64,000 nt of DNA. It comes from Pseudoflavonifractor sp. Marseille-P3106. Lineage in GTDB: Bacteria; Bacillota; Clostridia; Oscillospirales; Oscillospiraceae. The stretch spans positions 1-64,000 of the forward strand of contig LT827123.1 of the NCBI GenBank assembly GCA_900169975.1, given 5' to 3'. Below are positions 1 through 64,000 of this stretch, piece by piece (position 1 is the stretch's first letter; each line of letters begins with the position of its first letter). Position numbers and translations under genes: made by a program. The notes under the pieces were generated by a model that was given only the letters and a program-made list of their open reading frames with translations, made no database searches and was not told the DNA's origin.

Positions 1-61
1 CCTGATAATCCTCTACGGCCTGAATCTTTAGCTCCGGTGGTATTTTGCCTTTTAAGCTCAT
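1..61 (-). CDS. IS3-family transposase OrfA, N-terminal fragment (runs off window)
   Basis: This holds the start codon and first 20 codons of OrfA on the minus strand, identical to the start of the 227-aa OrfA at 50749. It encodes the beginning of the first helix-turn-helix unit (MSLKGKIPPELK). The remainder lies to the left of the window. The ribosome-binding site GGAGGGAG precedes the ATG by a normal distance, as in the full copy. Confidence 0.9.
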   Translation of the reverse strand, partial: MSLKGKIPPELKIQAVEDYQ

Positions 62-127
62 GATAATTGCTCCCTCCGTTTCGACAGTTTTATTTTTTCC
101 ACTGTCTACTTGAAAGGGAGCATATCA
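1..127 (-). mobile_element. IS3-family element, left end only (second copy of the 50683-52360 IS)
   Basis: The reverse complement of these bases is identical over all 127 positions to the left end of the complete element at 50683-52360. It includes the inverted-repeat core TCAAGTAGACAG, the orfA ribosome-binding site and the first orfA codons. Comparing the two copies fixes the left terminus: both share the sequence up to TGATATGCTCCC, outside which the flanks differ. The rest of this copy lies before the window. Perfect identity implies recent transposition. The flank is half of a terminator (see 131-146). Confidence 0.93.
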
Positions 128-130
128 GTC

Positions 131-146
131 AGGGGGCCGCCTTTTT
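131..146 (+). terminator. Right half of a rho-independent terminator split by the IS
   Basis: GGGGGCCGCC followed by TTTTT lies 4 bases outside the IS end. It looks like the descending stem and T-run of an intrinsic terminator whose ascending arm (GGCGGCCCCC expected) should lie beyond the other end of the IS, off the window. The full copy at 50683 sits in exactly this kind of site. Bases 147-315 hold no other recognisable gene, only the leader of the ABC transporter. Confidence 0.6.
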
Positions 147-315
147 GCTTAAATTCCATTTCTCTGCGTGGTACAAACCAAAAACCTTTATGTTTTCTTC
201 ATGCCCGCGAAAGAAAGCCTACATGCATCACTGGTATACTTGGACTTGAGGAATTACAAAGCCGTCCTCACGATGGGGGGCGGTGTGTCCATCCAAAAGA
301 AAGGCGGGCCGGAAC

Positions 316-1083
316 ATGAAAGCCATTTTGACTGTAGAACAACTGACCAAGACCTATGGCAGGGGAGACAGCCGCACCCACGCGCTCCGCGGGCTGGATC
401 TCTCCGTCCTGCCCGGAGAATTTGTGGGGGTCATGGGTCCTTCCGGGAGTGGTAAGACCACCCTTCTCAACTGCATTTCCACCATTGATGCACCTTCCTC
501 CGGGCGGGTCCTTGTGGAGGGAAAAGAGCTTGGCACCCTGCGGGGAAAAGAGCTGGCCCGGTTTCGCCGGGAGCGGCTGGGATTTATCTTTCAGGACTGC
601 AACTTGTTGGATACCCTCACCGGACTGGAGAATATTGCGCTGGCGCTGACCATTGGAGGTGTGCCCGCGCGGGAAGTGGAGCCCCGGGCCCGACAGGCGG
701 CCGCGCTCCTGGGGGTGGAGGAGGCACTGGAGCAATTTCCTTATCAGATGTCTGGCGGTCAGCAGCAGCGGGTGGCTGCGGCCCGGGCGATGGTGACCGC
801 CCCGGCGCTCATTCTGGCTGATGAGCCCACCGGAGCGCTGGACTCCAAATCGGCCCGCCTGCTGTTGGAGCAGCTTTCTGCCCTCAACCGGGAGCGGGAA
901 GCCACCATCTTAATGGTGACGCATGACGCCTTTGCCGCTTCCTGGTGCAGACGGATTCTCTTCCTGCGGGATGGAGAGCTCTATCGGGAGCTCTGCCGGG
1001 AGGGGGAGGACCGGCGGGGCTTTTTCCGGGAAATCCTGTCGGTGGTGAGTGAGCTGGGAGGTGACGGGACCGATGTTTTGTAA
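316..1083 (+). CDS. ABC transporter ATPase, BceA/MacB type
   Basis: This 255-aa cytoplasmic nucleotide-binding subunit has all ABC motifs: Walker A GPSGSGKT (residues 41-48), Q-loop FQD, signature MSGGQQQR and Walker B LILADEPTGALD, followed by a switch His in VTHD. The LTKTYG opening and the GALD after Walker B are typical of the antimicrobial-peptide/bacitracin (BceA, YxdL, VraF) and MacB/LolD groups. The ATG at 316 is preferred because homology starts there, although a longer reading frame exists. The permease start overlaps its last codons, so the two are co-translated. No BceRS-like sensor is adjacent inside the window, and one could lie upstream. Confidence 0.9.
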   Translation: MKAILTVEQLTKTYGRGDSRTHALRGLDLSVLPGEFVGVMGPSGSGKTTLLNCISTIDAPSSGRVLVEGKELGTLRGKELARFRRERLGFIFQDCNLLDTLTGLENIALALTIGGVPAREVEPRARQAAALLGVEEALEQFPYQMSGGQQQRVAAARAMVTAPALILADEPTGALDSKSARLLLEQLSALNREREATILMVTHDAFAASWCRRILFLRDGELYRELCREGEDRRGFFREILSVVSELGGDGTDVL

Positions 1084-2953
1084 ATTGGCCCTTCGAAACG
1101 TGCGGCGGAGCCTTCGGGACTACGCCGTCTACTTTCTGACCCTCACCTTTGGGGTATGCCTTTTTTATGTGTTCAACGCCCTGGACAGCCAGAGCGCCAT
1201 GGAGTTTCTGCGGGCCGGCAGGGGGAGCGGGACGGTGGAGGCGATTTTTCGGCTGGTAGAAGTATTTTCCGTTTTCGTGGCAGCCGTGCTGGCAGGACTG
1301 ATCCTCTACGCCGACCGCTTTCTCATCCGCCGCCGCAAGCGGGAGCTTGGAACCTATTACCTGCTGGGGATGCCGCAGGGAGCGGTGGCCCGGCTGCTGG
1401 TAGGGGAGACCCTGCTGATTGGACTGGCCGCGCTGGCGTCGGGGATCGCCTTGGGGATGCTTGGCTCCTGGGCCCTGGACCGTCTCACCCTGTCCATGTT
1501 TTTGGCGGTGCCGGACAGTCTGGCCGCTTTCCGCCTGTCGCTGCCCGCAGTGGGAAAGACCGTCCTCTACTTCGGGGGGATCTTTTTACTGGTAATGCTT
1601 CTCACGGGCCTGTCGGTCTCCCGCTCCCGGCTGATCGACCTCATTCGGGGCGAAAGGAAGAACGAGGAGCAGGCCAGGCGGCCCCTGGGGGAGTCCGTTT
1701 TCCTCTTTATTCTGGGCTGTACCCTGCTGGGAACGGCCTACGTCCTGCTGCTCACCCGGGGACTGCTCCGGGTGGATGGGATCTTCTTTCTCATGCTGGC
1801 CCTGGGTACGGCGGGGACCTTTCTTTTGTTTCGCTCTCTTTCCGGTTTTCTTCTGCGGCTGACCCGAGGGCACGCCGGATATTATCGGGGCCTGAACATG
1901 TTTGTCCTCCGGCAGTGGAGCGGCAAGGTACACACAAACTGCCTGTCCAATACGGCGGTGTGTCTGCTTCTGCTCCTGGCCATCGGGGTCACCGCCTGCT
2001 CGGCGGGGCTCAACGACACCATCTCCGGTGCAGTGGGAGAGGACGCCCCTTATGATCTCACCGTGCTCAATTACGGGCGGGGCGCGGTCTACGAGCGGGC
2101 CGATCTGGCGGCGCTTTTCCGCGGGGCGGGGATCGACCCGGACACGGCTTTTGATCGTATGGAGAGTGTTACGGTCTATTATAATGACCCCGCTGTGACC
2201 GGCGTGGGAGAGGAGTCGGCCTACGCCGCTGTCTCCCTGAGCGATTACAACGCCGAGATGGCGGGCCGCAGTCTGCCTGAGATGGAGGAGGGGGATCTCC
2301 CAGCGAAAACGGAGTATCCCCTGGTCAACGGCCCCGCCGCACAGGGGGTGATCGTGGTGCCCAACGCCATGACCGCCGCTCTGGAGCCCAGGAGGCAGAT
2401 GGTGAACATCAACTATCGGGGCGATACCGCCCGGGTGGATGCCGCCGTTCGGGAGGCGTTGGAGCGCGGCGGTTTTGGGCGGGGGCTGGACATCCAGGGA
2501 AACTACCGTCTGGATACCTACTACGACCTTATGGGAAACAAGCTCCTGACCCTTTATATGGGCCTCTACCTGGGACTGACCTTCCTGCTGACAGCGGCGG
2601 CGGTGCTGGCGCTTCAGCAGCTTTCCCAGGCGTCCGACAATGCTGTCCGCTATCAGCTTCTCTCCCGGCTGGGCGCTCCGGAAAAGATGCGCCGGCGGGC
2701 GCTGACCGCCCAGGTGGCGCTGGCCTTTCTTCTTCCGCTGGTCCTTGGGATTGTCCATGCGGCGGTGGGAATGACAGCCGCCAACGCCGTGATCGCTCAG
2801 GTGGGCAAGGTGGATTCCGTCCGTTCCAGCGCCGTCACCGCACTGTTCCTGCTGGTCGTCTATGGAGGTTATTTTGCCGCCACCTGCCTGGGAGCCTGGC
2901 GGGCGGTGCGGGAAGCGGGGGGACGGGAGAGCGGATCAAGGCCGTTCCGGTAA
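1073..2953 (+). CDS. FtsX-like ABC transporter permease, BceB type
   Basis: This 626-aa integral membrane permease begins with the segment CKLALRNVRRSLRDYAVYF common to BceB/VraG/YxdM proteins. It has a first membrane segment near residues 17-40, further helices to about residue 300, a large soluble domain (roughly 320-490) and a C-terminal helix group, matching the ten-helix Bce layout. The ATG at 1073 has the site GGGAGGTG 8 bases upstream and overlaps the ATPase stop by 11 nt. Family knowledge suggests detoxification or sensing of cell-wall-active peptides, but the substrate cannot be read from the sequence. Confidence 0.88.
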   Translation: MFCKLALRNVRRSLRDYAVYFLTLTFGVCLFYVFNALDSQSAMEFLRAGRGSGTVEAIFRLVEVFSVFVAAVLAGLILYADRFLIRRRKRELGTYYLLGMPQGAVARLLVGETLLIGLAALASGIALGMLGSWALDRLTLSMFLAVPDSLAAFRLSLPAVGKTVLYFGGIFLLVMLLTGLSVSRSRLIDLIRGERKNEEQARRPLGESVFLFILGCTLLGTAYVLLLTRGLLRVDGIFFLMLALGTAGTFLLFRSLSGFLLRLTRGHAGYYRGLNMFVLRQWSGKVHTNCLSNTAVCLLLLLAIGVTACSAGLNDTISGAVGEDAPYDLTVLNYGRGAVYERADLAALFRGAGIDPDTAFDRMESVTVYYNDPAVTGVGEESAYAAVSLSDYNAEMAGRSLPEMEEGDLPAKTEYPLVNGPAAQGVIVVPNAMTAALEPRRQMVNINYRGDTARVDAAVREALERGGFGRGLDIQGNYRLDTYYDLMGNKLLTLYMGLYLGLTFLLTAAAVLALQQLSQASDNAVRYQLLSRLGAPEKMRRRALTAQVALAFLLPLVLGIVHAAVGMTAANAVIAQVGKVDSVRSSAVTALFLLVVYGGYFAATCLGAWRAVREAGGRESGSRPFR

Positions 2954-2975
2954 AAAATGACGCCGGAGAAAGAAT

Positions 2976-3013
2976 AAAAGCCGTCCGGGGCCTTAATGGC
3001 TCCGGGCGGCTTT
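2976..3013. terminator. Bidirectional rho-independent terminator
   Basis: AAAGCCGtCCGGGGCC pairs with GGCtCCGGGCGGCTTT around a TTAAT loop, between two convergent genes (permease and the 815-aa exported protein). It has A-rich sequence on the left and T residues on the right, so it can serve both strands. Confidence 0.8.
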
Positions 3014-3018
3014 GGTAT

Positions 3019-5466
3019 TTAATCTTTTTTGAAGAGACCGATAAAGTCGTTCCAGAGACCTTTGAACAGGTCGCCCACCCGGCTGAAAAAGGTGCCGTTG
3101 TCCGTCTTTGCCCGGGTGGCGGACGCCTCAGGTTCGTCGTCGGGGATCTTGATCTCCTGGGTGCGCATGATGTACTGGATGCTGTGGGGGGAGGGGTTGC
3201 GGGAATCGGTCATGGACAGGGGCGCGGCCCCGGGATCCATGAGGAGGAGATTGTTGTCTCCGCCGGTATGGGTGTCCCACTCGTCATCGATGAGGTTGGT
3301 GATGGTGTCTTTGGAAGCGCGGATGGTGCCGGTCTGGCTCAGCCCGGTAGTGGAGCGGCGCAGGGCGTCGGACAGGCCGGAGAGGGTCTGACGGGTGCCG
3401 CTGTCCAGTCCCTGACCGCTCTGGCGGATCAGGGCCTCGGCGGAGGAAAGGGCGCTGCCCGTGTCGTGGAGGGTGGACTGGGCCGAACCGGACAGGATTT
3501 TGCCGTCGCCGAGGGCCTGCTGGAGCTGGGGCTCATAGGTGTTGAGGATCCCGTTGAGAGAATCCAGTTGGTCCAGCGAGTCCTGCGCGGTTTGGCTGAC
3601 CCGGCTTGCCAGAGAACCGAGGTCGTCCAGGTGGCCGAGGAGGGCGGAACCATCTCCCTCGTGGGCTTTCATGGTTTTCAGCAGATCCCGGCAGAGCTGG
3701 GCCAGAGAAGTGAGATCGTCGGTCATGCCGCTGTCGCCTATCGTTTCACACAGATCTGAGAGGCTCCTGACCAGGTTGGCGGTGGGGCCGGTGAGGTTGG
3801 AGATGAGTGTGTTGATCTCGGTGATCTTGGCGTTGGCGGCCGGGATCACGCTGGTGTTGGCGGTATCCAGCAGCTTGAGCTGCTCCTGGAGCTCATCGGA
3901 GCTCATGGAGTGGACGGTGTCATAGAGCTGCGCGGCGCCTTTGGCGGTGGCGGCGGCCTCCTGCCCCTGGGCGGTCTGCAGGAACTCCGCCTGAGAGACT
4001 GGCGTACCGCCTGCGGCCACGACGGCCTCCGCATACTTTTTGTAAGAGGCGGCAATCAGGAAGTTTTCAAAGGAGAGCTGATCGGGGGTTAAATTATTTT
4101 GGGCCAAATACCCTTGGTACTGAGCGTGGTATGCCTCCACTTCGGCCACTTTTCCTTTGATCTCCGAAGAGGAAGTCATGCCTCCGATCTCAATCTTGTC
4201 GAGTTTGGAGACACCCTTTGTATTGTTCAGCGCTGTTTCCAGCAGATCCAGACGCACTCTGAGATCGTTCATATTGTCGTCCAGATCGTCCATTCCGTTT
4301 GCCAGACTGGTAGCGATGGCGGTGGCCTTTTTGTTGTAGCTCTCCACGTCGGTGAGAAGCTGGCTCAGAGCCTTGGTGTCCTTCTGGAGGTCGGCGATGG
4401 TGCCGCGGAGCTTCTCCAGCTCCGGCTTCAGGGACTGAACCGAGCCGTTGAGCTGATTGAGGGTGGCGGTGGAGTCGGTGAGCGCCTGGGAGGCGGTGTC
4501 CAGATAGGTATCCATGCTGCCCAGAGCTCCGGCCAGGCCGTCCAGATCGGAGATGGCCAGCTCGGCCTTGTCATAGACCGAATCTTTGCCTGCGGAGATG
4601 GTCCCCCGGGCGCTGTTGAGCTGATCCAGGCCGTTGGCGGTGGCGTTGAGGCTTCCGCTCATGCCGTCCAAAGAGTTCAGGATCACGTCCAGGCTGGCGT
4701 TGATGGCGTCGTAGGAGTCCTCCACCTTTTCCTTGGCTTCCCGGAGGTCGGCCACCTGATCCAGCTGCTGGAGGGTGGCGGGGACGGCCAGAAGGACCAG
4801 ACCGGGGAAGGTAAAGCTGTCGCTGCCCACCCGGATGGCAAAATGCTGCTCCTCTCCGGGGAGAACCGCGAAGAGCACTGCCCGCAGGTTGCCCAGCAGC
4901 TGGACCTGGGCCCCCGGGGCCTCCAGGGAGAGAATGTCGTCGTCGTTGAAGGCGGTAGCGGCGGTGAGCACCAGGTTGTTCCGGCTGTACTCGGAGGCGG
5001 CGGGGTTGGGCACCACGTCCAGGTCGATTTCCACCAGCCCGGTCTTGCCTGCCAGATCCTCTGCCAGGGCGGGAGCCCCGTTGAGCTGATAGGAGACGGT
5101 GATGGTCCAGGGCAGTTCCCGGAAGGGCTGCTCGGTCTTGCCCTCAAAGTAGAAGCGGCTGGGGGCGTCCTCTCCCAGGTCGAAGGTGACCGCCCCGTCG
5201 GAGACGGTGGGGGTGCGGTCATCGGTGAGGTTGATGATGGCGTCGTAGACGCCGTAGTCGGTGAGCTTGCTCTGGCCCCGGGTCTGGAAGCTCTTGACCA
5301 CACTGGAGTCCATCAGTCCGCCGTAGTAATCCAGGGTGGCATAGTAGGACTCGTCAAAAGAGGGGGTGAGGGCTGCGTCCGCAGCCAAAGCGGCGGGGGA
5401 GAGAAGAGCGGCGCTCAGCGCGGCGGTGAGGGTCAGCGCCAAGACCCGTTTGGTGTTGTGTTTCAT
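3019..5466 (-). CDS. Exported coiled-coil protein, partner of the MMPL transporter
   Basis: This 815-aa protein has a clear signal peptide (MKHNTKRVLALTLTAALSAA, cleavage near AALAA-DAA). An N-terminal beta-rich part (about 30-230) is followed by a long region rich in heptad-like Leu/Ala/Asp/Ser (about 240-720) that looks like extended coiled coil, as in YhgE/Pip-type proteins. The basic/aromatic C-terminus (FKGLWNDFIGLFKKD) could be a membrane-proximal tail. It lies 15 nt behind the MMPL transporter on the same strand with its own AAAGGAG site, so the two form an operon. I infer it is an extracytoplasmic partner of that transporter. No enzymatic motif is visible. Confidence 0.7.
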   Translation of the reverse strand: MKHNTKRVLALTLTAALSAALLSPAALAADAALTPSFDESYYATLDYYGGLMDSSVVKSFQTRGQSKLTDYGVYDAIINLTDDRTPTVSDGAVTFDLGEDAPSRFYFEGKTEQPFRELPWTITVSYQLNGAPALAEDLAGKTGLVEIDLDVVPNPAASEYSRNNLVLTAATAFNDDDILSLEAPGAQVQLLGNLRAVLFAVLPGEEQHFAIRVGSDSFTFPGLVLLAVPATLQQLDQVADLREAKEKVEDSYDAINASLDVILNSLDGMSGSLNATANGLDQLNSARGTISAGKDSVYDKAELAISDLDGLAGALGSMDTYLDTASQALTDSTATLNQLNGSVQSLKPELEKLRGTIADLQKDTKALSQLLTDVESYNKKATAIATSLANGMDDLDDNMNDLRVRLDLLETALNNTKGVSKLDKIEIGGMTSSSEIKGKVAEVEAYHAQYQGYLAQNNLTPDQLSFENFLIAASYKKYAEAVVAAGGTPVSQAEFLQTAQGQEAAATAKGAAQLYDTVHSMSSDELQEQLKLLDTANTSVIPAANAKITEINTLISNLTGPTANLVRSLSDLCETIGDSGMTDDLTSLAQLCRDLLKTMKAHEGDGSALLGHLDDLGSLASRVSQTAQDSLDQLDSLNGILNTYEPQLQQALGDGKILSGSAQSTLHDTGSALSSAEALIRQSGQGLDSGTRQTLSGLSDALRRSTTGLSQTGTIRASKDTITNLIDDEWDTHTGGDNNLLLMDPGAAPLSMTDSRNPSPHSIQYIMRTQEIKIPDDEPEASATRAKTDNGTFFSRVGDLFKGLWNDFIGLFKKD

Positions 5467-5481
5467 CCTTACGGACTCCTT

Positions 5482-7704
5482 TCAGTGTTTTTCTGCGGCG
5501 GCGGGTTCTTTTTCGGGGGCTTCCGGCGCAGGCTGACCGGCGGGCGCTTCCGGCAGCGCCTCGGTCTGGGCGGCGTTCCTGGCGGCCTTGGCCGCCAGGG
5601 CCTTCCGAACCTGAGAGACCTTCAGGGGCTTGGGCGTCCGCCACCAGCGGCTGGTGCGGGCAATGACGGGCTCGCAGACCGCCAGCAGGGAGGGGAGGAT
5701 GAACACGCTCACCACGGCGGAGATGATGGCGCCCCGGGCCAGCATCAGGCACAGGCTGCTGATGATCTCGATCTTGGAGACGGTGCCCACGCCCAGGGTG
5801 GCGCAGAAGAGCACCAGAGCACTGGTGAGGATGGAGTTGTCGGAGGCTGTGGCCGCCACATGGATGGCCTCCTTCCGGTCCCGGCCTTTCTGGATTTCTT
5901 CCCGGAAACGGGTGGTCATAAGGATGGCATAGTCTACGGTGGCGCCCAGCTGGACGCAGCCGATGATGGTGGGCGCCACGAAGGGCACGGCTGTACCGGT
6001 GAAGTAGGACACGCCCTGGTTGATGAAGATGGCCAGCTCGATGGCGGCCACCAGCAGCAGCGGCACCGAGATGGACTGGAAAAGGATGGCCACGATGAGG
6101 AAGATGGCGGCCACCGAGATGTAGTTGGTCATCTTGAAGTCCACGGCGGCGGTGGAGATGAGGTCCTTGGTGAGGGCCGCTTCGCCGGTGATGTAGGCAT
6201 TCGGATCCAGTGCCTTGACGATGCCGTCGATGGCGTCCAGCTGCTGGGCCACCTCATCGGAGGCGGCGGGATAGGCTGAGTTGACCATCATGAGCTGGAG
6301 GCCGTCCTTTTTGCACAGATCCTTGAGCTCCTGGGGGACAAAGAAATCCGGTACGGCGGCGCTCATGAGCTTGTCGTAGGCCAGCACGGAGGTGACGCCG
6401 GGTACGGCGTCCACCTCTTTCTCCATTTTCTTCAGGGCGTTGTGGCTCAGATCGTCCCGAAAGACGATGAAGTGGGAGGAGGCCATGTCGTAGTCGTTTT
6501 TCAGTTTGTTGGTGGCCACGATGGAGGGCAGATCCTGGGGCAGGGCCTCATCCAGCTTGTAGTAGACGGCGGCATGGTTCTGGGCGTATACCGCCGGGAG
6601 GAAGAGTACCAGGAAGAGGGCCACGAAGGCCTTGCGATGGCGGACCATAAAGCGGTTGACCCGGTCGAAGTCCAGATTGAGCGTTCTGTGGTGGTATTTG
6701 CGGATGCCCTTGTCCAGCACCAGCAGGATGGCGGGGAGGACCAGCACCACGGTGGCCACGCCCAGCACCACGCCCTTGGCCATGACGATGCCGATGTCCT
6801 TGCCCAGCAGCAGCCGCATGGCGCACAGGGCCAGGAAGCCGGCGATGGTGGTCAGGGAGCTGCCCGACAGAGAGGTGAAGGCAGCCACGATGGCCTTGGC
6901 CATAGCATCCCGGTTGTCGTCGTAGTTGGCCCGCTCTTCCTCATAGCGGTGGTAGAGGAAGATGGAGTAGTCCATGGTCACGCCCAGTTGGAGCACGGCG
7001 GCGATGGCCTTTGTGATGTAGGAGATCTGGCCCAGAAAAAGATTGGTGCCGAAGTTGTAGAGAATGGCCAGACCGATGCTCATGAGGAAAGCCAGGGGGA
7101 GGAGCCAGGAGTCCATGGTGAGGGACATGGCGAGAAAGGAGAGCACCACGGCCAGCAGGATGTAGATGGGCAGCTCCTGATCCACCAGGTCCTTGGTGTC
7201 CTTGATGAGGACGGAGAACCCGGCCAGGAAGCAGCGCTGGTTGCAGAGGCTGCGCACCTGGGAGATGGCCTGCATGGTCTGCTCCGAGGCGCCGGGCATG
7301 TCGTACTGGACGATCATCATGGTGGAGTTGCCCGAGAAGAAGGTCTCCCGCAGATCCTCGGGGATCATCTCTTGGGGGATCTGGATGCCCACCAGGGAGG
7401 ACACCCACACGGCGCTGCTGACGCCGGGGACCTGTTCAATGTCCCGGCGGAGCTGATTGGTGTACTCGGGCGGCATATCCTCCACGATGAGCATAGTGGT
7501 GGCCGCCATGTGGAAGGGCTCTTCCAGCAGGGCCTCGCCCTTGGAGGAGTCCAGGTCGGGGGGCAGATAGGTCAGGATGTCGTAGTTGATGCGGGTGGCG
7601 GCTGTCCCTATGAGGCTTGGAATGAGGAGCAGGACGGCAATGAACACCACCAGCTTGGGTTTCCGGGTCAGACCCCGGGCGATTTTTTCCAGCAAGGCTG
7701 TCAC
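5482..7704 (-). CDS. MMPL/RND-family membrane transporter
   Basis: This 740-aa protein has the two-fold RND architecture: a first helix (residues 18-38), an extracytoplasmic domain, a block of five or six helices (about 175-340), a second external domain (about 380-560) and a second helix block (about 540-690). The sequence ATMDYAIL in each sterol-sensing-like bundle (GVTMDYSIFL, GATVDYAILM) is typical of actinobacterial and Firmicute MMPL proteins. A Pro/Ala/Glu-rich cytoplasmic tail ends the protein. MMPL proteins move lipids or export hydrophobic compounds; the substrate here is unknown. It is the first gene of an operon with the exported coiled-coil protein and divergent from a two-component system that plausibly controls it. 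Confidence 0.85.
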   Translation of the reverse strand: MTALLEKIARGLTRKPKLVVFIAVLLLIPSLIGTAATRINYDILTYLPPDLDSSKGEALLEEPFHMAATTMLIVEDMPPEYTNQLRRDIEQVPGVSSAVWVSSLVGIQIPQEMIPEDLRETFFSGNSTMMIVQYDMPGASEQTMQAISQVRSLCNQRCFLAGFSVLIKDTKDLVDQELPIYILLAVVLSFLAMSLTMDSWLLPLAFLMSIGLAILYNFGTNLFLGQISYITKAIAAVLQLGVTMDYSIFLYHRYEEERANYDDNRDAMAKAIVAAFTSLSGSSLTTIAGFLALCAMRLLLGKDIGIVMAKGVVLGVATVVLVLPAILLVLDKGIRKYHHRTLNLDFDRVNRFMVRHRKAFVALFLVLFLPAVYAQNHAAVYYKLDEALPQDLPSIVATNKLKNDYDMASSHFIVFRDDLSHNALKKMEKEVDAVPGVTSVLAYDKLMSAAVPDFFVPQELKDLCKKDGLQLMMVNSAYPAASDEVAQQLDAIDGIVKALDPNAYITGEAALTKDLISTAAVDFKMTNYISVAAIFLIVAILFQSISVPLLLVAAIELAIFINQGVSYFTGTAVPFVAPTIIGCVQLGATVDYAILMTTRFREEIQKGRDRKEAIHVAATASDNSILTSALVLFCATLGVGTVSKIEIISSLCLMLARGAIISAVVSVFILPSLLAVCEPVIARTSRWWRTPKPLKVSQVRKALAAKAARNAAQTEALPEAPAGQPAPEAPEKEPAAAEKH

Positions 7705-7892
7705 CTTCCAAACAGGATTTCCGGTCTTTCATTTCCCGCCTATCTTAGCTGTCCGGAGGGAAGAAAGTCAATCAAACCGGGCCAACTCTCATAATTCTTA
7801 ATAAATGGACAGGCCGGAACTATTTTTCATCATTCTTCATGGTATGACAGGTCAAAGTGTGCTATCATCAGAAAAAAAGGGAGGTGCCGATC

Positions 7893-8612
7893 ATGGAGGG
7901 AACACTTTTGCTGGTGGACGACGATGTGTCCATCCTGCTGCTGGTCTCCGACGTGCTGGAGGAGAAGGGCCTCGACGTGACTACGGCCCGCTCCGGGGAG
8001 GAGGCCCTGGCCATTTTGGAGGGGAAGTCCTTCGACCTCATTCTGCTGGACATCATGATGAAGGGCATCGGCGGACTGGAGGTCTGCCGCCGCATCCGGG
8101 GGCGGGTGGAGTGCCCCATTCTGTTTCTGAGTGCCAAGGACACGGTGGAGGACATCGTCAAGGGCCTGGATCTGGGGGCGGACGACTACCTCACCAAGCC
8201 CTTCGCCCTGGAGGAGCTGGCCGCCCGGGTCCAGGCACACCTCCGGCGGCAGTCCCGGCTCCGGACGGACACCCCGGCGGGAGGCGTGCTGGAGATCGGA
8301 GAGATCCGGCTGGACCCGGGGCAGATGACGGTGACAAAGGCGGGGGTCCCGGTGTCCCTCTCCACCCGGGAACTTCAGCTTTTGGCTTACCTCATGGAGC
8401 ACGCGGGACAGACCCTCTCCCGGGACCGCATTTTCCGGGATGTGTGGCGCACCGACTACGGTGATGTGAGCACGGTGGCCATCAACATCAAGAATTTGCG
8501 GAACAAGCTGGATCCCGACTGGCGCTACATCAAGACGGTGTGGGGTTCGGGCTACCGCTTCGTGACCCGGAGCGGTTTTGCCGAGGAGGATGGAAATGGC
8601 GCAGACAAATGA
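7893..8612 (+). CDS. Response regulator, OmpR/PhoB family
   Basis: This is a 239-aa DNA-binding regulator. The receiver domain (1-120) has the acidic pocket D9-D11, phospho-acceptor D53 in LILLDIMM, and Lys in DYLTKPF. The C-terminal winged helix (about 135-230) ends in the standard KTVWGSGYRF. The ATG at 7893 follows GGGAGGTG by 6 bases. It overlaps the histidine kinase by 17 nt and diverges from the MMPL operon, its likely target. Bases 7705-7892 carry the divergent control region. Confidence 0.92.
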   Translation: MEGTLLLVDDDVSILLLVSDVLEEKGLDVTTARSGEEALAILEGKSFDLILLDIMMKGIGGLEVCRRIRGRVECPILFLSAKDTVEDIVKGLDLGADDYLTKPFALEELAARVQAHLRRQSRLRTDTPAGGVLEIGEIRLDPGQMTVTKAGVPVSLSTRELQLLAYLMEHAGQTLSRDRIFRDVWRTDYGDVSTVAINIKNLRNKLDPDWRYIKTVWGSGYRFVTRSGFAEEDGNGADK

Positions 8613-9942
8613 GTCCCGGCGTTTTCCGGGGGTGGGCTGGCTGGGCAGTCACCTGACCCGGAAGATGATTCTGGCGCTGGTGGCCTTGGCTGCAGTGAGC
8701 TGCTTTGCCCTGTGGGGAGGTTTCCTCGCCTACCTGGGGGACTTTGCGGACAGCACCTATGACGAGGTGCTGGATCAGGCAGCGGAGGAGGCCCGCCAGG
8801 CGGGGGCGTTTTTGGAGGGCTGCGGCGCAGAGGCATCGGCCATGGAGGACTACCTGTCCCGGCGGGGCCTGGCCTGCGTGGTGCGGGACGGCGGGGGAAA
8901 TATCCTCTATGAGCGTATCCCCGACAGCGCGCCGCAGATGCTGGCCTCCTCGGGCACTGTGGAGGTGACCCTGTCGAGGGGGCAGACAGCCAGACTGACC
9001 GTGTGGAGTCAGGCCCTCCAGCGCAGTGAGATCACCCAGTCTCTGCGCAGCAAGGCCCTCACCGGCCTGTGCGCCATCAACCTGGGGATGTTTGTCGTGG
9101 TGGCACTGGTGATGTATCTGGTGCTGGTGTCCCCCATCGTCCGGCTGCGGCAGACCATGCGCCGCTATTACGAGAAGGGGGAGCAGCCCGAGCGCAGTCA
9201 GCGCATGGACGAGGTGGGCAAGCTCCAGAACGCCTTTGCCGATCTGGCAGGGGTGCTGGACTGCAAGGAAAAGGCGGAGCACCGGCTCATCGCTTCCATC
9301 TCCCACGATATCAAGACGCCCCTTACCTCAGTGCTGGGCTACTCGGAGCGGCTGCGAAGCACGGAGCTGGCCGAGGAGAAGAAACGGCGGTATCTGGAAC
9401 TGGTCTATGAGAAGGCCCTCCGGATCAAGGCGGTGGTGGACGAGTTTGACGAGTATCTGGACGCCGGACTCCGGGATCGGGCCCCCATGGTGCTGACCAC
9501 GGCGGGGGAGCTTTGCCGGCGGCTGCGGGCGGAGTACGCCGACGAGCTGGCCGACGCGGGGGTGGAGTTCCCGGTGGAGTGTCTCTGCCCCGACGCCCAG
9601 CTCATCTGCAACTGGGAGCACATGCGAAGGCTCTTCGGCAACCTCATCAGCAACGCCTTTCAGCACGCCGGAGCGGAGCGGCTGGAGCTCTCCCTCACCT
9701 GCCGGAGAGAGGAGGAGCAGGCGGTGTTCCTTTTCCGGGACAACGGAAAGGGAGTGCCTCCCGAGCTGCTCCGGCAGATCTTCGAACCCCTCTACACCTC
9801 GGATCAGGGGCGGAAGGTCTCGGGGCTGGGGCTGTCCATCTGCAAGAGCATTGCCAAGGCCCACGGGGGGGGCATCCTGGCGGACAACGCCCCGGATGGG
9901 GGCCTGGTCATCCGGATGAGCCTTCCCATCGTAGATCTGTGA
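8596..9942 (+). CDS. Sensor histidine kinase
   Basis: This 448-aa membrane kinase has transmembrane helices near residues 25-50 and about 155-178, flanking a small extracytoplasmic sensor of roughly 100 residues. HAMP-like linker sequence follows, then the H-box SISHDIKTPLTS (phospho-acceptor His near residue 235) and an HATPase domain with N box (NLISNAF), G1 (DNGKG) and G2 (GLGLSI). The start at 8596 is chosen because GAGGAGG sits 6 bases upstream. It forms a two-component pair with the overlapping upstream regulator. The short sensor gives no clue to the ligand. Confidence 0.9.
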   Translation: MAQTNESRRFPGVGWLGSHLTRKMILALVALAAVSCFALWGGFLAYLGDFADSTYDEVLDQAAEEARQAGAFLEGCGAEASAMEDYLSRRGLACVVRDGGGNILYERIPDSAPQMLASSGTVEVTLSRGQTARLTVWSQALQRSEITQSLRSKALTGLCAINLGMFVVVALVMYLVLVSPIVRLRQTMRRYYEKGEQPERSQRMDEVGKLQNAFADLAGVLDCKEKAEHRLIASISHDIKTPLTSVLGYSERLRSTELAEEKKRRYLELVYEKALRIKAVVDEFDEYLDAGLRDRAPMVLTTAGELCRRLRAEYADELADAGVEFPVECLCPDAQLICNWEHMRRLFGNLISNAFQHAGAERLELSLTCRREEEQAVFLFRDNGKGVPPELLRQIFEPLYTSDQGRKVSGLGLSICKSIAKAHGGGILADNAPDGGLVIRMSLPIVDL

Positions 9943-10032
9943 GCGGAAAGAACAAAGAATGTGCCTCCTTTATTGAACGCCGGTCGGGAAGGCCGGAAAA
10001 AACCAAACTGGACGGCCGGCAAACAAGGCCGC

Positions 10033-10079
10033 AAAAAAGAACAGGCAAGAAGCCAACAGCTTCTTGCCCGTTCTTTTTT
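10033..10079 (+). terminator. Rho-independent terminator of the two-component operon
   Basis: AAAAAAGAAC plus GGCAAGAAG pairs with CTTCTTGCC plus GTTCTTTTTT around the loop CCAACAG. The long stem and perfect T-run lie about 90 nt after the kinase stop codon. Confidence 0.9.
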
Positions 10080-10510
10080 GCGCTTCATTCGTCCGATATG
10101 TCACGCGATGGGACGCCGGTTGGCAGGGGACAGGGGTTCCACATCGCCCGCTCCCTTTTCACACTTGCAAATCTGTGCCGATCAAGGCGTTTTTGATGGC
10201 TAAAGCACAACATGGGCCCATCCTATTTTGCCGCGGCTGTCCAGGATGAAAAACGGGGGTCGACGGATTCCGGCCCCGGGGGCAGGATGAAAAAAGCTGC
10301 CTGCAAAATCCACCCCGGCCGGGGGTGCTCAGCCATCTGGGCGCCTTGCCGAAGCGGACTTTTATCGCCCTTCCGCAAAGGTGGGGGCATATCGTCCATC
10401 CAGCCCCAAAGGACTCTGCCGGCCCTGCCCGCTGCTTCGAGTGCTTCTCCTGGGATGCCGGCTTGCTGATATCATAAATGCCTGATTAATATCTTGATTG
10501 CCGAGAAAGC
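10080..10510. other. Gene-poor interval, nothing recognised
   Basis: These 430 bases between the kinase terminator and the cyclo-ligase stop contain no reading frame with family resemblance. A repeated CAGGATGAAAAA (about 10240 and 10285) and a GCAGG/CCTGC hairpin are visible, with a local AT-rich stretch near 10467-10500. A small RNA is possible; the link between 6S RNA and cyclo-ligase genes is known from enterobacteria. I cannot fold it convincingly into any known RNA family. Confidence 0.4.
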
Positions 10511-11128
10511 TTAGGATCTGCCGTACCCGAAAGGGTTTTGATAGACTGCTCCTTCGGTAAAGACCAGGTCGGTGGGCCGATCCCACCCGGCGGCGGGCAC
10601 CCGGGGGACCTTTTGCACTTCAAAGGCCACGGAGGCGATCCGGGCCTGTCCGCACCGGGGCAGGTATCGGTCATAGAAGCCGCCCCCCATTCCCATGCGT
10701 CCGCAGTCTGCGTCAAAAACTGTGCAGGGACACAGCACCAGATCCAGTTCGTCCGGAGGGATCGGCGTTGACTGTTCCGGTACGGGTTCCTGGATGCCGA
10801 AGGGACCTGACATCCAGGGATCCGGTCCCGCGGGCAAAAAGGCGGTCAGCCGGCCTGGGCCGGTGCAGCGGGGGTAGACCAGGCGTTTTCCGGCGGCCTC
10901 CGGTGCGGCCTCCAGGGAATTCAGCCGGACTTCCCCCCGGACGGCCCGGTAAAGGAGCACAGTCTCTGCCCGCCGGAACTCCGGGGAGGCCAGGATCCGG
11001 CTCACCACCGCTCGGGAGAGGGCCTCCCGGAGGCCCGGGGCAAGCCGGTCTCTGGCCCGGATCTTTTCCCGGCGCAGCCAGCTTCGATAGGAGGGGGAGC
11101 CAAAGGTGAGGGAGGGGGCTGTAAGCAT
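10511..11128 (-). CDS. 5-formyltetrahydrofolate cyclo-ligase
   Basis: This 205-aa cytoplasmic enzyme performs the ATP-dependent conversion of 5-formyl-THF to 5,10-methenyl-THF, salvaging folate. It shows the basic N-terminal segment (REKIRARDRL), the FR...VYPRC region and the diagnostic C-terminal loop GMGGGFYDRYL that binds phosphate and Mg. The ATG at 11128 follows GAAAGGAG; upstream in-frame codons lack homology. It lies about 80 nt behind the hydratase gene, with a terminator between them, so it is probably a separate unit. Confidence 0.92.
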   Translation of the reverse strand: MLTAPSLTFGSPSYRSWLRREKIRARDRLAPGLREALSRAVVSRILASPEFRRAETVLLYRAVRGEVRLNSLEAAPEAAGKRLVYPRCTGPGRLTAFLPAGPDPWMSGPFGIQEPVPEQSTPIPPDELDLVLCPCTVFDADCGRMGMGGGFYDRYLPRCGQARIASVAFEVQKVPRVPAAGWDRPTDLVFTEGAVYQNPFGYGRS

Positions 11129-11164
11129 GGTGGATGCTCCTTTCAAAAGATGAGGAAGGAAGAG

Positions 11165-11196
11165 AAGCACACGCCGCGTCCTGAGACGCGGCGTGT
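11165..11196 (-). terminator. Hairpin terminator after the hydratase gene
   Basis: A perfect 14-bp stem GCACACGCCGCGTC/GACGCGGCGTGTGC with a CTGA tetraloop lies just after the hydratase stop. The following minus-strand sequence is pyrimidine-rich (TTCTCTTCCTTCC) rather than a clean T-run, so termination may be partial. Confidence 0.7.
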
Positions 11197-11206
11197 GCAT
11201 AGACCG

Positions 11207-13438
11207 TTATCCGGCGTAGTAATTGATGAGACACCCGGCCAGGACGATATCCCGTTCTTCCCGGGTCATGCCGGGCAGACGCAGGGTGACGGGTTTTTCA
11301 CTCCCGTTCTGAAGCAGTACTGCCTGCGCCGCTTCCCCGTCGCCCTCCAGGACCGCCCGGATGCCGGGGATCCAGAGCCGGTCGCCGGGCTGGATATTCC
11401 AGTTCTTCACGTCCTCGGCGATGAAGGGGAGCATGCCCCAGTTGATCACATTGGAGCGGTAGCGTTTGGTGGCGTACTCGGCGGCCAGGTTGGCACAGCC
11501 GCCCAGCACCCGCTGGCAGGAGGCGGCCTGCTCCCGGGCAGAGCCGTCGCCGGGCTTGAGGGCCATCACGAAGGAGCCCAGTCCGGTAGTGGCGGCGTCC
11601 CGGCCCATGAGGGCCTCGACAGCCTCCCCGCCGCGCCGCTTCTGCTCCTCGGCCTGCACGGCCCGGGCACGGGGGACATACTGGGGATCCTTCCGGCTCA
11701 GGGCAAACTGAGAGAGCTTGACGGGGTTGGAGCGGTAGGAGGAGGTCTCCCCGGAGGGGATGAGTTCATCAGTGGTGGTCACGGGGTCGTAGATGGCGGC
11801 GCAGCAGGTGAGCAGCAGATTCTCCGGGAGCGCCACCTGCTGGGGCCAGTCGGCAATGTTGGGGCCGAACTGCAGCTTGGTGTCGGGCTGGGGGCGGCCC
11901 ACCCCGTAGTAGACCCGGTGCTTGTAGGCGCTGTCGTCGTAGGTGTAGGGCTCCTCCGAGCGGTCGGGGGTGAGAAGCTCAGCGGGGAGCTCGTCCGCGC
12001 CGGTGAGGATGCCGCCGTTCAGCGCCGTGGCGGCGATGGAGCGGGCATCCATGAGAGCCACATAGGACAGCTGGCCGTCGGTGGGCTTGCTGCCCTCCCG
12101 GTTGGGGAAGTTGCGGGTGGAATGGCGGATGGAGAAGGCCCCGTTGGCGGGCACGTCTCCCGCGCCGAAGCAGGGGCCGCAGAAGCAGGAGCGCACCGAG
12201 GCCCCCGCCGCCATCAGATCGGCCAGATAGCCCCGCCGGGTCAGCTCCTGCATGATAGGCATGGAGCCGGGGTAGCAGGACAGCCAGAAGGCGCCGGAGC
12301 CCACGGATTTACCCCGGAGGATCTCGGATGCGCGCACCAGGTTCTGGTAGGTGCCGCCGGAGCAGCCGGCGATAACGCCCTGATCCACAACGAATTCGCC
12401 GTCCACGATTTTCTCCCGGAGGGAGGGGACCGGCGTCTTCAGCTCCAGCTGCCGGGCGGTGTCCACGTCCACCTGGTGGAGCAGGTCATCCAGATTGGCC
12501 TTGAACTCACGGATGGGGAAGGCGTTGGAGGGGTGGAAGGGGAGGGCGATCATGGGTTCCACCTCGTCCAGGCGGATCTCCACCAGGGCATCGTAGCAGG
12601 CCCCTTCGGCGGGGGACAGGGGGCGGTAGGACTCGCCCCGGCCCAGCACCCGAAGGTGGTTCCGGGTCACCTCATCGGTGGCCCAGACGGAGGAGAGGCA
12701 GGCGGTCTCGGTGGTCATCACGTCGATGCCGGAGCGGTAGTCCATGGACAGTCCGGATACGCCGGGGCCGAAAAACTCCAGCACGGCGTTCTTCACCGCC
12801 CCGCTTTTGAAGGTGGCCCCCACCAGAGCCAGGGCCACGTCCTGAGGACCTACGCCGGGCCGGGGGCTTCCGGTGAGGTATACGGCCACCACAGGGGGAT
12901 AGGCGATGTCGTAGGTCTTGCGCAGGAGCTGGCGGGCCAGCTCTGGGCCGCCCTCTCCGATGGCCATGGTGCCGTAGGCACCGTAGCGGGTGTGGGAGTC
13001 GGAGCCCAGGATCATTTTGCCGGGGGCGGCGTAGCGCTCCCGCATATAGGAGTGGATGACGGCCTGATGGGCAGGCACAAATTCCCCGCCATACTTTTTT
13101 GCGGCGGAGAGGCCGAAGAGGTGGTCGTCCTCGTTGATGGTGCCGCCCACGGCGCACAGGGAGTTGTGGCAGTTGGTGAGCACGTAAGGGACGGGGAAGG
13201 CCTGCAGGCCGGAGGCGCGGGCGGTCTGGACGATGCCCACATAGGTGATATCGTGGGAGGCCATGGCGTCAAAACGCAGCTTCAGATGGGCCATATCACC
13301 GTTTTCATTGTGGGCGTGCAGAATGCCGTAGGCCATGGTGCCCTTCCGGCCCTCTTCCATGTGGGCTGGGTCGGCCGAGGTTGGGACAAAGCCCCCGTTT
13401 TTATAATAAAAGCCCTCCCGGGCCACCGTTACCATCAT
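11207..13438 (-). CDS. Aconitase-family hydratase (YbhJ-like)
   Basis: This 743-aa protein has the aconitase/isopropylmalate-isomerase fold. An LGSDSHTRYG substrate/cluster segment is visible, and cluster-type Cys are seen in TNCHNS and the CFCGPCFGAGD pair; the GxSxR-like and swivel-domain regions are toward the C-terminus. It resembles E. coli YbhJ, a putative hydratase of unknown substrate, rather than AcnA/AcnB, and has no adjacent citrate-cycle gene. The ATG at 13438 is chosen because GAGGAGAGAGGA precedes it. It likely dehydrates/hydrates a tricarboxylate-like acid with a [4Fe-4S] cluster. The substrate is not determinable. Confidence 0.8.
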   Translation of the reverse strand: MMVTVAREGFYYKNGGFVPTSADPAHMEEGRKGTMAYGILHAHNENGDMAHLKLRFDAMASHDITYVGIVQTARASGLQAFPVPYVLTNCHNSLCAVGGTINEDDHLFGLSAAKKYGGEFVPAHQAVIHSYMRERYAAPGKMILGSDSHTRYGAYGTMAIGEGGPELARQLLRKTYDIAYPPVVAVYLTGSPRPGVGPQDVALALVGATFKSGAVKNAVLEFFGPGVSGLSMDYRSGIDVMTTETACLSSVWATDEVTRNHLRVLGRGESYRPLSPAEGACYDALVEIRLDEVEPMIALPFHPSNAFPIREFKANLDDLLHQVDVDTARQLELKTPVPSLREKIVDGEFVVDQGVIAGCSGGTYQNLVRASEILRGKSVGSGAFWLSCYPGSMPIMQELTRRGYLADLMAAGASVRSCFCGPCFGAGDVPANGAFSIRHSTRNFPNREGSKPTDGQLSYVALMDARSIAATALNGGILTGADELPAELLTPDRSEEPYTYDDSAYKHRVYYGVGRPQPDTKLQFGPNIADWPQQVALPENLLLTCCAAIYDPVTTTDELIPSGETSSYRSNPVKLSQFALSRKDPQYVPRARAVQAEEQKRRGGEAVEALMGRDAATTGLGSFVMALKPGDGSAREQAASCQRVLGGCANLAAEYATKRYRSNVINWGMLPFIAEDVKNWNIQPGDRLWIPGIRAVLEGDGEAAQAVLLQNGSEKPVTLRLPGMTREERDIVLAGCLINYYAG

Positions 13439-13592
13439 GCGTCCTCTCTCCTCATTGTCTTTTCTCATTTTTAAGTGCAAAATATCATATCAAATTTCCG
13501 ATGAAATGGCAAGGGGGCAGAGGGGACGGGACGGGAGAAGCGGGGGGATTTTGGCTGGAAAAATTTATATGGGAGAAATCGGGAGGCCTCGG

Positions 13593-13621
13593 TTGACGCC
13601 TTTTGTGGGATGGTCTACAAT
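13593..13621 (+). promoter_or_regulatory. Sigma-A promoter of the amidase gene
   Basis: TTGACG (13593-13598) and TACAAT (13616-13621) are separated by 17 bases, 40 nt upstream of the amidase ATG. This is close to consensus. Confidence 0.85.
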
Positions 13622-13660
13622 AGAGAAAATACTTTGTCGAAACCAGCGAGGAGCACACTC

Positions 13661-15220
13661 ATGAAAAAATTACTGGCAATTCTCTGCACCGTGGCCCTGC
13701 TCACCGGGCTGCTTCCGCCGTCTCTGGCCGCCGGACCGGCCGGGACGGAGCGGGTCCAATTCTACGACGAGGCCTTGGGCCGCTATTCCAACCAGACCGA
13801 GGCGGACCGGGTGACCATCACGCTCAACGGCGCAGCGCTGGATCGGCCCGGCGTGGTGCAGACGGTGGACGGCGTGGACGGGCGGACCCTGGTGCCCGTC
13901 CGGGACATCGCCGAGCCGCTGGGCGCCACGGTGCTCTGGATGGGAGATACCCGCCAGGTGCTGCTCTTCCGGGGGAGCGACACCATCGTGCTGACCCTTG
14001 GCTCGGCGGCGGCGGTGGTCAACGGGCAGAGTGTGCAGCTCCCCGGCGGGGTGCCTGCGGGAGTGGTGAAGCTGGGCGGGGAGGAAAAGACCATGGTGCC
14101 CCTCCGCTTTGTCTCCGAGCAGCTTCAGGCCGAGGTGGCATGGGACAACGACACCTTCACCGCCGCGGTGACCGCCCGGCTCCCGGAGCCGGAGCCCACC
14201 CCGACCCCCACGCCGGAGCCGACTCCTACGCCCACCCGGCCGGACCGGGGGATGCTGCTGCGGATCGCGGCCGACGACAACGCACAGACGGTCACACTCT
14301 ATCTCTCCCAGGAACCCCGGTACCGGGTGAGCGATCTGGGGGACCGGGTGGTCATCGACCTGCCCGGGGTAGCCATCGGCAGCGGCAAAGACGGGAGCCT
14401 GATGCCTGAGAATCCGGTGATTGAATCCGTCCGCTATGCCCAGCACGACAGCAGCCTGTATTCGGACTACACACGGACCACGCGGGTGGTGCTGGACCTG
14501 GCGGATGGCTGCACCTATGCCAAAAACGTGGTGGTCACCGGAGACAGCAATCTCCTGGCGGTGGTGATCTCCGTCAAGCCGCCGGAGACAGGGAGCGCCC
14601 CCTCTGAGCCAACTGTGCCCCTGGACCCCACGGCATTTACTGTGGTGCTGGACGCCGGACACGGCGGTTCCGCCTCGGGCGCGGTCTATGAGGAGATTAT
14701 GGAGAAGGACATCACGCTCCCCATCACGCTGCGGGTGGAGGAACTGCTGCGGGAAAAGGGCTGCAACGTGGTGATGACCCGGACCAAGGACGTGTACATG
14801 GATCTCTACGACCGCTGCGACATCGCCAATGAGGCGAAGGGGGATCTCTTTGTCAGCATCCACGCCAATGCCAGCTCCTCCAACCCTGCATTCCAGGGGA
14901 CGTTTACTTATCACTATCCCAACAGCGCCCGGGGCAAGAAGCTGGCCGGCGCGGTGCAGGCGGCGGTGGTGGCCTCGACGGGCTCCATTGACCGGGGGTT
15001 GCTGAGCAACGACTATGTGGTGCTGCGGGAGACAAAGATGGCCGCCTGTCTGGTGGAGACCGGCTTCATGTCCAACCATGAGGAACTGATGAAGCTGATC
15101 CGGCCCTCCTATCAGGAGAAACTGGCCCAGGGGATTGCCCAGGGAATTTTGGATTATCTGGCGTCTCTTCCGGCCAAGACTTTGGTACCCGCAGAGGAAA
15201 ACGCCTCCCCGGCCGCATGA
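13661..15220 (+). CDS. N-acetylmuramoyl-L-alanine amidase with stalk-like N-terminal domains
   Basis: This 519-aa secreted peptidoglycan hydrolase begins with a signal peptide (MKKLLAILCTVALLTGLLPP). A copper-amine-oxidase N1-like domain (about 40-175: GRTLVPVRDIAEPLG, KTMVPLRFVSEQL) follows, then a Pro/Thr linker (PEPEPTPTPTPEPTPTPT), an AMIN domain (about 200-310) and Amidase_3 (about 330-500). The zinc ligands appear as VLDAGHGG, the Glu of YEEIMEKD, and SIHAN; the catalytic Glu is in LVETGFMSN. It cleaves the bond between MurNAc and L-Ala of peptidoglycan. The ATG at 13661 follows GCGAGGAG. It is monocistronic with its own promoter and terminator. Confidence 0.92.
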   Translation: MKKLLAILCTVALLTGLLPPSLAAGPAGTERVQFYDEALGRYSNQTEADRVTITLNGAALDRPGVVQTVDGVDGRTLVPVRDIAEPLGATVLWMGDTRQVLLFRGSDTIVLTLGSAAAVVNGQSVQLPGGVPAGVVKLGGEEKTMVPLRFVSEQLQAEVAWDNDTFTAAVTARLPEPEPTPTPTPEPTPTPTRPDRGMLLRIAADDNAQTVTLYLSQEPRYRVSDLGDRVVIDLPGVAIGSGKDGSLMPENPVIESVRYAQHDSSLYSDYTRTTRVVLDLADGCTYAKNVVVTGDSNLLAVVISVKPPETGSAPSEPTVPLDPTAFTVVLDAGHGGSASGAVYEEIMEKDITLPITLRVEELLREKGCNVVMTRTKDVYMDLYDRCDIANEAKGDLFVSIHANASSSNPAFQGTFTYHYPNSARGKKLAGAVQAAVVASTGSIDRGLLSNDYVVLRETKMAACLVETGFMSNHEELMKLIRPSYQEKLAQGIAQGILDYLASLPAKTLVPAEENASPAA

Positions 15221-15248
15221 CTGGGGAAGCAGAGTGCTTCAGAGTAGC

Positions 15249-15282
15249 AAAAACGTCCGCAGGCATGCCTGCGGACGTTTTT
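15249..15282. terminator. Bidirectional terminator, perfect palindrome
   Basis: AAAAACGTCCGCAGG is followed by its exact reverse complement ending in TTTTT, between the convergent amidase and metal-permease genes. A-run and T-run on both sides make it active for both strands. Confidence 0.92.
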
Positions 15283-15291
15283 GCTTTGCGC

Positions 15292-16143
15292 TTACAGCCT
15301 TCGTTTTTGGAAGGCCAGGGAGACAATGAAGAAGGCGGCCAGATACAGAGTGATGGAGGATCCGGCGGAAGAGCCGATGTAGTAAGAGGTCATCAGCCCG
15401 GCAATGCCGCACACCACTGCGCCGAGCAGGGAAAAGAGGTGGTACTGGCGGGTGTTTCTGGCCAGATTCCGGGATGCGGCGGCGGGGAGGACCAGCAGGG
15501 AGTTGATGACCAGCAGGCCCACCCAGGTCATGGAGACGGTCACCACCACGGCGATGGCGGCGTTGAGCACAGCCTCCTGCCAGAATACCCGGATCCCCCG
15601 GCTGTTGGCCAGGGCCGGGTGGAGCGCGGAGAGGAGGAGAGTGTTGTAGGCGCACGCCCACAGCACCAGGATGACGCCCAGAATGCCTGCCAGCAGACCG
15701 ATCTTGACCGGTTCCACGCTGAGGATGTCACCGACGAGCAGGGCGTTGAATTTGGTGAAGGAGCCGCCGTTCAGGGTGGCGATGAAGATGCCGAGGGCCA
15801 CAGCAGTGGAGGAAAAGACCCCAATCACCGTATCGCTGGCCATGGAGGAGCGGCGGCGGACAAGGGTGAAGAGGAATGAGAATACCAGGGCGAAGAGTAC
15901 GGCGGCCCACATGGGCTCGCTGAGGCCGCACAGGGTGCCGATGGCGATGCCGGTGAAGGCCGAGTGGCCCAGAGCGTCGGAGAAGAAGGACATCCGGCTC
16001 TGGACCACCATGGTGGAGAGCAGTCCGAAGAGCGGGGAGATCACCAGTATGGCCAGCAGGGCGTTTTTCATGAAGTACATGCCCCCCGGCTGGGCCCAGT
16101 CAAAGGGGAGCAGGGCGACAAGGGAATACCACCAGTCCATCAT
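15292..16143 (-). CDS. Metal ABC transporter permease (ZnuB/MntB family)
   Basis: This 283-aa membrane subunit has eight or nine hydrophobic segments and family motifs such as GHSAFTGIAIG (about 80), LVGDILSVE and VGLLVINSLLVLPAA (about 205). It forms the membrane channel of a Zn/Mn importer. Its ATG overlaps the ATPase stop (ATGA) and lies behind GGGGGAGG, giving the order znuA-znuC-znuB. The last membrane segments end right before the shared terminator. Confidence 0.9.
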   Translation of the reverse strand: MMDWWYSLVALLPFDWAQPGGMYFMKNALLAILVISPLFGLLSTMVVQSRMSFFSDALGHSAFTGIAIGTLCGLSEPMWAAVLFALVFSFLFTLVRRRSSMASDTVIGVFSSTAVALGIFIATLNGGSFTKFNALLVGDILSVEPVKIGLLAGILGVILVLWACAYNTLLLSALHPALANSRGIRVFWQEAVLNAAIAVVVTVSMTWVGLLVINSLLVLPAAASRNLARNTRQYHLFSLLGAVVCGIAGLMTSYYIGSSAGSSITLYLAAFFIVSLAFQKRRL

Positions 16144-16907
16144 GCCTCCCCCTTTCCCATCCGCAGGTGGAACACATCCTGAAATTCCGGGCTTGCCAGG
16201 ACCTCAGAGGGTGCGCCCACCTTCAGGACCGTGTGCTTGAGGAGGATCACCTTGTCGGCGTAGTGCTCCAGCGTGGCAAAGTCGTGGGTGGAGAGCAGAA
16301 TGGACAGGTCATAGGTTTGGCGGATCTCATCCAGCATGTCCAGAAGCTGCCGCTCTCCATCGATGTCCACGCCGGACAGCGGCTCGTCCAGAATGAGGAT
16401 ATGAGGAAGGGGGTCCAGGGCCAGAGCCATGAGCACCCGCTGGATCTCACCGCCGGAGAGCGCTCCGATGCGCTTGTCCATGAGGCCTTCGGCGTGGGTG
16501 CGCTCCAGGCAGAAGCGTACCCGGGCCCGGAGCTTGGCGGGAATGGGCAGAAAGACCGGCCAGTCGGCCACGGCGGCGGCGAAAAAGTCCAGCACGCTCA
16601 CCGGATCGCCCCGGTCGAAGGCGGGGGACTGGGGCACATAGCCGATGACAGGGCGGCTTTTTTTGCCGTCGGAGCGCTGGAAGTCAATGGCTCCGGTGTG
16701 GGGGAACTGGCCCAGGATGGCCTTGAAGAGGGAGGACTTGCCTGCCCCGTTGGGCCCGATGAGGGCCACGATCTCCCCGCAGTGGAGGTGGAAGGACACA
16801 TCCCGCAGAAGTTCGGTGTCCCCCAGGGAGACTCCCATGTTCTGTACTTTCAGGCAGCACAGCCCGGAACAGCCGGAGGTGCAGTTTTGGTGTTTGCGGA
16901 CGCTCAC
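16140..16907 (-). CDS. Metal ABC transporter ATPase (ZnuC family)
   Basis: This 255-aa ATPase has Walker A GPNGAGKSS (about 52), signature LSGGEIQR, Walker B ILILDEPLSGVD and the switch His in STHD. An unusual N-terminal extension carries a Cys cluster (CTSGCSGLCC, residues 9-18) that could bind metal. The GTG start overlaps the binding-protein stop (GTGA), indicating coupled translation. It energises import through the downstream permease. Confidence 0.9.
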   Translation of the reverse strand: MSVRKHQNCTSGCSGLCCLKVQNMGVSLGDTELLRDVSFHLHCGEIVALIGPNGAGKSSLFKAILGQFPHTGAIDFQRSDGKKSRPVIGYVPQSPAFDRGDPVSVLDFFAAAVADWPVFLPIPAKLRARVRFCLERTHAEGLMDKRIGALSGGEIQRVLMALALDPLPHILILDEPLSGVDIDGERQLLDMLDEIRQTYDLSILLSTHDFATLEHYADKVILLKHTVLKVGAPSEVLASPEFQDVFHLRMGKGEA

Positions 16908-17887
16908 TCCATCCTCACCTTCCCCTCGCCCAGCGCGTTGAGGATGGTCTTTACATTTTCACGCATGGCGTCCGTATAGGCGGAGAGGCTGTTGTCCGTC
17001 CCGCTCATGATCATGGAGAGGGGGCAGACCTCCACCCCGGTCTCCCGGGCGATGGCTTGGGCGGTGGCCTGTGAACCGTTGACCTCGGTAAAGATAGCGG
17101 GGAGGTCGTGTTCCCCGATGAGGGAGACGATCTCCCGGATCTCCTGGGCGCTGGCCTCGCTGCCCTCCTCCTCTTCAATGGCCTTGAGGATGGTGAGGTC
17201 AAAGGCGTCGGCGAAATACTGGAAGCCATCGTGGAAGGTGATGAGCTCCCGGTGGGGAAGCTGCATGTCCGGCTGCCGGGAGGCGATGCCGTCCCGCAGG
17301 GTGGACTTCCGGTTGCGCAGCAGGAACGCACTGTCAAAGGCGTTCTTCTGATACACCTGGGCCTGGGCCTCGTCCAGGGCGGAAAGGCCTTTTCCGATGT
17401 TTTCCACCATCTGGGCGGCCCGGTCCGGGTCCATCCAGATGTGGGGGTCGTATTCGTCCTCGTCCATGTCCTCAGGGTCGTGCTCTTCATGGTCCAGGGC
17501 GGGTAGAAGGGCGACTCCCGTGGAGCAGTCGATGACGCTGGCCTTGGACTGCTCCAGCGCATCGGACATGAAGTCCTCCAGCCCGACCCCGTTCATCACG
17601 ATCACGTCGGCCCCCTCGATGGCCTTCATGTCGGTGGTGGTGAGGGTGTAGTCATGGAGGCAGGCGGTCTGGGCGTTCACCAGCAGGGAGACCTCTACAC
17701 CCTCTGCGCCGCTGGTGACCGCGGTGGTGAACAGGTAGACCGGGTAGGTGGTGGCAAGAATCTGCAGGACATCCTTGCCTGCCGCCGTGGGGGCCTTGCC
17801 GGCGGCAGATTGAGCAGGTGGGTTAGAAGAGCAGGCGGTGAGGGTGAGAATGAGGGCCGTCAGAGCGGCTAGCAAACGTTTTTTCAT
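16904..17887 (-). CDS. Zinc/metal-binding lipoprotein of ABC importer (ZnuA family)
   Basis: This 327-aa substrate-binding lipoprotein has a signal with lipobox LTAC (Cys near residue 19), then the cluster A-I SBP fold. Metal ligands are suggested by His in LHDYTLT, by HIWMDP, by HREL(I)TFHDGF and by the Glu/Asp-rich terminal part. A His/acidic loop (HEEHDPEDMDEDEYDPH) before HIW is characteristic of zinc-specific ZnuA proteins. The ATG at 17887 lies behind GTGAGG. It is the first gene of the importer operon, whose promoter is at 17919-17947. Confidence 0.9.
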   Translation of the reverse strand: MKKRLLAALTALILTLTACSSNPPAQSAAGKAPTAAGKDVLQILATTYPVYLFTTAVTSGAEGVEVSLLVNAQTACLHDYTLTTTDMKAIEGADVIVMNGVGLEDFMSDALEQSKASVIDCSTGVALLPALDHEEHDPEDMDEDEYDPHIWMDPDRAAQMVENIGKGLSALDEAQAQVYQKNAFDSAFLLRNRKSTLRDGIASRQPDMQLPHRELITFHDGFQYFADAFDLTILKAIEEEEGSEASAQEIREIVSLIGEHDLPAIFTEVNGSQATAQAIARETGVEVCPLSMIMSGTDNSLSAYTDAMRENVKTILNALGEGKVRME

Positions 17888-17918
17888 GAGATACCTCACT
17901 TTTTTGAAATGCGGGATT

Positions 17919-17947
17919 ATTATAACCGATTTAAACCAGTTTGTAAA
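17919..17947 (-). promoter_or_regulatory. Promoter of the znu-like operon
   Basis: On the minus strand TTTACA (17947-17942) and TATAAT (17924-17919) are spaced 17 bp, 32 nt before the start codon. The AT-rich interval may hold a Zur/Fur-type operator, but I see no clean palindrome. Confidence 0.75.
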
Positions 17948-18050
17948 ATGAGGGGGTGCTCATACGTTGCAGAGTGAAAACCCGCGCCCCGGCGGGGGAA
18001 TTGGTGGCACAGGAAAACCTGTGAAAACGGGAGAAAGGTTGAAGAGACGG

Positions 18051-18079
18051 TTGAGATATGGCCAAATTTATGATAAAAT
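18051..18079 (+). promoter_or_regulatory. Promoter upstream of the diguanylate cyclase
   Basis: TTGAGA (18051-18056) and TAAAAT (18074-18079) are spaced 17 bp, about 90 nt upstream of the gene. Bases 17948-18050 hold nothing recognisable. Confidence 0.65.
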
Positions 18080-18169
18080 AAGATAAAATTTTGAAATAAG
18101 GGGAGCTGCACGGAATAGGATCGCAGACCCCGGACGGGGGTAAAGACCATAATCACACTTGATTTAAAC

Positions 18170-19318
18170 GTGACGCTGCTCTTTAATGTTGGGATTGATA
18201 TTTTTGCGGCCATTATCACAGTGATTATCTATTACAGCTATAAAAATGATTTTGGCAATACCTATGACAACTGGCTGATGGTTCGGATCGAAGGGGCCGT
18301 TCTCTTGGCCATTCTGGCGGATATTGCCATGTGGGTGCTCAATGGGAAGAGCGGAACAGGGGTGCGGGGGTCCAGCTACGCAGTCAGTATGATCTATTTC
18401 ATGATGCAGCTTTTGGTTGGGCTGGCATGGCTGAAATATGCGTGGTACCGGGTTTTTGGAGAGAATATGTCCCGGAAGGGGGAGCTTCTCTCCCGTGGGA
18501 TTCCTCTTTTCCTGCTGGGAGTGTGCATTGCGTTCACTCCGCTGACGGGGTGGTGCTTTTACCTGGATGAGTACAATTATTATCACAGGGGAGCCCTGTC
18601 TACTCCCATGTTTGTTTTCATCTTGGCCTATCTGCTGACGGCCTCGGCGATGGCGCTGGCGCGGTACAGGCAGGAAGTGTTCGTCGATCGGAAAAAAGAA
18701 CTTCTGTCCATTGCCTTTTTTGCAGTCCCGCCGCTGGTTGGCGGAGTGATACAGGTCGCCATCTACGGCGTCAGTCTGGTGTGGCCGAGCATGGTCATCT
18801 CTTGTCTGATGATCCTGCTCAACAAGGAGAGCCGGACCATTTCCCAAGATTCCCTCACCGGCCTGAACAACCGCAGAAGCATGGAAAAATACCTGAGGGG
18901 TTACGGGGAGGGCGGACAGGCGGGGGCCATAGCGCTCCTGATGATGGACATCAACGATTTTAAGCAGATCAACGATCAATACGGCCACCACACCGGCGAC
19001 GCCGCCCTGATCCAGACGGCGAACATATTGAGAAGGACATTTAACGGAACTTCCGCATTTTTGGCGCGGTTTGGCGGGGATGAATTTGTGGTGTTTCTGG
19101 CCGGTGCCAAAGCAAGTGAGGTCGACGAGACGGTGCGGAAAATCAGGGATCATTTTGCTGCGTTCAACCAAACCGGGCAATTCCCCTTCGGGCTGACCGT
19201 CAGCATTGGGTACGCCGTATCTGAGGGAAAGGCTCCGAACCGGATCGCCAACCTGATCAAGCAGGCCGATGAAAACATGTACCGGGAAAAAACCCGATAC
19301 CATCAGAGAAAGCCGTAA
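18170..19318 (+). CDS. Membrane diguanylate cyclase (GGDEF)
   Basis: This 382-aa protein has five to seven hydrophobic segments in residues 1-215, then a GGDEF domain (about 225-375) with DSLTGLNNRR and the intact active-site motif FGGDEFVVF. It should make cyclic di-GMP. An RxxD inhibitory-site motif is not evident before the GGDEF. The GTG at 18170 is the first usable codon but lacks a Shine-Dalgarno sequence. Codons from an ATA at about 18149, behind GGGGGT, continue the frame as IITLDLN, so the true N-terminus may be longer. It is single-gene, with a strong terminator following. Confidence 0.85.
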   Translation: MTLLFNVGIDIFAAIITVIIYYSYKNDFGNTYDNWLMVRIEGAVLLAILADIAMWVLNGKSGTGVRGSSYAVSMIYFMMQLLVGLAWLKYAWYRVFGENMSRKGELLSRGIPLFLLGVCIAFTPLTGWCFYLDEYNYYHRGALSTPMFVFILAYLLTASAMALARYRQEVFVDRKKELLSIAFFAVPPLVGGVIQVAIYGVSLVWPSMVISCLMILLNKESRTISQDSLTGLNNRRSMEKYLRGYGEGGQAGAIALLMMDINDFKQINDQYGHHTGDAALIQTANILRRTFNGTSAFLARFGGDEFVVFLAGAKASEVDETVRKIRDHFAAFNQTGQFPFGLTVSIGYAVSEGKAPNRIANLIKQADENMYREKTRYHQRKP

Positions 19319-19380
19319 AACCGGGCCTGATTTTCTGCGGACCGTTCGTTTTCATCCAGAGAACTGCCGGATGGGGAATC

Positions 19381-19437
19381 AAAACAGCCGGATGAGCTGC
19401 ATGGGAAGCCATGCGCTCATCCGGCTGTTCTTTTATG
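19381..19437. terminator. Terminator between convergent genes
   Basis: AACAGCCGGATGAG pairs with CTCATCCGGCTGTT, with an inner GCATGG..CCATGC extension and a TCTTTTAT tail. It separates the diguanylate cyclase from hppA and has AAAA on the minus-strand side. Confidence 0.88.
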
Positions 19438-19478
19438 ATTCTTTACCGACAGATGCCGGTCAGTGCTCAAGAAGCGGA

Positions 19479-21617
<2,139 letters not shown>

Positions 21618-21677
21618 TTTCTATCCAACTCCTTTTTGCGTTTCGGGGCAGCGCCCCACTCTTTAGACAACGACGCA

Positions 21678-21706
21678 ATTTTATCAACTTAGTGTTCATT
21701 TTGCAA
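21678..21706 (-). promoter_or_regulatory. Promoter of hppA
   Basis: On the minus strand TTGCAA (21706-21701) and TAAAAT (21683-21678) are spaced 17 bp, about 60 nt upstream of the start codon. Confidence 0.7.
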
Positions 21707-21858
21707 GCTCTTACCCGATTTTAAACCCTTTGAAAGGAGCTTTTTGACGAAATACACAAAATGGCTCAGAAAGAGACGGAAGGTATAGGCAATTTAACAA
21801 GCAAAAACGGCCGTTCTCTCTTCCTATATGAGAAGCCCGGAAGAGGCCTGCGGAAGGA

Positions 21859-21888
21859 AAAAATTCCCCCACCCGGCGGGTGGGGGAG
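21859..21888 (-). terminator. Terminator of the small exported protein gene
   Basis: CCCCCACCC pairs with GGGTGGGGG around CGGC. On the minus strand it is followed by AATTTTTT. It lies directly after the stop codon at 21893. Confidence 0.85.
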
Positions 21889-21892
21889 AGGG

Positions 21893-22537
21893 TCAGATGG
21901 TCCACTGGCTGTGGATGACGCCGGTGAGGTACCAGTCGTTTTCCCACACTTCAAACACCAGCTTCAGAGAGCACCAGTCAAAACCCTGGTTTTCCGGCAC
22001 GAGACCGGGAAAGTGGTATTCCACATACCGGCCCTCGGGGTATGCGTCGGAGGCGTTTTCCAGCGCGTTGCCGGACTCCAGCACCGTATCCACGCCGATG
22101 AGGGGGGCGGTGGTATAGTCGGCATTGAACACAAAGAGGGCAAAATAATCCGGGATGGTGTAGACCAGAGGGGAGCCCTTTCCGTCGGAGATCCCCCAGG
22201 TGTAGGCGCGGCTGTCCTCCCCGGCGGCGGCAAGGCGCTCGGAGGTGAGCTCCAGATCGCTGTCGGGATCCACGGTGGAGTAGGGGGTGAAGCGCACGCC
22301 CTTCTCCGGGTGGGCCAGCGCGGCCAGAGCCGGATAGTCCCGCGCCTTCATGGCCTTCAGGACGGCCTGCCCCCGTTCCAGCAGGGGGCCGTTGTCCCCC
22401 TGGTCCAGAGCGGCCTGGGGGGCGGCGGAGGCCGGGGCTGTGATCTCGAAAATGTGTATAAGAGCCAGCCCCACGCCCCAGCCCAGGGCGGCGCCTATGA
22501 GCAGAGTCAGGAGACACAAAATAAAGGTTTTTTTCAT
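21893..22537 (-). CDS. Small exported protein of unknown function
   Basis: This 214-aa protein has an N-terminal signal/anchor ([26 protein letters not shown], hydrophobic residues 3-28). The soluble domain includes [31 protein letters not shown], which resembles clostridial anchored proteins with an NTF2/DUF-like fold. A C-terminal aromatic segment ([21 protein letters not shown]) is typical of the NTF2-like group in which a beta strand ends in HxxWT. The ATG at 22537 follows GGAAGGAA. It is not part of an operon, and I cannot assign a function. Confidence 0.65.
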
Positions 22538-22709
22538 GGTATCGTTCCTTCCATATCGAAGCGGCTCAATTATTTTACTGGAAGGTGGAGAAAAAAACAA
22601 CAACAAAAGGTTACAAAACACGCCGCTGTTTTGTGAGAAACTTGCAAAGGGCCTGAAAATGAGGTATACTGATTTGACAATTCTTCAAAAAATAAATGAG
22701 GTGACCCAT

Positions 22710-23480
22710 ATGCAGGAGCACGAGCTGCAGTTCCATATTCAGTGTAAAGAGGGGGATGTGGGCCGGTATTGCCTTCTTCCCGGGGACCCGGGCCGATGCG
22801 AGAAGATCGCCGCCTGGTTTGACAACGCCCGCAAGGTCCAAGCCAATCGGGAGTACACCGTTTACACCGGGACGCTCCTGGGAGAGAAGGTTTCGGTCTG
22901 CTCCACCGGCATCGGCGGGCCCTCTGCCGTCATCGCCATGGAGGAGCTCCACAATATCGGTGCGGATACCTTTATTCGGGTGGGCACCTGTGGGGGAATC
23001 GCTCTGCCGGTGCAGTCCGACGACGTGGTCATCGCCACCGGCGCCATCCGGCACGAGGGAGCCAGCCGGGAGTATGCGCCCATTGAATTTCCGGCGGTGT
23101 CCGACTACCGGGTGCAGGACGCCCTGGTCCGGGCGGCCAAGGCGCTGGGCAAACCCTGGCATGCCGGTGTGGTACAGTGCAAGGACTCTTTTTACGGCCA
23201 GCATGACCCCGGGCGGATGCCGGTGAGTTACGAACTGCTGGCCAAGTGGGAGGCGTGGAAGCGGCTGGGGGTCCTGGCCTCCGAGATGGAGTCGGCCGCG
23301 CTCTTCTGCTGTGCCGCCGCCCTGGGCGTGCGGTGCGGCTCCTGCTTCCACGTCATCTGGAATCAGGAGCGGGAGGCAGCCGGGCTGGATCAGAAGGAGA
23401 GCCACGACCTCACCGCTGCCATCGAGGTGGGCGTGGAAGCGCTGAAGCTGCTGATCCGGGAGGATCGCGGCGAAATTTGA
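22710..23480 (+). CDS. Uridine phosphorylase family nucleosidase
   Basis: This 256-aa cytoplasmic enzyme splits uridine with phosphate into uracil and ribose 1-phosphate for pyrimidine salvage. Family signatures are [13 protein letters not shown] (near residue 22), the catalytic/phosphate loop [17 protein letters not shown], and [10 protein letters not shown] which binds ribose 2'/3'-OH. The ATG at 22710 lies behind GAGGTGA. It is followed by its own terminator; a different purine/pyrimidine specificity within the family cannot be excluded. Confidence 0.85.
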
Positions 23481-23485
23481 GAGAA

Positions 23486-23524
23486 AGCCCCGAACCGGCT
23501 GAACCGGTTCGGGGCTGTTTTTTG
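23486..23524. terminator. Terminator between convergent udp-like and ldh genes
   Basis: AGCCCCGAACCGG pairs perfectly with CCGGTTCGGGGCT around CTGAA, followed by GTTTTTT. AAA on the other side gives some bidirectional potential. Confidence 0.92.
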
Positions 23525-23540
23525 GGTGGAACAGGCCTGC

Positions 23541-24485
23541 TTACAGCTTGAGAGACTGGGCAATCTCCCCCAGAGTGACGGCGGAGCGGAGGAATTCCTC
23601 CCGCTCTTCCGCACTCAGCTCGATCTCCAGCACTTTTTCCACGCCGTGCCGGCCCACGACCGCCGGCACGCTCATGCACAGATCCTTTACGCCGTAGAGG
23701 CCATGGAGGTTGGTGGACACAGGGAGCACGGAGTGCTCATCCCGCACGATGCACTGGGCGATGCGGGCCACGGCGGCGGCGATCCCATAGTAGGTCGCCC
23801 CCTTCTTTTCAATGATCTCGTAGGCCGAGTCCCGCACGTCCTGGTAGATACGCTCCATGTTCTCCCGGTGCCGGGTGTGGCCGCACAGCTCGCAGAAGTG
23901 GTCCAGATCCACCCCGGAGACGTTGGCTCCGCTCCACACGGCCAGCTCACTGTCGCCGTGCTCGCCGATGATGAAAGCGTGGACGCTGCGGCTGTCGATC
24001 CCCAGGTGCTCGCCCAGCAGATATTTGAGCCGGGCGGTGTCCAGCACGGTGCCCGAGCCGATGACCTGGTTTTTGGGCAGCCCGGAGAGCTTCTGGGCGG
24101 CGTAGGTGAGAATATCCACCGGGTTGGAGACCACCAGGAGGATGGCCTCCCGGTTATACCGGACGATCTCGGGAATAATGGCCTTAAAGATGGCCACGTT
24201 TTTGTGGACCAGATCCAACCGGGTCTCGTCGGGCTTTTGATTGGCTCCGGCGGTGATGACGATGAGGGCGCAGTCCTTTAAATCTGGGTAGTCCCCCGCG
24301 TGGATCTTCATGGGCCTGGTAAAGGGGAGTCCGTGAGAGAGATCCATGGCCTCTCCCTCGGCCTTGTCACGGTTGACGTCGATGAGGACCAGTTCGGAAA
24401 AAACACCTGTCTGCATCATGGCAAAGGCGGTGGAGGAACCCACGAACCCACAGCCGATGACGGCGGCTTTCTGGATGTTGACCAT
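23541..24485 (-). CDS. ldh: L-lactate dehydrogenase
   Basis: This 314-aa cytoplasmic NAD-dependent enzyme reduces pyruvate to lactate. The Rossmann motif GCGFVGSS (residues 11-18), NAD-binding ITAGANQKP, substrate Arg in DETRLDLV and catalytic His in IIGEHGDSE are all present, separating it from malate dehydrogenase. The ATG at 24485 follows GAAAGGAG. It stands alone, divergent from the ArsR operon, and a perfect palindrome in the shared upstream region (24586-24599) is a possible redox-regulator site. Confidence 0.93.
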   Translation of the reverse strand: MVNIQKAAVIGCGFVGSSTAFAMMQTGVFSELVLIDVNRDKAEGEAMDLSHGLPFTRPMKIHAGDYPDLKDCALIVITAGANQKPDETRLDLVHKNVAIFKAIIPEIVRYNREAILLVVSNPVDILTYAAQKLSGLPKNQVIGSGTVLDTARLKYLLGEHLGIDSRSVHAFIIGEHGDSELAVWSGANVSGVDLDHFCELCGHTRHRENMERIYQDVRDSAYEIIEKKGATYYGIAAAVARIAQCIVRDEHSVLPVSTNLHGLYGVKDLCMSVPAVVGRHGVEKVLEIELSAEEREEFLRSAVTLGEIAQSLKL

Positions 24486-24585
24486 CGGGATCGCTCCTTT
24501 CATAGAATCCGTTTGATTGAGTATGTCCGGCGGAAGCCCCCGCCATTCACTGTGCATATCATACTATAAAACTATGGTTTTATCT

Positions 24586-24599
24586 GTTGAAAATTCAAC
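24586..24599. promoter_or_regulatory. Perfect 14-bp palindrome, candidate operator
   Basis: GTTGAAAATTCAAC lies between ldh and the arsR-like gene, in the upstream region of ldh. It partly resembles a Rex-type TTGT..ACAA site but lacks the full consensus, so the regulator is not assignable. Confidence 0.5.
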
Positions 24600-24622
24600 G
24601 GGAAAAATATTTTTTAACCGCC

Positions 24623-24675
24623 TTGACAAACCCTATAAAATGAGTATAATAAAACATGTGAACAATAGCTCATAT
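24623..24675 (+). promoter_or_regulatory. Promoter and ArsR-type operator
   Basis: TTGACA (24623-24628) and TATAAT (24645-24650) are 16 bp apart. Just downstream, ATGTGAACAATAGCTCATAT (24656-24675) is an imperfect inverted repeat of the type bound by ArsR/CadC repressors, placed to block transcription start. It fits autoregulation by the following gene. Confidence 0.75.
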
Positions 24676-24696
24676 ATTGAATCGGGAGGGAATTGT

Positions 24697-25065
24697 ATGG
24701 AAGACGACGAGCTGCTGGAGCCGGAGCGCTGTGAATTTATCCATGTCCACGAGGACGTGGTGGAGCAGGTGAAGGGAAACATGCCGGACGATGAGACCCT
24801 GTATGATCTGGCCGATCTGTTCCGCATTTTTGCCGACTCCACCCGCATCAAGATTTTGTATGTCCTCTTTGAATCGGAGATGTGCGTGTGCGACATCGCC
24901 CAGCTCCTGGGGATGACCCAGTCTGCCATCTCCCACCAGCTCCGGGCGCTCAAGCAGTCCAAACTGGTAAAGTACCGCCGGGAGGGCAAGACCGTATTTT
25001 ATTCCCTGGCCGACAGCCACGTGCGCACCATCCTGGATCAGGGCATGGAGCACGTGGGAGAATAA
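24697..25065 (+). CDS. ArsR/SmtB-family metal-responsive repressor (CadC-like)
   Basis: This 122-aa winged-helix repressor carries the ArsR core (LADLFRIFADSTRIKILYVL) and the metal box CVC (C63, C65) in helix alpha3. An N-terminal Cys12 plus His16/His18 completes a CadC-like site for Cd/Pb/Zn. It should release DNA when metal binds. The ATG at 24697 follows GGGAGGG. It is the first gene of an operon with an HMA chaperone and a P1B ATPase, so it probably controls that export system. Confidence 0.9.
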   Translation: MEDDELLEPERCEFIHVHEDVVEQVKGNMPDDETLYDLADLFRIFADSTRIKILYVLFESEMCVCDIAQLLGMTQSAISHQLRALKQSKLVKYRREGKTVFYSLADSHVRTILDQGMEHVGE

Positions 25066-25079
25066 AGGGGGAGAATCCA

Positions 25080-25298
25080 ATGAAGAAGCGCTACAAGCTC
25101 ATTGATCTGGACTGTGCCAACTGCGCGGCCAAAATGGAAGACGCCATCAACAAGCTCGACGGCGTCACCGCCGCCACCGTGAGCTTTTTGCAGCAGAAGC
25201 TGACCATCGAGGCAGAAGACACCCGGTTTGACGAGATCATGGATCAGGTGGTGAAGGTCTGCAAGCGGATAGAGCCCGACTGCGTGATCGAACGGTAA
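25080..25298 (+). CDS. Small heavy-metal-associated (HMA) domain protein
   Basis: This 72-aa cytoplasmic metallochaperone consists of a single HMA domain. The metal motif is in LDCANCAAKME (Cys12 and Cys15), with Asp before the first Cys as in ZntA/CadA rather than CopZ, favouring Zn/Cd/Pb. It supplies metal to the neighbouring ATPase, which itself lacks an N-terminal HMA domain. The ATG lies 15 nt after the repressor, behind GGGGGAG. Confidence 0.88.
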   Translation: MKKRYKLIDLDCANCAAKMEDAINKLDGVTAATVSFLQQKLTIEAEDTRFDEIMDQVVKVCKRIEPDCVIER

Positions 25299-25303
25299 CG
25301 GCC

Positions 25304-25343
25304 CGCCGCGCCAGAGGAAAGGAGTCTCCGGCGCGGCTTTTTT
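25304..25343 (+). terminator. Internal terminator between chaperone and P-type ATPase
   Basis: GCCGCGCC..AGAG pairs with TCTCCGGCGCGGC and is followed by TTTTTT. It lies inside the metal operon, just upstream of the ATPase ribosome-binding site, so it should lower ATPase expression relative to the repressor and chaperone or act as an attenuator. Confidence 0.8.
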
Positions 25344-25368
25344 ACCATTCTTATAAGGAGGGATCGGG

Positions 25369-27228
25369 ATGACCCCGAAACAGAAAAAAATGCTGACGCG
25401 TATTGCCGTCTCCGCCGTCCTGTTCGGGGCGGCGGAGGGGCTGACCCGTGCGGTGTCTCTGCCCGGGTGGGCAGTCCTGACCGTGTTTCTGGTGCCTTAT
25501 CTTGTCATCGGCTGGGACATCCTCTGGCGGGCGGCGCGCAATATCGCCCACGGGCAGGTCTTTGACGAGAACTTCCTCATGGCCCTGGCCACCCTGGGGG
25601 CGCTGGCCATTGGGGAGTATCCGGAGAGCGTGTTCGTCATGCTCTTCTATCAGGTGGGCGAGTTCTTCCAGAGCTGGGCGGTGGGCCGCTCCCGGCAGTC
25701 CATTGCGGCGCTGATGGATATCCGCCCCGACTATGCCAATTTGGAAGAAAACGGGAGCACCCGGCGGGTGGATCCGGAGGATGTGACGGTGGGGGAGACC
25801 ATCGTCATCCGCCCCGGCGAGCGGGTGCCTCTGGACGGCGTGGTGCTGGAGGGGGTCTCCACCCTGAACACCGCCGCCCTCACTGGCGAGTCCCTGCCCC
25901 GGGACATCCAGCCCGGGGACGATGTGATCTCGGGCTGCGTCAACCTCACCGGGGTGCTCCGGGTGCGGACCACCAAGGAGTTCGGAGACTCCACCGTGGC
26001 AAAGATCCTGGACCTGGTGGAGAATGCTGGGAGCCGGAAGGCCCGGTCGGAGCAATTCATCACCCGCTTTGCCCGCTGGTACACCCCCGTGGTGGTGGGG
26101 AGCGCTGTCCTGCTGGCGGTGCTGCCGCCCCTCATTACCGGCGGGGATTGGGCCAAATGGCTGGAACAGGCCCTCATTTTCCTGGTCATCTCCTGCCCCT
26201 GCGCATTGGTAATCTCGGTGCCCCTCACCTTTTTCGGGGGCATCGGCGGAGCCTCCCGGCAGGGGGTGCTGGTGAAGGGGAGCAACTATCTGGAGGCGCT
26301 GGCCCGCACCGAGACCGTGGTTTTTGACAAGACCGGAACCCTTACCCGGGGCGTGTTCAACGTCACCGCTATCCATCCGGACGAGTGCTCCGAGGCCCGG
26401 CTTCTGGAGCTGGCCGCGCTGGCCGAGAGCTACTCCACCCACCCCATCGCCCGCTCTCTCCGGGAGGCCTACGGCCTGGACATCGAGGAGGGCCGGGTGA
26501 CCGGAGTGGAAGAGCTGGCCGGCCGGGGGGTGAAGGCTGAAGTGGACGGCCGGCCGGTTTACGTGGGCAACGACAGGCTCATGGAGGAGGTGGGGGCCTC
26601 CTGGCACCCCTGCCATCACGTGGGTACCACCGTCCATGTGGCGTTCCGGGGGGAGTACCTGGGCCACATCGTCATTTCCGACGAGATCAAGCCCGACGCC
26701 CGGGAGGCCATTGCCGCGCTGAAGCGCGCCGGGATCCGGCGGACCGTCATGCTCACCGGGGACGCCCAGACCGTGGGCGAGGCGGTGGGCCGGGAGCTGG
26801 GGCTGGACGAGGTCCACGCCCAGCTTCTCCCCGCCGATAAAGTGGACCGGGTGGAGCGGCTGCTGGCGGAGAAGAGCCCCAAGGGCACTCTGGCCTTTGT
26901 GGGAGACGGCATCAACGACGCCCCCGTTCTCTCCCGCTCCGACGTGGGCATCGCCATGGGGGCTCTGGGGAGCGACGCCGCCATCGAGGCCGCCGACGTG
27001 GTGCTCATGGACGATAAGCCCTCCAAGATCGCCGCCGCCATTTCCATTGCCCGGCGGACCCTGTCCATTGCCCGTCAGAATATCATTTTTGCCCTGGGCG
27101 TGAAGGCGGTGTTCCTGATCATGGGGCTGTTCGGCGTGGCCAACCTGTGGGAGGCGGTCTTTGCCGATGTGGGGGTGAGCGTCCTGGCCATTCTCAACGC
27201 CACCCGGGCGCTGAAAAGCAAGGAGTAA
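25369..27228 (+). CDS. P1B-type heavy-metal-translocating ATPase (Zn/Cd/Pb class)
   Basis: This 619-aa membrane exporter carries the transport motif SCPCALVIS (about residue 278), phosphorylation motif DKTGTLT (Asp about 319), TGES actuator loop, the HP motif in STHPIARSL, and the GDGINDAP hinge. It is shorter than CadA/ZntA because it lacks the N-terminal HMA domain, which instead is the separate 72-aa upstream protein. CPC with a metal-box ArsR regulator points to Zn/Cd/Pb rather than Cu. The ATG at 25369 follows AAGGAGGG. Confidence 0.92.
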   Translation: MTPKQKKMLTRIAVSAVLFGAAEGLTRAVSLPGWAVLTVFLVPYLVIGWDILWRAARNIAHGQVFDENFLMALATLGALAIGEYPESVFVMLFYQVGEFFQSWAVGRSRQSIAALMDIRPDYANLEENGSTRRVDPEDVTVGETIVIRPGERVPLDGVVLEGVSTLNTAALTGESLPRDIQPGDDVISGCVNLTGVLRVRTTKEFGDSTVAKILDLVENAGSRKARSEQFITRFARWYTPVVVGSAVLLAVLPPLITGGDWAKWLEQALIFLVISCPCALVISVPLTFFGGIGGASRQGVLVKGSNYLEALARTETVVFDKTGTLTRGVFNVTAIHPDECSEARLLELAALAESYSTHPIARSLREAYGLDIEEGRVTGVEELAGRGVKAEVDGRPVYVGNDRLMEEVGASWHPCHHVGTTVHVAFRGEYLGHIVISDEIKPDAREAIAALKRAGIRRTVMLTGDAQTVGEAVGRELGLDEVHAQLLPADKVDRVERLLAEKSPKGTLAFVGDGINDAPVLSRSDVGIAMGALGSDAAIEAADVVLMDDKPSKIAAAISIARRTLSIARQNIIFALGVKAVFLIMGLFGVANLWEAVFADVGVSVLAILNATRALKSKE

Positions 27229-27230
27229 AG

Positions 27231-27276
27231 ACAGCTCGGCCCGCCGTCCGGATGGACGGCGGGCCGAGCTGTTTTG
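27231..27276. terminator. Strong terminator after the metal operon
   Basis: ACAGCTCGGCCCGCCGTCC pairs perfectly over 19 bp with GGACGGCGGGCCGAGCTGT, then TTTTGG. It separates the P-type ATPase from the convergent ECF component. Confidence 0.92.
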
Positions 27277-27291
27277 GAGGGAAACGAAAGA

Positions 27292-27837
27292 TCACGCGGC
27301 GACGGCGTAGGGGCTTTCCAGCAGCCGGGCTTTTTCCAGCAGCAGCAACAACGGGGGGAGGACCACCAGCTGGATGACGATGCCGGGCAGCGCCGTGACG
27401 AATGCGCCGGAGAGGAAGACAGCCATGGAGTACTCCCCGGCGGAAAAGACCAGGGCGTTCATCACCCCGTAGACCACCCGGCCGATGAGCATGGCACCGA
27501 TGAGCTGGAGGTAGAGGTCGACGCTCCGGCGGCCGGTGTGGAGGAATCGGGCCAGCAGACCGGAGATGAGCCCGTAGGCGGCCAGTTCGCAGAGCATGGA
27601 GGGCAGATAGGCCGCGGGGGGCATCCCGGTGATGAGGCTGGAACACAGGGGGGCCAGCACTCCGCAGGCCAGGCCGTAGGGCCAGCCGCAGGCCAGACCG
27701 CACAGCAACACGGGAATATGCATGGGCAGGAAGATGCTGCCGCCCCGGGGGACGGAGTGGAAGGCCATGGGCAGGACCACGCCCAGCGCCACGCAGAGGG
27801 CCGCCATCACCAGGCGGCGGGTGGAGGATCGTTTCAT
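27292..27837 (-). CDS. ECF transporter S-component-like membrane protein
   Basis: This 181-aa protein has about six hydrophobic segments. It opens with RRLVMAALCVALGVVLPMAFH and FLPMHIPVLLCGL, the arrangement seen in substrate-binding S subunits of energy-coupling-factor vitamin importers (group II). No EcfAAT genes are nearby, so it would share a common energising module. The vitamin cannot be assigned. The ATG at 27837 follows AAAGGAG, and a hairpin with a T-run directly upstream (27856-27916) suggests attenuation. Confidence 0.7.
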   Translation of the reverse strand: MKRSSTRRLVMAALCVALGVVLPMAFHSVPRGGSIFLPMHIPVLLCGLACGWPYGLACGVLAPLCSSLITGMPPAAYLPSMLCELAAYGLISGLLARFLHTGRRSVDLYLQLIGAMLIGRVVYGVMNALVFSAGEYSMAVFLSGAFVTALPGIVIQLVVLPPLLLLLEKARLLESPYAVAA

Positions 27838-27855
27838 GGAAGAGAGCTCCTTTCC

Positions 27856-27916
27856 GTCAAAAAACGCCGCGAAAACAGTGCCCGCTTCCTGCGGACCTGC
27901 CTTCGTGGCGTTTGAC
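27856..27916 (-). promoter_or_regulatory. Leader hairpin with T-run, candidate attenuator or riboswitch expression platform
   Basis: On the minus strand GTCAAACGCC pairs with GGCGTTTTTTGAC, enclosing an inner TCCGC/GCGGG stem, about 20 nt before the S-component start codon. The T-run makes it a possible intrinsic terminator within the leader. No known aptamer consensus (TPP, FMN, cobalamin, preQ1, THF) is recognisable. Confidence 0.5.
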
Positions 27917-27940
27917 GTTCCAAAATAAAGAATAGCAACA

Positions 27941-27978
27941 GAAAAAATTGCGGAAGCTGCCTTCGTGGCAGCTTGTTT
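27941..27978 (-). terminator. Terminator of the acetyltransferase region
   Basis: AAGCTGCC pairs with GGCAGCTT around an ACGAA loop. On the minus strand it is followed, after CCGCAA, by TTTTTT. The loop and flank (GCCACGAAGGCAG) recur in the adjacent leader hairpin. Confidence 0.7.
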
Positions 27979-28031
27979 TCCTGCCTATTTTACCAATCGG
28001 GGAAGAAAAAGTCAAGAAAAGACGCGGCGCA

Positions 28032-28637
28032 TCAGGGATGCTCCCTCCAATACTGCCCGGCCCCATCTTCCCAATCCTTCCGATCCTCCTCCGTGATGGG
28101 GCGGAGGACGCGGCAGGGGTTTCCTGCGGCAATGACGCCCCCGGGCAGGTCTTTGGTCACCACGGAGCCTGAGCCCACAATGGTTCCGTCGCCGATGGTG
28201 ACCCCCGGGTTGATGACGGTGTTCCCGCCGATCCAAACACTGTTTCCGATCCGCACGGGCTTTCCGTATTCCGATCCGCTGTTCCGGACCGCGGCGTCGA
28301 TGGGGTGGGTGGCCGTAAAAATGCACGCTCTGGGAGCCAGAAGCACATTGTCCCCCAGGGTGATGTCACACACGTCCAGCAGAATGCAGCCGCAGTTGAA
28401 GCAGCAGTTTTTCCCCAGAGAAATGTGGCTTCCGTAATCGCAGTGAAAGGGCGGCTCCACTCAGGAGCCCTCCCCCATTGCACCCAGCAGCTCCTGAAAG
28501 AGGGAGAGCAGTTCCTCCCGCGCCGGGGCGGCGTTGATGCGGGAAACCAGCCGGTACCTGCGGGTGTGGGCGGCCTCCAGCTCGGGATCGTCGGCCCGGT
28601 AGCGCTGACCGGCCAGCATCCGCTCCCGCTCTGTCAT
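28032..28637 (-). pseudogene. Maltose/galactoside O-acetyltransferase split by an in-frame stop
   Basis: Codons 1-58 (from ATG 28637) match the maltose-acetyltransferase N-terminal domain (ERERMLAGQRYRADDPEL). After a TGA at 28461-28463 the same frame continues without loss as VEPPFHCDYGSHISLGKN, the left-handed beta-helix domain with the catalytic His (TATHPID). Intact relatives have a hydrophobic/Tyr residue at the stop position. I read this as a nonsense mutation. Alternatively a GTG immediately after the stop (TGAGTG) could restart the acyltransferase domain. A selenocysteine reading is unlikely because the position is not catalytic. Confidence 0.75.
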
Positions 28638-29728
28638 CGCGCGCCTCCCCCAGTGGGCAGCCGGGAGGTGTCCAACGTCACGTCGCACTGGTCGGAGATG
28701 TGAAGACCCGCAAGGTAGGCCTCCTCCAGAGGGATCCACTTTTCCCGGAACCGCTCCAGACTCTCGGGGGTCTCCCGCTGCTCCAGGCGGGAGAGCTGGA
28801 CGGCGGCGTCGCAGGTGAGAAAGAGGTGGAGCCCGCTGTATCCGGCCAAAGCGGGGTGGAGGGCATAGCTCCCCTCCACAATGCTCAGGCGGCGGAAGAG
28901 GGTGGTCACCGGGGGGCGGAATCCCCCGGTGGAGCAGTCGAAGGGGCGGACGGTCACGGCCTCTCCCCGGGAGAGAGGGGCAAAGAGCTCCTGGGCCGCC
29001 CGCTCATAGTCCACGTTCCCTCCGGGGGCGGACAGCCGTTCGGGGGTGCGTTTTTCCGGCGGGAGAAAGTAGTCGTCCATGTGGAAAACATTGCACTCGA
29101 AGAGCTGGGCCAGCCGGGCGGCAAAGGTGGTCTTGCCCGCGGCGCAGCGTCCGTCCACCGCCACCACCACCGTACCGTCGGTCTCCCGCAGCGTCCGGTC
29201 GATGGCCCGCAGGGCGGGGGCGTAGCAGGAGAGATCCCGGTCGATCACCCGGTAGTGGGGGCGGTAGGCGCTGTCGTAAGCCTCGCTGTGGTGCAGCGGG
29301 GGGCAGCCCGCCCCGTCGTATTCGGCGAGAAAGTCGTCCAGTTCGGCGCAGTCCAGGGGAAGCTGTCCGGCCCAGGCGAGCCCGGACAGGAGTCCCAGCT
29401 TTTCCCAGAGCCCCCGGCCGGAACCCCGGGGGCGGGCGGAGAGGGCAAAGCAGCGGGCCAGCAGGGGAAGATCCTCCTCCGTCAGCCGCTTGGGGTCCAG
29501 GTGGCAGCGGCACAGCCCGTCCCCGATGGCTTCCACGGTGTAGGCGGGGACGTAGCCCTCAGTCTGTGCCCGGGCAAATTCCTCGCGGAGAAAAGGGAGG
29601 GCGTCCCCCTCGGCCACCAGATGGCCGGGGCCGAACTCGCTTTGATAGAGGAGCTTTGCGTAGTCCCGGCTCTCCATGGCCGGGTAACGTCTGGCGTGGA
29701 GCTTCAAAATGTTGGCGAGAGCACTCAT
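28634..29728 (-). CDS. Uridine-kinase-like P-loop protein with N-terminal domain of unknown function
   Basis: This is a 364-aa protein. Residues 1-175 form a distinct alpha-helical domain (ESRDYAKLLYQSEFGPGHL) I cannot name. Residues about 190-350 are a P-loop kinase with Walker A DGRCAAGKTT, a VFHMDDYFLP base/sugar segment and VEGSYALHP, as in uridine kinase/phosphoribulokinase relatives. The start at 29728 overlaps the DUF3842 stop, and its own stop overlaps the start of the following acetyltransferase gene, so the genes are coupled. The substrate is unknown; a nucleoside or sugar is likely. Confidence 0.75.
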   Translation of the reverse strand: MSALANILKLHARRYPAMESRDYAKLLYQSEFGPGHLVAEGDALPFLREEFARAQTEGYVPAYTVEAIGDGLCRCHLDPKRLTEEDLPLLARCFALSARPRGSGRGLWEKLGLLSGLAWAGQLPLDCAELDDFLAEYDGAGCPPLHHSEAYDSAYRPHYRVIDRDLSCYAPALRAIDRTLRETDGTVVVAVDGRCAAGKTTFAARLAQLFECNVFHMDDYFLPPEKRTPERLSAPGGNVDYERAAQELFAPLSRGEAVTVRPFDCSTGGFRPPVTTLFRRLSIVEGSYALHPALAGYSGLHLFLTCDAAVQLSRLEQRETPESLERFREKWIPLEEAYLAGLHISDQCDVTLDTSRLPTGGGAR

Positions 29729-30141
29729 CGGCCGGACACCTCCCCGGCGGCCAGCTCCACCGCGCTGGCCAGGGCATCCTCCAGCCGGCAGTTCTCGCTC
29801 CCGGCCACCAGGATGCCGCAGCTGGACACGGGGACCAGAATGCGGCGGGCGGGGGCGGCGGAGACGGCGGCGGCGATGGCGGGGCTGATCTCTCCCATAA
29901 GGGAGTTGGCCGCCAGCAGGCCGATGGGCCCCATGATGAGATCGGCCCGGCCGGCGTTCCAGCAGGCGGCGTTTTCTCCGGTGGCCCCTTTGTCGGCTCC
30001 TGCCTTGAGCATGGCGGAGGTGGCCATGGCGTTGGTCCCCACCCCCCATATCTGAACGGAAGGGCCCAGCCGGGCCTTCAGACGGGACACCAGACTGGCC
30101 CCCAGTCCGCCGCCCTGGCCGTCAATGACAACAATACGCAT
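29725..30141 (-). CDS. DUF3842 family protein
   Basis: This 138-aa cytoplasmic protein has the conserved opening RIVVIDGQGGGLGASLV and GVGTNAMATSAMLKAGAD, diagnostic of the clostridial DUF3842 family. The Gly-rich start is Rossmann-like, but no reaction is known. It is the first gene of the unit that includes the uridine-kinase-like protein, overlapping it by 4 nt (ATGA), with its promoter at 30225-30253. Confidence 0.85.
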   Translation of the reverse strand: MRIVVIDGQGGGLGASLVSRLKARLGPSVQIWGVGTNAMATSAMLKAGADKGATGENAACWNAGRADLIMGPIGLLAANSLMGEISPAIAAAVSAAPARRILVPVSSCGILVAGSENCRLEDALASAVELAAGEVSGR

Positions 30142-30224
30142 CGCTTGCAGCTCCTCTCGAATTTCCGGCTGCGGGGCGCGGAGGTGAGCGGAGAAAACGT
30201 GCCCGGCAGATTTGATTTGCTTCT

Positions 30225-30253
30225 ATTATACCGGAATGGAGGGAGCGGGGCAA
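30225..30253 (-). promoter_or_regulatory. Promoter of the DUF3842 operon
   Basis: On the minus strand TTGCCC (30253-30248) and a perfect TATAAT (30230-30225) are spaced 17 bp. Confidence 0.75.
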
Positions 30254-30302
30254 GGGGCAGCCGTCCGGAAAGAAAGAGAATTCGGAACACCTGTTGCGTA
30301 TC

Positions 30303-30331
30303 TTGAAACAAAAAGAAAAATGTGGTACAAT
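30303..30331 (+). promoter_or_regulatory. Promoter of the TetR gene
   Basis: TTGAAA (30303-30308) and TACAAT (30326-30331) are spaced 17 bp, 25 nt upstream of the GTG start. Confidence 0.75.
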
Positions 30332-30355
30332 CCGGCGGAAAGGAAGTGATGGGGC

Positions 30356-30970
30356 GTGGTAAAGACGGGGAAGCCCCCTGTGGAGGATCTGCGCCAGCGC
30401 AGGAGCAAACAGCATCTGTCGGAGGCGCTGCTGGAATTGATGTCGGAGAGGCCCTTTCGGGAGATCTCGGTGGTGGATGTCTGCCAGCGTGCCAGGGTGC
30501 ACCGCACTACGTTTTACGCCCATTTTGAAGATAAAAATGCACTTTTGCGCTATGTGCTGGCCGAACTGCGCCGCTCTTTCGAGGCCGAGCAGGAGGGCAT
30601 CGGGGGCCAGACGGGGACCCGGGGGTATCTGCTGGCGGAGTTCCACAGCGCCCTGTCCTTTCTGAAACGGAACCGGCAGGTCTATCTCTCCGGGCTGAAG
30701 GGCGGCAGCACCGAGCTGTGGCTGGTGGAGGACGCGGTGACCCAGTGGCTGGAGAGCCGGTTTGAGGCAGAGGGCTTTTACGCCGGCCGGGAGCGGATGG
30801 CCCAGTCTGCGGCGCGGTATTATTCCGGAGCTTTGCTGTCGGTGGTCCGCTGGTGGCTGGAAAGTGAGATGCCCATCAGCGAAGAGGAACTGGTGGAGCA
30901 GGTGACGCTTCTCCTGCCCAGCCACCCAGGCGGAGCCGAAGAGAAAAACGAGGCGGCCGGGGCCCTTTGA
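30356..30970 (+). CDS. TetR/AcrR-family transcriptional regulator
   Basis: This is a 204-aa regulator. The N-terminal helix-turn-helix (about 20-65) reads FREISVVDVCQRARVHRTTFYAHFEDKNALL, a standard TetR signature. The C-terminal ligand domain with VYLSGLKGG and YYSGALLSVVRWWLE resembles the TetR_C_7/DhaS type. The GTG at 30356 follows AAAGGAAG at a longer spacing. It lies just upstream of, and codirectional with, glycerol dehydrogenase, and may act on it. Confidence 0.85.
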   Translation: MVKTGKPPVEDLRQRRSKQHLSEALLELMSERPFREISVVDVCQRARVHRTTFYAHFEDKNALLRYVLAELRRSFEAEQEGIGGQTGTRGYLLAEFHSALSFLKRNRQVYLSGLKGGSTELWLVEDAVTQWLESRFEAEGFYAGRERMAQSAARYYSGALLSVVRWWLESEMPISEEELVEQVTLLLPSHPGGAEEKNEAAGAL

Positions 30971-31010
30971 ACCGGACGCCGTGCGGCGGAACCTTTCGGC
31001 GCTTCTTTTC

Positions 31011-31039
31011 TTGACACCCATGGGGTGCAATGCTAAAAT
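31011..31039 (+). promoter_or_regulatory. Promoter of glycerol dehydrogenase
   Basis: TTGACA (31011-31016) and TAAAAT (31034-31039) are spaced exactly 17 bp, 65 nt before the ATG. Confidence 0.85.
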
Positions 31040-31104
31040 AATCACGGTAATTCGGTTAAAATGAATATTTTCAATTCAAAATAGAAAGAAAAGGGAGCGT
31101 TTTT

Positions 31105-32193
31105 ATGTCAATCGGCATCAAGGCCCCGGGAAAGTATACCCAGGGGGCGGGCGAGCTGTCCAAACTGGGCATGAATGTGAAAAAGATGGGGAACAAGTTT
31201 TTCATTCTCTGTTCCGCCAACACCCGCAAGCGCATCGGCACCGTGATGGAGGAGTCCCTCCGCTCGGTGGAGAAGGAGTATGTTTTCTGCGACTTCAATG
31301 GTGAGTGCTCCAAGGCGGAGATCAGCCGGGTCATGGAGGAGTTTGAGAAGGCCGGCTGCGACGTGATGGTGGGCGCGGGCGGCGGCAAGGTCATCGACAC
31401 CGCCAAGGCTTCCGCCGAGAACCTGGGCGGCAAGCCGGTGGTCATCATCCCCACCGTGGCCTCCAACGACGCGCCCTGCTCCGGCGTGGCCGTCATCTAC
31501 AACGAGGCGGGCGTGGTGGTCAAGGCCCTGCTCACCAAGCACAACCCCGACTTGGTGCTGGTGGATACCGACGTCATCGCCCACGCTCCCGCCCGACTGC
31601 TGACCGCCGGCATGGGCGACGCTCTGGCCACCTGGTTTGAGACCCGGGCCTGCAAGCGCTCGGGCGCCAAGAGCATGGCCCGGGGCCTGTGCTCCAACAC
31701 CGCGTACATGATGAGCAGGCTCTGCTACGATCTGCTGATCCAGGACGGTGTGGCCGCACTGGAGGCGGTGAAGCGCCAGGAGAGCGACCAGCACCTGGAA
31801 AACGTGGTGGAGGCCAGCATTTACCTCTCCGGCATCGGCTTTGAAAGCGGCGGCCTGGCTGCGGCTCACGCCATCAACGACGGTTTTGCCTACGTCCCCG
31901 CCGCCCACGGCATGTACCACGGCGAGAAGGTAGCCTACGGCCTGCTGTGCCAGCTCCTGCTGGAGAAGGCCCCCCAGGAGGAGTGGGACGAGGTGTTCGG
32001 CTTCTGCAAGGCGGTGGGTCTGCCCACCAAGCTGGCCGATTTGGGTATCGCCGAGGTGAAGGAAGAGGAGATCCGCAAGGTGGCCGAGGCGGCCTGTGTG
32101 CCCACCCAGTCCACCAAGAACGTCCGGGCGGACATCACCCCCGACGAGGTCTATGCCGCCGTCATGAAAGTGGACGAGCTGGGCCGGAAGTAA
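31105..32193 (+). CDS. gldA: Glycerol dehydrogenase (iron-containing alcohol dehydrogenase family)
   Basis: This 362-aa cytoplasmic NAD-dependent enzyme interconverts glycerol and dihydroxyacetone. GAGGGKVIDTAK (about 94-105) binds NAD. SNDAPCSGVAVIYNE and the metal ligands Asp in GMGDALATWFE, His in AAAHAIND and His in HGMYHGEKVAYG are all in place. The ATG at 31105 follows AAGGGAG. It has its own promoter and terminator, and the TetR gene upstream may regulate it. Its codon use is strongly biased, suggesting high expression. Confidence 0.94.
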   Translation: MSIGIKAPGKYTQGAGELSKLGMNVKKMGNKFFILCSANTRKRIGTVMEESLRSVEKEYVFCDFNGECSKAEISRVMEEFEKAGCDVMVGAGGGKVIDTAKASAENLGGKPVVIIPTVASNDAPCSGVAVIYNEAGVVVKALLTKHNPDLVLVDTDVIAHAPARLLTAGMGDALATWFETRACKRSGAKSMARGLCSNTAYMMSRLCYDLLIQDGVAALEAVKRQESDQHLENVVEASIYLSGIGFESGGLAAAHAINDGFAYVPAAHGMYHGEKVAYGLLCQLLLEKAPQEEWDEVFGFCKAVGLPTKLADLGIAEVKEEEIRKVAEAACVPTQSTKNVRADITPDEVYAAVMKVDELGRK

Positions 32194-32224
32194 GGGCCGC
32201 AGCTCTTCCGCGTTTGGTTATGAG

Positions 32225-32259
32225 AAAAGGCGCAGGAAATTTTATTTCCCGCGCCTTTT
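32225..32259. terminator. Terminator after gldA
   Basis: AAAAGGCGC-GGAAAT pairs with ATTTCC-GCGCCTTTT, a long symmetric hairpin with A/T tails on both sides. Confidence 0.9.
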
Positions 32260-32392
32260 CTGTTGAAACAACCGGAGACAGAGGCCCGGAATACGGACCC
32301 TTGCAAAGAGGGTGGGCCAGCGGTATGATAGGGAAAAGAAATCCGCGTGGGAGCGATGCGGGGGTAAGCCTGATTTGGACGGGAGGGGAATC

Positions 32393-32941
32393 ATGAAAAA
32401 AGCGGTGAGATCTGCGGCGGCATTGGGGCTGCTGATGTTGCTGTCAGGATGCCGTCAGGCGCCGGGGGCAAGTTTTGGGACGCCTGAGCCCAGTCTGGAG
32501 ACTTCTGAGCCAGGTCTGGAGACACCGATGGCGGGCAGTAAAACGGAGGCGATCCCCTTTGCCGGCGATCAGCTTTATGCCGTGGCCTGGGTGGGGTACG
32601 ACGACTTAACGGAGCTCCCGTCCTATCTGGACCGCTATGTGGGCAGCGGCCATGTGCCCACCCACTATTTTTCCGATGGTGAATACTATTTGGTCATCCC
32701 CAGATATTCGGATATGGATCTGAAGCTGTACAAAAACGACATCGAGGCGGAAACGCCTGCGCTGGTGTTTGAAGAGAGCGAATGCGGCCCCTTCCTGATC
32801 CAGTGCAATATCAGCGATATTTTTTCCGATGTCACCGTCTCTTTCACCCGCGGAGAGGATACCGCCGAATTCTCCCCCTATATTTCGTTGAAGGACGGAA
32901 GCGTTGAGGTGGGGGAGAGAGGACTCCATCTTATAAAATAA
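32393..32941 (+). CDS. Lipoprotein of unknown function
   Basis: This 182-aa lipoprotein has signal KKAVRSAAALGLLMLL and lipobox SGC (Cys at residue 20). A short degenerate repeat follows (EPSLETSEPGLETP), then a compact domain rich in aromatic and acidic residues. No family is recognised. The ATG at 32393 lies behind GGGAGGGG. It is monocistronic between two terminators. Confidence 0.7.
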   Translation: MKKAVRSAAALGLLMLLSGCRQAPGASFGTPEPSLETSEPGLETPMAGSKTEAIPFAGDQLYAVAWVGYDDLTELPSYLDRYVGSGHVPTHYFSDGEYYLVIPRYSDMDLKLYKNDIEAETPALVFEESECGPFLIQCNISDIFSDVTVSFTRGEDTAEFSPYISLKDGSVEVGERGLHLIK

Positions 32942-32955
32942 GGCTTGCTTATGAG

Positions 32956-32992
32956 AAGCCCCGCTGTTGATGTTTGGTCAACAGCGGGGCTT
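32956..32992. terminator. Shared terminator of lipoprotein gene and TRAP operon
   Basis: AAGCCCCGCTGTTGA pairs perfectly with TCAACAGCGGGGCTT around TGTTTGG, between convergent genes. The T-runs are short (TT, CTT). Confidence 0.8.
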
Positions 32993-32998
32993 CCTGAA

Positions 32999-33406
32999 TT
33001 ATGCAACGCCTACGGTGAGAAGCAGATTGGCAAAGACCCGGCCTTCACCGGTGGAGACGGCCAGCTTGACGCCCTTTTCACAGCAGGCGTCGTAGAATTG
33101 ATACCGGCCCAGTTTTTTCAGCTCCATCCCGCCCAGCATCCGGGTGAACTCCCCAAAAATGGGGGGGATGGAGCCGTCGCCCGGGTCCATGACCTCCGCC
33201 TGCTCAAAGTGGGCGGCGGACTGGAGGGCGGCCAGGACGTCGGTGACGGCGGGCAGGCCGGGGGTGAGACCCAGATAGACCTTCTCGGCCCCGGCGGTCC
33301 TGGAGTCCAGAGGGTAGTTGCCGTCGGCGATGAGGATCTTGTCCCCATGGCCGCAGAGGGAGAGCACCCGCATGAGATCCGGGTGGATCAGCGCTCCGGT
33401 GAGCAT
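32999..33406 (-). CDS. RbsD/FucU-family sugar mutarotase
   Basis: This 135-aa cytoplasmic protein has the RbsD/FucU core: a catalytic His in LIHPDLMRVL and HGDKILIADGNYPL. Members interconvert ring or anomeric forms of ribose or fucose. It is the last gene of the IclR/TRAP operon, overlapping the SIS-domain gene by about 19 nt, so its substrate is probably the pathway sugar or its phosphate. Confidence 0.88.
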   Translation of the reverse strand: MLTGALIHPDLMRVLSLCGHGDKILIADGNYPLDSRTAGAEKVYLGLTPGLPAVTDVLAALQSAAHFEQAEVMDPGDGSIPPIFGEFTRMLGGMELKKLGRYQFYDACCEKGVKLAVSTGEGRVFANLLLTVGVA

Positions 33407-34023
33407 GATTTGATCTCTCCTTCCCGAAGCTGGCCCAGCGCTCCGCCGGGGTGGCAGCGAACATATTGCTGAGGGGTCTGCCCGCCGTCGGCCTGAAGGG
33501 CCACGGACAGAGCCTGGAGGGTGAGCACCTCGGCCAGAATGGAGTTGCGGGGGGCCCGGTTGAGCGGCCCTCCCTCCTCGGAGACGCCCGCCAGCAGCAC
33601 CGCGTCTCCCTCCCGGGCCAGCCAGGAATCGGGGTTCCCGGTGACGGCGATGACCTTGCAGCCGTTGTTTTTCACGGCCAGTACGGTGGATTTGAGTTCC
33701 GTGGTCTCTCCGGAGTTGGAGATGGCGATGACCACGTCCCCGGCCATCAGCTGGCCGCAGGAGCCGTGGACGGCCTCGGTACCGTGGAGAAAGTAGGTGG
33801 GAGTGCCGGTGGAGGAGAGCAGGGAGGCCAGGTAAGCGGCCACGTGGCCGGGCTTGCCGATGCCGGTGATGTGGACCCGGCCGCCCCCGGCCTGACAGGT
33901 GCGGATGAGGGACAGGGCGGCTTCATACTCCTCCGGACGGCGGGCGTCCAGGAAGGCGTTGAACTCCGTCCTGACGGAGGAGAAAAAGTGTTCTACCGCC
34001 TTTTTGCTTTCGGCGTTCATCAT
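33388..34023 (-). CDS. SIS-domain sugar-phosphate isomerase (KpsF/GutQ-like, no CBS domains)
   Basis: This 211-aa protein is a single SIS domain. ITGIGKPGHVAAYLASLL, FLHGTEAVHGSCG, ISNSGETTEL and HPGGALG are characteristic of arabinose-5-phosphate isomerases, but the two C-terminal CBS domains of KdsD are missing. In this operon a keto/aldose-phosphate isomerase role in catabolism is more likely than LPS synthesis. ATGs at 34023 and 34020 follow AAGGAGTG. It overlaps rbsD-like downstream. Confidence 0.83.
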   Translation of the reverse strand: MMNAESKKAVEHFFSSVRTEFNAFLDARRPEEYEAALSLIRTCQAGGGRVHITGIGKPGHVAAYLASLLSSTGTPTYFLHGTEAVHGSCGQLMAGDVVIAISNSGETTELKSTVLAVKNNGCKVIAVTGNPDSWLAREGDAVLLAGVSEEGGPLNRAPRNSILAEVLTLQALSVALQADGGQTPQQYVRCHPGGALGQLREGEIKSCSPER

Positions 34024-34053
34024 AACATCACTCCTTGGTGAGGGGATCGGGCC

Positions 34054-35049
34054 TCATTTCAGCGCGTCCAAAATCCGGGGATCAAAGCCGGCGTACTTCC
34101 GCTCTGTGAGCAGGGCCTGCACTTCGTCCACCGTGGGCAGACTGGGCATGGCCCCCATCCGGGAAACGGTGAGGGCAGCGGCGTGGCTGGCAAAGGCCAG
34201 GGCCTCCCCCTGGGGCAGTCCGGCGGTGAGTCCGGTGCAGAAGGCGGCCACAAAGGAGTCGCCGGCGGCGGTGGGGTCTGCCACATGGGGCATCCTGACG
34301 CAGGGCGTGTGGTGGATGCCGTCCTCCCCGGCGGCAATGGAGCCGTTCTCTCCCAGCGTGATGATCAGGTTTTTCACCCCCCTGGCCCGGAGCGCCCGGG
34401 AGACGGCGGCCACATCCGCCATATCCACACCGTGGGAGACGTCGATGGGGTGGTCCGCCAGCTGGGCTGCCTCGTGCTCGTTGGGGGAGAGATAGGTGGT
34501 GCAGGCCAGGAGCCGTTCAGACATGGGGGCGGCGGGGGCGGGATTGATCATGACGATCACCCCTGCGTCGCGGGCCCAACCGGCCACCGTTTCAATGACG
34601 TCCATGGGCAGTTCAAACTGCATCATGAGGAGGTCGTAGCGGCCGATCTCGTCCTTGAGCCAGGCCACGTCCTCCACCGTGAGGGTGAAGTTGGCCCCGG
34701 GACAGATCGTGATGCGGTTCTGCGCGCCGTGTTCGGTGACCTCCAGGGTGATATGCCCCATGCCGGAAGACTCTTTCGGGTCCACTGAGACGTGGGAGAC
34801 GTCCACGCCGGAAGCCCGGGCCGTGTCCACCATGGCCTTTCCGAAGGCGTCGTCGCCCACTTGCCCCACCATGGTGACGCGAGCGCCCAGGCGGGCACAC
34901 TGCACCGCCTGGTTGGCCCCCTTGCCGCCCGGGGCGGTCTGGAACTTGAGGCCCACTACGGTCTCCCCGGAGCCCGGAGCCCGCCGGGTGGAGGCGATGA
35001 GATCCATCATAAAGGACCCCACCACCAAAATGTTTGGTTTTTTCAGCAC
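34054..35049 (-). CDS. Ribokinase-like PfkB-family sugar kinase
   Basis: This 331-aa cytoplasmic kinase carries both PfkB signatures: GGKGANQAVQCARLGA (about 43) and DPTAAGDSFVAAF, in which the first Gly of the usual GAGD is Ala. The acidic NPAPA segment and ITLGENG are ribokinase-like. It phosphorylates a sugar or keto-acid with ATP. It overlaps the aldolase gene by 7 nt. With RbsD and SIS enzymes next to it, a pentose- or hexose-like intermediate is indicated. Confidence 0.88.
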   Translation of the reverse strand: MLKKPNILVVGSFMMDLIASTRRAPGSGETVVGLKFQTAPGGKGANQAVQCARLGARVTMVGQVGDDAFGKAMVDTARASGVDVSHVSVDPKESSGMGHITLEVTEHGAQNRITICPGANFTLTVEDVAWLKDEIGRYDLLMMQFELPMDVIETVAGWARDAGVIVMINPAPAAPMSERLLACTTYLSPNEHEAAQLADHPIDVSHGVDMADVAAVSRALRARGVKNLIITLGENGSIAAGEDGIHHTPCVRMPHVADPTAAGDSFVAAFCTGLTAGLPQGEALAFASHAAALTVSRMGAMPSLPTVDEVQALLTERKYAGFDPRILDALK

Positions 35050-35972
35050 GGCAGCCCCAGCTCCTTGCGAACGTAGTTTTCCAGGCGGATCAGGCTTTCC
35101 ACCTCACCCCGGGCGTTTTTGTCCAGCTTGGCACAGTCGGCGCTGCGGGAAAAGACGTTCATGGGCACGCCCGCCAGACTCTGATGATACTTGGCGCTGC
35201 AGGGGTAGATGCGCATCTCGATCATGGCGGCAGCTGTGAGGAAGTCAGCCGCCAGGCGGGCCTTTTCCGGTTGGTCGTCCCTGTGGTCGAAGCACCACTT
35301 GTAAATGTCGGGGTGGAAGTTGGCCATGACGCCGTTGTAGCCGGCGGAGCCGTGGCAGTAGCTGTCGAACCAGGACTGGGCGTTGGCGTTGAAAATTTTC
35401 AGCGGGGTGCCCTCCACGGCCTTGAGCCGCTCCCGGATGAGTTCATAGTCGCAGCAGGTGTCCTTCAAAAAGACCATCCGCCCCTCGGGGGCCACCTGCT
35501 TCAAAAACTCGGTGGAGACCAGGCGTTTCCAGGGCATGGGGCACTCATAAATGCCGAAGTCGATCTCGGGGAAGCGATCAAAGATCTCCCGGGCGTTCCG
35601 GAGAAAAACCTCCTCACCTTCGTGCTTTTGATCCAGCCGGTTGGACACCAGCACATAAGCGCCGATGCCCGGGATCTGCATCATGTCCTCGATCTCCCGG
35701 AACTGGGTGGGCTTGTCGTCGGCGGTGTGGCCGGAGGCCACGACCTGGATGCGGCCGTCCACCGTCTCGGCCACGGCCCGGGCGATGTCCAGTTTTTCCT
35801 GCCGGGAGAGAAAGGCCATCTCGGAGGACTGACACACGGCAAAGATGCCGGTGCAGCCCTTTTCGATGTACCAGTTGCAAAGGCCTTCGATGGCCTTGAA
35901 GTCCGGCTTGTCGTCATCGGTGTAGGGGGTGATCATGACCGGCCATACGCCGGGGTTGATGGAAAAAGGCAT
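35043..35972 (-). CDS. DapA/N-acetylneuraminate-lyase-family aldolase
   Basis: This 309-aa TIM-barrel class I aldolase has a Schiff-base Lys in MVFLKDTCCD and a catalytic Tyr in GIYECPMPW. N-terminal GVWPVMITPYTDDDKPD is the family opening. The usual GTTGE loop reads FAVCQSSEM, so the carboxylate/substrate site differs from true dihydrodipicolinate synthase, which rules out lysine synthesis as the obvious role. Beside a TRAP importer it probably cleaves an imported 2-keto acid (sialic-acid-like or ketodeoxy sugar acid) to pyruvate and an aldehyde. Confidence 0.85.
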   Translation of the reverse strand: MPFSINPGVWPVMITPYTDDDKPDFKAIEGLCNWYIEKGCTGIFAVCQSSEMAFLSRQEKLDIARAVAETVDGRIQVVASGHTADDKPTQFREIEDMMQIPGIGAYVLVSNRLDQKHEGEEVFLRNAREIFDRFPEIDFGIYECPMPWKRLVSTEFLKQVAPEGRMVFLKDTCCDYELIRERLKAVEGTPLKIFNANAQSWFDSYCHGSAGYNGVMANFHPDIYKWCFDHRDDQPEKARLAADFLTAAAMIEMRIYPCSAKYHQSLAGVPMNVFSRSADCAKLDKNARGEVESLIRLENYVRKELGLPC

Positions 35973-36030
35973 AGTTATCTCTCCTCAAAAGCAATTCGCG
36001 TCCGCTGCGCAGCCGCAGTCCGGGGCGCGG

Positions 36031-37371
36031 TCACATCATGCCGAAGGTTTTTGGCAGGAACAGGACCACTTCCGGAATAAAAGTAATGATAAAGAGGACG
36101 ATCAGCATGACCACAATGGGCCACCAGATCTCCTTGACGATGTCCTTCAGCGGCGTGCCGGAGATGCCGGAGGTAATGAAGAGACACATGCCGAAGGGCG
36201 GTGTGGACAGGCCCACCATCATATTAAAGACGATGACCAGGCCGAAGTGAATGACGTTGATGTCCAGGGCCTGAGCCACAGGCCACAGGATGGGGATCAT
36301 CACCAGCTGGATGACCGAGGTGTCCACAAACATGCCCAGGACCAGGATGATGAGGTTCACCAGTAAGAGGAAGATGTATTTGTTGCCGGTGACGGTGAGC
36401 AGCCAGTTGCCCAAAATGGTGCCGATCTGCTCCTTGGCGAAGATGAAGGAGATGGCGGAGGCGGCGCCCACCATGATGGACACCGAGCCGGTGGATTTCA
36501 CTGTGTCGATGAGCACCTGCTTGAGCCCCTCCCATTTCAGCACCCGGTAGCCCAGGCTGGCCACCAGCAGGGCATAAAGCCCGGCGATGGCGCCCGCCTC
36601 GGTGGGGGTCATGACGCCGGTATAGATGCCGATGAGGAGGATGACGGGTGTGAGCATGGCGGGGAGCGCCCGGACCAGATAGCGGAGGTAGGGGGACAGC
36701 TTGGGGGGCGGATCTTTCGGATATTTACGCTTACCGGCTATAATGGCCACATAGATGCACAGCGCGACGGCCAGCAGCACACCGGGGACCATGCCTGCCA
36801 TAAAGAGCGCGCCCACGGAGGCACCGGTGAGCATGGAGTAGATGACCATGGGGATGGAGGGCGGGAAGATGGGGCCGATGGTGGCGGAGGCGGCGGTGAT
36901 GGCGCAGGAGAAGCCGGCGTCATAGCCCTCGGCCCGCATGGCGTCGATCTCCATCTTGCCAAGGCCTGAGGCATCGGCCACAGCGGAGCCGGTCATGCCG
37001 GAAAAGACCAGGGAGGCCAGCACGTTCACGTGAGCCAGACCGCCCCGGAACCGGCCCACAAGACCCTTACACACGCCAAAGACGTATTCGGTGATCTTGC
37101 CGGCGTTCATGATGTTGGCCGCAAAGATGAAAAGTGGGACCGCGATGAGGGTGTTGTTGGTAAAGACCTGCTCGATGGTTTTCTGTGCCACCAGGTGGAG
37201 GGAACCGCCCTCCCCCAGGAACATTGCCCCCACGGGCACGCCCTTGAGCAGGGCGTCGGTGACAAAATAGGTGAGACAGGCGGCGATCATGCCGGTGGGG
37301 ATGGGCATCCGCAGGAGGAAGATAAGGACGAAAACCGCCAGAAAGAGGATCAGAGGCAGGTGTTCCAGCAT
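36031..37371 (-). CDS. TRAP transporter large permease (DctM family)
   Basis: This 446-aa membrane protein has about 12 hydrophobic segments. Family motifs are VPLFIFAANIMNAG (about 77), MTGSAVADASGLGKMEIDAM (about 130) and FPPSIPMVIYS. It carries substrate with Na+ coupling. Directly downstream of dctQ-like (1 nt apart), it forms the transport unit with DctP. The substrate is unassigned. Confidence 0.93.
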   Translation of the reverse strand: MLEHLPLILFLAVFVLIFLLRMPIPTGMIAACLTYFVTDALLKGVPVGAMFLGEGGSLHLVAQKTIEQVFTNNTLIAVPLFIFAANIMNAGKITEYVFGVCKGLVGRFRGGLAHVNVLASLVFSGMTGSAVADASGLGKMEIDAMRAEGYDAGFSCAITAASATIGPIFPPSIPMVIYSMLTGASVGALFMAGMVPGVLLAVALCIYVAIIAGKRKYPKDPPPKLSPYLRYLVRALPAMLTPVILLIGIYTGVMTPTEAGAIAGLYALLVASLGYRVLKWEGLKQVLIDTVKSTGSVSIMVGAASAISFIFAKEQIGTILGNWLLTVTGNKYIFLLLVNLIILVLGMFVDTSVIQLVMIPILWPVAQALDINVIHFGLVIVFNMMVGLSTPPFGMCLFITSGISGTPLKDIVKEIWWPIVVMLIVLFIITFIPEVVLFLPKTFGMM

Positions 37372-37372
37372 G

Positions 37373-37996
37373 TCATTTTCCCTCCTTTGTGTCGGCGGAG
37401 CCGTAGTTGATGTCCAGGAGATTCAAGGGTTGCTGTGCCAGAGAGGCCTCCACGGCCAGCTCGGCCTCGCTCTTGCTCTCGTTGAGCATCTTTTTGGTAT
37501 AGTGCTCATCCCCGCGGAGGACCATGATCTCCTCATAGCAGTCCAGCACGGTGTAGATCAGAATAATGACCAGAAAGATGACGAAGGGGAAGAACACCAC
37601 AGTCTTGGAAATTTTCAAAATACTGGTGACCTGAGCCCGGGCCTGAAGCCCCCAGACATAGCGGAAGGAGGGGATCACGGCGGCCAGGAAGGTCACGGCG
37701 ATGATCAGGTTGCCGATGAGGGTGGTGATCGCCTTGCCCCTTACACTCAGGTTGTCATAGAGCAGGGTGAAGGTGACGTGGCTTTTTTCCCGCTGGGCAA
37801 AGCAGGCGCCCAGGAGCACCAGCCACAGAAAGCACATCTGTTCCACCTCCAGAGTCCAGGTCTGTGGGTTGTTGAACAGATAGCGCATGATGACCTGAAA
37901 GCAGAACACCAGGAAGAGGGCGGAGAAGGAGAGAAGTGGAATATAAAGCTCCACACAGTTGCGGAAAAAACGGGCGATTTTTTTTAGTGCCTCCAA
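37373..37996 (-). CDS. TRAP transporter small permease (DctQ family)
   Basis: This 207-aa protein has four hydrophobic helices (about 18-40, 52-72, 95-118, 140-165), with RYLFNNPQTWTLEVEQMCFLWLVLLGA typical of DctQ. The C-terminal soluble tail is longer than usual. It pairs with the DctM-like protein and works with the DctP lipoprotein upstream. Confidence 0.9.
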   Translation of the reverse strand: MEALKKIARFFRNCVELYIPLLSFSALFLVFCFQVIMRYLFNNPQTWTLEVEQMCFLWLVLLGACFAQREKSHVTFTLLYDNLSVRGKAITTLIGNLIIAVTFLAAVIPSFRYVWGLQARAQVTSILKISKTVVFFPFVIFLVIILIYTVLDCYEEIMVLRGDEHYTKKMLNESKSEAELAVEASLAQQPLNLLDINYGSADTKEGK

Positions 37997-38072
37997 GCAG
38001 TACAGCTCCTTTCTGGAGAAGAAAGACCGGGAGGCCGGGCTCTGGTCCCAGCCTCCCGGAGGGCAAATACGA

Positions 38073-39143
38073 TCAGGCCATTTCCTGGATCTGAGTGAGG
38101 AGATCCTTGTCCCAGGTATCGGAGACGGGGTCGTTCAGATAGGCGTTCAGCACGTGATCGGCAAAGGCGGCCACATCGGCGGCGTAGATCTTCAGGTCCT
38201 GCTCCTTGAGGAAGTCCTGAACCTCGCTCTCGGTCTTCAGGTTTTGCTCGTCGCAGGCCTTCCTTCCGGCCTCGACGGCCTCCATGACCCAGCCCTTCTG
38301 GGTGTCGGTGAGCTTGTTCCAGGTGTCCACATTGATGGTGGGCCACACGGAGTCTACCAGGTGATTGGTCAGAGAGATGGACTTCTGAACCTCGTAGAAC
38401 TTGGCGGACTTCACGGTGGGCAGAGGATTGTCCTGGCCGTCCACGGTGCCGGTCTGCAGGGCCAGGTACAGGTCGTTGAAGGCGATGGCAGTGGGATTGG
38501 CGCCCATGGCCTTGCCCAGGAACACCCAGGCGTCGGAATTGGGCATCCGGAGGTTCACGCCCTTGAGGTCGTCAGGGGTCTTGATCTGGCGGTCCTCACT
38601 TAGGGAGATCTGGCGGGTACCCAGGTAGTAAGCGCCCAGAGGCAGGATGCCCTGTTCGTCGGCGATCTTCTGGAAGACTTCCTTGCCGATGTCGCCGTTG
38701 AGGACCTTGGTCATGTGGTCATAGCTCTGGAATACGTAGCCGGCAGTGAACATGCTCACCCAGGGGGAGCCGTCGGTGAGCCAGGAGGCGGAGGAGTAGA
38801 TCATGTCTACGTCTCCGTTTTTCAGGGCGTCGTGTTCCGTGTCCTGACCGTAGAGGGTGCCGGAGTCATAGCACTCCACAGTCATGTTGCCGCCGGAGAT
38901 TGTCTCCAGAGTCTCTTTAAAGACCTTCTGTGCGGCGCCGTGGGCGTCGGTGGGGACGGCGGCGATGGAGAACACCAGGTTGACGGGATCGCCCGCGTTG
39001 TCGGCAGCGGCGGCGCTTTCAGACGGGGCGGCGGACGCGGCAGGGGCCGGGGTGGTGGAGCTTCCGCCTCCGCAGGCGGTCAGGGCGCCGGCGAGCATGG
39101 CGCCGCTCAGGGACAGTGCAAGCAGTCTCTTCCAGTTTTTCAT
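38073..39143 (-). CDS. TRAP transporter substrate-binding lipoprotein (DctP family)
   Basis: This 356-aa extracytoplasmic receptor has lipobox LTAC (Cys at 24), an Ala/Ser/Pro linker, then the DctP fold. The segment KGVNLRMPNSDAWVFLGKAMGANPTAIAF carries the conserved Arg that clamps the substrate carboxylate, implying an organic acid. GQDNPL follows, as in other sugar-acid binders. GAGGAGG precedes the ATG. It is the first transport gene after the IclR regulator. Confidence 0.93.
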   Translation of the reverse strand: MKNWKRLLALSLSGAMLAGALTACGGGSSTTPAPAASAAPSESAAAADNAGDPVNLVFSIAAVPTDAHGAAQKVFKETLETISGGNMTVECYDSGTLYGQDTEHDALKNGDVDMIYSSASWLTDGSPWVSMFTAGYVFQSYDHMTKVLNGDIGKEVFQKIADEQGILPLGAYYLGTRQISLSEDRQIKTPDDLKGVNLRMPNSDAWVFLGKAMGANPTAIAFNDLYLALQTGTVDGQDNPLPTVKSAKFYEVQKSISLTNHLVDSVWPTINVDTWNKLTDTQKGWVMEAVEAGRKACDEQNLKTESEVQDFLKEQDLKIYAADVAAFADHVLNAYLNDPVSDTWDKDLLTQIQEMA

Positions 39144-39220
39144 GATGCGTGATCCTCCTCAATTATTTTATAGAATGCGTATGCTTCGTTCCCGCCTTCC
39201 GGAGCGGGAGCGGCGGGAAC

Positions 39221-39991
39221 TCAGTGATAGATGCGCTCCCGCATCTTCAGGGCCGCAGAGTGAAGGATATTGGCACACTCAATGAGCTTGGCGTCGGTCA
39301 TGACATGGGCAGGGCCTGAGGTGCTGATCCCGGCCACCAGCTGTCCGGCGGCGTTGTAGACCGGCACGCCCACACACCGCAGGCCGGACTCCCGTTCCAT
39401 GTTGTCAATGGCATAGCCCCGACGGCGGGTTCGGGCCAGCTCCTCCAAGATCTCTTCGGGATCCGTCATGGTGTTGGGGGTGTAGCGGACAAACTGCTCC
39501 GGCAGGCGGGCGCGCCACTCCCCTTCGGGAAGATGTGCAAGGATGGCCCGCCCGATGCCGGTGGCGCACAGCGGAGCCCGTTCTCCCAGGATCTCCCGGT
39601 AGGGGAAATCATTCATCCTGGCCTTGGGGTGGGCCACATAGAGGTAAAGGACCTCGGTGCCGTAGGGCAGGCCGAAATAGACGATCTCATCGGTGAGGGC
39701 GGCGGTGTCGTAGAGAATGTCGTAGACAGCCTTGGGATAGCCCAGATGCTGGTTGATGATGAAAGCGTACTCCAGCATTTTCAGCCCCAGGGCATATTTG
39801 CCGTTGGGCATCTTCGTCAGATAGCCCAGCTGCTGAAACGTGGAGAGAATATTATGCACGTTGGATTTGGTAACGCCCATGCGCTCGGCAAGCTCAGTAA
39901 CGCCAAGCTCAGGCTCCCGCACGGAGAAGCACTCCAGGATCCGCATGGCCTTGGCCAGAGACTTTACCTTTGGGTCGGTCTCGTTTTCCAT
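39221..39991 (-). CDS. IclR-family transcriptional regulator
   Basis: This is a 256-aa regulator. The N-terminal winged helix (about 10-75) reads LAKAMRILECFSVREPELGVTELAERMGVTKSNVHNIL; the C-terminal effector domain has GERAPLCATGIGRAILAHLPE and the DNMERESGLRCVGVPV segment. It should sense a small organic acid. The promoter at 40049-40077 and an inverted repeat (40008-40030) suggest autoregulation and control of the operon and of the divergent YhcH gene. Confidence 0.93.
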   Translation of the reverse strand: MENETDPKVKSLAKAMRILECFSVREPELGVTELAERMGVTKSNVHNILSTFQQLGYLTKMPNGKYALGLKMLEYAFIINQHLGYPKAVYDILYDTAALTDEIVYFGLPYGTEVLYLYVAHPKARMNDFPYREILGERAPLCATGIGRAILAHLPEGEWRARLPEQFVRYTPNTMTDPEEILEELARTRRRGYAIDNMERESGLRCVGVPVYNAAGQLVAGISTSGPAHVMTDAKLIECANILHSAALKMRERIYH

Positions 39992-40007
39992 GTGTGACTT
40001 CCCTTCT

Positions 40008-40030
40008 TTTGTTCTCTATTAATGAACAAA
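40008..40030. promoter_or_regulatory. Candidate IclR operator
   Basis: TTTGTTC...GAACAAA with a 9-bp spacer lies just in front of the IclR start codon, overlapping the region transcribed from its promoter. GAACAAAGGTTC forms a second overlapping half-site pair. Confidence 0.6.
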
Positions 40031-40048
40031 GGTTCTTATTACGATACA

Positions 40049-40077
40049 ATCATATCTGGTTGCACAGAAAAATGCAA
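40049..40077 (-). promoter_or_regulatory. Promoter of the IclR/TRAP operon
   Basis: On the minus strand TTGCAT (40077-40072) and TATGAT (40054-40049) are spaced 17 bp. It lies about 60 nt upstream of the IclR start. Confidence 0.65.
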
Positions 40078-40202
40078 GGGGAGGAGCTGATTTTTGGCGA
40101 ACTGGAAAAAGGCAAAGCGGGAAAGTGAGAAAAATCGAAACGCCTTTTCTCAATGATGAACGAGGGGGGCGGTTTCTTTGACAGGGGCAAAACACGGGGC
40201 CC

Positions 40203-40231
40203 TTGTGCGGCGTGCCGGAGACCGCTATAAT
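40203..40231 (+). promoter_or_regulatory. Promoter of the YhcH-family gene
   Basis: TTGTGC (40203-40208) and TATAAT (40226-40231) are spaced 17 bp, 28 nt upstream of the ATG. Confidence 0.7.
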
Positions 40232-40258
40232 GGGCGGGAACGGAAAGGAGCGATCCCT

Positions 40259-40708
40259 ATGATTTATGATACGCTGGCTCACGCCGGACAATATGCCGGA
40301 ATCCATCCCAACCTGGCCAGAGGGCTCCGCTTTTTGGCGGAAGCCGATCTGGCCGGACTGCCTGTGGGGCGGGTGGACATCGACGGTGATGAGGTCTTTG
40401 CCCTCATTCAGGAGTATACCACGAAGCACCCCGCAGACGCGGTGCCGGAGGCCCACCGGGTCTATGCGGACATCCAGTACCTGGTGCGCGGGGAGGAACT
40501 GATGGGGGTGGCACCTCTGGAGACCATGGCCCGGGAACTTGAGGCCAGACCGGAGAACGACATCCGCTTTTACGAGGGAGAGACGATAAAATTTCCTTTG
40601 GGAGGGGAAAACTTTACCGTGCTGTTTCCCGGTGACGCCCACGCCCCCTGCATCGCCTTGGGGCAGCCTGCCCCGGTGCGGAAGTGCGTGGTGAAGGTCA
40701 AGCTTTGA
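40259..40708 (+). CDS. YhcH/YjgK/YiaL family protein
   Basis: This is a 149-aa cupin-like protein. Family motifs are EAHRVYADIQYLVRGEE (His and Glu metal ligands), FYEGE and FTVLFPGDAHAPCIAL. Relatives occur in sialic-acid (E. coli nan operon yhcH) and other sugar operons, with suggested epimerase or mutarotase roles. It is transcribed divergently from the IclR regulator, supporting an assignment to the same pathway. GGAAAGGAG precedes the ATG. Confidence 0.88.
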   Translation: MIYDTLAHAGQYAGIHPNLARGLRFLAEADLAGLPVGRVDIDGDEVFALIQEYTTKHPADAVPEAHRVYADIQYLVRGEELMGVAPLETMARELEARPENDIRFYEGETIKFPLGGENFTVLFPGDAHAPCIALGQPAPVRKCVVKVKL

Positions 40709-40846
40709 CAGAGTTCTTTTCTCTGCAAAATCTTTCTCGAAGGCATACCATTTCCCTCGCAAATATGATAAAATAACAAACAGTCGTTTGGTGGGCCCGC
40801 TCTGCGGGTGAAAGCAAGCGGGAAATTACGGGAAGGGGGCGGCAAG

Positions 40847-42205
40847 ATGAAAAAACGAACCGCGCTGCTGGCATTTCTGCTGGCCCTGACACTGACAGGC
40901 TGTTTCTTCCGGGGCGCGGACGAGCTCTATACCGTACCTCGCCCCTCCAAGGATTACGAGGCGCTTCAGGTGCGGCTAAGTGAGTTTATCGCCAAGGGCG
41001 GGGAGTACGCCGCCCCCCTGTCGGGAGAGCTCATCCAGTCGGTGCAGCTTCAGGACTTGGACGGGGACGGCATCCAGGAGGCCATCGCCTTTTTCCGATT
41101 CCCCAATGAAGAGAAGCCCATGAAGATCTGTGTGTTCCACCAGACGGACGAGGGCTACGAGACGCTCACCGTTATCGAAGGAGCGGGCACCGCCATCAAC
41201 TGTGTGGAATATGCCCAGATGGATGACGAGCCCTATCAGGAGATCGTGGTCAGCTGGCAGATGAGCGACAAGGTCCACTCCCTGGCGGCCTATGCCATTG
41301 GCCCCGGACAGGCAGAAGAGCTGCTCCGCACCGACTACGACAGCTACAGGCTCTCCGATCTGGACCAGGACGGCCAGCAGGAGCTGGTGGTGTTCCGCAC
41401 TCCGCCTGAGGGCGGCCCCAGGGCGGAGCTCTATGACTATCAGGGCGGCCTTGCCATGGTGGGGACTGCCCCTCTCTCCGGCGGGATCACCGCCGTGGCG
41501 GACGGCGGCGTGCGCTCAGGGAACCTGATGGGCCGGGTGCCAGCCCTCTTTGTGGTTTCGGCCTATGAGGAAAACGGCACCATTACCGATATTTTTACCT
41601 GCCAGGACGGGCAGCTGAAAAACATCACACTGGATACCGCTATCGGGGAGAGTGGGGAGACCATCCGCTTCTATACTCAGGTCACAGGCAGCGACATCAA
41701 CGGCGACGGGATTGTGGAACTGCCTCAGCCGGTCCCTCTGCCCGATTACAAGATCACGACCGCGGCGGTGAATTTCTGGCTCATCCACTGGCGCCAGTTC
41801 GACGCCCAGGGGGTGGCCCATCCGGTGTTCACCACCTACCACAACGACCGGGACGGGTGGTATTTCATCCTGCCCGAGGCGTGGGGAGACAACGTGACCC
41901 TGACCCGCTCCGATCTGCCCGGCGGGGGAGAGCGGGCGGTGACCTTTTCCTACTGGGAGGGGGACGAGAGCGTGGAGCCTAAGCCCTTCCTCACCATCTA
42001 CAAACTCACCGGCAGCAACCGGATCAGCCGGGCCACCATGCCGGGACGGTTTATCCTCTTCCCGGAGGACGGGCTGGAAGGGGCCTCTGAGGCCAACACC
42101 ATCTATGCTGCCGAGTTCCGGGACGGCTGGGATCACAGCCTCTCCGAGCGGGAGATCCGAGACCGGTTTTCCCTCATCAAGACCGACTGGTTTGCCGCGG
42201 GCTGA
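40847..42205 (+). CDS. Lipoprotein with Asp-rich calcium-loop-like repeats
   Basis: This 452-aa exported lipoprotein has lipobox LTGC (Cys at 20). Three EF-hand/FG-GAP-like loops are visible: LDGDGIQEA, LDQDGQQEL and INGDGIVEL, suggesting a beta-propeller-like surface domain that binds Ca. Family unknown, with relatives in Oscillospiraceae. It is followed at 45 nt by a response regulator, with a histidine kinase beyond, so it may contribute to sensing. The ATG at 40847 follows AAGGGGG. Confidence 0.72.
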   Translation: MKKRTALLAFLLALTLTGCFFRGADELYTVPRPSKDYEALQVRLSEFIAKGGEYAAPLSGELIQSVQLQDLDGDGIQEAIAFFRFPNEEKPMKICVFHQTDEGYETLTVIEGAGTAINCVEYAQMDDEPYQEIVVSWQMSDKVHSLAAYAIGPGQAEELLRTDYDSYRLSDLDQDGQQELVVFRTPPEGGPRAELYDYQGGLAMVGTAPLSGGITAVADGGVRSGNLMGRVPALFVVSAYEENGTITDIFTCQDGQLKNITLDTAIGESGETIRFYTQVTGSDINGDGIVELPQPVPLPDYKITTAAVNFWLIHWRQFDAQGVAHPVFTTYHNDRDGWYFILPEAWGDNVTLTRSDLPGGGERAVTFSYWEGDESVEPKPFLTIYKLTGSNRISRATMPGRFILFPEDGLEGASEANTIYAAEFRDGWDHSLSEREIRDRFSLIKTDWFAAG

Positions 42206-42250
42206 CCCGGCTTTGCGGGAAATATCACTGCATTAGGAAGGAGAATCCAA

Positions 42251-42940
42251 GTGAAAAAGGTATTAGTCCTGGAGGATGAGACCAATATTCGCTCCTTTGT
42301 GGTCATCAACCTCAAGCGTGCCGGTTACGAGGCCATTGAGGCCGGCACCGGAGAAGAGGCGCTGGAGCAGCTGAAGAAAAATCCCGATGTCAGCGTGGCT
42401 CTGCTGGATATCATGCTTCCGGATATGGACGGCTTTGAGGTCTGCCGGCGCATCCGGGGGAGCAACAGCCGAATCGGCATCATCATGCTCACCGCCAGGA
42501 CCCAGGAGATGGACAAGGTCACCGGCTTGATGACCGGCGCGGACGACTATGTCACCAAGCCCTTCTCCCCGGCGGAGCTCACCGCCCGCATCGATGCCCT
42601 CTGCCGTCGGGCCGGCGGCGGGGAGACGCCGGCGGACAGCGGAGAGATCAGCCAGCCGCCGTTCCTGCTCAACACCCGCAATCGGACGCTGGAGAAGAAC
42701 GGACAGCGGGTCAAGCTGACCCAGGTGGAATACTCCATTGTCAAGCTCTTTATGGACAATGCGGGAAAGGCCCTCTCCCGGGAAGAGATCCTGGACGCGG
42801 TGTGGGGGAAGGACTACTTCGGCGAGCTGAAGATCGTGGATGTAAACATCCGCCGCCTGCGCATCAAGATCGAGGACGACCCCACGAACCCGTCCTATAT
42901 CACTACGGTGTGGGGCTACGGGTACAAGTGGGGATTCTGA
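42251..42940 (+). CDS. Response regulator, OmpR/PhoB family
   Basis: This is a 229-aa regulator. The receiver has E8-D9 and phospho-acceptor D53 in LLDIMLPDMDG, and Lys in DDYVTKPF; the winged-helix domain spans about 130-225 (KLTQVEYSIVKLFMDNAGKALSREEIL) and ends TVWGYGYKWGF. The GTG start at 42251 follows AAGGAG. Its partner kinase starts 268 nt downstream, separated by a decayed copy of this gene's own 3' end (43106-43169). Confidence 0.9.
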   Translation: MKKVLVLEDETNIRSFVVINLKRAGYEAIEAGTGEEALEQLKKNPDVSVALLDIMLPDMDGFEVCRRIRGSNSRIGIIMLTARTQEMDKVTGLMTGADDYVTKPFSPAELTARIDALCRRAGGGETPADSGEISQPPFLLNTRNRTLEKNGQRVKLTQVEYSIVKLFMDNAGKALSREEILDAVWGKDYFGELKIVDVNIRRLRIKIEDDPTNPSYITTVWGYGYKWGF

Positions 42941-43105
42941 ATTTTCCGGGGGGCCGTCCCCGGGGCCCCATCGAAGATGGGACGGCGCAGAGCGCCGCGG
43001 GTCCACCTCCGCCGGAAACGACGATGGACCGCGCAGGTCGGATTCACTCCGACCGGGCAGATTGAAAAAGGGGTCCCCGCAAAACGGAGCTTTGTGGGGC
43101 CGGGG

Positions 43106-43169
43106 CCCACGGACCCGTCCTATCTCACCACGGTGGGGGCTGCGGATACAAGTGGGAATTTTAAATCAG
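43106..43169 (+). pseudogene. Decayed duplicate of the response-regulator 3' end
   Basis: About 62 bases match the last codons of the gene at 42251 (42884-42945) with scattered substitutions and at least one deletion. The readable frame GPTDPSYLTTVGAADTSGNF corresponds to DPTNPSYITTVWGYGYKWGF. The GC-rich interval 42941-43105 carries no gene. This looks like the remnant of a tandem duplication or of recombination with a paralogous two-component locus. Confidence 0.75.
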
Positions 43170-43208
43170 ACCGCGGCGCGGCGCACAGAGAAAGGAGGCG
43201 GCGGAGCT

Positions 43209-44639
43209 ATGACAAAGTTCAAAGGAATTCGCAGGCGTTGGATGACCAACTCCATCGGCGTGCTGCTGTTCGTCATCTTGCTGGCGGTCACCGCCTTCTC
43301 CGTGGCAATGGGGAGCTATTACTACGCCACCATGTCCAGCGGGCTCCAGGTGAAGGCGGAATACGCGGTGGAGTTTTTCAGCGACTACCGGACGAAGAAC
43401 GAGTATTATCAGCACGTGCTCACTTACGTCAACAACAACTTTGAGGGCAAAGACGTGATGGAGATGCAGTTTTTGGACACCACCGGGTCCATCCGCTTCT
43501 CCTCCTTCGGCCTGGCCGCCTTCAGCGCCCCCGGCACGCCGGACATCGCCGGCGCGCTGGACCCGGAGCACCCTCAGACCACCCCGTGGACCGGGGACGA
43601 TCCCTCCACCGGGGAGCACATCATGGCGGTGAGTTCTCCCCTGACCATCGACGGAAAGCCCGTGGCCGCCATTCGCTATGTCACCTCCCTGCGGCTGGTG
43701 GACCGCCAGCTGGCCGTCATTGTGGTTCTCTCTCTGGCGGTGGGAATGGCCATTCTGGCGCTGGTGTATTTCTCCAACCTCTATTTTGTCAAGTCCATCG
43801 TGGAGCCGGTCTCCGACATCACCGAGATCACCAAACGCATTGCCGGGGGCAGCTACGGCATCCAGATCGAGAAACAGCACGACGATGAGATCGGCGACCT
43901 CACCGACGCCATCAACAACATGTCCGCCCGGATCAACGAGTCGGAGAAGATGAAGTCGGAATTCATCTCTTCGGTCTCCCACGAGCTGCGCACCCCCCTC
44001 ACCGCCATCAACGGCTGGGCCGAGACCATTATGAACGGGGAAGTGAGGGACGCCTCCGACGTGAAAAAGGGCATGGGCATCATCGTCTCCGAGGCGAGAA
44101 GGCTGACCAACATGGTGGAGGAGCTGCTGGAGTTCTCCCGCATTGAGGACGGCCGCTTCACCCTGTCCATCGAGCCGGTGGATCTGAAGGCGGAGTTTGA
44201 GGACGCGGTATACACCTATCGGGAGTTCTTCCGCAAGGACGGCCTGGAGCTGCGCTATCAGGAGTCCGACGAGGACTTCCCGCCCGTGAACGCCGACCCT
44301 GAGCGGCTGCGTCAGGTGTTCTGCAACATTATGGACAATGCCGCCAAGCACGGCGGCAGCGGCGGCCGCATCGACGCCTCCATCCGGCAGGAGGAGGACT
44401 GGGCGGTCATCACCATCCGGGACTACGGTCACGGGATCCCGGCGGATGAGCTGCCCCACGTGAAGTCCAAATTTTACAAGGGCTCCTCCAAGGCCCGGGG
44501 CTCCGGCATTGGCCTGGCAGTGTGCGACGAGATCGTCTCCAGGCACGGAGGCGAGCTCCTCATCGGCAATGCCGAGGGCGGAGGCTGTATCGTCACCATC
44601 CGCCTGCCCGTGGGAAAGAAAACGGTAATTGGAACATAA
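43209..44639 (+). CDS. Sensor histidine kinase (PhoR/WalK-like)
   Basis: This 476-aa membrane kinase has transmembrane helices at about 17-40 and 172-195, with a Cache/PAS-like extracytoplasmic domain of about 130 residues between (VMEMQFLDTTGSIRFSS). HAMP (about 196-248), H-box SSVSHELRTPLTAI (His near 260), N box MDNAAKHGGS, and G boxes DYGHGIP and GSGIGLAV follow. The ATG at 43209 follows AAGGAGGCGG. It pairs with the regulator at 42251. Confidence 0.92.
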   Translation: MTKFKGIRRRWMTNSIGVLLFVILLAVTAFSVAMGSYYYATMSSGLQVKAEYAVEFFSDYRTKNEYYQHVLTYVNNNFEGKDVMEMQFLDTTGSIRFSSFGLAAFSAPGTPDIAGALDPEHPQTTPWTGDDPSTGEHIMAVSSPLTIDGKPVAAIRYVTSLRLVDRQLAVIVVLSLAVGMAILALVYFSNLYFVKSIVEPVSDITEITKRIAGGSYGIQIEKQHDDEIGDLTDAINNMSARINESEKMKSEFISSVSHELRTPLTAINGWAETIMNGEVRDASDVKKGMGIIVSEARRLTNMVEELLEFSRIEDGRFTLSIEPVDLKAEFEDAVYTYREFFRKDGLELRYQESDEDFPPVNADPERLRQVFCNIMDNAAKHGGSGGRIDASIRQEEDWAVITIRDYGHGIPADELPHVKSKFYKGSSKARGSGIGLAVCDEIVSRHGGELLIGNAEGGGCIVTIRLPVGKKTVIGT

Positions 44640-44650
44640 GTTCTATTTTT

Positions 44651-44682
44651 GACCCGCACCCCTTGCAAATGAGGTGCGGGTC
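44651..44682 (+). terminator. Hairpin after the kinase, overlapping the next promoter
   Basis: GACCCGCACC pairs with GGTGCGGGTC around a 12-nt loop. The T-tail is weak (TGTT). The -35 box of the following promoter lies in the loop. Confidence 0.6.
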
Positions 44683-44691
44683 TGTTACAAT
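44663..44691 (+). promoter_or_regulatory. Promoter of the DUF1385-prmC-recA block
   Basis: TTGCAA (44663-44668) and TACAAT (44686-44691) are spaced 17 bp, 64 nt upstream of the DUF1385 gene. Confidence 0.75.
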
Positions 44692-44755
44692 ACGTTCTGT
44701 CGAAATCGATGGAGCAAAAATGGCCCCCTGCACTGCGGGGACAAGGAGATACCGC

Positions 44756-45739
44756 ATGTTCAAACGATTGCTGCTCACCGCCGCGGCCGGGTTCAAGACC
44801 ATGATCGGCGGACAGGCCCTGATTGAGGGCATCATGATGCTGGGCCCGGACAAGAAGTCCGTGGTGGTCCGCAAGCCGGATGGGGAACTGGAGGTCAAGA
44901 CCGGGCCCCGGAAGCTGCTGAAGGACCGGCATCCCTTCACCGCTTGGCCTCTGATCCGAGGTGTGGTGGGCTTTTGCTCTTCCATGTACAACGGCATCAG
45001 CGCGCTGATGTATTCTGCCGAGTTCTTCTCTGAGGATGAGGAGTCGGAGGGGGAGCCCTCCAAATTTGAGGCGTGGGTGGAGCGGAAGCTGGGGAGCGAG
45101 AAGATGTACAATCTGATCCTCACCGCATCTATGGTGCTGGGGATGGCGTTTTCCGTGTTCCTCTTTTTCCTGCTGCCCACGGCGCTGGGCGGCGCAGCCC
45201 TTCATTTTATTCCCGGATTTCCGCTGTGGGGGAGAAACCTGGTGGAGGGCCTGCTGCGGGTGGCCATCTTCCTGGGGTACCTTATTTTGTGTTCCCATTT
45301 GAAGGACATCCGCCGGACGTTCCAATATCACGGTGCGGAGCACAAGACCATCTTCTGCTATGAAAAGGGCCTTCCCCTGACAGTGGAGAACGTCCGGGCT
45401 CAACCCAAGCACCATCCCCGCTGCGGCACCAGCTTCCTCTTTGTGGTGATCTTTGTGTCCATCCTCCTCTCCAGCATCGTGTTTTCCTTCATCCATGTGG
45501 AGAACACCTTTGCCCGGATGGGGCTGCACCTGCTGTTGCTGCCGGTGGTGGTGGCCATTACCTATGAGATCAACCGCTATGTGGGCGGGCACGACGGCGC
45601 GCTGTGCCGCCTCATTCGGGCGCCCGGGATGGGCATCCAGCGCTGGACCACGTTCGAGCCCGACGACAGCATGATCGAGGTGGGGATCCGGGCGCTGCGC
45701 GAGGTCCTGCCCCAGGTGGAGGGCGCGGACCGCTGGTAA
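44756..45739 (+). CDS. DUF1385 family membrane protein
   Basis: This 327-aa protein has the family start GFKTMIGGQALIEGIMMLGP, the conserved FQYHGAEHKTIFCYE and PKHHPRCGTSFL, and four or more hydrophobic helices. His and Cys in these motifs suggest metal binding. It occurs next to prmC in many Firmicutes, but its reaction is unknown. AAGGAGA precedes the ATG. Confidence 0.9.
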   Translation: MFKRLLLTAAAGFKTMIGGQALIEGIMMLGPDKKSVVVRKPDGELEVKTGPRKLLKDRHPFTAWPLIRGVVGFCSSMYNGISALMYSAEFFSEDEESEGEPSKFEAWVERKLGSEKMYNLILTASMVLGMAFSVFLFFLLPTALGGAALHFIPGFPLWGRNLVEGLLRVAIFLGYLILCSHLKDIRRTFQYHGAEHKTIFCYEKGLPLTVENVRAQPKHHPRCGTSFLFVVIFVSILLSSIVFSFIHVENTFARMGLHLLLLPVVVAITYEINRYVGGHDGALCRLIRAPGMGIQRWTTFEPDDSMIEVGIRALREVLPQVEGADRW

Positions 45740-45773
45740 AAGCGGCGAGAAGAGAGAAACGCGGGGTGAGGTC

Positions 45774-46637
45774 GTGGCGACCACATACAATAACCTCTAT
45801 CTGGAGGTTCGCAGGCAGCTGAGAGCGGCGGGGATCCCGGCGGCCCAGCTGGAGGCGCGGGAGATCGTGTGCTATGCTGCCGACAAGAATCGGGAGCAGT
45901 TCTTCCGGGACATGTCCCTCTACGCCTCCGATCCGGTGGAGGAGCGGGTCCGGGCGCTGGCCAAGCGGCGTCTGGAGGGAGAGCCTGTGGCTTACATCAT
46001 CGGGGAGTGGGAGTTTTACGGCCTGCCCCTGGATATTTCCCGGGACGTACTCATTCCCCGCCTGGACACCGAGGTTTTGGCCGAGCAGGCCATCCTGGCC
46101 GCACGGGCGGCGGGGGAGGGCTGCCGGGTGCTGGATCTGTGCGCCGGCAGCGGCTGCGTGGGACTGGCGGTGGCGGCCAACGTGCCCGAGTGTCGGGTGG
46201 TGCTGGCCGATCTGTCCGAAGGGGCGCTTCGGGTGTGCAAGCAGAACATCCGCCGGTGCGACCTGAATGCCCGGGTGACCTGTCTGTCCGCCGACGCCAA
46301 GCTCCCCCCCCTGCCCGCCCTCTGGGACTTTGACGTGATCGTATGCAACCCGCCTTATATCCCTTCCGGAGAGATCGCGGGACTGGACGCGTCGGTCAGG
46401 GACTATGAGCCCCATCAGGCCCTGGACGGCGGAGACGACGGACTGGACTTCTACCGGGCGGTGGCCTCCAAGTGGAAGGGGGCCCTCCGCCTGGGCGGCA
46501 CCCTGCTGTTCGAAGTGGGGATGGGCCAGGCCCCCGATGTGGAGCGGATCCTGGGCAAGAACGGCTATGAGGATGTGCGCAGCTTTCAGGATACCCAGGA
46601 GATCTGGCGAGTGGTAGCCGGCACCATCAACGAGTAA
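45774..46637 (+). CDS. prmC: Peptide chain release factor N5-glutamine methyltransferase
   Basis: This 287-aa cytoplasmic enzyme methylates the Gln of the GGQ motif in release factors. The N-terminal helical domain (AEIP/AARE...DRE) is followed by a SAM-binding domain with VLDLCAGSGCVGLAVA and the catalytic NPPYIPSGE. The GTG start at 45774 lies behind GGGGTGAGG. It is in an operon with DUF1385 upstream and recA 48 nt downstream. Confidence 0.93.
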   Translation: MATTYNNLYLEVRRQLRAAGIPAAQLEAREIVCYAADKNREQFFRDMSLYASDPVEERVRALAKRRLEGEPVAYIIGEWEFYGLPLDISRDVLIPRLDTEVLAEQAILAARAAGEGCRVLDLCAGSGCVGLAVAANVPECRVVLADLSEGALRVCKQNIRRCDLNARVTCLSADAKLPPLPALWDFDVIVCNPPYIPSGEIAGLDASVRDYEPHQALDGGDDGLDFYRAVASKWKGALRLGGTLLFEVGMGQAPDVERILGKNGYEDVRSFQDTQEIWRVVAGTINE

Positions 46638-46685
46638 ACAGCCCGGGGCAAGGCCAGGCCCCTTTTTGAGAGGAGATCAGACGTT

Positions 46686-47828
46686 ATGGCAGAAAAAAAG
46701 AAGATGCAGATCACCCAGCCCGGCCAGGCTTCCGACAAGAAGAAGGCGCTGGACACGGCCCTTGCCCAGATCGAGAAGGACTTCGGCAAGGGCGCCGTCA
46801 TGCGCCTGGGAGAGAACGCCCATGTGGTGGTGGAGTCCATCCCCACCGGCTCGCTGTCCCTGGACTTCGCGCTGGGGATCGGCGGTGTGCCCAAGGGGCG
46901 CATCATTGAGATCTACGGGCCGGAATCCTCCGGTAAGACCACTCTGGCCCTTCACATCCTGGCGGAGGCGCAGAAACGGGGCGGCGAGGTGGCCTTCATC
47001 GACGCCGAGCACGCCCTGGACCCGGCCTATGCCAAGGCGCTGGGCGTAGATATCGACTCCATGCTCATCTCTCAGCCGGACACCGGAGAGCAGGGGCTGG
47101 AGATCTGCGAGGCCCTGGTCCGCTCCGGCGCCATCGATGTGGTGGTGGTGGACTCGGTGGCCGCCCTCACCCCCCGGGCCGAGATCGAGGGCGACATGGG
47201 CGACAGCCACGTGGGCCTGCTGGCCCGCCTGATGAGCCAGGCCCTCCGCAAGCTGGCCGGCTCCATTTCCAAGACCAACTGCATCGTCATCTTTATCAAC
47301 CAGCTCCGGGAAAAGGTGGGCGTCATGTACGGCAACCCGGAGGTCACCACCGGCGGCCGGGCGCTGAAGTTCTATGCCTCGGTCCGGATCGACATCCGCC
47401 GGGTGGAGTCTCTGAAAAACGGCAGCGAGGTGATCGGCAACCATGTCCGGGCCAAGGTGGTCAAGAACAAGGTGGCTCCGCCCTTCCGCCAGGCGGAGTT
47501 CGACATCCTGTTCGGCCAGGGCATTGCAAAGGACGGCGAGCTGGTGGATCTGGGCGTTCAGCTGGGCCTGGTGCAGAAGTCCGGCTCCTGGTTCTCCATG
47601 GGTGAGGTGCGCATCGGCCAGGGCCGGGACGCCGCCAAACAGTATCTGAAGGAAAACCCGGAGGTGGCTGAGCAGTTGGAAGCCGACATCCGGGCCAACG
47701 CCGCCAAGCTGCTGGCCGCACCCGGGAAAACCGCCCCACGGACCGGGGCTGCCGCTGCTGCCGCATCCCGCGGCGGGAGCCGCGGGGTGGATGTGTCCGC
47801 CGAGGATTTCGAGGATGCGGATCAGTAA
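46686..47828 (+). CDS. recA: Recombinase A
   Basis: This is the 380-aa DNA strand-exchange and SOS coprotease ATPase. Walker [10 protein letters not shown] (about 77-85), Walker [10 protein letters not shown], the MSQALRKL loop and the [14 protein letters not shown] region are all intact. The Ala/Arg/Gly-rich tail is longer than in E. coli. GAGAGGAG precedes the ATG. The 3' end overlaps recX by 14 nt. Confidence 0.98.
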
Positions 47829-48459
47829 GCTGGAGCCGTCTCAGCGGGTGAAGGGGCGGTGGCTGGTCTGGCTGGACGACGGCAGTCTCCTGCGGATCAG
47901 TGAGAATGAGGTGATCTCCTTCGCCCTCTATACGGGGATGGAGCTCACAGAGGATGCCTTTGACGCCCTGACCGCCGCCGCGGGAGCGAGCGCCGTCAGG
48001 AACAGGGCCCTCGATCTGATCTCCGCCCGTCCTCTGTCCCGGCGTGAGCTGATCCAAAAGCTCACCGCCCGGCCCAGAGACCGGGAGAGACCGCCTTTGG
48101 CCACGCCGGAGCAGGCCGGAGAGGCCGCCGACTGGCTGGAGGGGCTGGGATACCTCAATGACGCCGCGTACGCTGGGATGGTGGCCCGCCACTATTCCGC
48201 CAAGGGCTATGGGGAGCGGAAGGTCCGGGACGAGCTCTTTCGCCGGGGCGTGCCCCGGGATCTGTGGGACGCCGCGCTGGAGGAGGCCCGGCCCCCGGAG
48301 GAGGGGGTGGACGCCTTTTTGCGCAGCCGCCTGAAGGGGCGTGACCCTGACGCCCGGGAACTCAAGCGGGTGTCCGACGCCTTGGCCCGGCGGGGCTACC
48401 GCTGGAATGAGATCAGGGAGGGGCTGCGCCGCTATGGCGCGGAGATCGAAGAGGAGTGA
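47815..48459 (+). CDS. recX: Regulatory protein RecX
   Basis: This 214-aa protein modulates RecA filaments. It contains three-helix RecX repeats ([65 protein letters not shown]). The ATG at 47815 lies within the recA end, giving translational coupling. An N-terminal beta-hairpin extension ([15 protein letters not shown]) is typical of clostridial RecX. Confidence 0.93.
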
Positions 48460-48520
48460 CGGGCTCCTCGTCCGGCGCGGAAAGGCCGGGGCCCCCATTA
48501 ACATTGAAGGAGAATTCACT

Positions 48521-49840
48521 TTGAAAATCGCTTTTATCTCTCTTGGCTGCTCCAAGAACCTCATCAACACCGAGCAGATGATGGCCCTCTGCCGGGCTGC
48601 CGGACATACCGTCACGGGAGAGCCGGAGGGGGCCGATGTGGCTGTGCTCAACACCTGTGGGTTCATTGACGCCGCCAAAAGCGAGGCCATTGAGAATATC
48701 CTGGCGCTGGGGGAGCTGAAAAAGGCGGGGCGGCTGGGCAAACTGCTGGTCTGCGGCTGCCTCTCTCAGCGCTATCGGGCGGAGATGCTGGATGAGCTGC
48801 CTGAAGTGGACGGACTCATGGGCACCGGCAGCTATGACCATGTCGTCGCGGCGGCGGAAGCCGTGGCAGCGGGGGAGCGGTTCCAGGACTTCGGGGACAT
48901 CTCGGCCACCACCGAAGAGGGCGCGCGCATGATCACCACCCCTTCCTATACCTCTTTTCTGAAGATCGCGGAGGGCTGTGACAACTTCTGCGCCTTCTGC
49001 ATCATCCCTTACCTCCGGGGCCGCTACCGCAGCCGTCCCATGGAGTCCATTCTGGCCGAGGCCAGGGCCCTGGCCGAGGGAGGGACCCGGGAACTGATCC
49101 TGATCGCCCAGGACATCGGCCCCTACGGCAAGGATCTCTATGGGGAGCGCAGGCTCCCGGAGCTACTGCGGGAGCTGTGCAAGCTGCCCTTCCACTGGAT
49201 CCGGCTGCACTACCTCTACCCCGACCATCTGGACGACGCGCTCATCGATGTGATCGCTTCAGAGCCCAAGATCGTCAAGTATCTGGACATTCCTCTCCAG
49301 CACTGTGACGATCGGATCCTGAAGTCCATGGGCCGCTGGGGAACCCGGGAGACGCTCACCGGGATGCTGGCCGAACTGCGCCGCCGCATCCCGGGCCTGG
49401 TGCTGCGCACCTCGCTCATCTGCGGCCTGCCCGGGGAGGGAGAGGAGGAGTTCGAGGCGCTGTGCGGGTTTGTCTCCGAGACCGGTATTGAACGGGCGGG
49501 CGTGTTCCAATACTCCCGGGAAGAGGGCACCCGGGCGGCCAAGATGGAGGATCAGGTGCCGGAAGAGGTGGCCGCACAGCGGGTGGAGCGCCTGGTGGAG
49601 CTCCAGTCCCGGGTGCTGGACGCCTATAACGAAAGCCGTCTGGGTACGGTGATGGAGGTCCTCTGCGAGGGCTTTGACGCCGAAGAGGGCTGTTACGCGG
49701 GCCGGACCTATGCCGATTCGGTGGAGGTGGACGGCCGGGTCTGGTTTACCGCCGCCGGGAGCATCCCTGCCGGGACCTTTGTCAATGTCCGCATGACGGG
49801 GACTCGGGACGGAGATCTGACCGGCGAGATCGAAGCATAA
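48521..49840 (+). CDS. rimO: Ribosomal protein S12 methylthiotransferase
   Basis: This 439-aa radical-SAM enzyme thiomethylates Asp of ribosomal protein S12. The N-terminal UPF0004 domain has CSKN, NTCGFI and CGCLSQR cysteines for an auxiliary [4Fe-4S] cluster. The radical-SAM motif CDNFCAFC (about 146-153) and a C-terminal TRAM domain (about 375-438) follow. The TTG start at 48521 follows GAAGGAG. It is in an operon with recX upstream and pgsA downstream. Confidence 0.95.
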   Translation: MKIAFISLGCSKNLINTEQMMALCRAAGHTVTGEPEGADVAVLNTCGFIDAAKSEAIENILALGELKKAGRLGKLLVCGCLSQRYRAEMLDELPEVDGLMGTGSYDHVVAAAEAVAAGERFQDFGDISATTEEGARMITTPSYTSFLKIAEGCDNFCAFCIIPYLRGRYRSRPMESILAEARALAEGGTRELILIAQDIGPYGKDLYGERRLPELLRELCKLPFHWIRLHYLYPDHLDDALIDVIASEPKIVKYLDIPLQHCDDRILKSMGRWGTRETLTGMLAELRRRIPGLVLRTSLICGLPGEGEEEFEALCGFVSETGIERAGVFQYSREEGTRAAKMEDQVPEEVAAQRVERLVELQSRVLDAYNESRLGTVMEVLCEGFDAEEGCYAGRTYADSVEVDGRVWFTAAGSIPAGTFVNVRMTGTRDGDLTGEIEA

Positions 49841-49852
49841 GGGGGCCGGGAC

Positions 49853-50380
49853 GTGAATACAGCCAACAAGCTCACCCTTCTGCGGGTGGCCATGATCCCC
49901 CTGTTCCTGGGGATCCTCTACTGGGGCTTTCCGGGGAGCGACTATGCCGCCCTGGCCGTTTTTATCCTGGCCAGCCTGACGGACTTCGCCGACGGCTATA
50001 TCGCCCGACACTGCGATCAGATCACCGACTTCGGAAAATTTATGGACCCGCTGGCGGACAAGGTGCTGGTGGTCACGGCCATGCTGTGGTTTGTCCAGTG
50101 CGGCCGGCTGCCCGCCTGGGCGGTGGCCATCGTGATCTTCCGGGAGTTCGCCGTCTCCGGAATGCGGCTCATTGCCGCAGAGCGGGGCAGGGTCATCGCC
50201 GCGGGCTGGTCGGGAAAGGTCAAGACCGCATCCACCATGGTGGGGCTGTGCCTGATGTTTCTTCCTCTGCCCGGCTGGGTCACAACGGCCTGTGTGACGG
50301 TGATCGTGGTGACCACTCTTTACTCCGGGATCGAGTATTTTGTAAAGAATCTGGATATTATGGACTGGAGCAACCTGTAA
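49853..50380 (+). CDS. pgsA: CDP-diacylglycerol-glycerol-3-phosphate 3-phosphatidyltransferase
   Basis: This 175-aa membrane enzyme makes phosphatidylglycerol phosphate. The CDP-alcohol phosphotransferase motif DFADGYIAR...GKFMDPLADK, with its catalytic aspartates, is complete, within four or five hydrophobic helices. The GTG start lies 12 nt after rimO. Confidence 0.95.
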   Translation: MNTANKLTLLRVAMIPLFLGILYWGFPGSDYAALAVFILASLTDFADGYIARHCDQITDFGKFMDPLADKVLVVTAMLWFVQCGRLPAWAVAIVIFREFAVSGMRLIAAERGRVIAAGWSGKVKTASTMVGLCLMFLPLPGWVTTACVTVIVVTTLYSGIEYFVKNLDIMDWSNL

Positions 50381-50439
50381 CGGGGCGGCCCGACGATGGG
50401 CTGGCCGTGTTTTGAAACTGGACCTGGGAGGCGGCGCGC

Positions 50440-50652
50440 ATGCTGTTTCAGAAAAAGATAGAACCGCGGTGTACCTATTGCGCCAAAGGGGCGCCGCTGG
50501 AAGACGGGCAGATCCTCTGTGCCAAAAAGGGCGTGGTCTCCCCCGCGGGGAGCTGCTCCGGGTTTCGGTATGATCCGCTCAAGCGGATTCCGCCCCGCCC
50601 GGCGGTGCTGGACACCAGCCGGCTGAAGGATGAAGATTTTCGCCTGGAGTGA
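50440..50652 (+). CDS. Small conserved Cys-containing protein
   Basis: This 70-aa protein has CTYCAKG near the start, then LCAKKGVVSPAGSCSGFRYDPLKRIPP. The four Cys suggest a small metal-binding fold. It is widespread in Clostridia next to pgsA/rimO, with no known function. GGGAGG lies before the ATG. Its terminator is split by the following IS. Confidence 0.75.
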   Translation: MLFQKKIEPRCTYCAKGAPLEDGQILCAKKGVVSPAGSCSGFRYDPLKRIPPRPAVLDTSRLKDEDFRLE

Positions 50653-50748
50653 AGAGCGAAACAAAAAGGGCGGACCGGAATGTGATATGCTCCCTTTCAA
50701 GTAGACAGTGGAAAAAATAAAACTGTCGAAACGGAGGGAGCAATTATC

Positions 50749-51432
50749 ATGAGCTTAAAAGGCAAAATACCACCGGAGCTAAAGATTCAGGCCGTAGAGG
50801 ATTATCAGGCAACTCGCAAGGGTTCTACTGAGATAATCAAGGAATTAGGGATTCGCAGAAGCACCTTTCAATCCTGGGTGCGGAAATATCAGATGGAGGG
50901 TCGCAGCGGGCTGTATCCGAAAAAGAAGTTTACCAGTTACTCATCATCACTCAAACTGGCGGCCGTGGAGGACTATTTAAACGGAGGAGGGTCGCTGGAC
51001 GCCGTGTGCCGCAAATACGGGATTTCCTCCCATGCGGTTTTACAGCAATGGATTACGTTGTATAATCAAGGCCATAGGGATTTCAAGACACGCAGAGCAC
51101 GGGAGGAAACAGATATGGCCGAGAAAGAAAAATTATCGCAGGAGGAAAAGCTGCAGGCAGTACTATACTGCTTAGAACATCAACTGGACTACCGGCAGAC
51201 CAGCGAGCAGTACAAGATCACCTATCAGCAGATCTATAGCTGGGTCAAAAAATATCAAGAGAAGGGAGAAGCCGGGTTGCTTGACCGCCGGGGCAAACGC
51301 CGCCCTCTTTCCGAATACAGCGAGGAGGAAAAAGCTGCGGCAAAGCTGCGGCAGCTGGAGGCGGAAAACAGAAGGCTTCAAATGGAGAACGATTTCTTAA
51401 AAAAATTGAACGAACTCGAGGGGAGGCGGTAA
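50749..51432 (+). CDS. IS3-family transposase OrfA
   Basis: This 227-aa DNA-binding protein contains three helix-turn-helix-like repeats: about 10-45 (STEIIKELGIRRSTFQSWVRKYQ), 65-100 (SLDAVCRKYGISSHAVLQQW) and 125-165 (DYRQTSEQYKITYQQIYSWVKKY). A leucine-zipper-like coiled coil (about 195-222) ends in LKKLNELEGRR. It binds the IS ends. The frameshift site lies in the codons for LKK. Confidence 0.92.
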   Translation: MSLKGKIPPELKIQAVEDYQATRKGSTEIIKELGIRRSTFQSWVRKYQMEGRSGLYPKKKFTSYSSSLKLAAVEDYLNGGGSLDAVCRKYGISSHAVLQQWITLYNQGHRDFKTRRAREETDMAEKEKLSQEEKLQAVLYCLEHQLDYRQTSEQYKITYQQIYSWVKKYQEKGEAGLLDRRGKRRPLSEYSEEEKAAAKLRQLEAENRRLQMENDFLKKLNELEGRR

Positions 51433-52319
51433 GCAGGCTCACACGTCGCAGGAAGGTCTATGAGGCGATCCATACGCTTCATCGGGAAAAAGGATATGAA
51501 ATTGCATCGTTATGCGCGTTATCCGGGATTCCCCGCTGTTCTTACTACAAATGGCTTCACCGGGAAGAAAGTGCCTCAGAAAAAGAAAATACCCTCTTGC
51601 TGGAAGAGATCATCCGTTTGTACAGCGAAGTAAAAGGCATCTACGGTTATCGCCGTATGACGTTGAATGTGAACAGCCGGCTCAAAAGGAACTACAACCA
51701 CAAACGGATTTACCGCCTGATGAAAAGCGTGCACATGCAGGCCGTGATACGCCGAAAGAAGAAGCATTATGTCATGTTGGGACCGCGTATTACCGCTGAA
51801 AACGTATTGAACAGAGCATTTACGGCAAATAGGCCCAATGAAAAATGGCTGACAGATGTCACAGAATTCAAACTTCTCAACGGGAAGAAAGCATACCTGA
51901 GTGCGATCCTTGATCTCCATGACAAAAGCATCGTTGCGTATGCACTGGGCCAATCCAACAACAATCAGCTTGTTTTTGACACCTTTGACAGAGCGGTGAG
52001 AGCCAACCCCAACGCCCATCCTCTGTTTCACAGTGACAGAGGCTACCAATACACCAACCGGCAGTTCAAAGCAAAGCTGGACGGTATCCGTGCAACGCAG
52101 AGTATGTCCCGGCCCGGCCGCTGCATCGACAACGGCCCTATGGAGGGCTTCTGGGGGATTCTCAAATCTGAAATGTACTACCTCCAGCAATTTCATACCT
52201 TTGAGGAATTGAAGAAAGCCATCGACGAATACATGGACTTTTACAATACAAGGCGGCTTCAAGCTAAGTTAAAGGGCCTGGCTCCCCTTGCTTACAGGAA
52301 CCAGACCCTCGTGGCGTAA
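51404..52319 (+). CDS. IS3-family transposase OrfB (DDE integrase), expressed by -1 frameshift
   Basis: After slippage at 51399-51405 the frame continues as KIERTRGEAVSRLTRRRKVYEA into a typical OrfB. It has the HTH_21 region (IRLYSEVKGIYGYRRM) and the rve core with catalytic D in EKWLTDVTEF, D in HSDRGYQYTN and E in GPMEGFWGILKSE. A TTG at 51597 could start a shorter 240-aa form, but this would lose the N-terminal DNA-binding part. Confidence 0.9.
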
Positions 52320-52383
52320 TCTTTCTTTTTTTACCTGTCTACTTGACAGGGGGCGGTTCAATGGACATTCCGGTCCGCCCTTT

Positions 52384-52806
52384 TTATACCTGCGTCCAGC
52401 GCTCTGTCATTTGGAACAGTGTGTTCAGAGCGGCGGGGGAACCAAGCAGGCAGTAATTTTTTCCGTTCCAGCAGATCCCGCCTCCGGAAGTCAATTCAAA
52501 GAAGGCCATGTCCGCTTTATAGTAGACCGTGAAGCAGTAAGAGCGCTCCGAAGAGGGCGGATTTGTTTCGAAGGGGGACGGGACCAGCAAAAGGCGCGTC
52601 AATTCGGACAGAAAACAGTGGATTTCCACGATGTTTTCCGTATACCGGACCACAACGGAGGCGGGGCCGGAAACGGTCACCGACACCATGGCGGCTTTTT
52701 CCGCCGGCTGAGGGAGCAGCTCCCCCGCCTGACGCGGGAAAAAGATTCCCAAGCATGGGATGGCAGCCGCCGCTGCCACGGTTGAGATCACACTCCTCTG
52801 TCTCAT
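52384..52806 (-). CDS. Small exported protein of unknown function
   Basis: This 140-aa protein has an N-terminal signal-like segment (RQRSVISTVAAAAAIPCLGIFF), then a beta-rich domain (AAMVSVTVSGPASVVVRYTENIVEIHCFL). It lies isolated between two IS elements that each disrupted a terminator next to it. It is upstream-exposed to read-through from the hydrogenase and convergent to the 70-aa gene. No family is recognised. The ATG at 52806 has only a weak site (GGGGTG). Confidence 0.6.
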   Translation of the reverse strand: MRQRSVISTVAAAAAIPCLGIFFPRQAGELLPQPAEKAAMVSVTVSGPASVVVRYTENIVEIHCFLSELTRLLLVPSPFETNPPSSERSYCFTVYYKADMAFFELTSGGGICWNGKNYCLLGSPAALNTLFQMTERWTQV

Positions 52807-52981
52807 TTTACACACCCCATCCCTTTGCCCTATAAAGGGTCCTTTATTAAGACAACGGTTCAAAGGGCAAAAATGTGACAGGTTTTTAAAAAATTTTATT
52901 TTAAGAAGGCCGGGGAGCATTGAACCGCCCCAAATTGTGCGGACAGCACAAAAAGGCCTCAATGTAGGGAAACATGAAGTT

Positions 52982-53839
52982 TTAAGCGGAGTGGCGCAGC
53001 GTGAGCGGCGCCACTCCAGTTTTTAGCTGGATGCGCTCGTGGTTGTAAAAATTGATATAGCGGTCAATCATCTCATTGGCCTCACAGAATGAGGCCGGTT
53101 TATGGCGGTAGATACACTCTGTCTTGAGGATGGAAAAGAAATTTTCCGCCATAGCGTTGTCGTAACAGTTTCCGCGTCTTGACATGGAAGGCGTAATGCC
53201 ATAAGATTTTGTCAGGTCGAAGTATGCTTGCGAGGTGTACTGGAACCCCTGGTCGCTGTGGAGCTGCAACTCCGCAGCGGCCCTCTTTTTCTCCTTGCGC
53301 ATGGCCAGGCGAATGGTGTCCAGCACCAGGTTGACTGTCTGCTTTGTGCCGGTCTTGTAGGCAACAATGCTGTTGTCGTAAAGGTCCCGGATCATGGACA
53401 GGTACAATACGCCCTGCTTGGTGTGGATGTAGGAGATGTCCGTCACCCATTTGCTGTTGGGCCTGTTCGCATAAAACTCCCTATTCAGCAGATTCTTGTA
53501 CTTGTGGACTTGCTGCCCCATCTGCTGCCATTTTCTGCGTCTCCGGATCTCCGCAAGCAAACCATATTTCTCCATGATACGCAGGATGGTCTTGGGATTA
53601 CGGTGGATGCCTCGCTTCTTCAGCACCAGCCACATTCTGCGGTAGCCATACGTACGAAAGCTGCGCTCTCGCTGTTCCGCGATGATTTCTGCAAGGGCCG
53701 CGTCTTTCTCCGGCCTGCCCAAACGATGGACGAAATCATAGTATCCGCTGCGGGATACCTGAAAGAAGCGACACATAACGGTTACCGGATATTCGTTTCT
53801 GTGCCGGTAGATTACTGCGTATTTTGCCCTTGGCCTCAC
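52982..53839 (-). CDS. IS3-family transposase OrfB (DDE integrase)
   Basis: This 285-aa catalytic protein has an HTH_21 region (RTYGYRRMWLVLKKRGI) and the rve core with D in SKWVTDISYIHT, D in LHSDQGFQYTS and E in NAMAENFFSILKTE. The GTG start at 53839 overlaps the OrfA stop (GTGA), so it is translated by coupling or frameshift. The C-terminus ends in YNHERIQLKTGVAPLTLRH, as in IS150/IS3 elements. Confidence 0.94.
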   Translation of the reverse strand: MRPRAKYAVIYRHRNEYPVTVMCRFFQVSRSGYYDFVHRLGRPEKDAALAEIIAEQRERSFRTYGYRRMWLVLKKRGIHRNPKTILRIMEKYGLLAEIRRRRKWQQMGQQVHKYKNLLNREFYANRPNSKWVTDISYIHTKQGVLYLSMIRDLYDNSIVAYKTGTKQTVNLVLDTIRLAMRKEKKRAAAELQLHSDQGFQYTSQAYFDLTKSYGITPSMSRRGNCYDNAMAENFFSILKTECIYRHKPASFCEANEMIDRYINFYNHERIQLKTGVAPLTLRHSA

Positions 53840-54108
53840 TTCCTTCCTGTGGAGCGCAGAAAATCCCGCAACAGCTCGTTTTCCATCTTTAGCCGTTTGT
53901 TCTCATACTTGTACTCCGCCAGTGTTTTTGCGGGTTTACGCCCCCGCGCTTTTGGAAGGGCAGGCTCCTTTAGCCAGCACTGAATAGCCCACCGGCTGAT
54001 CCCATACTCCCGACATAAAGCACGCTGGCTTTCTCCTCCGCGGATTCGTGACACCACTTCTTCTCGTATCCCTACCGGATACTTTTTCATCCCTTTTTTT
54101 CCGGACAT
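53836..54108 (-). CDS. IS3-family transposase OrfA
   Basis: This 90-aa protein has one HTH (REEVVSRIRGGESQRALCREYGISRWAIQCWLKE) and a short coiled coil (EYKYENKRLKMENELL). It binds the terminal repeats of the element. Shorter than the OrfA of the neighbouring IS, it belongs to a different subgroup. Confidence 0.92.
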   Translation of the reverse strand: MSGKKGMKKYPVGIREEVVSRIRGGESQRALCREYGISRWAIQCWLKEPALPKARGRKPAKTLAEYKYENKRLKMENELLRDFLRSTGRK

Positions 54109-54216
54109 AGCAAGACCCCCTAATGTAGCTTTATTTTCCTACATTAGGGGGCCTTTTGTCTATTGTCCGGTTTTACTGGAGCTGTTCACATTGCTCCCCG
54201 GCCTTCTCAACACCGA

Positions 54217-55665
54217 TTAATCTTTTTCCTCGGACTGCTTTACCGAGCCGTCCACAGCGCCCAAAATGGTGCGGCCTTTGGCCTCCTTGGCGTGTTTGTC
54301 CACATCCATCTGGTTGCGGGGACTGCGGATCAGAATGCCCGCACCCTGGACGCAGCCGCCCTCGCAGGCCATGCCCTCGATAAAGTTCACATCGCCGATC
54401 CCGCGGGCCATCTTCATCAGTTCTGCCTTACAGGCATTGATGCCGCTGCAGGACACGGCGTGGAGCTTGAACTGTTCGTCGGTGACGCCGTGCTCCTTCA
54501 GCCCCTCGGCCACAGCTGCGGCCACACCGCCGGAGTGGGCGAAGGAGCGGCCGAAGCCGCTGGCCTCATCCAGCGGGGTCTCTTCCAGCTGCTCTGGGTC
54601 AATGCCCTTGGATTCAAAGAGCGGGTAGAGCTCTTCGAAGGTAATGGCACAGTCGATGGCACCCATGGTTTTGCCCAGCTGGAACTCCCGCTTCTTGGCC
54701 ACGCAGGGACCGACAAAGACCACCCGGGCCCGGGGATCCTTCTCCTTCAGGCGTTTGCCGATCATCACCATTGGGGAGGGGGTATGGGAGATAAGAGGAG
54801 CCAGGTCGGGGAAGTTTTTCTCTACGTAGTCCACGAAAGCAGGGCAGCAGGAGGAGAGAAGCTTGCCCTTCTCCACCAGCTCCTGGCTCTCGGCTTTTGC
54901 AGTCATGTCGGCACCCAGAGCGACCTCGGCCACATCGTAGAAGCCCACCATCTTCAATGCGGTGACCACCTGCCCCAGGGTGGCGGGGGCAAACTGACCG
55001 GCGATGGAGGGAGCCAGCACGGCGTAGACCCGGAAGTCCCACCGCGCAGCGCCGCGGAGCATCTGGATCACATCTACCAGGTAGGACTTGTCCATGATGG
55101 CACCGAAGGGGCATTGATAAACGCAGCTGCCGCAGGCGATACACTTGTTGACGTCGATGGAGGCCGATTTGTCCTCGCCCATGGAGATGGCGCCGGGGGC
55201 GCAGCCGCGCTCACAGGGGCGCTGCCGCTTTTCGATGGCGCCGTAGGGACAGGCGGAGACGCATTTGCCGCAGGTGATGCACTTGGCGTGGTCGATGGTG
55301 GCCTTGTGGTTGATGATGGTGATGGCGTCCTTGGGACAGGAGTGGACGCAACGGGTGGCGATACAGCCCCGGCAGGCGGGGCCCACCTCGATCTGGGTCA
55401 CGGGACATTCGTCGCAGGCCACCGCCATGACCTCCACCATGGCGGGGTTGGAGCTGTCCCCGCCCATGGCCATCTTGAGGCGGCTGGACACCACCGCCCG
55501 CTCTTTGTAGATGCAGCAGCGCATCTTGGCCTCCGGCCCGGGTACGATCTGTTCGGGCACGTCCAGGATCCCGGTGGCCAGACGGTCCTCCCAGGTCAGT
55601 TCGGCCACCGACTTAAGAACCTGGTCCTTCAGCTCCTGTACCGATGTTTCAAATTTACGCATCAT
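54217..55665 (-). CDS. [FeFe] hydrogenase, group-B-like, with N-terminal ferredoxin domains
   Basis: This 482-aa iron-sulfur enzyme interconverts protons and H2. The N-terminal half has many cluster cysteines (CDECP, CRGC, CITCGKC, CERGC, CIACGSC). The H-cluster motifs are variants: P1 SSCCPAF instead of TSCCPxW, P2 GPCVAKKRE, and P3 EGMACEGGCVQGAG, as in group B enzymes. No HydE/F/G maturases are in the window. The ATG at 55665 follows AAAGGAG by 6 bases, and the promoter is at 55716-55745. Its terminator is split by an IS. Confidence 0.9.
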   Translation of the reverse strand: MMRKFETSVQELKDQVLKSVAELTWEDRLATGILDVPEQIVPGPEAKMRCCIYKERAVVSSRLKMAMGGDSSNPAMVEVMAVACDECPVTQIEVGPACRGCIATRCVHSCPKDAITIINHKATIDHAKCITCGKCVSACPYGAIEKRQRPCERGCAPGAISMGEDKSASIDVNKCIACGSCVYQCPFGAIMDKSYLVDVIQMLRGAARWDFRVYAVLAPSIAGQFAPATLGQVVTALKMVGFYDVAEVALGADMTAKAESQELVEKGKLLSSCCPAFVDYVEKNFPDLAPLISHTPSPMVMIGKRLKEKDPRARVVFVGPCVAKKREFQLGKTMGAIDCAITFEELYPLFESKGIDPEQLEETPLDEASGFGRSFAHSGGVAAAVAEGLKEHGVTDEQFKLHAVSCSGINACKAELMKMARGIGDVNFIEGMACEGGCVQGAGILIRSPRNQMDVDKHAKEAKGRTILGAVDGSVKQSEEKD

Positions 55666-55715
55666 TGATATCTCCTTTGCCAACGGGCAATATGCGGTTC
55701 TGCTTTCTTTTGTTT

Positions 55716-55745
55716 ATTGTACTATTCCCCTGCGAAACCTGTCAA
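55716..55745 (-). promoter_or_regulatory. Promoter of the hydrogenase gene
   Basis: On the minus strand TTGACA (55745-55740) and TACAAT (55721-55716) are spaced 18 bp. Confidence 0.8.
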
Positions 55746-55817
55746 CGACAAGATTTTTACTTTCCGGAGCCTGCTTTTGTGTAGGTTCACCAGACCCTGC
55801 GGTTTGGTGGAAATAAC

Positions 55818-55846
55818 TTGCCTGAGGCCCGGGGGGCGGGTATAAT
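55818..55846 (+). promoter_or_regulatory. Promoter of the selA-selB operon
   Basis: TTGCCT (55818-55823) and TATAAT (55841-55846) are spaced 17 bp, 36 nt upstream of selA. Confidence 0.75.
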
Positions 55847-55882
55847 AGAAAAACAGATCAAACTGTCGAGGAGGCAATGCCC

Positions 55883-57185
55883 ATGGACCCCGCCCAGCTG
55901 CGTAAACTGCCTAAAATGGATCTGCTGCTGGCCCTGCCGGTGCTGGAAGATTCCGGTCTGCCCCGGGGGCTGCTCCGCCGGGCCGCATCGGAGGAACTGG
56001 ACGCCCTCCGGAAGGGAGAGGGCTCTGCACCCGGTATGGATGCCCTGGCGCAGGCGGTGCTCCGACGGGCACTGCGCGCCATGGAACCCGGCCTGACCCG
56101 GGTGGTGAATGCCACGGGGGTGGTGCTTCACACCAATCTGGGCCGTGCGCCGCTGGCAGAGGCTGCCCGGGCCGCGTGGGGCGGGGCGGCGGGCTACTGC
56201 GACCTGGAGTACGATCTGGACCGCCGCCGTGGTCAACAATAACGCCGCCGCAGTTCTTCTGGCGCTCACCGCCCTGGCGGCCGGCAAAGGGGTGGCCCTC
56301 TCCCGGGGCGAACTGGTGGAGATCGGCGGCTCCTTTCGCCTGCCCGACATCATGGCCCGGAGCGGAGCCGAACTGGTGGAGGTGGGTACCACCAACCGCA
56401 CCCGTCCCGCGGATTACCGCGCCGCCGCGGAGGGGGGAAAGGCCCAGCTGCTCCTGAAGGTCCACACCTCCAATTACCGGGTGGTGGGCTATACCCAGGA
56501 GGTCTCCCTGTCCGAGCTGGTCGGGCTGGGCCGCGCCTACGGCATGCCGGTGCTCTATGACCTGGGGGCCGGACTGCTGCTGCCGCCCCGGCTGCTAGGC
56601 CTTCCGGAGGGCACTCCGTCAGTGGCGGAGAGCCTCCGGGCGGGAGCCGATCTGGTGTGTTTTTCGGGGGACAAGCTCCTGGGCGGGCCCCAGGCCGGTA
56701 TTTTGGCGGGGCGGACCTGGGCGGTGGAGGCGGTGCGAAAGCACCCTCTCTTCCGGGCCCTCCGGCCGGGCAAGGGAACTCTGGCCGCGTTGGACGCCAC
56801 CCTGCGCCTCTATCAGGACCCGGCGGAGGCCCGGCGGGCCATCCCGGTGCTGTCCATGCTTTCCGCGGAGCCGAAAGAGCTGTCTGCCCGGGCGGAAGCC
56901 CTGGCCCAGACCCTCCGAGCCGCCTGCGGCCCTCGCTGTGCCGTGGCGGTGGAATCCGGAGAGAGCGAGGCGGGGGGCGGCGCGCTCCCGGGAGTGGCGT
57001 TTCCCACCTCGCTGGTGACCCTGGCCCCCCGGGACCGCACCCCCGAGGCGCTGGAGGCCGCGCTCCGGGCCGCTCCCGTGCCCGTGGCGGCACTCCTGCG
57101 GCACGGGAAAGTGGCGGTGGATGTGCGCACCCTGCGCCCCAGCGACGACGAGGCCCTTTGCCGGGCCGTTTCGGAGGGGCTGTGA
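55883..57185 (+). pseudogene. selA: L-seryl-tRNA(Sec) selenium transferase, frameshifted by internal deletion
   Basis: The first part (to about 56217) reads MDPAQLRKLPKMD...VVNATGVVLHTNLGRAPL...GYCDLEYDLD. The second part, in another frame from about 56230, reads VVNNNAAAVLLALTALA and runs to 57185, including the PLP-Lys region FSGDKLLGGPQAG. Relatives have about 26 residues (RGSR..HVE..LLC..TGAE) between the two, whereas here only 10 nt remain, so about 68 nt are missing and the frame is lost. Either a real inactivating deletion or an assembly error. GAGGAGG precedes the start. Confidence 0.88.
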
Positions 57186-59041
57186 GAGGGCTCACCTTTG
57201 CCGTGGCCGGGCACGTGGATCACGGCAAGACCGCTCTCACCCGGGCCCTCACCGGAGTGGATACCGATCGGCTGGCCGAGGAAAAGCGCCGGGGGCTGAC
57301 CATTGAGCCGGGTTTTGCGCCGCTGATGCTGGAACACGCCGTCGTCGGGCTGGTGGACGACCCCGGTCATGAGCGGTTCCTTCCGAATCTTCTGGCCGCC
57401 AGCGGGGGAGTGGACGCCGTGCTGCTGACGGTGGCCGCCGACGAGGGCCCCATGCCGCAGACCTGGGAGCACCTGGAGGTGCTCACCTGCCTGGGCGTGG
57501 AGCGGGGTGTGGTCGTTCTCACCAAGATCGACCTGCTCCCGCCGGGAGAACTGGAGGCCCGGACGGCCGCCCTGGCCAAGGCCTTCCGGGGGAGCATTCT
57601 GGAAGGCGCGCCCATCTGCCCGGTCTCCGCCCGCACCGGGGCGGGGCTGACCGCGCTGCGGACGGTGCTGGAGGCGCTGGCGGATGGCTGCCCCGCCCGG
57701 CGGAAGGACCGCCCCTTTCGCCTTCCGGTGGACCGGGCCTTCGCTGTGGACGGCTTTGGCCCGGTGATCACCGGAACCGTGTGGGACGGGACGCTCCGGG
57801 TCGGGGAGAGCCTCCGGCTTTGGCCCGGGGAGACGGTGGCCCGGGTCCGGGGCCTTCAGCGCCACGGGCAGCCGGTGGAGACGGTCTCCGCCGGAGAGCG
57901 GGCCGCCCTCAATCTCTCCGGGGTGGAGGTGGGGACGCTCCGCCGGGGCATGACCGCCGCCCCCGCCGGGTCTCTCCGCCTGACCGGACGGCTGGATGCC
58001 TTTGTCACCGTATGGGACAGAAGTCCGCGTCCGCTGACTGCCGGGACGCCGCTCCGGCTCTATTGCGGGTCCGGGTCGGTGACGGCCCGGGCCTTCCCTC
58101 TGGAGGGGGCAGAGCTCCTCCCGGGGCGGGAAGGCTATGTCCAGCTTCGGCTGGGAGAGGCGGCGGCCATCCGGCCCATGGACCGGTTCGTCCTGCGTTT
58201 TCTCACTCCGGCTGCCACGGCGGGAGGGGGGATCGCCCTGGATCTGGACCCGTCCCGGCGGCGGAGAGGAGAGAGCTGTGCCGATTTGGAAGAGCTCCGT
58301 GCCGGGGGACTGCCCGCGCTGGCCCGGCGGCTGCTCGGCCGGGCGGAGAGACCCCTGGATGAGAAGGCCCTGGCCGGCCGGCTGGGTGTGAGCTCTTCGG
58401 AGGTCGGGGAGATCCTCTCCCGATTGCCCGGGGTGCGGGCTGTGGGGGCGCTGTGGATCGGGGAGGAGACCCTCGCCGGACTGCGGGAGAAAGCCCGGCA
58501 GGCGATCTCCGATTTTCACGCCGCCCATCCGCTGGCTTCCGGAATGGGGAGGGAGGAGCTCAGGCGCATTCTGCCGGACGGGGTGGCCGAGCTGCTGGCC
58601 CGGGATGGGATGCTCTGTCTCAGCGGCCCTACGGCGGCTCTGCCCGGCTTTGTCCCCGCCTGGCCGCCCCAGCTGCTCCCCGTCCGGGAACGGCTGGCTG
58701 CGCTCTATGACGGGTTCGGACTGGCCCCCCCGGAGAACGGCGCGGTGGAGGCCCGCTTTGGGCGGGATCTGCCTCTGGCCCGGCAGGCCGGGCGGCGGAT
58801 GGAGGAGGAGGGAGAGCTCATCCCCTATGCCCCCCGCCGTCGGATCGCCCGGCAGGCCCGCGCGAGGGCGGAGGCCATCCTGGAAGGTCTGTTTGCCGAG
58901 CGGGAGCAGATTACGCTGGCCCAGTTTCGGGACGCCGCAGGCATCAGCCGGGACGCGGCCCTGCTTCTGCTGGAGTACTGGGACAAGGCCGGCCTCACCC
59001 GCCGGACGGGAAATACCCGGATCCTGCTCCGCGGGCCGTAA
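57182..59041 (+). CDS. selB: Selenocysteine-specific elongation factor
   Basis: This 619-aa GTPase delivers selenocysteyl-tRNA to UGA codons marked by a SECIS hairpin. The G domain has GHVDHGKT (9-16), DDPGHERF and TKIDLL; domains II-III resemble EF-Tu, and the C-terminal winged helices (about 370-619) bind SECIS RNA. The GTG start overlaps the selA stop (GTGA). It looks intact although selA is damaged. The tRNA-Sec gene follows at 36 nt. Confidence 0.95.
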   Translation: MRGLTFAVAGHVDHGKTALTRALTGVDTDRLAEEKRRGLTIEPGFAPLMLEHAVVGLVDDPGHERFLPNLLAASGGVDAVLLTVAADEGPMPQTWEHLEVLTCLGVERGVVVLTKIDLLPPGELEARTAALAKAFRGSILEGAPICPVSARTGAGLTALRTVLEALADGCPARRKDRPFRLPVDRAFAVDGFGPVITGTVWDGTLRVGESLRLWPGETVARVRGLQRHGQPVETVSAGERAALNLSGVEVGTLRRGMTAAPAGSLRLTGRLDAFVTVWDRSPRPLTAGTPLRLYCGSGSVTARAFPLEGAELLPGREGYVQLRLGEAAAIRPMDRFVLRFLTPAATAGGGIALDLDPSRRRRGESCADLEELRAGGLPALARRLLGRAERPLDEKALAGRLGVSSSEVGEILSRLPGVRAVGALWIGEETLAGLREKARQAISDFHAAHPLASGMGREELRRILPDGVAELLARDGMLCLSGPTAALPGFVPAWPPQLLPVRERLAALYDGFGLAPPENGAVEARFGRDLPLARQAGRRMEEEGELIPYAPRRRIARQARARAEAILEGLFAEREQITLAQFRDAAGISRDAALLLLEYWDKAGLTRRTGNTRILLRGP

Positions 59042-59076
59042 CGGCCCCCTCCGACTGCCGGAGAGGGGCTTTCCAT

Positions 59077-59171
59077 GGGGGCGGAGAGGCTCTGGTGGGC
59101 CTTGCGGTCTTCAAAACCGTTGGGGGCGGCAGCACCGCCCCGGTGGGTTCGATCCCCACCCGCCTCCGCCA
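59077..59171 (+). tRNA. selC: tRNA-Sec (anticodon TCA)
   Basis: This 95-nt gene has an 8-bp acceptor (GGGGGCGG/CCGCCTCC, one G-U), a D stem GGCTC/GGGCC with the short loop TGGT, anticodon loop CTTCAAA, a 7-bp variable arm GGGGCGG/CCGCCCC, T loop TTCGATC and an encoded GCCA end. The 8-bp acceptor and long variable arm are diagnostic for selenocysteine tRNA. Confidence 0.97.
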
Positions 59172-59179
59172 GACACAAA

Positions 59180-59295
59180 GAGTCTGTTGCAAAATCAGAT
59201 CTGGTTGAATCAAGACCCGGAAACGGCGGCAATTTGCCGTTTGAGAGCGGATTGAGATTTCCTGAATTCTCATTTTGCAACAGATCCTTTTTTAT
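59180..59295. repeat. Inverted-repeat element, MITE-like or composite terminator
   Basis: TCTGTTGCAAAAT (59183-59195) is repeated inverted at 59272-59284, enclosing about 75 bp with a second hairpin AAACGGC/GCCGTTT, and followed by TTTTTT. TCTGTTGCAAAA ends are common on transposons. It could be a non-autonomous MITE or the terminator of the sel operon. The remaining bases to 59426 hold nothing recognisable. Confidence 0.6.
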
Positions 59296-59426
59296 CTTAA
59301 GTCGGGAACTCCGGGCCGTTTTCCGCTGCTTTGCATAGGATGGGATGGCTTTCTGGGGTGGGCCGGTCTATTTCCCGGGACATCTCACGGCTGACTGATC
59401 CTTCTCCAAGGAAAGGAGTTCTTGAC

Positions 59427-59519
59427 ATGGAAAGCAATCAATTCGTCCCCTTCGCCCGCGTGGCGGGGCGGGATGTGCCGCCGTCGGGGCCGGAGGCGGG
59501 CGGGGCCTGTTTCTTTTAA
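59427..59519 (+). CDS. Possible 30-aa peptide
   Basis: Short frame MESNQFVPFARVAGRDVPPS... ending in CFF, behind AAGGAG at 9 bases. It reads like an N-terminal surface/spore-coat motif and may be a separate small protein or a remnant of the following gene. No function can be given. Confidence 0.4.
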   Translation: MESNQFVPFARVAGRDVPPSGPEAGGACFF

Positions 59520-59622
59520 ACAATTCCCGGCCCCCGGGATCAGGCATGAATCCGTATGCCGGCTTTTGTTTGAAAAAAAAAAAAACACAGACCAGAGAGG
59601 AAACTGACATCAAGCTGCAGTT

Positions 59623-60603
59623 ATGTGCATGACATTGGATATCCCCCTCCCGGATTACGGGGCGGGCGGGCCGGCGGGTGATTTGGGCCAGACCCCTGTG
59701 GTCCCGCTCCCCGACTACGGGGAAGGCGGGCCGGTGGGTGATTTGGGTCAGATCCCCGTGGTTCCGCTCCCCGACTACGAGGAAGGCGGGCCGGTGGGTG
59801 ATTTGGGTCAGATCCCCGTGGTCCCGCTCCCCGACTACGGGGAGGGCGGACCGGTGAGTGACGCAGGTCAGATCCCCATGATCCCGCTCCCCGAGCACGG
59901 GATGGGCGGGCCGGCTGCAAATCCGGGCCCGCCCAAAGCGTACATCCGTTTTCTCAACGCGGTCCTTGACGAGGGCGCACCCCTGCGGATCACCCTGGGG
60001 AATCGCCTGATGGCCACCTATCTGGCCCCCGGGAATCTCACCGCCTATGCCGCAGTCCCGGCGGGCTTCCGCACGCTGTTTTTATACGACGCGCGGTTTC
60101 CCAGGATCATTCTCTACCGCTCCAGTCTGCCTCTGGCTGCCGACGAGGTGGTCACGCTGGCGGTGGTGCGTTCGGGGGGCGGCATCGATTTGGTGCGGGT
60201 GGACGACCGGCCTTGCGGCGGCGCGGCGGGTCGGTCCTGCCTGAGAATGGTCAACCTGGGCTATAACAGTCCCGGGTTGGATCTGGTGCTCACCGACGGG
60301 CGGGTGGTCTTTACCGATGTGCGCTTCAAGGAGGTCACCGCTTACCGGCGGGCCAAGCCGGGGCGTTACGACCTGTACGTGGCACAAACGCCTTATATCC
60401 TCCCGGAGAGCGATGTGGACATCGAGACCGTGGAGGAGATGCCTGTGATGATCTCCAACTATTTTTTGCCCGGCTACGGGATTGTGGAGCCTCTGGCCGC
60501 CTTTTATCTCGATGCCAGGGCGGGGACACGATCCACCATCTACCTCATGGGAAACTGGAACATCTCGCCCCACATGCAGGTAAGAATCGTAGAAAATGCA
60601 TGA
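59623..60603 (+). CDS. Repeat protein with DUF4397-like domains
   Basis: This 326-aa protein carries five tandem 20-residue units in residues 5-104 (pattern VPLPDYxEGGPVGDLGQIP), each encoded by 60 bp, then beta-sandwich DUF4397-like sequence (YIRFLNAVLDEGAPLRITLGNRLMA; LRMVNLGYNSPGLDLVL), as in clostridial coat or surface proteins. No signal peptide is visible. The start is uncertain: ATG at 59623 or 59629, with GAGAGG more than 15 bases upstream. An in-frame TGA at 59606 separates it from another possible frame. Confidence 0.7.
   Translation: MCMTLDIPLPDYGAGGPAGDLGQTPVVPLPDYGEGGPVGDLGQIPVVPLPDYEEGGPVGDLGQIPVVPLPDYGEGGPVSDAGQIPMIPLPEHGMGGPAANPGPPKAYIRFLNAVLDEGAPLRITLGNRLMATYLAPGNLTAYAAVPAGFRTLFLYDARFPRIILYRSSLPLAADEVVTLAVVRSGGGIDLVRVDDRPCGGAAGRSCLRMVNLGYNSPGLDLVLTDGRVVFTDVRFKEVTAYRRAKPGRYDLYVAQTPYILPESDVDIETVEEMPVMISNYFLPGYGIVEPLAAFYLDARAGTRSTIYLMGNWNISPHMQVRIVENA
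59637..59936 (+). repeat. Five tandem 60-bp repeats inside the DUF4397 gene
   Basis: Five consecutive 60-bp units contain CCCGCTCCCCGACTACGGGG-like cores. Units 2-4 are nearly identical; units 1 and 5 are diverged. The arrangement is prone to unit gain or loss by slippage. Confidence 0.85.
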
Positions 60604-60610
60604 TGTCGGC

Positions 60611-60653
60611 AAGAAAAAGGAGAGGGAGAAGAACATTGTTCTTCTCCCTCTCC
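60611..60653 (-). terminator. Terminator of selD
   Basis: GGAGAGGGAGAAGAAC pairs perfectly with GTTCTTCTCCCTCTCC. On the minus strand it is followed by TTTTTCTT. It lies between the convergent DUF4397 and selD genes. Confidence 0.9.
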
Positions 60654-60657
60654 CGAT

Positions 60658-61704
60658 TCATGGCTGGATGTGCAGAGGCTGTACCTTCCGGGGACCTGCC
60701 TGTCCCACCGCACAGGCGGTGAGCCCGCGGTCCCGGAGCCGCCGGATCAGCTCCTCCGCCCGCCGCTCCGGCAGAGCGATCAGCAGTCCGCCGGAGGTCT
60801 GGGGGTCAAAGAGCAGATCCCGCAGGGCCAGCTCGATTCCGGGGACCGTATCGGTCTCTCGCTCCACGTCCGCGCGGTTGCGGTGACAGCCGCCGGGGAG
60901 CAGTCCCTGGCGGGCCCACTCCAGCGCGCCGGGGAGCAGGGGGACCTGCGCTGCCCACAGGGTCAGCGTCAGCCCGCTTCCCCGGGCCATCTCCAGGGCG
61001 TGCCCCACAAGACCGAAGCCGGTGACGTCGGTGCAGCCGTGGGGGCGCAGGGGCATCATTTCTTCCCAGGCGGTCTTATTGAGGGCCGCCATGGTCTCGG
61101 TGAGGATCGATGCCTCCGCCGGGGCGAGCAGCTCCGCCTTGGCGGCGGTGGTGAGCACCCCGCTGCCGATGGGCTTGGTGAGCACCAGCAGATCCCCGGC
61201 CCGGGCCCCGCTGTTTTTCAGAATGTCGGCCTCGGCGGCAAAGCCGGTGACGCACAGGCCGTACTTGGGTTCCTCGTCCTGAATGGAATGTCCGCCCGCC
61301 AGTAGGGCCCCGGCCTCGGAGACCTTCTCGGCCCCGCCTGCCAGAATGGCCCGGACTGCCTCAGGGGGCAGGGAGGGTGGGACGGCCAGCAGATTCATGG
61401 CCAGACGGGGCGCGCCGCCCATGGCCCACACGTCGGACAGGGCGTTGGCGGCGGCCACCCGGCCAAAGTCGTAGGGATCGTCCACCACAGGAGGAAAGAA
61501 GTCCACAGTCTGGATGAGGGCCTGTCCCCCGTCCAGCCGGTACACGGCGGCATCATCGCTGCCGCTGTGGCCTACCAGCAGCCGGTCATCCGTCTGCTTG
61601 GGCAGGTCTTTCAGCAAGTTTTCCAGGGCACCCGGCCCCAGCTTGGCCCCTCACCCACCGGCTGAGGTCATCTGAGTCAGTTTGATCCGCTCCAGCGCCG
61701 ACAT
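60658..61704 (-). CDS. selD: Selenide, water dikinase (SelD), selenocysteine-containing
   Basis: This 348-aa enzyme makes selenophosphate from selenide and ATP. The frame from ATG 61704 (behind GGAGGGGAGG) reads MSALERIKLTQMTSAGG-U-GAKLGPGALENLLKDL. The TGA at 61651-61653 falls exactly on the active-site Cys/Sec of SelD, followed by the conserved GxKLGPGAL. Later motifs GSDDAAVYRL, DVWAMGG and AGGHSIQDEE confirm the family. GGGC-CGGGT-GCCC after the TGA may form the SECIS stem. A downstream-only annotation would truncate the gene. Confidence 0.95.
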
Positions 61705-61835
61705 AGCCGCCACCTCCCCTCCTGTATTCTGGCCCTATTTTACCTCATTTTCTCTCATTGCGCAACGCTCCGCACTCCTTTTGCTCTCCCGGCATATGGT
61801 GAAGTGGGAAACTCATTGAACGGAGGGACATCTTG

Positions 61836-62120
61836 ATGGAATCCAAAGTCTCCTTTTTCCTGGGGGCCAATACGCCCGCAGGTTTTTATTCTCTGTACGA
61901 TCAATTACTGGAGCCGGATGCGGCCCGCCGGGTCTATCTTCTCAAGGGCGGGCCGGGCTGCGGCAAGTCCTCGCTGATGCGCCGGGCGGCCCAGGCACTG
62001 GAGTCCGGCGGCGAGCCGGTGGAATACATAGAGTGCTCCGGGGATCCGAATTCTCTGGACGCGGTCATCTTTCCGCGCCTGCGCGCCGCCATTGTGGACG
62101 CCACCGCGCCCCACGGCGGG
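61836..62120 (+). pseudogene. Truncated P-loop ATPase (PRK06851-like), N-terminal fragment
   Basis: Codons from ATG 61836 read ESKVSFFLGANTPAGFYSLYDQLL and KGGPGCGKSSLMRR (Walker A), then ECSGDPNSLDAVIFPRLRAAIVDATAPH, the opening of an ATPase family normally about 360 aa. Similarity ends at 62120, where the sequence runs into the terminator of the minus-strand cluster. The open frame to 62294 is unrelated. The rest of the gene has been lost, probably when the cluster arrived. Confidence 0.8.
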
Positions 62121-62122
62121 GT

Positions 62123-62155
62123 AAAAAAGTCCACACCCGCAGCGCGGGTGTGGAC
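62123..62155 (-). terminator. Terminator of the PPTase-ACP-ligase operon
   Basis: GTCCACACCCGC pairs with GCGGGTGTGGAC around AGC, with AAAAAA on the plus-strand left, giving a minus-strand T-run just after the PPTase stop. Confidence 0.9.
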
Positions 62156-62175
62156 AAGAGGCGGGGCAGTCCGGC

Positions 62176-62709
62176 TCAGAGTCGGACCACAGATACCCTG
62201 CCCACCGAAGCGGCACACAGGCACAGGCTGTATCCGTCCGGGCCGGAGATGTGCCGCAGCTGGGCGCCGCCCGGCAGAGGGGCCAGCACGTTGAACCAGT
62301 CCAGTCCTTTCACCATGCCGTCTCCGGTGTATTTGAGATAACTCTCCTTGGCGGTCCAAAGGAAGAAGAAATCCGCCTCGCTCCCCCCGCGCTCTTCCAG
62401 CCAGACGGCCTCCCCGGGATGAAAAAACCGCCGGGCGAGGGCCGCGGTCCGGCAGGGCTCCCAGCGCTGCAGGTCGAACCCCACGGGTGCATGTCCGAAG
62501 GCGCAGGCCCAGTACCCCCCGCTGTGGGAGACGGAAAAGCAGACCTCCGGCGCCTGGGAAAAGCGGGGCTTTTTCCCCTCCTCCCGCACACAGGTCCACC
62601 GGGAGGCATCCCGGCCCGTAAAGCGCGCCGCAGCCGTCCGCAGAAGGCTGTCCCGGGACAGGCCGTCTCCGTCCGGAGAGAGGAACACAGTGAAATCGTC
62701 GCTGCTCAA
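62176..62709 (-). CDS. 4'-phosphopantetheinyl transferase (Sfp type)
   Basis: This 177-aa protein is shorter than Sfp (about 220). It has FSVSHSGGYWACAFG, GFDLQRWEP and the Mg/CoA motif WTAKESYLKYTGDG. It attaches the phosphopantetheine arm to a carrier protein, presumably the adjacent ACP. The TTG start overlaps the ACP stop (TTGA), so it is co-translated. Confidence 0.9.
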   Translation of the reverse strand: MSSDDFTVFLSPDGDGLSRDSLLRTAAARFTGRDASRWTCVREEGKKPRFSQAPEVCFSVSHSGGYWACAFGHAPVGFDLQRWEPCRTAALARRFFHPGEAVWLEERGGSEADFFFLWTAKESYLKYTGDGMVKGLDWFNVLAPLPGGAQLRHISGPDGYSLCLCAASVGRVSVVRL

Positions 62710-62936
62710 GGGTGGTCGAAGCCCTTTTTTTCCAGGTAATCCAGAACGTCCTGGACCCGGCGGAGCTGCCAGATGTCCCGGGTGGAGACCGTGGTGTTGA
62801 AGTGGGCTTCAAACGCCGCGACGATGTTGACCACATCAAAGGAGTTCAACTCCAGGTCCTGCGCGAAATCGGTATCTGGGGTGATCCCCTTTTTTCCCGT
62901 CACTTCATAGATAATGTTTGCAATGAGCTCAAGCAC
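62706..62936 (-). CDS. Acyl carrier protein
   Basis: This 76-aa carrier has the serine for phosphopantetheine in the LNSFD motif (the usual DSL reads NSF) and helix 2-4 pattern VVNIVAAFEAHF. The GTG start at 62936 follows AGGAGG by 9 bases. It lies between an AMP-dependent ligase upstream and a PPTase downstream, so it is a dedicated carrier rather than the fatty-acid ACP. Confidence 0.88.
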   Translation of the reverse strand: MLELIANIIYEVTGKKGITPDTDFAQDLELNSFDVVNIVAAFEAHFNTTVSTRDIWQLRRVQDVLDYLEKKGFDHP

Positions 62937-62949
62937 AGCAGATTTCCTC

Positions 62950-64000
62950 CTATTTCACAGCCGAAGGCACCCGGTTTTCCGCTTCGAACCGTTTCGGTTT
63001 CTGAGACGATGTTTTGGCGAACTCCTTTTCGCGGATGTTGATCATCTGGAGCTGCTGATAGGACGGCAGCGTCTCATTGATACGGTCCACTTCCCGTTGG
63101 AGGGCGGCGAGGATCTCATAGGGCTCCATCCCTGCGGTCAGCTGCGGGTCTGGGTAGATGCTCACAGCCGGTTTGACGTCGTCCGCCGCCGTGCCGGAGA
63201 GGGCCCCGTATACCATGGTCTCCTTGACGATGGGGATGGCCTGTACCAGCTGTTCGATCCGTTCCGGAGAGATCTTCTTTCCGTTTTTCAATACGATCAG
63301 ATTCTTGGACCGCCCAATGATGTAAAGCTGCCCGTCGGGGCCGATCTCCCCCAAGTCGCCGGTTTTGAACCAGCCGTCCACCACGTTCAGGGCAGTGGCC
63401 TCCGGGTCGTTGTAATAGCCGGCCATCACGCTGGGGCCCCGGACCAGGATCTCCCCCTGCTCCAGCTTGACCTCGTACCCGGGCAGGGGCGTTCCCACCG
63501 ACTCAAAGTTCCAATAGTCGTTGCGGTTCACGGCGATCAGCGGCGCGCATTCGGTGATGCCGTAGCCCTGAAGAACCAGAATCCCCAGCGCTTCAAACCG
63601 CTTGGACAGCTCGGTGTTCACATGGGCCCCGCCGCAGACGATGACCCGTATGGAGCCAAAATACTCCTCCCGCAGCTTCATCCGCTCTGCGCGGGCATAC
63701 TGGAGCCCGACCTTCTTCAGGGTGAGATATCGCTTCAGAAGATTGTTGACAGCGTCCTCCCGGCCCTCTCGCCGGATCCGCATCCAGGCGGTGTTGTAGA
63801 TGGCCTCCAGCATCAGTGGGACGGTGATGATGGTCCTGGACCCGGCAAGCGTCATATCCCGCATCATGGTGCGCAGATTTCCGTTGATGGTGAGGCGGGC
63901 GCCCTTCAGCAGGGAGCAAAACACCCCGCAGTTCAAGCCGTAGGCGTGGTAGAACGGCAGCCCAGTAAAGATCGTTTGCCCCAGGTCCACAGTGGCCACC
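62950..64000 (-). CDS. AMP-dependent acyl ligase, partial (N-terminus beyond window)
   Basis: This is the C-terminal 350 residues of an adenylate-forming enzyme. Visible are LPFYHAYGL, GYGITECAPLIAVNR, GWFKTGDLGEIGPDG, IGRSKNLIVLKNGKKISPERIE and the terminal catalytic Lys region EKEFAKTSSQKPKR, as in long-chain acyl-CoA/ACP synthetases. Upstream of the ACP by 13 nt, it probably activates an acid and loads it on the ACP. The remainder lies past 64000. Confidence 0.9.
   Translation of the reverse strand, partial: VATVDLGQTIFTGLPFYHAYGLNCGVFCSLLKGARLTINGNLRTMMRDMTLAGSRTIITVPLMLEAIYNTAWMRIRREGREDAVNNLLKRYLTLKKVGLQYARAERMKLREEYFGSIRVIVCGGAHVNTELSKRFEALGILVLQGYGITECAPLIAVNRNDYWNFESVGTPLPGYEVKLEQGEILVRGPSVMAGYYNDPEATALNVVDGWFKTGDLGEIGPDGQLYIIGRSKNLIVLKNGKKISPERIEQLVQAIPIVKETMVYGALSGTAADDVKPAVSIYPDPQLTAGMEPYEILAALQREVDRINETLPSYQQLQMINIREKEFAKTSSQKPKRFEAENRVPSAVK

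Follow-up and report, generated by a model that had tools for sequence, protein, structure and literature searches.

Mobile elements that insert at hairpins

With respect to insertion at hairpin-forming DNA, precedents are known from several classes of mobile elements. The IS3-family element ISPsy8 is located in REP sequences in five of five copies, at the symmetry axis of the predicted REP hairpin and flanked by direct repeats of 3 bp, and IS1397 and ISKpn1 are cited there as REP-specific (PMC1525189). IS1272/TnSha1 of the IS1182 family is reported to have hairpin targets with little primary sequence conservation, several of them confirmed transcription terminators, IS1272 itself inserting bluntly, by which part of the hairpin is deleted and no duplication arises (PMC4923244). 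A literature search covering titles and abstract openings, with most subscription papers beyond its reach, returned no terminator-targeting element of the IS3 family. Outside the transposase-encoding elements, group IIC introns insert beside terminator stem-loops; they are retroelements with a ribozyme, having neither a transposase nor a target site duplication (TSD).

The elements described here, termed A, B and C, are a variant on this theme. A and B belong to the IS3 family like ISPsy8, IS1397 and ISKpn1, and A, B and C resemble ISPsy8 in entering a palindrome at its symmetry axis and in their short TSD. However, ISPsy8, IS1397 and ISKpn1 have as their target a single repeat family, for which a sequence consensus exists, whereas the hairpins hit by A, B and C within one genome have no evident sequence in common and are mostly terminator-like; copies confined to a single consensus repeat family are not found in the genome under study and are approached only in genome G399. 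Terminator or terminator-like hairpins as targets are common to A, B and IS1272/TnSha1, but in contrast to IS1272, A and B generate duplications of 3-5 bp, keep both hairpin arms and insert centred on the loop. The neighbourhood of terminator stem-loops is likewise shared with the group IIC introns, from which A and B differ in that the former are ribozyme-bearing retroelements.

Structure of elements A and B

The window, a stretch of 64,000 nucleotides at the start of a contig of Pseudoflavonifractor sp. Marseille-P3106, contains both elements. Element A (50683-52360, + strand; ends TGATATGCTCCC...GGGGGCGGTTCA, set from two more full copies in the same genome, L002 and L003) codes for a long OrfA of 227 aa (50749-51432) with a repeated helix-turn-helix (HTH) motif, HTH_28 matching in three stretches, and for an OrfB (51429-52319, stop included) that resembles IS3-type DDE transposases (rve). 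Only the left end of a further copy (L013) is present at positions 1-127 on the - strand, where it is cut by the contig edge; its single flank resembles half a terminator. Element B (52921-54188, - strand), of which six additional copies (L004-L009) with 99-100% identity exist in the genome, has a short OrfA of 90 aa with a single HTH (HTH_Tnp_1; 53836-54108, - strand) and an rve-type OrfB of 285 aa (52982-53839, - strand). In both elements the two frames overlap, at 51429-51432 in A and at 53836-53839 in B, and the OrfB proteins match the IS3 model NF033516 with 284.9 bits (A) and 304.3 bits (B) at a cut-off of 160. The terminal inverted repeats are imperfect, with TG...CA ends and 21/26 matches in A and 16/26 in B. 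By their rve-type OrfB, HTH-containing OrfA, TG...CA ends and TSD, A and B are thus to be classed as IS3-family insertion sequences, and the coordinates and parts assigned to them by the sequence-only reading are as described there. The OrfB proteins of A and B are 40% identical, and identities of 37-43% separate the A-, B- and C-like clades, the third IS3-family element, C, being present in the genome besides A and B.

Split hairpins at the insertion sites

Element A is flanked by ATG at 50680-50682 and 52361-52363 (+ strand), and element B by CAT at 52918-52920 and 54189-54191, which reads ATG on the strand of its transposase. A lies 30 bp beyond the stop codon of the open reading frame 50440-50652 and splits a terminator-like hairpin into a left arm at 50663-50681 and a right arm at 52367-52385 (+ strand) with TTTTT at its end, while B lies 28 bp beyond the stop of the - strand frame 54217-55683 and splits a hairpin which, read on the - strand, has its arm on the T-rich side at 52904-52918 and the other arm at 54193-54207. 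Rejoining of the flanks restores AAAAAGGGCGGACCGGAAT-ggac-ATTCCGGTCCGCCCTTTTT as the empty site of A and AGAAGGCCGGGGAGC-aat-GCTCCCCGGCCTTCT as that of B. With hairpin scores of g=48 at A and g=46 at B, compared to 29 at the 99th and 36 at the 99.9th percentile for random positions, both hairpins are far above chance level. The sequence-only reading had placed the insertions at a stem-loop junction, which is correct for A but not for B, whose TSD overlaps the loop.

The same reading had linked the two elements via an identical orfB-side terminus of 11 bp and a common ATG target. It is evident that both end in TGAACCGCCCC; yet this sequence is also the end consensus of the B-like elements (exact in 15/54), and the A-like consensus is TGAACTGCCCC, with exact TGAACCGCCCC in 4/37 A-like and 0/19 C-like ends. 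Because the shared terminus departs little from the consensus in either group, its coincidence in A and B is uninformative, and a specificity link was rejected. Likewise, the ATG duplication is real at both elements of the window but is not a common target, since only 2 of 63 three-bp TSDs read ATG, namely those of A and B themselves. TSDs of 3-5 bp were found at 76 of all 110 sites, among which no TSD consensus could be detected.

Further evidence comes from these 76 TSD-bearing insertions of A, B, C and their relatives, 14 of which (copies of A, B, C and two relatives) reside in the window's genome. OrfB matches below 42% identity were left out, as were 85 locus records, 84 lacking two recognisable ends where expected and one located at a contig edge, some of these being duplicates of retained sites; the ends of L008 were set by hand, as there the hairpin arms extend the inverted repeat. 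In the window's genome, 13 of the 14 sites split a hairpin whose score exceeds the 99th percentile for random positions, although bases within 3 bp of the centre of a terminator-like loop make up only about 0.26% of this genome. Over all loci, 59/76 sites exceed the 95th percentile (20/29 A-like, 30/36 B-like and 9/11 C-like) and 49/76 the 99th. When the arms were swapped between sites the signal was lost, with 1.2% of 3000 combinations above the 99th percentile. The search for split arms at other copies, proposed by the sequence-only reading, hence bears out its view of terminator-like hairpins as targets. In the window's genome, no evident sequence is common to the target hairpins, which exceed the remaining terminator-like hairpins in strength (Mann-Whitney p=1e-4, 13 vs 171).

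Controls and exceptions

By comparison, none of 20 control sites exceeded the 95th percentile. The controls comprised 8 IS5-like copies in genome G366 and 12 copies of IS2, IS3 and IS150 in Escherichia coli K-12, 5 of the latter 12 having no detectable TSD; IS256 (6 matches), one of 9 matches in G366 and both in G000 were left out, and ISL3, sought as a further control, had matches in 0/8 genomes. Within G366 itself, 3/4 A-like TSD-bearing copies passed, in contrast to 0/8 IS5-like ones. In a quick OrfB tree, which carried long-branch warnings and did not include IS1397, the E. coli IS150 protein groups among the C-like ones, yet none of its 5 distinct sites lies in a hairpin loop or exceeds the threshold of the same score; the hairpin preference is therefore not a trait of this whole arm of the family.

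Exceptions exist among the TSD-bearing sites as well: 17/76, including L004 in the window's genome, L068 and L138, fall below the 95th percentile, some with weak or GU-rich hairpins and some resembling no hairpin at all, and the three TSD-bearing sites of G399 score only 19 where the 95th percentile is 24. Among the sites devoid of a TSD, 5/34 exceed the 95th percentile; since 31/34 (random 29%) still retain an A- or T-tract, these are read as recombinant or misassembled. An alternative score, the sum of RNAfold pairs enclosing the insertion point, separated the sites poorly, with 33/76 sites and 0/22 controls above its 95th percentile, and was set aside because random stretches also fold about their middle (null median 25).

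What the transposase may recognise

In the preferred explanation, the strand-transfer complex of A, B and C would favour the midpoint of a DNA palindrome able to form a hairpin. In these genomes such a midpoint would usually be an intrinsic terminator's loop, in many cases one with open frames converging on it from both sides, and in G399 a dispersed palindromic repeat. Pairing or dyad structure would be what is recognised: the transposase appears to select hairpin-forming dyads, probably in the form of transiently extruded cruciforms, a step that we infer. As the OrfA proteins differ strongly, recognition would reside in OrfB, which the elements have in common. Together with the sparing of genes and the RNA hairpin before OrfA discussed below, this explanation is given a probability of roughly 0.7.

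With a hairpin and T-tract near a gene end, the targets look by sequence like intrinsic terminators: an A-run of at least 4 on the left is combined with a T-run of at least 4 on the right at 54/76 sites (random 3.7%), and the end of an open frame lies within 100 bp at 57/72 (random 32%). These same observations would be expected if the transposase followed a paused RNA polymerase, the nascent RNA hairpin or an exposed DNA strand and not the DNA dyad. However, the insertion point follows the loop centre and not the T-tract: the distance between TSD centre and loop centre averages -0.37 bp (sd 2.06), with 44/59 sites within 2 bp, and for the same 52 sites the sd is 4.21 for the distance to the T-run versus 2.14 for that to the loop centre. 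Moreover, frame ends reading toward the site are divided 45 to 48 between the orfA and orfB sides, without a clear orientation bias, and the hairpins of L119 and L150 and the G399 repeats are without a clear T-tract, so that coupling to termination is considered unlikely. A reading of composition, i.e., of bent or stiff DNA made up of an A-tract, a GC-rich block and a T-tract, with pairing incidental to terminators, accords with the A- and T-tracts flanking most sites and is even compatible with the arm swapping, given that terminators bring pairing along. Yet arm-swapped sites hold their composition and lose their score, which makes pairing the shared property as far as can be told from sequence; in addition, stem composition varies between AT-rich (L277) and GC-rich (L002) and stronger hairpins are favoured, leaving this a decidedly improbable reading.

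Sequence-specific recognition of a REP-like repeat family spread in each genome would fit G399, where 4/4 copies were found in one dispersed palindromic repeat of which empty copies exist elsewhere, the rejoined empty site of L237 recurring exactly at two other places, and the GTAG-type arms that are alike at several G366 sites. It is nevertheless very unlikely in view of the dissimilar hairpins in the window's genome and the TSDs lacking a consensus. Finally, random insertion followed by the persistence of harmless copies would explain the proximity to open-frame ends, where insertion is benign. On the hairpin scores against both nulls this was rejected as a sole explanation and is hardly credible: 43/76 sites exceed even the 99th percentile of an intergenic-like null, 13 of them belonging to the 14 in the window's genome; no such pattern is seen for the IS5-like element of G366, and the exact loop position would offer no obvious gain in survival over neighbouring bases.

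A predicted RNA hairpin before OrfA

The proposal that the copies spare genes is consistent with their location near frame ends and with the position of 36/72 sites between two converging ends (random 5%). In consequence, insertion would leave genes intact but break the terminator; a hairpin that the element carries ahead of OrfA might then stop read-through transcripts from yielding transposase. In A, the left inverted repeat is predicted to pair with the pre-OrfA region (50683-50749, + strand; -26.6 kcal/mol, z -6.6), which contains a Shine-Dalgarno-like GGAGG, and in B a hairpin is predicted between the left end and OrfA (54113-54154, - strand; z -6.0). Over 41 distinct B-like heads, 348/355 cells of the latter are paired and 4/9 pairs are changed on both sides; covariation was scored on B-like heads alone, as alignments of the A and C heads yielded no consensus structure. 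Judged by these models, the hairpin may shield the transposase gene from read-through.

Implications

At somewhat less than even odds, the deep A-, B- and C-like clades of IS3-type elements in Bacillota might represent a general form of hairpin homing that combines the reading of pairing, terminator loops as safe harbours and an RNA shield, with the REP targeting seen in IS1397 and ISPsy8 as one particular instance. Natural insertions pointing to hairpin-forming dyads bear on the question of target choice by a DDE transposase that lacks sequence specificity, and three unlike elements in one genome offer a testable system. If structure is indeed read, the landing sites would map extruded cruciforms at terminators in vivo, and terminators between convergent genes are predicted to be hot spots of IS-driven rearrangement in these bacteria; safe-harbour integration tools without a sequence code are suggested as well. 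For two elements of a gut bacterium, and for many relatives elsewhere, insertion into the loop of a neighbouring gene's terminator would thus be a way to multiply with the genes left intact.

The elements and their copies

The genome carrying the window comprises 3.1 Mb in 20 contigs, the window being G000:C17, and holds three types of IS3-family element. Elements A (window positions 50683-52360) and B (52921-54188, minus strand) both have TG...CA inverted-repeat ends and a 3-bp target site duplication (TSD). Their OrfB transposases both match the IS3 model far over the cut-off and are 40.4% identical to each other, and OrfA has repeated HTH domains in A (227 aa) and a single one in B (90 aa). 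The third type, C, whose OrfB is 43% identical to that of A and 37% to that of B, is present as two near-identical copies together with a distant relative, L030.

Several contig ends of the assembly fall within A or B copies (window 1-127; L010, L012, L013, L014), and most of the single flanks of such copies resemble half terminators. Flanks of this kind also adjoin two facing orfB-side ends of B, L016 and L019 (G000:C11:26672-26719), which lie in a span of about 50 bp with no transposase and are either what is left of a B copy or the product of a deletion.

Target sites in the genome and in relatives

For each copy in this genome with both ends, the target site was rebuilt by joining the flanks and removing one TSD, a count that leaves out contig-end-cut copies and end fragments (L010, L012, L013, L014, L016). 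The TSDs read ATG, ATC and CAT for A; ATG, AAT, CTT, CGG, CAT, TTT and GAG for B, with CCC for its relative L011; and CGG and AAG for C, with GAG for L030. Of the 14 TSD-bearing sites (three of A, eight of B, three of C), 13 surpass the 99th percentile for matched random positions in their gapped hairpin score, which measures pairing between the flanks; L004 alone does not. The window and 20 further stretches of this genome, 464 kb in all, contain 171 hairpins scoring at least 29 with an A- or T-tract, i.e., 0.37 per kb, so that only 0.26% of positions lie within 3 bp of the loop centre of such a hairpin. The targeted hairpins are also stronger, with a median score of 47 for the 13 versus 34 for the 171 (p = 1e-4).

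Relatives of B, A and C were sought in 200 family genomes each, with matches in 13, 13 and 11 genomes, respectively, and the IS3 model matched in 24 of 80 family genomes; at class level (291 genomes each) A had matches in 13 and C in 11. Further B relatives were taken from 363 confirmed loci on named contigs, of which the best 80 were used, and further A relatives came from eight of 40 listed plasmid records (two each of Ruminococcus albus and Exiguobacterium, one each of Priestia, Sporomusa, Lysinibacillus and Niallia). Element ends were set by inverted repeats, geometry and TSD, hairpins playing no part. Of 110 distinct sites so obtained (85 records were dropped), 76 bear a TSD, of 3 bp in 63, 4 bp in 12 and 5 bp in one. 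With 6600 random positions drawn from the same set of loci as the reference, the 95th percentile is exceeded by 59 of these 76 sites, the 99th by 49 and the 99.9th by 29; with an ungapped score, in which the ends of L008 were mis-set, the first two counts are 57 and 48. Among the 34 sites without TSD only five exceed the 95th percentile, and an A- or T-tract adjoins the element in 31 of them versus 29% of random positions, as would be expected if their flanks were halves of different terminators brought together by recombination or misassembly.

None of 20 control copies exceeded the 95th percentile, namely eight IS5-like elements (of nine matches) in G366, a genome that also has five A-like copies, and 12 copies of IS2, IS3 and IS150 in E. 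coli K-12, with no detectable TSD in one of the former and five of the latter; of the TSD-bearing A-like copies in G366, three of four did. When arms were swapped between sites, only 1.2% of 3000 combinations exceeded the 99th percentile, and the score is therefore carried by the pairing of a site's own arms and not by base composition. Against an intergenic-like null, restricted to positions outside open frames of at least 100 codons (99th percentile, 31), 43 of the 76 sites still exceed the 99th percentile, 13 of them in the genome of the window. A looser RNAfold measure separates poorly, with 33 of 76 sites and none of 22 controls above its 95th percentile.

Geometry of insertion

Insertion is loop-centred and sequence-free, and takes place at strong hairpins without clear orientation. 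For the 59 sites that pass the 95th percentile, the TSD centre lies on average -0.37 bp (sd 2.06) from the loop centre, and within 2 bp of it in 44. The distance to the first T-run is twice as variable (sd 4.2 versus 2.1 for the loop in the same 52 sites). Of 72 sites with enough flank, 57 have an open-frame end pointing at them from no more than 100 bp away, versus 32% of random positions, and 36 have such ends on both sides, versus 5% (open frames of at least 80 codons, not annotated genes). The median distance from frame end to site is 33 bp; 45 of these ends are on the orfA side and 48 on the orfB side, and orientation judged by the longest tract gives 28 versus 17 with 14 ties, which is not a clear bias. 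Taken together, the geometry and these orientation counts argue that insertion tracks the symmetry axis and not the direction of transcription.

As to whether termination as such is recognised, all four A-like copies found in G399 (L224, L233, L237, L240) occupy a single dispersed, palindromic, REP-like repeat with the core AAAACCTA...TAGGTTTT. In its rebuilt, empty form, one of these four sites turns up elsewhere as two exact matches and one with a single difference (L290-L292), and the hairpins at the occupied sites are short, scoring below the 95th percentile. This resembles the targeting of REP sequences by ISPsy8 (PMC1525189) and suggests that the target is palindromes in general and not termination as such. 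Palindrome targeting is already known within the IS3 family from IS1397, ISKpn1 and ISPsy8 (PMC1525189); for a general use of terminators by IS3-family elements, no report was found by title or abstract start in the open-licence literature.

Mechanism and transposase phylogeny

Mechanistically, the strand-transfer complex probably captures a dyad that is able to extrude as a cruciform. Because A and B are unlike in OrfA yet have the same type of OrfB, the preference probably resides in OrfB. In a quick OrfB tree of 61 rows, which carries long-branch warnings, the A-like rows form one clade and the B-like rows another. The C-like rows cluster with two further rows and IS150 of E. coli, and IS3 and IS2 of that species lie outside. 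Five distinct IS150 sites, including those added from eight further E. coli records out of 3429 with a match, all remain below the 95th percentile (top score 23 versus a bar of 24), which implies that the preference varies within that arm of the tree.

Of the nine E. coli IS150 records read, out of the 3429 with a match, eight (L283, L293, L295-L300; four distinct sites) have the element beside hokA, hokB or hokE, and the ninth (L294) has it in rbsR. Other IS3-like elements, most of them with a single ORF of about 360-420 aa, form a clade of their own that has tRNA genes near five of its seven loci (L197, L201, L204, L216 and L219 being among the seven), L197 and L216 having the same tRNA-Lys neighbour, and that is a possible candidate for tRNA-directed insertion.

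A predicted shield upstream of OrfA

All three element types have a strong RNA hairpin directly before OrfA (A, window 50683-50749, plus strand; B, 54113-54154, minus strand; fold z of -6.6 and -6.0, respectively). The hairpin in the first 110 nt surpasses that of 95% of interior stretches in 53 of the 54 B-like copies, in 27 of the 37 A-like ones and in 15 of the 19 C-like ones, near-identical copies being included in these counts. The B-like heads have 348 of 355 cells paired, and four of nine pairs are changed on both sides in a compensatory manner. From the alignments of A and C heads no consensus structure was obtained, though single copies fold, with their left inverted repeat paired to the sequence immediately before OrfA. 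In IS10, IS50 and IS200, such hairpins stop the translation of transposase from transcripts entering from outside. The hairpin before OrfA is probably a shield against read-through transcription, a predicted role that fits an element landing downstream of genes and breaking their terminators.
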